From the NCBI GenBank assembly GCA_026389655.1, contig JAPLHL010000489.1, forward strand, positions 1-11,534: a DNA stretch of 11,534 bases, in the 5' to 3' direction. Under the pieces are notes generated by a model. That model did not search any database and had not been told where the DNA came from. It was given only the letters and a program-made list of their open reading frames with translations. Within the stretch, counting starts at the first letter, position 1. Each line of letters opens with the position of its first letter. The translations under genes were made by a program, and so were the position numbers. Positions 1-11,534 of this stretch are shown here, one piece after another. This DNA comes from Chloroflexota bacterium. Its GTDB lineage: Bacteria > Chloroflexota > Dehalococcoidia > GIF9 > UBA5629.

Positions 1-1
1 C

Positions 2-1423
2 TATCCTTATTTTCTGGAGCCAATATTTAAAATAATCGGGTTGCATATAATCCTGCTTACGACTGTACTGGGACTTCTTCTTGCGGGGTTCTTCGCCATT
101 CTATTTTTCCTGATCAAACAACTAGTTAAGAGCCGTGTAATAGCACTATGTGCTTTTTTAGCTATGCCTGGGGCTTGGCTTTGGGCCCAATGTTTTACTG
201 AATATGGGCCTGTTTTTCAGCACTGGCCGCATCGCGTCTTATTCCCCGGACTCCTGCTCTTAATCGTATGGTTCTATCAAAAAGCAATGGGGAAGTTTAA
301 GAGTTTGTTGTATTGTTTAGCCTTTGTTGTATGTGGAATGGCAGTACTGTGGAACTTTAATACAGGTGTCGTTGTTTTTGGGTCATGGGTCCTGTTTTTA
401 TCCTGGGAAACGCTGGGACAGTGGAGGTCTCTTCATTTCAAGAAAACGGCCAAGGCGATCATGCGGCATTCATCGATAGCGTTGACTGTCGTTATTCTTT
501 CGGTTGGATCTCTCTCTATATATACATATCTTCGAAGTGGGGTCTTTCCAGATATATTAGCTGCGTTAAGATATCAAGGGATCTTTTATGGTTCCGGTTT
601 TAGTATGATTCCAATGCCGTTGATCCATCCGTGGAATCTGATTGTTTTAATATATTGTGTCGGTATCTGTATATCATTCAGTCGGCTGGCAAAAAAGATG
701 GTTGGTGTTAACCTGGCAGAAGATCCACTACAAACGAGCCGGGTCAATATGATATTCATAATATCAATTATGGGGGCGGGGCTTTTCAGTTATTATCAGG
801 GAAGAAGTGCTGACGCCAGTTTATTGGACTCATTTTGGCCAGCGTTTTTCCTAATGGCGCTATTCGCCGATGGTCTTTTAGAACATTTAAGCATTAATCT
901 CAATAAATCGTTTCCAATAGCGTACAGAGCGTCCAACATCGCTACTGGCTTCTTATTTCTGTTATTATCACTTATGTTGGTTTGTTATGCAGGCGGTGTT
1001 GCTGAACTCTCCCCGAAATTTGCTGACAGAATCAAAACCGAAATCCAAGCGGTAGATCAATGGCACAAAGGTGGTTCTTCCAACTATACACAGAATATCG
1101 ATTTTATAAGAAAATACTTTTCACCCGGAGATCAGGTGCTTATCCTTGGCTGGAATCAAGCCACATATTACATGGAATCAGGAACAACCAATCCATTAGA
1201 TATTCCCGGTTTTCTGGAACTTGTGTATAAGAGTGACTATCAAAAACTATCCGATTATCTAATAAATGGAATGGTAGTAAATGAAGAAAACCGTATTGTT
1301 CCGGTCAGGGTAATCATGATGGATGATTTTAGAAGTCTTTATCCGGATTTATTTGAGCTGGTTAATAACAATTATCATCAAATTGAGCGTGTCAACGATC
1401 TAACTCTTTTGGAAAAGAACTAA
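2..1423 (+). CDS. Polytopic membrane protein, GT-C glycosyltransferase-like (5' partial)
   Basis: The reading frame is open from base 2, so the gene begins outside the window; the TTG at 41 is only an internal codon. About 474 residues are visible. I count roughly ten hydrophobic helices across the first 340 residues, followed by a soluble C-terminal domain of about 110 residues. This many-helix plus extracytoplasmic-tail layout is what GT-C enzymes (PMT/ArnT-like, lipid-linked sugar donors) and some polymerases show. The catalytic acidic motif of GT-C enzymes normally sits in the first external loop, which would be in the missing N-terminus, so activity cannot be judged. The probable role is sugar transfer to a lipid or glycan on the outer face of the cytoplasmic membrane; an O-antigen polymerase or a membrane protein of unknown function is possible. 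The gene is AT-rich compared with its right-hand neighbour and is separated from it by about 107 bp. Confidence 0.6.
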   Translation, partial: YPYFLEPIFKIIGLHIILLTTVLGLLLAGFFAILFFLIKQLVKSRVIALCAFLAMPGAWLWAQCFTEYGPVFQHWPHRVLFPGLLLLIVWFYQKAMGKFKSLLYCLAFVVCGMAVLWNFNTGVVVFGSWVLFLSWETLGQWRSLHFKKTAKAIMRHSSIALTVVILSVGSLSIYTYLRSGVFPDILAALRYQGIFYGSGFSMIPMPLIHPWNLIVLIYCVGICISFSRLAKKMVGVNLAEDPLQTSRVNMIFIISIMGAGLFSYYQGRSADASLLDSFWPAFFLMALFADGLLEHLSINLNKSFPIAYRASNIATGFLFLLLSLMLVCYAGGVAELSPKFADRIKTEIQAVDQWHKGGSSNYTQNIDFIRKYFSPGDQVLILGWNQATYYMESGTTNPLDIPGFLELVYKSDYQKLSDYLINGMVVNEENRIVPVRVIMMDDFRSLYPDLFELVNNNYHQIERVNDLTLLEKN

Positions 1424-1513
1424 TTACACAATAGTTGAAATCAGGATTATTGGCCATAATACATAATAGATATTACTGATGATGAGAAAGACTTAATATT
1501 AATACCTGTATAT

Positions 1514-1519
1514 AAGGAG
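1514..1519 (+). promoter_or_regulatory. Ribosome binding site for the TPP enzyme
   Basis: AAGGAG lies 11 nt before the GTG at 1531. No other start gives the family's N-terminus (MRLADYV...), so this site supports the GTG start. Confidence 0.6.
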
Positions 1520-1530
1520 AAGATAAAAAG

Positions 1531-3339
1531 GTGAGACTTGCCGATTATGTAGTTCACACACTCGCAGATAAAGGCGTGAAGCATGTTTTCATGATCACCG
1601 GTGGCGGCGCCATGCACCTGAATGATGCTTTTGGCCTTGAACAGCGCATCCAGTATGTCTGTAACCTGCACGAACAAGCCTGTGCTATGGCAGCTGAAGG
1701 GTATGCCCGCACTGCGGAGAAAATGGCTGTCGTGTGCGTCACCTCCGGCCCCGGGGGAACGAACACCCTGAGCGGCGTGCTGGGGCAGTGGATGGATTCG
1801 ATACCGGCGCTGTATATCTCCGGCCAAGTGCGCTTTGAGACAACGATCGCCAGCACTGACCTTCCGCTTCGCCAGTTAGGTGACCAGGAGGCCAACATCG
1901 TTGACATCGTCCGTCCTATTACAAAATATGCGGCCATGGTCACCGACCCACAACTTATACGCTATCACCTGGAGAAGGCCATGCACCTGGCGGTTTCCGG
2001 CAGGCCGGGGCCCGTCTGGCTGGACATACCTCTTAACGTTCAGTCAAGCTCGATCGAAGAGACAAACCTGAAATCGTACGATCCTGAAGAAGACGCCCAC
2101 ACAACCCGTCCGGGTTTAGTCGAAGAGCAGATTAATGAAGTAATAGAACGACTGTCTATGTCCGAACGGCCGGTTATCCTTGCCGGCGCGGGTATAAGGC
2201 TGGCGGGTGCAGCCGATGCTTTCTATCACTTGGCGGAAAGGCTGGGCATCCCTGTACAGGTAGCCTGGGATGCCATCGACCTTTTCCCTTCTGCCCATCC
2301 CTTGTATGCTGGAAGACCAAGTACTATGGGACAGCGCGGCGCCAATTTCATCTTTCAAAATGCCGATTTGCTCCTCAGCCTGGCCTGCCGTTTGAACGTC
2401 CGGCAAATTGGTTATACCTTTCCGGCAGTAGCCAGGGCGGCTTACAAAATATCGGTGGACATTGACCCTGCTGAATTAAAAAAACCAACCATCAAGATTG
2501 ATTTGCCAATCAATGCTGATGTCGGTGAATTTATTCGTACATTGCATATGCGGCTCAGGTCAAGAGAATTACCCCAGAAAACAGCTTGGTTATCATGGTG
2601 CAAGGAACGAACTCAGCGTTACCCGGTGGTATTGCCCGAGTATTACCGGCGCCGAAAGCCGGTAAACCCCTATGTGTTTTGTGATATGCTTTCGGAACGC
2701 CTTGATGCTCAAGATGTGATGGTAAGCTCTAATGGCGCATCTTGCGTTATTCCCATCCAGGTAATGCAAATCAAGCGCGGCCAGCGTCATATTGTTAATT
2801 CAGGTTCTGCAGCCATGGGATACGGCCTCCCGGCAGCAATAGGAGCATGTTTCGCCAATGGCCGAAAGAGGGTCATTTGCTTTGAAGGCGACGGAAGCAT
2901 CCAGATGAATATCCAGGAGCTCGAGACGATCGCTTACCACCGCTTGCCTGTCAAGATATTTCTTTTCAACAACAGCGGTTATCTTTCCGTCCGCACCACG
3001 CAAAACAATTTCTTTGATGGCCACCTGGTGGGGGAAAGCACAAAGAGCGGCGTGGGATTCCCCGATTTTGTAAAGCTGGCGAAGGCCTATGGCATCCCCG
3101 CCTGCCGCATCACAAGTCATAGCCAATTTGAGGAAACAATCGAGCGGGTGCTGGATTCAGACGGCCCTGTTTTATGTGATGTGATCATGGATCCGGGCCA
3201 GCTTTTTTCGCCGCGAACGGCCTCGCAACGGCTTCCCGATGGCCGCATGGTATCCAGCCCGCTGGAGGATATGTTCCCCTTCCTGGAGGAAAGGGAATTC
3301 CTATCCAATATGATCATCCCGCGCTGGAAAGCAGAATGA
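1531..3339 (+). CDS. Thiamine-diphosphate-dependent enzyme, acetolactate synthase-like
   Basis: This is a 602-residue, apparently complete member of the acetolactate synthase/pyruvate oxidase superfamily. The N-terminal pyrimidine-binding domain carries the catalytic glutamate in NLHEQA (Glu48) and the SGPGGTN loop (72-78). A central domain spans about 190-340. The C-terminal diphosphate-binding domain has GDGS at 453-456 and the closing NN at 480-481, the standard TPP/Mg motif. Such enzymes decarboxylate a 2-keto acid, usually pyruvate, and pass the two-carbon unit to an acceptor. In surface polysaccharide clusters the best known example is YerE, which acetylates a CDP-3,6-dideoxy-4-ketosugar during yersiniose synthesis. 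The CDP-sugar genes at the right end of the window make that role plausible. The next genes (SDR, cyclase) allow a cyclitol or ketose acceptor instead. A housekeeping IlvB role is unlikely because no regulatory subunit gene or other ilv gene is nearby. It looks GC-richer than its neighbours. Confidence 0.85.
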   Translation: MRLADYVVHTLADKGVKHVFMITGGGAMHLNDAFGLEQRIQYVCNLHEQACAMAAEGYARTAEKMAVVCVTSGPGGTNTLSGVLGQWMDSIPALYISGQVRFETTIASTDLPLRQLGDQEANIVDIVRPITKYAAMVTDPQLIRYHLEKAMHLAVSGRPGPVWLDIPLNVQSSSIEETNLKSYDPEEDAHTTRPGLVEEQINEVIERLSMSERPVILAGAGIRLAGAADAFYHLAERLGIPVQVAWDAIDLFPSAHPLYAGRPSTMGQRGANFIFQNADLLLSLACRLNVRQIGYTFPAVARAAYKISVDIDPAELKKPTIKIDLPINADVGEFIRTLHMRLRSRELPQKTAWLSWCKERTQRYPVVLPEYYRRRKPVNPYVFCDMLSERLDAQDVMVSSNGASCVIPIQVMQIKRGQRHIVNSGSAAMGYGLPAAIGACFANGRKRVICFEGDGSIQMNIQELETIAYHRLPVKIFLFNNSGYLSVRTTQNNFFDGHLVGESTKSGVGFPDFVKLAKAYGIPACRITSHSQFEETIERVLDSDGPVLCDVIMDPGQLFSPRTASQRLPDGRMVSSPLEDMFPFLEEREFLSNMIIPRWKAE

Positions 3340-3343
3340 TGTG

Positions 3344-3360
3344 TAAGATGGTCAATCTTA
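3344..3360. repeat. Small inverted repeat between TPP and SDR genes
   Basis: TAAGAT and ATCTTA are perfect 6-bp arms around a 5-nt loop, just after the TPP enzyme stop. The stem is AT-rich and no T-run follows, so it is unlikely to be an intrinsic terminator. Its role is unknown. Confidence 0.35.
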
Positions 3361-3412
3361 TTACTTCTCCAATCAACTGATTAACAACTCCTATTGAGTC
3401 GGAGGTGCATCA

Positions 3413-4078
3413 ATGAGACGAGTGCTTATTACCGGAGGATCGCGTGGCATTGGCAAGGTTATTGCTGAACGATTTCGCCGCGTTGGATATGATGTGATAA
3501 CTCCCACCCATGAGGAATTGGATCTTTCTTCAATTGACTCCATACGCGAATACATGACGCAGAATAAGCATCTAGAAGTCGATGTCTTGATTAACAACGC
3601 CGCCCAAAACAAGGTTAGCATAATCAAAGAGTTATCTATTGAAGAATGGCAGCAGATTCTCACAATTAATCTGACGTCTCCGTTTATTTTGATCCAACAT
3701 GCAACTCGTCACATGATGGTCCATAGATGGGGCAGGATTGTCAACATCAGTTCGTGTTACAGCCTGGTCAGCCGCAGCGGGCGATCTGCGTATAGTGCCT
3801 CTAAAGCAGGGCTGAACGCACTTACCCGCACTGCTGCTCTCGAATACGCGGATTTCAATATTTTAGTCAATGCTGTGTGTCCCGGTTTTATTGATACGGA
3901 AATGACGAGGCAGAATAATACTCCAGGGCAGATATCTGACCTCTGCAAACAAATCCCAGTGCAACGTCTGGGCACACCAGACGAGGTGGCGGATTTTGTT
4001 TTCTATCTGGGTTCTGAGCAGAATACCTACATCACAGGGCAGACACTGATCATTGATGGCGGCTTTATGAGTCGGTAG
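3413..4078 (+). CDS. Classical short-chain dehydrogenase/reductase (SDR)
   Basis: The 221-residue protein has every landmark of a classical NAD(P)-dependent SDR. These are the Rossmann glycine motif TGGSRGIG (7-14), the NNAA motif (61-64), Asn86, the catalytic serine in NISS (113/114), and the YSASK motif (Tyr127, Lys131). The C-terminal IDGG element that closes the fold is also present. It is a little shorter than the usual 240-260 residues but not truncated. An ATG start follows GGAGGTG at 3401-3407 at good spacing. It should interconvert a keto and a hydroxyl group; the exact substrate cannot be read from sequence. Lying directly before a sugar phosphate cyclase, it may reduce a cyclitol ketone; after a YerE-like enzyme it may instead reduce the branched ketosugar. 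It probably shares a transcript with both neighbours, the gap to the next gene being 25 bp. Confidence 0.88.
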   Translation: MRRVLITGGSRGIGKVIAERFRRVGYDVITPTHEELDLSSIDSIREYMTQNKHLEVDVLINNAAQNKVSIIKELSIEEWQQILTINLTSPFILIQHATRHMMVHRWGRIVNISSCYSLVSRSGRSAYSASKAGLNALTRTAALEYADFNILVNAVCPGFIDTEMTRQNNTPGQISDLCKQIPVQRLGTPDEVADFVFYLGSEQNTYITGQTLIIDGGFMSR

Positions 4079-4103
4079 ACGACAAAACGGAGAATAAACA
4101 AAA

Positions 4104-5183
4104 ATGGAATGGCTTCAAATCAAGTCCGGGCAAGGGGACTACAACGTTGACTCCTTTGGTGAACTCAAGGCCTTGGTTCAATCCATTCAGAGAATACAAA
4201 AATCCGTGTTGTTAATTGACCGTAATATCGCAAACTTGTATATGGATGATATGGCCCCGCTTATCAACGGTCTACCCACACTGTTGATTGATGCTATTGA
4301 AGATGAAAAAACAATAACAGGCATCTCACGAGTACTAAACTTTTTCCAGGAAAACGGTTGCATGAAGCAGACCGTTGTGGTGGCTATCGGTGGCGGAATT
4401 ATTCAGGACATTGCGACGTTCACAGCGCATGCTTATTACCGTGGAATAAAATGGGTTTACATCCCAACAACGCTGCTTTCGATGAGTGATAGTTGCATAG
4501 GCGCTAAGTGCGGCATCAACTTGAATGCTTTCAAGAACCAATTAGGTGTCTTCCATTCCCCAGCAAGGGTGCTGATTTGCGTCAAGTTCCTTGATACACT
4601 ATCCGACACGGACATTCGTTCTGGCTATGGCGAAATCTTGAAACTGATGCTAACACAATCCGCAGAACTCTATGACGGCCTAAGGACACACATTGACCAG
4701 TTTGGCTTCAGGAATTCAGAACTTGCCACCTTCATATATCAAAGTTTGAATGTGAAAAAGAGCATAATTGAAGTAGATGAGTATGAAATTGATATGCGAC
4801 GTATCTTAAACTATGGCCACACCTTTGGTCATTCGCTGGAAGCCGTTACGCAACACGAGGTTCCTCACGGACTTGCTGTGGCATGGGGGATTGATGTGGC
4901 AAATTTCATTTCACTTAGGCGTGGCATGTTGAGCGAAGCAGACTTTTCATCCATTCATGATTTCATCGTCCGTCATTTCAATTATCGGATTTCATGCAAG
5001 GTTTCGGCAGCAGATCTGATTCAGGGCGCACGGCGCGACAAGAAGGTGAGCGACGGTAAACTCAACATGGTACTGCTGGAAAAACCTGGTAGCCTGAAGA
5101 TTGTGCCGATTGCGTTTGATGGGTCATTCGAATCGATCATTACTGAATACTTGAGCAATAGTCATGTTGTTTATTGGGATTGA
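4104..5183 (+). CDS. AroB-like sugar phosphate cyclase (3-dehydroquinate synthase superfamily)
   Basis: The 359-residue protein matches the full length of the dehydroquinate synthase family. Visible landmarks are the NAD-binding GGGIIQD (96-102), PTTLLSMSDS (121-130), the DSCIGAKCGIN segment (129-139) where AroB usually has two glycines, and KNQLG (144-148). GYGEILK (174-180) supplies the zinc ligand Glu177, NYGHTFGH (236-243) supplies zinc ligand His239 plus His243, and HG (255-256) supplies the third ligand, His255. RDKK (311-314) is also kept, so the enzyme looks catalytically intact. The superfamily converts phosphorylated 6- or 7-carbon sugars into cyclic products with loss of phosphate: dehydroquinate, 2-deoxy-scyllo-inosose or epi-valiolone isomers. 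A sedoheptulokinase-like gene overlapping its 3' end by 20 bp suggests a ketoheptose phosphate substrate (inference). A second shikimate-pathway AroB is the main alternative. GGAG at 4089-4092 precedes the ATG. Confidence 0.82.
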   Translation: MEWLQIKSGQGDYNVDSFGELKALVQSIQRIQKSVLLIDRNIANLYMDDMAPLINGLPTLLIDAIEDEKTITGISRVLNFFQENGCMKQTVVVAIGGGIIQDIATFTAHAYYRGIKWVYIPTTLLSMSDSCIGAKCGINLNAFKNQLGVFHSPARVLICVKFLDTLSDTDIRSGYGEILKLMLTQSAELYDGLRTHIDQFGFRNSELATFIYQSLNVKKSIIEVDEYEIDMRRILNYGHTFGHSLEAVTQHEVPHGLAVAWGIDVANFISLRRGMLSEADFSSIHDFIVRHFNYRISCKVSAADLIQGARRDKKVSDGKLNMVLLEKPGSLKIVPIAFDGSFESIITEYLSNSHVVYWD

Positions 5184-6454
5184 CCTCGGCGCTTCTTTTA
5201 TCAAAGGTGCAGTACTCGACCTGGATGCGCTATGTTTGAAGCATGTCCATCGTATTCCATTTCCCCAATTTATAACTGGTATCCACCCCCTGCATCGTGA
5301 AGTTGACCCAACAAATATTGTCACAGCAGTCAGACAACTTATTGAGCAATTGCTGCCTCAAGCGCCGAATTGCGCTGGTATAGTAATGTGCGGCCAAATG
5401 CATGGCCTTGTCCTGGCCAATGAGCATGGCGAACAGCTTTCGAACTTTGTTTCCTGGCAAGATCAGCGGGCGCTCATGCCTCATCCTAGTGGAAAAGGCA
5501 CCCATTTTGATGTCCTTGTGCAAAAGGTCACGCAAACTGAGCGCCACAGCTTCCCTCGCTGACTTTGTTGTAGCCAATCTGTGCGGTTCGCCACCTACCA
5601 CCGAGGCCACGAATGCAGCAGCGCACGGTGCCTTCAACCTTGTTTCTCAAGAATGGCATAGAACTGTTCTAGCGAAGTTGGGACAAGATCGATTGAAATG
5701 GCCAGCTCTGCGATACCTTGGTGAGGTTGTTGGGTTTCTCAAGGTCGATTCCACGTCAGTTCCATGTTATACACCTATTGGAGATCAACAATGTGCGCTT
5801 TTGGGCGCCTGCTTAGAAGATGGAGAACTATCACTCAATATTGCAACAGGATCACAAGTCAGCATGATTTGCCCTGAATTGGAATTTGGCAACTACCAGA
5901 CGCGGCCTTTCTTTGATGGCAAATTCATCAAAACAGTTACTCATATTCCTGCGGGCAGATCACTAAATGCTCTAATAAACTTATTGACCGAGTTGGCCCG
6001 CATGCAGGACTGCGAAATCCCGGATTCTTGGGCCTATATCGAGAGCTGCGTAGCAACAAACATACATGGGACTGACTTGAATGTAAATATATCTTTCTTC
6101 AACAGTGCATGTGGTGACCATGGGCAGATTTTAAACATGCGCGAGGAGAATATGACAGTGGGGCATTTGTTCAGGGCAGCCTTCCAATGCATGGCGGATA
6201 ATTACTATATATGCGCCCTACGTTTATCACCCGAACAAGCATGGACAAATTTAGTTTTTTCAGGGGGCCTGGCCCAGAAGCTGGAAGTGCTTCGCGAGGT
6301 TATCCAAAATAGATTTCATGTAGGTTACCGTTTGTCTGTTTCAAAAGAGGATACGCTGCTGGGATTGCTGGTTCTAGCACAATTTTGCAGTAAAACAACT
6401 CAGTCCATTTCGCAGGCTGCAGCAATAATAAGACAAGAAGTAACAGATAATTGA
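5164..6454 (+). pseudogene. FGGY-family sedoheptulokinase-like kinase, frameshifted with apparent internal deletion
   Basis: Two frames together encode one kinase of the FGGY (ASKHA fold) family. The first frame, from ATG 5164 (20-bp overlap with the cyclase), gives the N-terminal phosphate loop IGIDLGASFIKG, then CGQMHG and WQDQR, and ends at TGA 5560-5562. The second frame resumes family sequence from about 5549 with ADFVVANLCG. It continues through NAAAHGAFN, GDQQCALLGA, NIATGSQ and the nucleotide-binding SGGLAQK to TGA 6454. Motif order and spacing recall human SHPK (sedoheptulose to sedoheptulose 7-phosphate). Between WQDQR and ADFVVANLCG there are about 33 residues where SHPK has about 50. 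The glycine-rich segment ending in an FW-containing helix is missing. A deletion of 3n+2 bases at about 5540-5550 would explain both the frame change and the loss. As written, no full-length kinase can be made. Assembly error is the alternative, but the missing segment argues against a simple one-base error. Confidence 0.72.
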
Positions 6455-6473
6455 GCTTTTACATGAGGTTTGC

Positions 6474-6480
6474 AGAGGAG
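6474..6480 (+). promoter_or_regulatory. Ribosome binding site that points to an ATT start for the HAD gene
   Basis: AGAGGAG ends 7 nt before an ATT at 6488. The only canonical in-frame start nearby, TTG at 6470, lies upstream of this site and has no properly spaced site of its own. Confidence 0.5.
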
Positions 6481-6487
6481 ATTAGCG

Positions 6488-7150
6488 ATTTTAGTAGAAA
6501 GCATCTTGTTCGACCTTGATGGTACACTTGTGGATACACGTCCAGGAATCGGATATGCGCTGAGGGAGGCAATAGCGGTTGTTATGCCTCATAAAAAGGT
6601 GGACATCCCGGACTTGCGCAGCATAATCGGTCCCCCTATTCGTGATGTACTCAAGAAGGCCATACCAGATATCGACAATGCCACACTAGACGAACTTGAG
6701 CGGCAATTTCGGTCTACCTACGATAGCATTGGTTGGCAAAAATGCTCAGCCTATGACGGCGTGGTAGACACAATGTCTCGTATTGCTCGGCGAAAAATAA
6801 AATGTTTCGTGGTTACTAACAAGCGTATTCAACCAACACTTAAGATTCTGGAACGGCTTCAGTTGAAAGTCTACTTCGATGAGGTTGTCTCATGGGATTC
6901 TGGCGCCAAGCCTTATGCATCTAAGGTAGAAATGGTGGGTTATGTGATTAATAAGTACCATCTAAAATCAAAAACAATGCTTTTAGTTGGAGATTCAAGC
7001 GAAGAAGCACAGGCGGCTAAGGCCAACGGAGCGAAATTTGCAGCGGTTGCCTATGGCTATGGTAATGTTCATACTCGGAGCGAGTGGCAAAAAGATTACA
7101 TCCTAGATAAGTTCTCTGATCTGTTAAAGATTGTTTCAAGCACCCCGTAG
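6488..7150 (+). CDS. HAD-superfamily phosphatase, phosphoglycolate phosphatase (Gph)-like
   Basis: The protein of about 220 residues has all four HAD motifs: FDLDGT (nucleophile Asp9, acid/base Asp11), VVTNK with Thr110, Lys141 in AKPYASK, and LLVGDSSEE with Asp169. The distal acidic residue is Glu rather than the more common Asp. An alpha-helical C1 cap lies between motifs I and II (about 17-90), as in Gph and beta-phosphoglucomutase. It should hydrolyse a small phosphorylated metabolite; in this locus a sugar, cyclitol or nonulosonate phosphate is likely. The start is uncertain. The Shine-Dalgarno at 6474-6480 fits ATT 6488, which yields MLVESILFDLDGTL, the normal family N-terminus. TTG 6470 would add six residues but has no well-placed ribosome site. 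The gene follows the kinase stop by 33 bp and probably belongs to the same transcript. Confidence 0.8.
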   Translation: MLVESILFDLDGTLVDTRPGIGYALREAIAVVMPHKKVDIPDLRSIIGPPIRDVLKKAIPDIDNATLDELERQFRSTYDSIGWQKCSAYDGVVDTMSRIARRKIKCFVVTNKRIQPTLKILERLQLKVYFDEVVSWDSGAKPYASKVEMVGYVINKYHLKSKTMLLVGDSSEEAQAAKANGAKFAAVAYGYGNVHTRSEWQKDYILDKFSDLLKIVSSTP

Positions 7151-7213
7151 GGTAAGCCTCCGGTTTCATGGCGACTTAACTCTTTTGCTCCAGCAGATCC
7201 TACGTAGAACAAA

Positions 7214-7241
7214 TGTGACGTCCTATTAACGTCCTGTGACG
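7214..7241 (+). repeat. Direct repeat TGTGACG, 21 bp apart, with nested ACGTCCT repeat
   Basis: TGTGACG occurs at 7214-7220 and 7235-7241, and ACGTCCT at 7218-7224 and 7229-7235. A 21-bp period places both heptamers on the same DNA face. The right copy lies just upstream of the -10 at 7264, where an activator contacting polymerase would sit. Regulator binding is inferred. Confidence 0.35.
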
Positions 7242-7260
7242 CGCATATGCCGATCAGATT

Positions 7261-7269
7261 TGATATAAT
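7261..7269 (+). promoter_or_regulatory. Extended -10 promoter, upstream copy
   Basis: TGATATAAT is a perfect extended -10 element (TGn plus TATAAT at 7264-7269). I see no good -35 at 16-18 bp, which is typical of extended -10 or activator-dependent promoters. Transcription would start near 7276 and run into the NeuB-like gene. Confidence 0.5.
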
Positions 7270-7314
7270 AGACACGTAATTCGTCAAGGTTAAGGTTTAT
7301 GTCGCTAATATATG

Positions 7315-7342
7315 TTGACAGTAAGCAATTTAGTGATATAAT
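7315..7342 (+). promoter_or_regulatory. Consensus sigma70-type promoter for the NeuB-like gene
   Basis: A perfect -35 TTGACA (7315-7320) is separated by 16 bp from a perfect -10 TATAAT (7337-7342), which is itself preceded by TGn. The predicted start is near 7349, giving a leader of about 62 nt before the ATG at 7411. It is the strongest promoter I see in the window and splits the plus-strand genes into two transcription units. Confidence 0.75.
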
Positions 7343-7360
7343 CTCTATAAGACTATATCA
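7334..7360. promoter_or_regulatory. 27-bp imperfect palindrome over the -10 and start site (candidate operator)
   Basis: Outer arms TGATATA (7334-7340) and TATATCA (7354-7360) are exact inverted copies. Inner TCT (7342-7344) pairs with AGA (7350-7352). Counting gives 20 of 27 positions symmetric about 7347. The arms are two helical turns apart and cover the -10 and the predicted start, as repressor sites often do. No regulator gene is in the window. Confidence 0.4.
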
Positions 7361-7410
7361 TGCAATTACCTTTCCCAATTTGGACTAATCTGTTATAGGA
7401 GAACAAGCTA

Positions 7411-8490
7411 ATGAATAACGGTTTGTTTGAAGATCTCTTTGTTTTGGAAATGGCCAATAACCATTGGGGAAAAGTTGAACGGGGAATTCGAATCATCGAA
7501 GAGCATGCTCGCATTATCCGGTTCAATAATGTACGCGCAGCGATAAAACTGCAGTTCAGAGATGTCGATACATTTATCCATAAAGATTTCCGAGATCGTC
7601 AAGATATCCGCTATGTCAAGAAAACCCTAGCTACACAGATGTCCGCAGGAGATTTGGCCGTACTCGTCAATACTATCCGAAAAAATGGCTGTATACCGAT
7701 GGCCACCCCCTTTGACGAAAAGTCAGTCGATTTGTGTGTGGATTTGGGCATCCAGATCATGAAAATCAGCAGTTCAGATACCAATGACTGGTTTCTAATC
7801 GAAAAAATGGCCAAAACCAGAAAACCGATGATCGTATCAACTGGTGGTTCTCCCCACAAAGATTTGGCCGATTTGGTCCTATTCTTTGAAAACCGCAACA
7901 TTCCCTTAGCAATCAATCATTGTGTAGCGATCTATCCCTCTGAAGATTCTGAGTTGGAGCTAAACCAGATTGATTTCTTGCGCAACCGCTATCCAAATCA
8001 CGTGATAGGTCTATCAACCCATGAATATCATGATTGGACTACTTCGCTAACAATTGGATATGCAAAAGGTGCTCGAACATTCGAACGTCACATTGATATT
8101 GAGGCTGATAACATTCCCGTTTCTCCCTACTGTTCACTGCCGCACCAGATTGACCAATGGTTCAAGGCTTATAGAAAAGTCAGGGAAATGTGCGGAGGCT
8201 CAGGGGCTCAGCAACGAATTGCGCCCAAGAAAGAAATCGACTATCTCCACACATTGGTCCGAGGCGTTTATGCCAGCCGGGATATGCCTGAGGGGCATGC
8301 ACTAACAGATGATGATGTTTATCTGGCAATTGCCCTCCAGAAAGGTCAAATATCCTGTAGGGAATTCATGCGAGGGGAAGTGTTGCTGAAACCGTGTGCA
8401 AAAGACCAACCGATCTTGATTGACATGATTGACAGCCCTTATGCACATAATGATGAATTGAAGCAACTCATTTACAACCGAGGAATTTAG
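7411..8490 (+). CDS. NeuB-like sialic acid/sugar acid synthase family protein
   Basis: The 359-residue protein has an N-terminal TIM barrel and a C-terminal SAF (antifreeze-like) domain, the normal NeuB architecture. The barrel shows EMANNHWG (13-20), IKLQF (45-49), TPFDEKSVDL (99-108), KISSSD (118-123) and VSTGG (142-146). Metal-binding histidines are recognisable in STHEY (His204) and ERHIDI (His227), matching the two manganese ligands of meningococcal NeuB. The SAF domain starts near 283 (VRGVYASRDMPEG). NeuB enzymes condense phosphoenolpyruvate with a sugar aldehyde to form nonulosonic acids. Here the RPG motif in the SAF domain, whose arginine contacts the N-acetyl group of ManNAc in NeuB, is replaced by hydrophobic residues near 307-309. 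The substrate may therefore lack that group (inference). AGGAGA at 7397-7402 precedes the ATG by 8 nt. The gene has its own strong promoter. Confidence 0.85.
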   Translation: MNNGLFEDLFVLEMANNHWGKVERGIRIIEEHARIIRFNNVRAAIKLQFRDVDTFIHKDFRDRQDIRYVKKTLATQMSAGDLAVLVNTIRKNGCIPMATPFDEKSVDLCVDLGIQIMKISSSDTNDWFLIEKMAKTRKPMIVSTGGSPHKDLADLVLFFENRNIPLAINHCVAIYPSEDSELELNQIDFLRNRYPNHVIGLSTHEYHDWTTSLTIGYAKGARTFERHIDIEADNIPVSPYCSLPHQIDQWFKAYRKVREMCGGSGAQQRIAPKKEIDYLHTLVRGVYASRDMPEGHALTDDDVYLAIALQKGQISCREFMRGEVLLKPCAKDQPILIDMIDSPYAHNDELKQLIYNRGI

Positions 8491-8623
8491 ATTACAGTAA
8501 TCCTTGCAGCACGTTTTATACGGCTGATCGTTGATGACGAAATACTCAGGGGGCCTTCCTGGGAAGCTTCCGTTTCACGTTGACTGAACATGGTGATTGT
8601 TTTCAGATCGTTGGAGGTAAAGC
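8491..8623 (+). other. 133-bp gap with possible nucleotidyltransferase N-terminus remnant
   Basis: Directly after the NeuB-like stop, and in the same frame, GAGGA (8480-8484) is followed after 6 nt by ATT 8491. Thirty codons starting TVILAAR then run to TGA 8581. ILAAR is how many sugar nucleotidyltransferases begin, and another frame at about 8549-8584 reads GGLPGKLPFHVD, recalling the RLPGK motif of the same proteins. Both motifs are short and in different frames, so this may be chance. A cytidylyltransferase after neuB would be normal. The gap also holds a perfect 10-bp palindrome, GGAAGCTTCC, at 8562-8571. I see no terminator with a T-run. Confidence 0.25.
8613..8618 (+). promoter_or_regulatory. 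Ribosome binding site that points to an ATC start for the GT2 gene
   Basis: GGAGGT is a near-perfect Shine-Dalgarno ending 5 nt before ATC 8624. No ATG, GTG or TTG occurs in frame until ATG 8705, which is too far and would delete a conserved motif. Confidence 0.6.
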
Positions 8624-9568
8624 ATCAAACTTATTAGTATTGTTACGGCCTGCTATAACGAAGAGGAAAACGTTGAGGACCTGCATGCTCAGATCGTTCA
8701 GGTCATGTCAGAATTACCGCAATACAGATTCGAGCATATCTATATCGATAACGCATCAACTGACAGGACCGTCCCCATCCTACGCCGCTTGGCGGCGGCG
8801 GACAGGCGCGTGAAGGTAATCCTTAATGCCCGAAACTTCGGGCATATCCGGTCTCCTTATCATGCCCTTCTGCAAGCAACTGGCGATGCAGTAATTTCCA
8901 TAGCTGCGGATTTACAGGACCCACCAAGCCTGATAAAGGAATTCACCAGGAAATGGGAAGAGGGCTTCAAGGTGGTCATGGGGGTAAAGGCCCACAGCCA
9001 GGAAACCTGGCTCTTTTTTATGCTGCGTAAGCTTTATTACCGGGTACTGGGCAGGCTCTCGGAGGTCCGCCTGGTTGAGAACTTCACGGGGTGCGGTTTA
9101 TATGACCAGCAGGTGGTAGAAATACTGCGCAAGATCGACGATCCCTATCCCTATTTCCGCGGCCTGATCGCAGATATCGGCTTTGAAGCCGCTAAGATAG
9201 AGTTTGTACAGCCGGCACGTAAGCGGGGCATCACCAAGAATAACCTTTATACCCTTTACGATATGGCCATGGTGGGTTTCACTAACAATACTAAAATGCC
9301 GCTGAGGTTGGCGACGATGGTTGGGTTTCTCACGGCTGCGATCAGCTTTTTAATTGGGTTATTCTATTTTGTATACAAACTGATCTACTGGCAAAGCTTT
9401 ACGGTTGGTTTAGCGCCACTGGTGGTTGGGCTCTTCTTCTTCGGGGGAATCCAGCTGTTTTTCCTCGGAATCGTTGCGGAATACGTCGGGGCCATTTACA
9501 CACAGGTTCAGCATCGTCCGTTGGTAATTGAGAAGGAGCGGATCAATTTCGGTTCGGAAGATCATTGA
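8624..9568 (+). CDS. GT2 glycosyltransferase, GtrB/DPM1-like (polyprenyl-phosphate sugar transferase)
   Basis: Read from ATC 8624 the protein is 314 residues, the usual GtrB length, and begins MKLISIVTACYNEEENV, a textbook family-2 N-terminus. Further landmarks are DNASTD (42-47), ADLQDPP (95-101, metal/nucleotide aspartates), and RKRG near the end of the catalytic domain. Two hydrophobic helices follow at about 229-252 and 263-285. The fold transfers a sugar from UDP- or GDP-sugar to undecaprenyl phosphate on the cytoplasmic side of the membrane. The next gene is its usual flippase partner, GtrA. A start at ATG 8705 would lose 27 residues including the conserved first strand and CYNEEEN, so it is rejected. 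Either ATC serves as start or the original ATG has been lost by one base change, in which case the gene may be poorly expressed or silent. Confidence 0.83.
   Translation: MKLISIVTACYNEEENVEDLHAQIVQVMSELPQYRFEHIYIDNASTDRTVPILRRLAAADRRVKVILNARNFGHIRSPYHALLQATGDAVISIAADLQDPPSLIKEFTRKWEEGFKVVMGVKAHSQETWLFFMLRKLYYRVLGRLSEVRLVENFTGCGLYDQQVVEILRKIDDPYPYFRGLIADIGFEAAKIEFVQPARKRGITKNNLYTLYDMAMVGFTNNTKMPLRLATMVGFLTAAISFLIGLFYFVYKLIYWQSFTVGLAPLVVGLFFFGGIQLFFLGIVAEYVGAIYTQVQHRPLVIEKERINFGSEDH
9533..9538 (+). promoter_or_regulatory. Ribosome binding site that points to an ATT start for the GtrA gene
   Basis: AAGGAG lies inside the end of the GT2 gene and ends 7 nt before ATT 9546. The TTG at 9528 lies upstream of the site and has no site of its own. 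Confidence 0.5.
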
Positions 9569-9998
9569 CCTTATTCGCAGACTCTGGTCAATTCAGATTC
9601 TTCGTTTCCTGGTGGTGGGAGGAGTCAATACTGCCTTTGGATACACGGTGTTTGCCGTGCTTATTCTCTTGAACCACCACTATAAGATATGTTCACCCGA
9701 AGTGGAACTGGTATTAGCTACCTTGCTCGGCCAGATTTGTGGCATCCTGTTCAATTTCAAAACAACGGGAACTATTGTGTTTAGAAACAAAAACAACCGG
9801 TTGATTTTCCGGTTTTTCGGAGTTTATCTATTTACATACCTGTTGAATTACGGCCTTCTAAGAGTATTCGATTCGTATGATGTCAGCAGGTTAGTTGCCG
9901 GAGCAATCATAATCCTACCTATAGCTTTTATTTCGTTCTTACTGAGCAGACGATTTGTCTTTAATACCTCAGACAAGAACACAAAACGAGTAGCTTAG
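9546..9998 (+). CDS. GtrA-family membrane protein (lipid-linked sugar flippase)
   Basis: The protein is about 150 residues with four hydrophobic helices and the GtrA signature LRFLVVGGVNTAFGY in the first helix. The second carries GQICGILFNF and the fourth ends in LLSRRFVF, where GtrA proteins typically have a basic, aromatic end. GtrA proteins are thought to move undecaprenyl-phosphate-linked sugars across the membrane for glycan decoration, and they are commonly paired with GtrB, as here. The reading frame overlaps the GT2 stop (9566-9568), so translation is probably coupled. Start: ATT 9546 gives MSVRKIIDLIRRL, a normal amphipathic N-terminus, at ideal distance from AAGGAG. TTG 9528 is the canonical alternative and adds six residues. 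No third gtr-type transferase is visible; the membrane protein at the left end could act last. Confidence 0.85.
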   Translation: MSVRKIIDLIRRLWSIQILRFLVVGGVNTAFGYTVFAVLILLNHHYKICSPEVELVLATLLGQICGILFNFKTTGTIVFRNKNNRLIFRFFGVYLFTYLLNYGLLRVFDSYDVSRLVAGAIIILPIAFISFLLSRRFVFNTSDKNTKRVA

Positions 9999-10019
9999 CA
10001 CGTAGTATCGGAGACTAAT

Positions 10020-11018
10020 CTATTCATTCGAAAGAAAATCCCTGTACCAGGAGATTGTACGGCTCAGTCCCTCATCCAGTGTAACCAGGGGCTCCCAGTT
10101 CAGCATCTTCCGCGCTTTAGACGAACTCAAATATTGCTGCCTGATCTCATTGTCTGCTTCGTTTAGAATCACAGGCTTAAGATTGGAGTCCATCAATTTG
10201 ATAATACGTTCCACAATTTCAAGCACTGATACCGGGGTTTCATTGGAAAAATTGAATGCTTCCCCGGGCAGTTCCGGATTATTTGCCAGTTGCTCTGCCA
10301 GCAGAATGTACGCAGCCGCCCCATCCTCTATGTAGAAATAATCCCGCACATACTGGCCGTCAGACCGAATAATGGGCTGCTTGCCACGCAGTATTGACCT
10401 AATTGTCCCGGGTACTATCCTGTTCCAGTTTAAATCGCCCCCTCCGTAGAAGTTACCGCAACGTGTAATGCCAACCGGCAGTTTATAAGTGGCAAAATAG
10501 CTCTGGGCAATTAAATCAGCGCAGGATTTGCTCACGTCGTAAGGGTGCCTGCCCTGCAAAGGCGTATTCTCATCATATGGCAGTTTATCTTGGTCTCCGT
10601 ATGCCTTGTCTGATGAGGCAACTACAATGGTACTGACCTTGCTGCTGCGCCTGCATGCCTCAAGCAACGACCATGTGCCACCGATATTTGTCTGGAAAGT
10701 TGATATTGGATTGCGATTGGCAATCCCAACTATGGTTTGAGCGGCCACGTGGAAAACCGCCTCAATTTCATACTCACCTAATAATCTTTCCAAGAGTGCT
10801 GAATCGCAAATATCCCCCCGTACTACCTTTACCTGCTCGACAAGATTTGACCGGACCAATTCGCTCTTAGGCACCCAGTCGCGAACCAGGCACACAATAT
10901 CAGCGCCTGAATCAAGCAAGTGCTTGATGAGCCAGCCACCCAGCAAACCGGTACCCCCAGTGACAAGAGTCGGCCGGTCCTGCCAGAATGACGTGTTCCG
11001 TACTACTTTCTTATCCAA
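10020..11018 (-). CDS. rfbG: NAD-dependent sugar nucleotide dehydratase, CDP-glucose 4,6-dehydratase-like
   Basis: The 332-residue extended SDR has the NAD-binding TGGTGLLG near its N-terminus. Its dehydratase-type active site SSDK (about 136-138) and YDVSK (Tyr160, Lys164) replace the plain epimerase pattern. [16 protein letters not shown] and RDYFYIED follow in the substrate domain. The overlapping upstream gene is a glucose-1-phosphate cytidylyltransferase, so the natural substrate is CDP-glucose, giving CDP-4-keto-6-deoxyglucose, the entry to 3,6-dideoxyhexoses and related sugars. The substrate domain resembles generic epimerase/dehydratases as well, so specificity is less certain than the fold. 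Start: TTG 11018 sits 8 nt after AAGGGG (11032-11027, within the cytidylyltransferase gene). GTG 11039 would add seven residues but has no ribosome site. The gene converges on gtrA with about 21 bp between stops and no obvious terminator. Confidence 0.82.
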
Positions 11019-11534
11019 GGCGTCTGCCCCTTGTCCCACAAGTCATTAAGATAACTGTAGTCGCGGTAAGTATCAATGGAGAAGAAGAAGCCATCATGCT
11101 TGTATGCCATCAATTCCCCTTCCCGGGCTAGGCGCTGGAGTGTGCCAAACTCCATGAAACAATCATCCCCTTCCAAGTAGTCAAAGAATTTGCGGTTGAA
11201 CACGAAGAAGCCGGCACTCATCCAGTCATTCATCACGGGTTTCTCCGCGAAATTCAACACGCTTCCTTCATCACCTATTTCGAGGACACCATAACGCGAA
11301 GTCGGGTGAACCGCTGTCACTGTCGCCAAACGACCGTGGCTGTAATGGAATTTCAGTAGCGCATTGATGTCTATATCGGCAACACCGTCACCATACGTTA
11401 GCATGAATGCATCTTCCTTCACGTATTTCTGCACCCTCTTCACGCGCCCGCCTGTCATCGTTTCCAGGCCCGTGTCGGCTAAGGTAACCTGATAATCCTG
11501 TTCTTCGTGTGAACTGTTGTAGTCAATGGCGTGC
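11003..11534 (-). CDS. rfbF: Glucose-1-phosphate cytidylyltransferase (5' partial)
   Basis: The frame is open to the window edge, so about 176 C-terminal residues of an expected 255 or so are visible; the ATG at 11458 is internal. Family landmarks are [18 protein letters not shown] at the start of the visible part and [12 protein letters not shown] (nucleotide/metal site). [27 protein letters not shown] and the C-terminal [16 protein letters not shown] then LNDLW follow. The enzyme makes CDP-glucose from CTP and glucose 1-phosphate in the cytoplasm. The nucleotide-binding GGxGTR loop is expected in the missing N-terminus. Its 3' end overlaps the dehydratase gene and carries that gene's ribosome site, so the pair is translationally coupled. 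The third enzyme of the usual set, CDP-4-keto-6-deoxyglucose 3-dehydratase (RfbH), is not in the window. The SIDTYRD segment differs slightly from the commoner MDTLRD. Confidence 0.87.

Follow-up and report, generated by a model that had tools for sequence, protein, structure and literature searches.

The 11,534-nucleotide contig analyzed here (the window), which belongs to a Chloroflexota genome, raises the question of what is made by a cluster that combines an AroB-superfamily enzyme with a NeuB-like synthase and sugar-nucleotide genes. The first-pass annotation viewed it as a surface-glycan cluster making a carbocyclic or higher-carbon sugar through a sedoheptulose 7-phosphate (S7P) cyclase. 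The glycan cluster, an AroB-family enzyme distinct from AroB and a likely higher-carbon product are retained in our analysis, whereas the S7P-cyclase route is not; the window genes belong together, though probably in another pathway. We propose, with a probability of roughly 0.43, that the cluster supplies a surface glycan with a C-branched higher sugar in CDP-activated form, its chemistry being predicted throughout. The window contains the following features:

1531..3339, + strand: ThDP-dependent enzyme, YerE-like carboligase candidate (PF02775/02776/00205; GDG motif present)
3413..4078, + strand: SDR oxidoreductase, FabG-like (PF13561, 167 bits)
4104..5183, + strand: AroB-superfamily enzyme near NCBIfam TIGR04425, redox phospholyase/cyclase (PF01761, 115 bits; DHQS_C, 105 bits)
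5164..5562, + strand: N-terminal fragment of a disrupted FGGY kinase gene (PF00370, 49 bits; residues 1-127 of the L014 kinase)
5552..6454, + strand: C-terminal fragment of the FGGY kinase, in a different frame whose ORF begins at 5402 (residues 161-449 of the L014 kinase)
6470..7150, + strand: HAD-family phosphatase, phosphoglycolate-phosphatase-like (PF13419, 99 bits)
7315..7342, + strand: promoter-like motif preceding the NeuB-like gene, TTGACA-16-TATAAT (12/12 consensus plus TG extension)
7411..8490, + strand: NeuB-like synthase, candidate PEP-dependent ulosonate synthase (PF03102, 118.9 bits vs gathering score 22.1)
8624..9568, + strand: GT2 glycosyltransferase, PgfS/ArnC-like (PF00535, 69 bits; NCBIfam PgfS, 168 vs cut-off 500 bits)
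9528..9998, + strand: GtrA-like membrane protein (PF04138, 61 bits)
10020..11039, - strand: CDP-glucose 4,6-dehydratase-like protein, RfbG (TIGR02622, 217 bits, cut-off 278)
11003..11534, - strand: glucose-1-phosphate cytidylyltransferase-like protein, RfbF, cut by the contig end (TIGR02623, 174 vs cut-off 300 bits, over model positions 105-252 from piece 11003-11458)

The first-pass annotation had correctly recognized the SDR, the HAD phosphatase, the NeuB-family protein and the AroB-superfamily cyclase, including the intact metal and catalytic residues of the latter. These residues (D129, K135, N145, E177, H239, H243, and H255) are unchanged in 31 of 31 aligned sequences, the window among them, and we take their roles to be those known from dehydroquinate synthase (DHQS). 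On the phylogenetic tree, the window cyclase and 27 relatives (28 family rows) constitute a single clade with support 100/99, which contains none of the 19 AroB rows (five annotated as aroB and 14 labeled by us). The closest neighbors of the family are annotated S7P cyclases and EboD-like proteins, joined weakly (91/57); three annotated S7P cyclases form a clade of their own with the family outside it, and the family is likewise distinct from two 2-deoxy-scyllo-inosose (DOI) synthases. S7P cyclases are represented in the tree by annotated sequences, and one DOI-synthase sequence comes from a solved structure. Residues K218, R232, N236, K313, and K314, which we assume to be DHQS substrate residues, are invariant in 28 of 28 family rows and occur in 19, 19, 19, 18, and 18 of the 19 AroB rows, respectively; residues kept in the family include ones that bind the DAHP carboxylate. 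Where S7P cyclases have M, D, and P (window positions 218, 236, and 243), the family has K in 28, N in 28, and H in 27 of 28 rows (one gap), and where DOI synthase has Gly 232 and Glu 236, it has R and N in all 28; we regard the compared positions as substrate-discriminating among these enzymes. S7P cyclases and DOI synthase thus share the superfamily and the type of chemistry with the window family but differ from it in clade and residues, and the assignment as an S7P cyclase is not upheld, since the family forms its own clade and has DHQS residues at positions 218, 232, 236, 243, and 313, where S7P cyclases differ.

The best-scoring model for the window cyclase is TIGR04425 (AroB-related putative sugar phosphate phospholyase, cyclizing); its score of 357 bits is under the cut-off of 400. 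A cyclase of the same clade from a host relative (L100) scores 439.6 bits, above the cut-off; its cluster, unlike the window, shows no called ThDP gene within the stretch covered. In the host's own phylum, a search of 301 genomes gave TIGR04425 matches at 1e-70 in 54. One of these exceeds the cut-off, and many of the others resemble AroB or AroKB fusions by open-frame length. In the phylum of an acidobacterial carrier, the family was detected at 1e-90 in one of 347 genomes, the carrier itself.

The gene described earlier as sedoheptulokinase-like, and as the cluster's own kinase, is broken in the window contig. An FGGY kinase is split over two frames, with a frame shift at about 5545-5552 and ~33 residues absent between the pieces by comparison with the intact 463-aa L014 kinase; the sequence points to either a pseudogene or a fault of the assembly. 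The reported overlap with the cyclase gene is real, the reading frames sharing 20 bases. The window pieces (xylulokinase, 48 vs 380 bits) and the intact relative alike score below the cut-offs of all kinase models.

The ThDP enzyme that heads the gene set, as well as the flanking GT2/GtrA pair and RfbG/RfbF-like genes, had been overlooked. The best PDB match of this enzyme is 8rph (JanthE, a YerE-like carboligase), with 450 bits versus 265 for an acetolactate synthase, suggesting a YerE-like carboligase candidate. The nearby RfbG- and RfbF-like genes both score below their cut-offs, the latter being partial. YerE-like enzymes add chains derived from 2-keto acids to CDP-4-keto-3,6-dideoxy-glucose, and ErwE prefers 4-hydroxy-2-oxo acids (PMC12247030). 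With a YerE-like enzyme and CDP-sugar genes present, a C-branched CDP-sugar is the preferred reading in place of a free C7-cyclitol. The NeuB-like enzyme has 3g8r as its best PDB match (226 bits, with the C-terminal region also aligned), an entry named only 'probable spore coat protein E'. It shares the NeuB domain with sialic- and pseudaminic-acid synthases (NeuB/PseI) but scores 100 and 107 bits with the respective equivalog models, whose cut-offs are 400 and 340. Its identity to 10 relatives is 56-72%, and two of the 10 are located in clusters without the cyclase.

The genes of the window are recurrently linked and modular. Earlier it was asked whether related genomes ever keep them together; the same genes recur jointly in loci annotated to many phyla, which makes the set more than a chance assembly, although the cyclase motif served to select these loci. 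The carriers are scattered, mostly uncultured bacteria. Among 26 loci chosen by the cyclase's own motif, the ThDP, SDR, and cyclase genes follow in this order in 18, with the SDR gene usually adjoining the cyclase gene; RfbH is present in 11 (two scanned proteins score 728 and 662 vs a cut-off of 423), and HAD relatives in three, every one with kinase and NeuB. NEUB occurs in eight loci, HPCH in 10, and both together in none (Fisher p 0.0095, uncorrected for kinship), the partner having switched at least four times on the cyclase tree; both are absent in the remaining eight, although the genome of L015 does have NEUB. Pairwise distances track those of the cyclase for the kinase (0.97) and SDR (r = 0.85, 20 rows), and less closely for the ThDP enzyme (0.40). 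The kinase, cyclase, and SDR are best read as a co-varying add-on that edits the branch.

Seven mycobacterial regions have a shared part, with RfbF, RfbH, and ThDP genes called in all seven, RfbG in six, and GT2 in four, which is joined to HpcH in five regions and to NeuB in two. NeuB adjoins the ThDP gene in both of the latter, where no kinase is called and no SDR adjoins the ThDP gene, and their genomes give no cyclase match at 1e-80; one of them (L092) has a single weak SDR-model match ~9 kb from the ThDP gene. The SDR-cyclase pair reappears in two host relatives, whose stretches contain HpcH aldolase and CTP_transf_3 genes alongside it and show no called ThDP gene.

In the proposed pathway, RfbF and RfbG, plus RfbH in the relatives, would produce CDP-4-keto-3,6-dideoxyhexose. 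The NeuB-like enzyme would condense PEP with an aldose to a 3-deoxy-2-ulosonate, a step that in relatives may be taken over by the HpcH/HpaI pyruvate aldolase. The YerE-like enzyme would decarboxylate the 2-keto acid and join the acyl chain to the sugar ketone, following the logic of yersiniose and caryophyllose. The FGGY kinase, AroB-like enzyme, and SDR would constitute an accessory branch-editing unit, in which the kinase adds a phosphate, the AroB-like enzyme eliminates it with NAD assistance in DHQS style, and the SDR reduces the ketone left behind; the GT2/GtrA pair would move the sugar via a polyprenol carrier. This model is favored by JanthE being the closest PDB relative, by RfbH in the 11 loci and the mutual exclusivity of NEUB and HPCH, as well as by the mycobacterial module swaps, the distance tracking of cyclase, kinase, and SDR, and the clusters of host relatives in which no ThDP gene was called. 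Points against it are that RfbH has no match in the host genome (89% complete, the contig ending in rfbF), that eight loci have neither NEUB nor HPCH, and that L092 retains the weak SDR match.

For the branch edit, we judge terminal deoxygenation of an open chain marginally likelier than ring closure, since the ThDP step needs the 2-keto group intact. Counting against this, the retained residues that bind the DAHP carboxylate suit a ulosonate phosphate more than they do a simple aldose phosphate, and a ulosonate phosphate should cyclize readily after phosphate loss. The branch of caryophyllose is 1,3,4,5-tetrahydroxyhexyl (PMC5706390). A decarboxylated 3,7-dideoxy-heptulosonate would be expected to give such a branch. 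We considered open-chain deoxygenation as the origin of the caryophyllose methyl and set the idea aside: among the 34 loci of the scan, whose scope perhaps did not extend to the relevant genomes, there is no family cyclase from M. marinum or from genera, Mycobacterium apart, of caryophyllose-type producers. The cyclase may thus not be the maker of the terminal methyl there.

Alternatively, the AroB-like enzyme could act after grafting, the branch ketone taking the part of the DAHP ketone, so that phosphate leaves, an intramolecular aldol reaction closes a carbocycle, and the SDR reduces the ring ketone, giving a cyclitol C-C-bonded to the CDP-sugar. We consider this rather unlikely, given that the SDR-cyclase pair also lies beside HpcH and CTP_transf_3 genes in stretches where no ThDP gene was called and grafting would not be expected, and that cyclization of the ulosonate would destroy the 2-keto acid presumably required by the partner enzymes. 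The more specific claim that an AroB-family enzyme of a YerE-type pathway closes the ring on a chain C-C-grafted to a CDP-3,6-dideoxyhexose is unlikely; if true, the cluster would be the first, as far as the searched literature shows, to define genetically how a C-branched surface sugar with a cyclitol is made, with interchangeable donor cassettes common to many phyla. The ring might instead be formed directly from the NeuB or HpcH product, yielding an acidic, dehydroquinate-like cyclitol on a side branch apart from the ThDP step. The DHQS-type substrate residues, the probably DAHP-like acid made by the partner enzyme, and the looser tracking of the ThDP distances would agree with this improbable route, but NeuB adjoins ThDP in both cyclase-free mycobacterial regions, which makes the ThDP enzyme the most likely consumer of the NeuB product.

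The model of the first-pass annotation, with a kinase supplying S7P, a cyclase turning it into a C7 cyclitol, and NeuB extending the latter, draws on the superfamily of the cyclase, its nearest tree neighbors, the kinase overlap, and an SIS isomerase adjoining in two host relatives (GmhA-like where scanned). We regard it as improbable, since the family is a separate clade devoid of S7P-cyclase residues at the five positions, the window kinase is broken, no model reveals the sugar of either the window or the intact kinase, and NeuB is found in clusters without the cyclase. A shikimate-pathway role might be suspected, as the host genome has chorismate synthase and the window cyclase is its sole PF01761 match (in an assembly 89% complete); the enzyme also resembles AroB in fold and in metal- and substrate-binding positions. 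However, the cyclase differs from AroB in its clade and glycan context, a further PF01761 gene exists in nine of 10 other carriers tested, and in two host relatives (G011 and G036) the family member is joined by another AroB-like match, making it highly improbable that the window enzyme is the host's own dehydroquinate synthase. It seems rather to be a relative of a shikimate-pathway enzyme within a branched surface-sugar cluster.

Among known systems, the YerE-type pathways (yersiniose, erwiniose, caryophyllose, and gastriose) resemble the window-type cluster in having a YerE-like ThDP enzyme close to CDP-glucose, 4,6-dehydratase, and RfbH-type genes, the last of these in relatives of the window, and a 2-keto-acid donor from an aldolase-like enzyme, as predicted for the window cluster. 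The window-type cluster is set apart by donor or branch steps supplemented with an AroB-family enzyme and an SDR, often also with a kinase, and by its occurrence across many uncultured phyla. Searches of open-licence literature found no paper on TIGR04425 or on dehydroquinate synthase with acetolactate synthase in a capsule or cyclitol context, and, judged from listings, nothing on topic for S7P cyclase with lipopolysaccharide or YerE with dehydroquinate synthase; such clusters may already be catalogued in published work, and the earlier label 'undescribed' is therefore unproven. For several unusual higher-carbon surface sugars, the genes are known incompletely or not at all, and the window cluster offers a testable parts list. 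For instance, the bradyrhizose genes were called unknown in a 2016 paper, which then proposed an 11-gene cluster (PMC4743980). A link to this C10 (C7 + C3) sugar was attractive and was rejected: no Bradyrhizobium is named among the 34 loci or among 120 homologues listed for an alphaproteobacterial cyclase (few rows with an organism name), and the fully oxygenated ring, as we reconstruct it with the help of a ring-closure note (PMC9912281), mismatches phosphate-elimination chemistry. The window cluster suggests that YerE-type enzymes obtain their donors from NeuB-like and HpcH-like partners, and that an AroB-family enzyme was recruited for this task as well. Prediction of branched sugars from genomes would benefit, and further chemistry would be brought to enzymes already studied as tertiary-alcohol biocatalysts.

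The contig was not flagged as a contaminant, as its GC content (0.462) and tetranucleotide similarity (0.981) lie inside the ranges of 15 host contigs (0.426-0.515 and 0.960-0.990, respectively). The NeuB-like gene was likely gained horizontally, since the host alone among 60 genomes searched has a match to its protein at 1e-60. The promoter-like site upstream of this gene is one of six found in the whole stretch versus 3.5 expected, a match not implying function. In the GT2 gene, a homologous-looking frame, read by eye, continues upstream of the ATG at 8705.

The window is a complete contig (C488) of a 2.59-Mb assembly that is 89% complete, with the following features.

Left end, + strand: ORF without a Pfam match
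1531-3339, + strand: ThDP-dependent enzyme
Next, + strand: SDR, AroB-superfamily cyclase, FGGY kinase (in two pieces), HAD phosphatase, NeuB-like gene, GT2, GtrA, in this order
7315-7342: promoter-like site with a perfect extended -10 (12/12), upstream of the NeuB-like gene
Minus strand: RfbG-like gene and RfbF-like gene, the latter truncated by the contig end

The genes from ThDP to HAD are tightly spaced (intergenic distances of 73, 25, -20, and 15 bases), and a 260-base gap upstream of the NeuB-like gene holds the promoter-like site, which suggests a separate transcription unit for that gene. The FGGY kinase is broken in the contig, since residues 1-127 and 161-449 of an intact relative are matched in two different frames; at 5545-5552, about 33 residues are lost internally together with a frame shift, which would reflect either a pseudogene or an assembly error.

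Relatives of the cyclase were collected from species-level genomes (34 loci) and viral contigs (one locus), and 26 loci were analysed after nine AroB-like loci (L039-L047) were left out. These contain genes for ThDP (21 loci), SDR (21), the NeuB-like synthase NEUB (8), the candidate aldolase HPCH (10), kinase (9), HAD (3), RfbH (11), RfbG-like proteins (10, by a model that also catches weaker dehydratase relatives), RfbF (7), and GT2 (15), all counts being lower bounds owing to the many truncated loci and to the collapsing of overlapping ORFs. By our own reading, ThDP, SDR, and cyclase share order and strand in 18 of the 26 loci, with HPCH interposed in some. The RfbH identity is firm in the two proteins scanned (728 and 662 bits vs. 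a cut-off of 423), and 9 of the 13 RfbH-model matches listed have the SFYP.H motif. As annotated, the carriers include Troglogloeales, Verrucomicrobia, Methylacidiphilales, Lentisphaerae, Acidobacteria, Planctomycetes, Gemmatimonadetes, Eremiobacterota, Mycobacteriaceae, Bdellovibrionaceae, and further groups, together with a contig of putative viral origin. The set of genes is genuine, recurs, and has a modular make-up. The pathway class, that of YerE-type C-branched CDP-sugars, is already known; an AroB-family add-on to such pathways was not found in the searchable open literature.

The modularity was followed in a sample of 248 genomes of one genus, Mycobacterium, at thresholds of 1e-110 for ThDP and 1e-80 for the cyclase. 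A ThDP orthologue occurs in eight genomes, and the cyclase in six, all within those eight. The seven regions compared have RfbF, RfbH, and ThDP throughout, with RfbG called in six and GT2 in four, where collapsed ORFs may conceal the remaining copies. Five regions continue with HPCH, followed in three by SDR, cyclase, and kinase and in one by cyclase and kinase without a called SDR; in the fifth (genome G362), the cyclase sits at a distance of about 19 kb. The other two continue with NEUB (60% identical to that of the window) and a methyltransferase; neither cyclase nor kinase was called there and no adjoining SDR was found, so that NEUB is independent of the cyclase, whose unit is an add-on. 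One of these NEUB-type regions, L092, has a single weak SDR match about 9 kb away. Distance correlations to the cyclase were 0.97 for kinase (n = 10), 0.85 for SDR (n = 20), 0.62 for NEUB (n = 9), 0.49 for GT2 (n = 15), and 0.40 for ThDP (n = 20), reached by 1, 0, 20, 1, and 0 of 2000 permutations, respectively; shared ancestry raises every r, and the informative part, the contrast among genes, agrees with an add-on unit.

NEUB and HPCH never occur together in the 26 loci (NEUB alone in 8, HPCH alone in 10, neither in 8; Fisher p 0.0095, kinship ignored), and on the cyclase tree, with 19 rows labelled, this state switches at least four times. Pfam matches of HPCH reach 26-37 bits in four proteins (cut-off 25 bits), and a profile of eight HPCH sequences matched one PDB sequence, the 2-keto-3-deoxy sugar aldolase YfaU (E 0.0002), none of the individual stretches passing by itself. 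E113 and D143, likely metal ligands, are invariant in all eight aligned sequences. Modest evidence thus points to an HpcH/HpaI-type aldolase. The NeuB and HpcH/HpaI families both join a C3 unit and an aldehyde into 2-keto-3-deoxy acids, and hence NEUB and HPCH look like alternative donor makers.

According to PMC12247030, YerE-like enzymes move 2-keto-acid-derived chains to CDP-4-keto-3,6-dideoxyglucose, ErwE favours longer donors with functional groups, 4-hydroxy-2-oxo acids for example, and the enzymes given for caryophyllose and gastriose are MMAR_2332 and MygE, respectively; PMC12188165 gives the natural substrate of JanthE as not known. Caryophyllose is described as 3,6-dideoxy-4-C-(1,3,4,5-tetrahydroxyhexyl)-hexose in PMC5706390, where strains mutated in MMAR_2331, 2332, and 2333 build up the precursor and lack terminal caryophyllose; PMC4403928 lists MMAR_2333 as a glycosyltransferase. 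We infer that the caryophyllose branch corresponds to a decarboxylated 3-deoxy-2-ulosonate. The partner-ThDP-GT2 order of the two NEUB mycobacterial regions resembles the numbered series MMAR_2331-2332-2333, where MMAR_2331 would take the place of the partner. Together, the donor chemistry, caryophyllose branch, mutants, and gene order suggest that the NEUB or HPCH product would be passed by the ThDP enzyme to a CDP-sugar; kinase, cyclase, and SDR would edit the chain.

Two host relatives, G011 (19.9-kb stretch) and G036 (10.9-kb contig), carry cyclases (loci L100 and L101) of the same clade as that of the window, the former scoring 439.6 bits in TIGR04425. In both, SDR-cyclase lies beside a gene for an HpcH/HpaI aldolase, which scores 127 bits in either stretch, and is also flanked by genes for 2-hydroxyacid dehydrogenase, SIS isomerase, Gfo/Idh/MocA oxidoreductase, and CTP_transf_3; no ThDP gene was called in either stretch. 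Cyclase and aldolase so keep company even without a called ThDP. The cluster looks like an ulosonic-acid pathway, for which no match to a known one was found. If the CTP_transf_3 protein puts CMP on the ulosonate, the 2-keto group would have to outlast the cyclase step; mainly for this reason, we rank elimination of phosphate from an open chain, followed by reduction, slightly above ring closure as the candidate edit. The first-pass annotation had proposed a sedoheptulose 7-phosphate-type cyclase, an enzyme assignment that is not supported.

The AroB-like proteins of L050 and L087 adjoin TatD hydrolases, presumably in an ebo-type operon, and form their own clade beside the sedoheptulose 7-phosphate cyclases. 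The host itself encodes chorismate synthase; a second PF01761 gene was not found in its 89% complete assembly. The IMG/VR contig filed as viral (L048, 2593-9900) encodes NeuB-ThDP-SDR-cyclase and a weak GtrB-like match (20 bits), and represents either phage auxiliary glycan genes or a misfiled host contig. In the window, the GT2 frame is free of stops from an ATC codon at 8624-8626, which follows a GGAGG at 8613-8617, and by eye resembles a typical GT2 start, KLISIVTACYNEEEN; its earliest ATG/GTG/TTG is at 8705.
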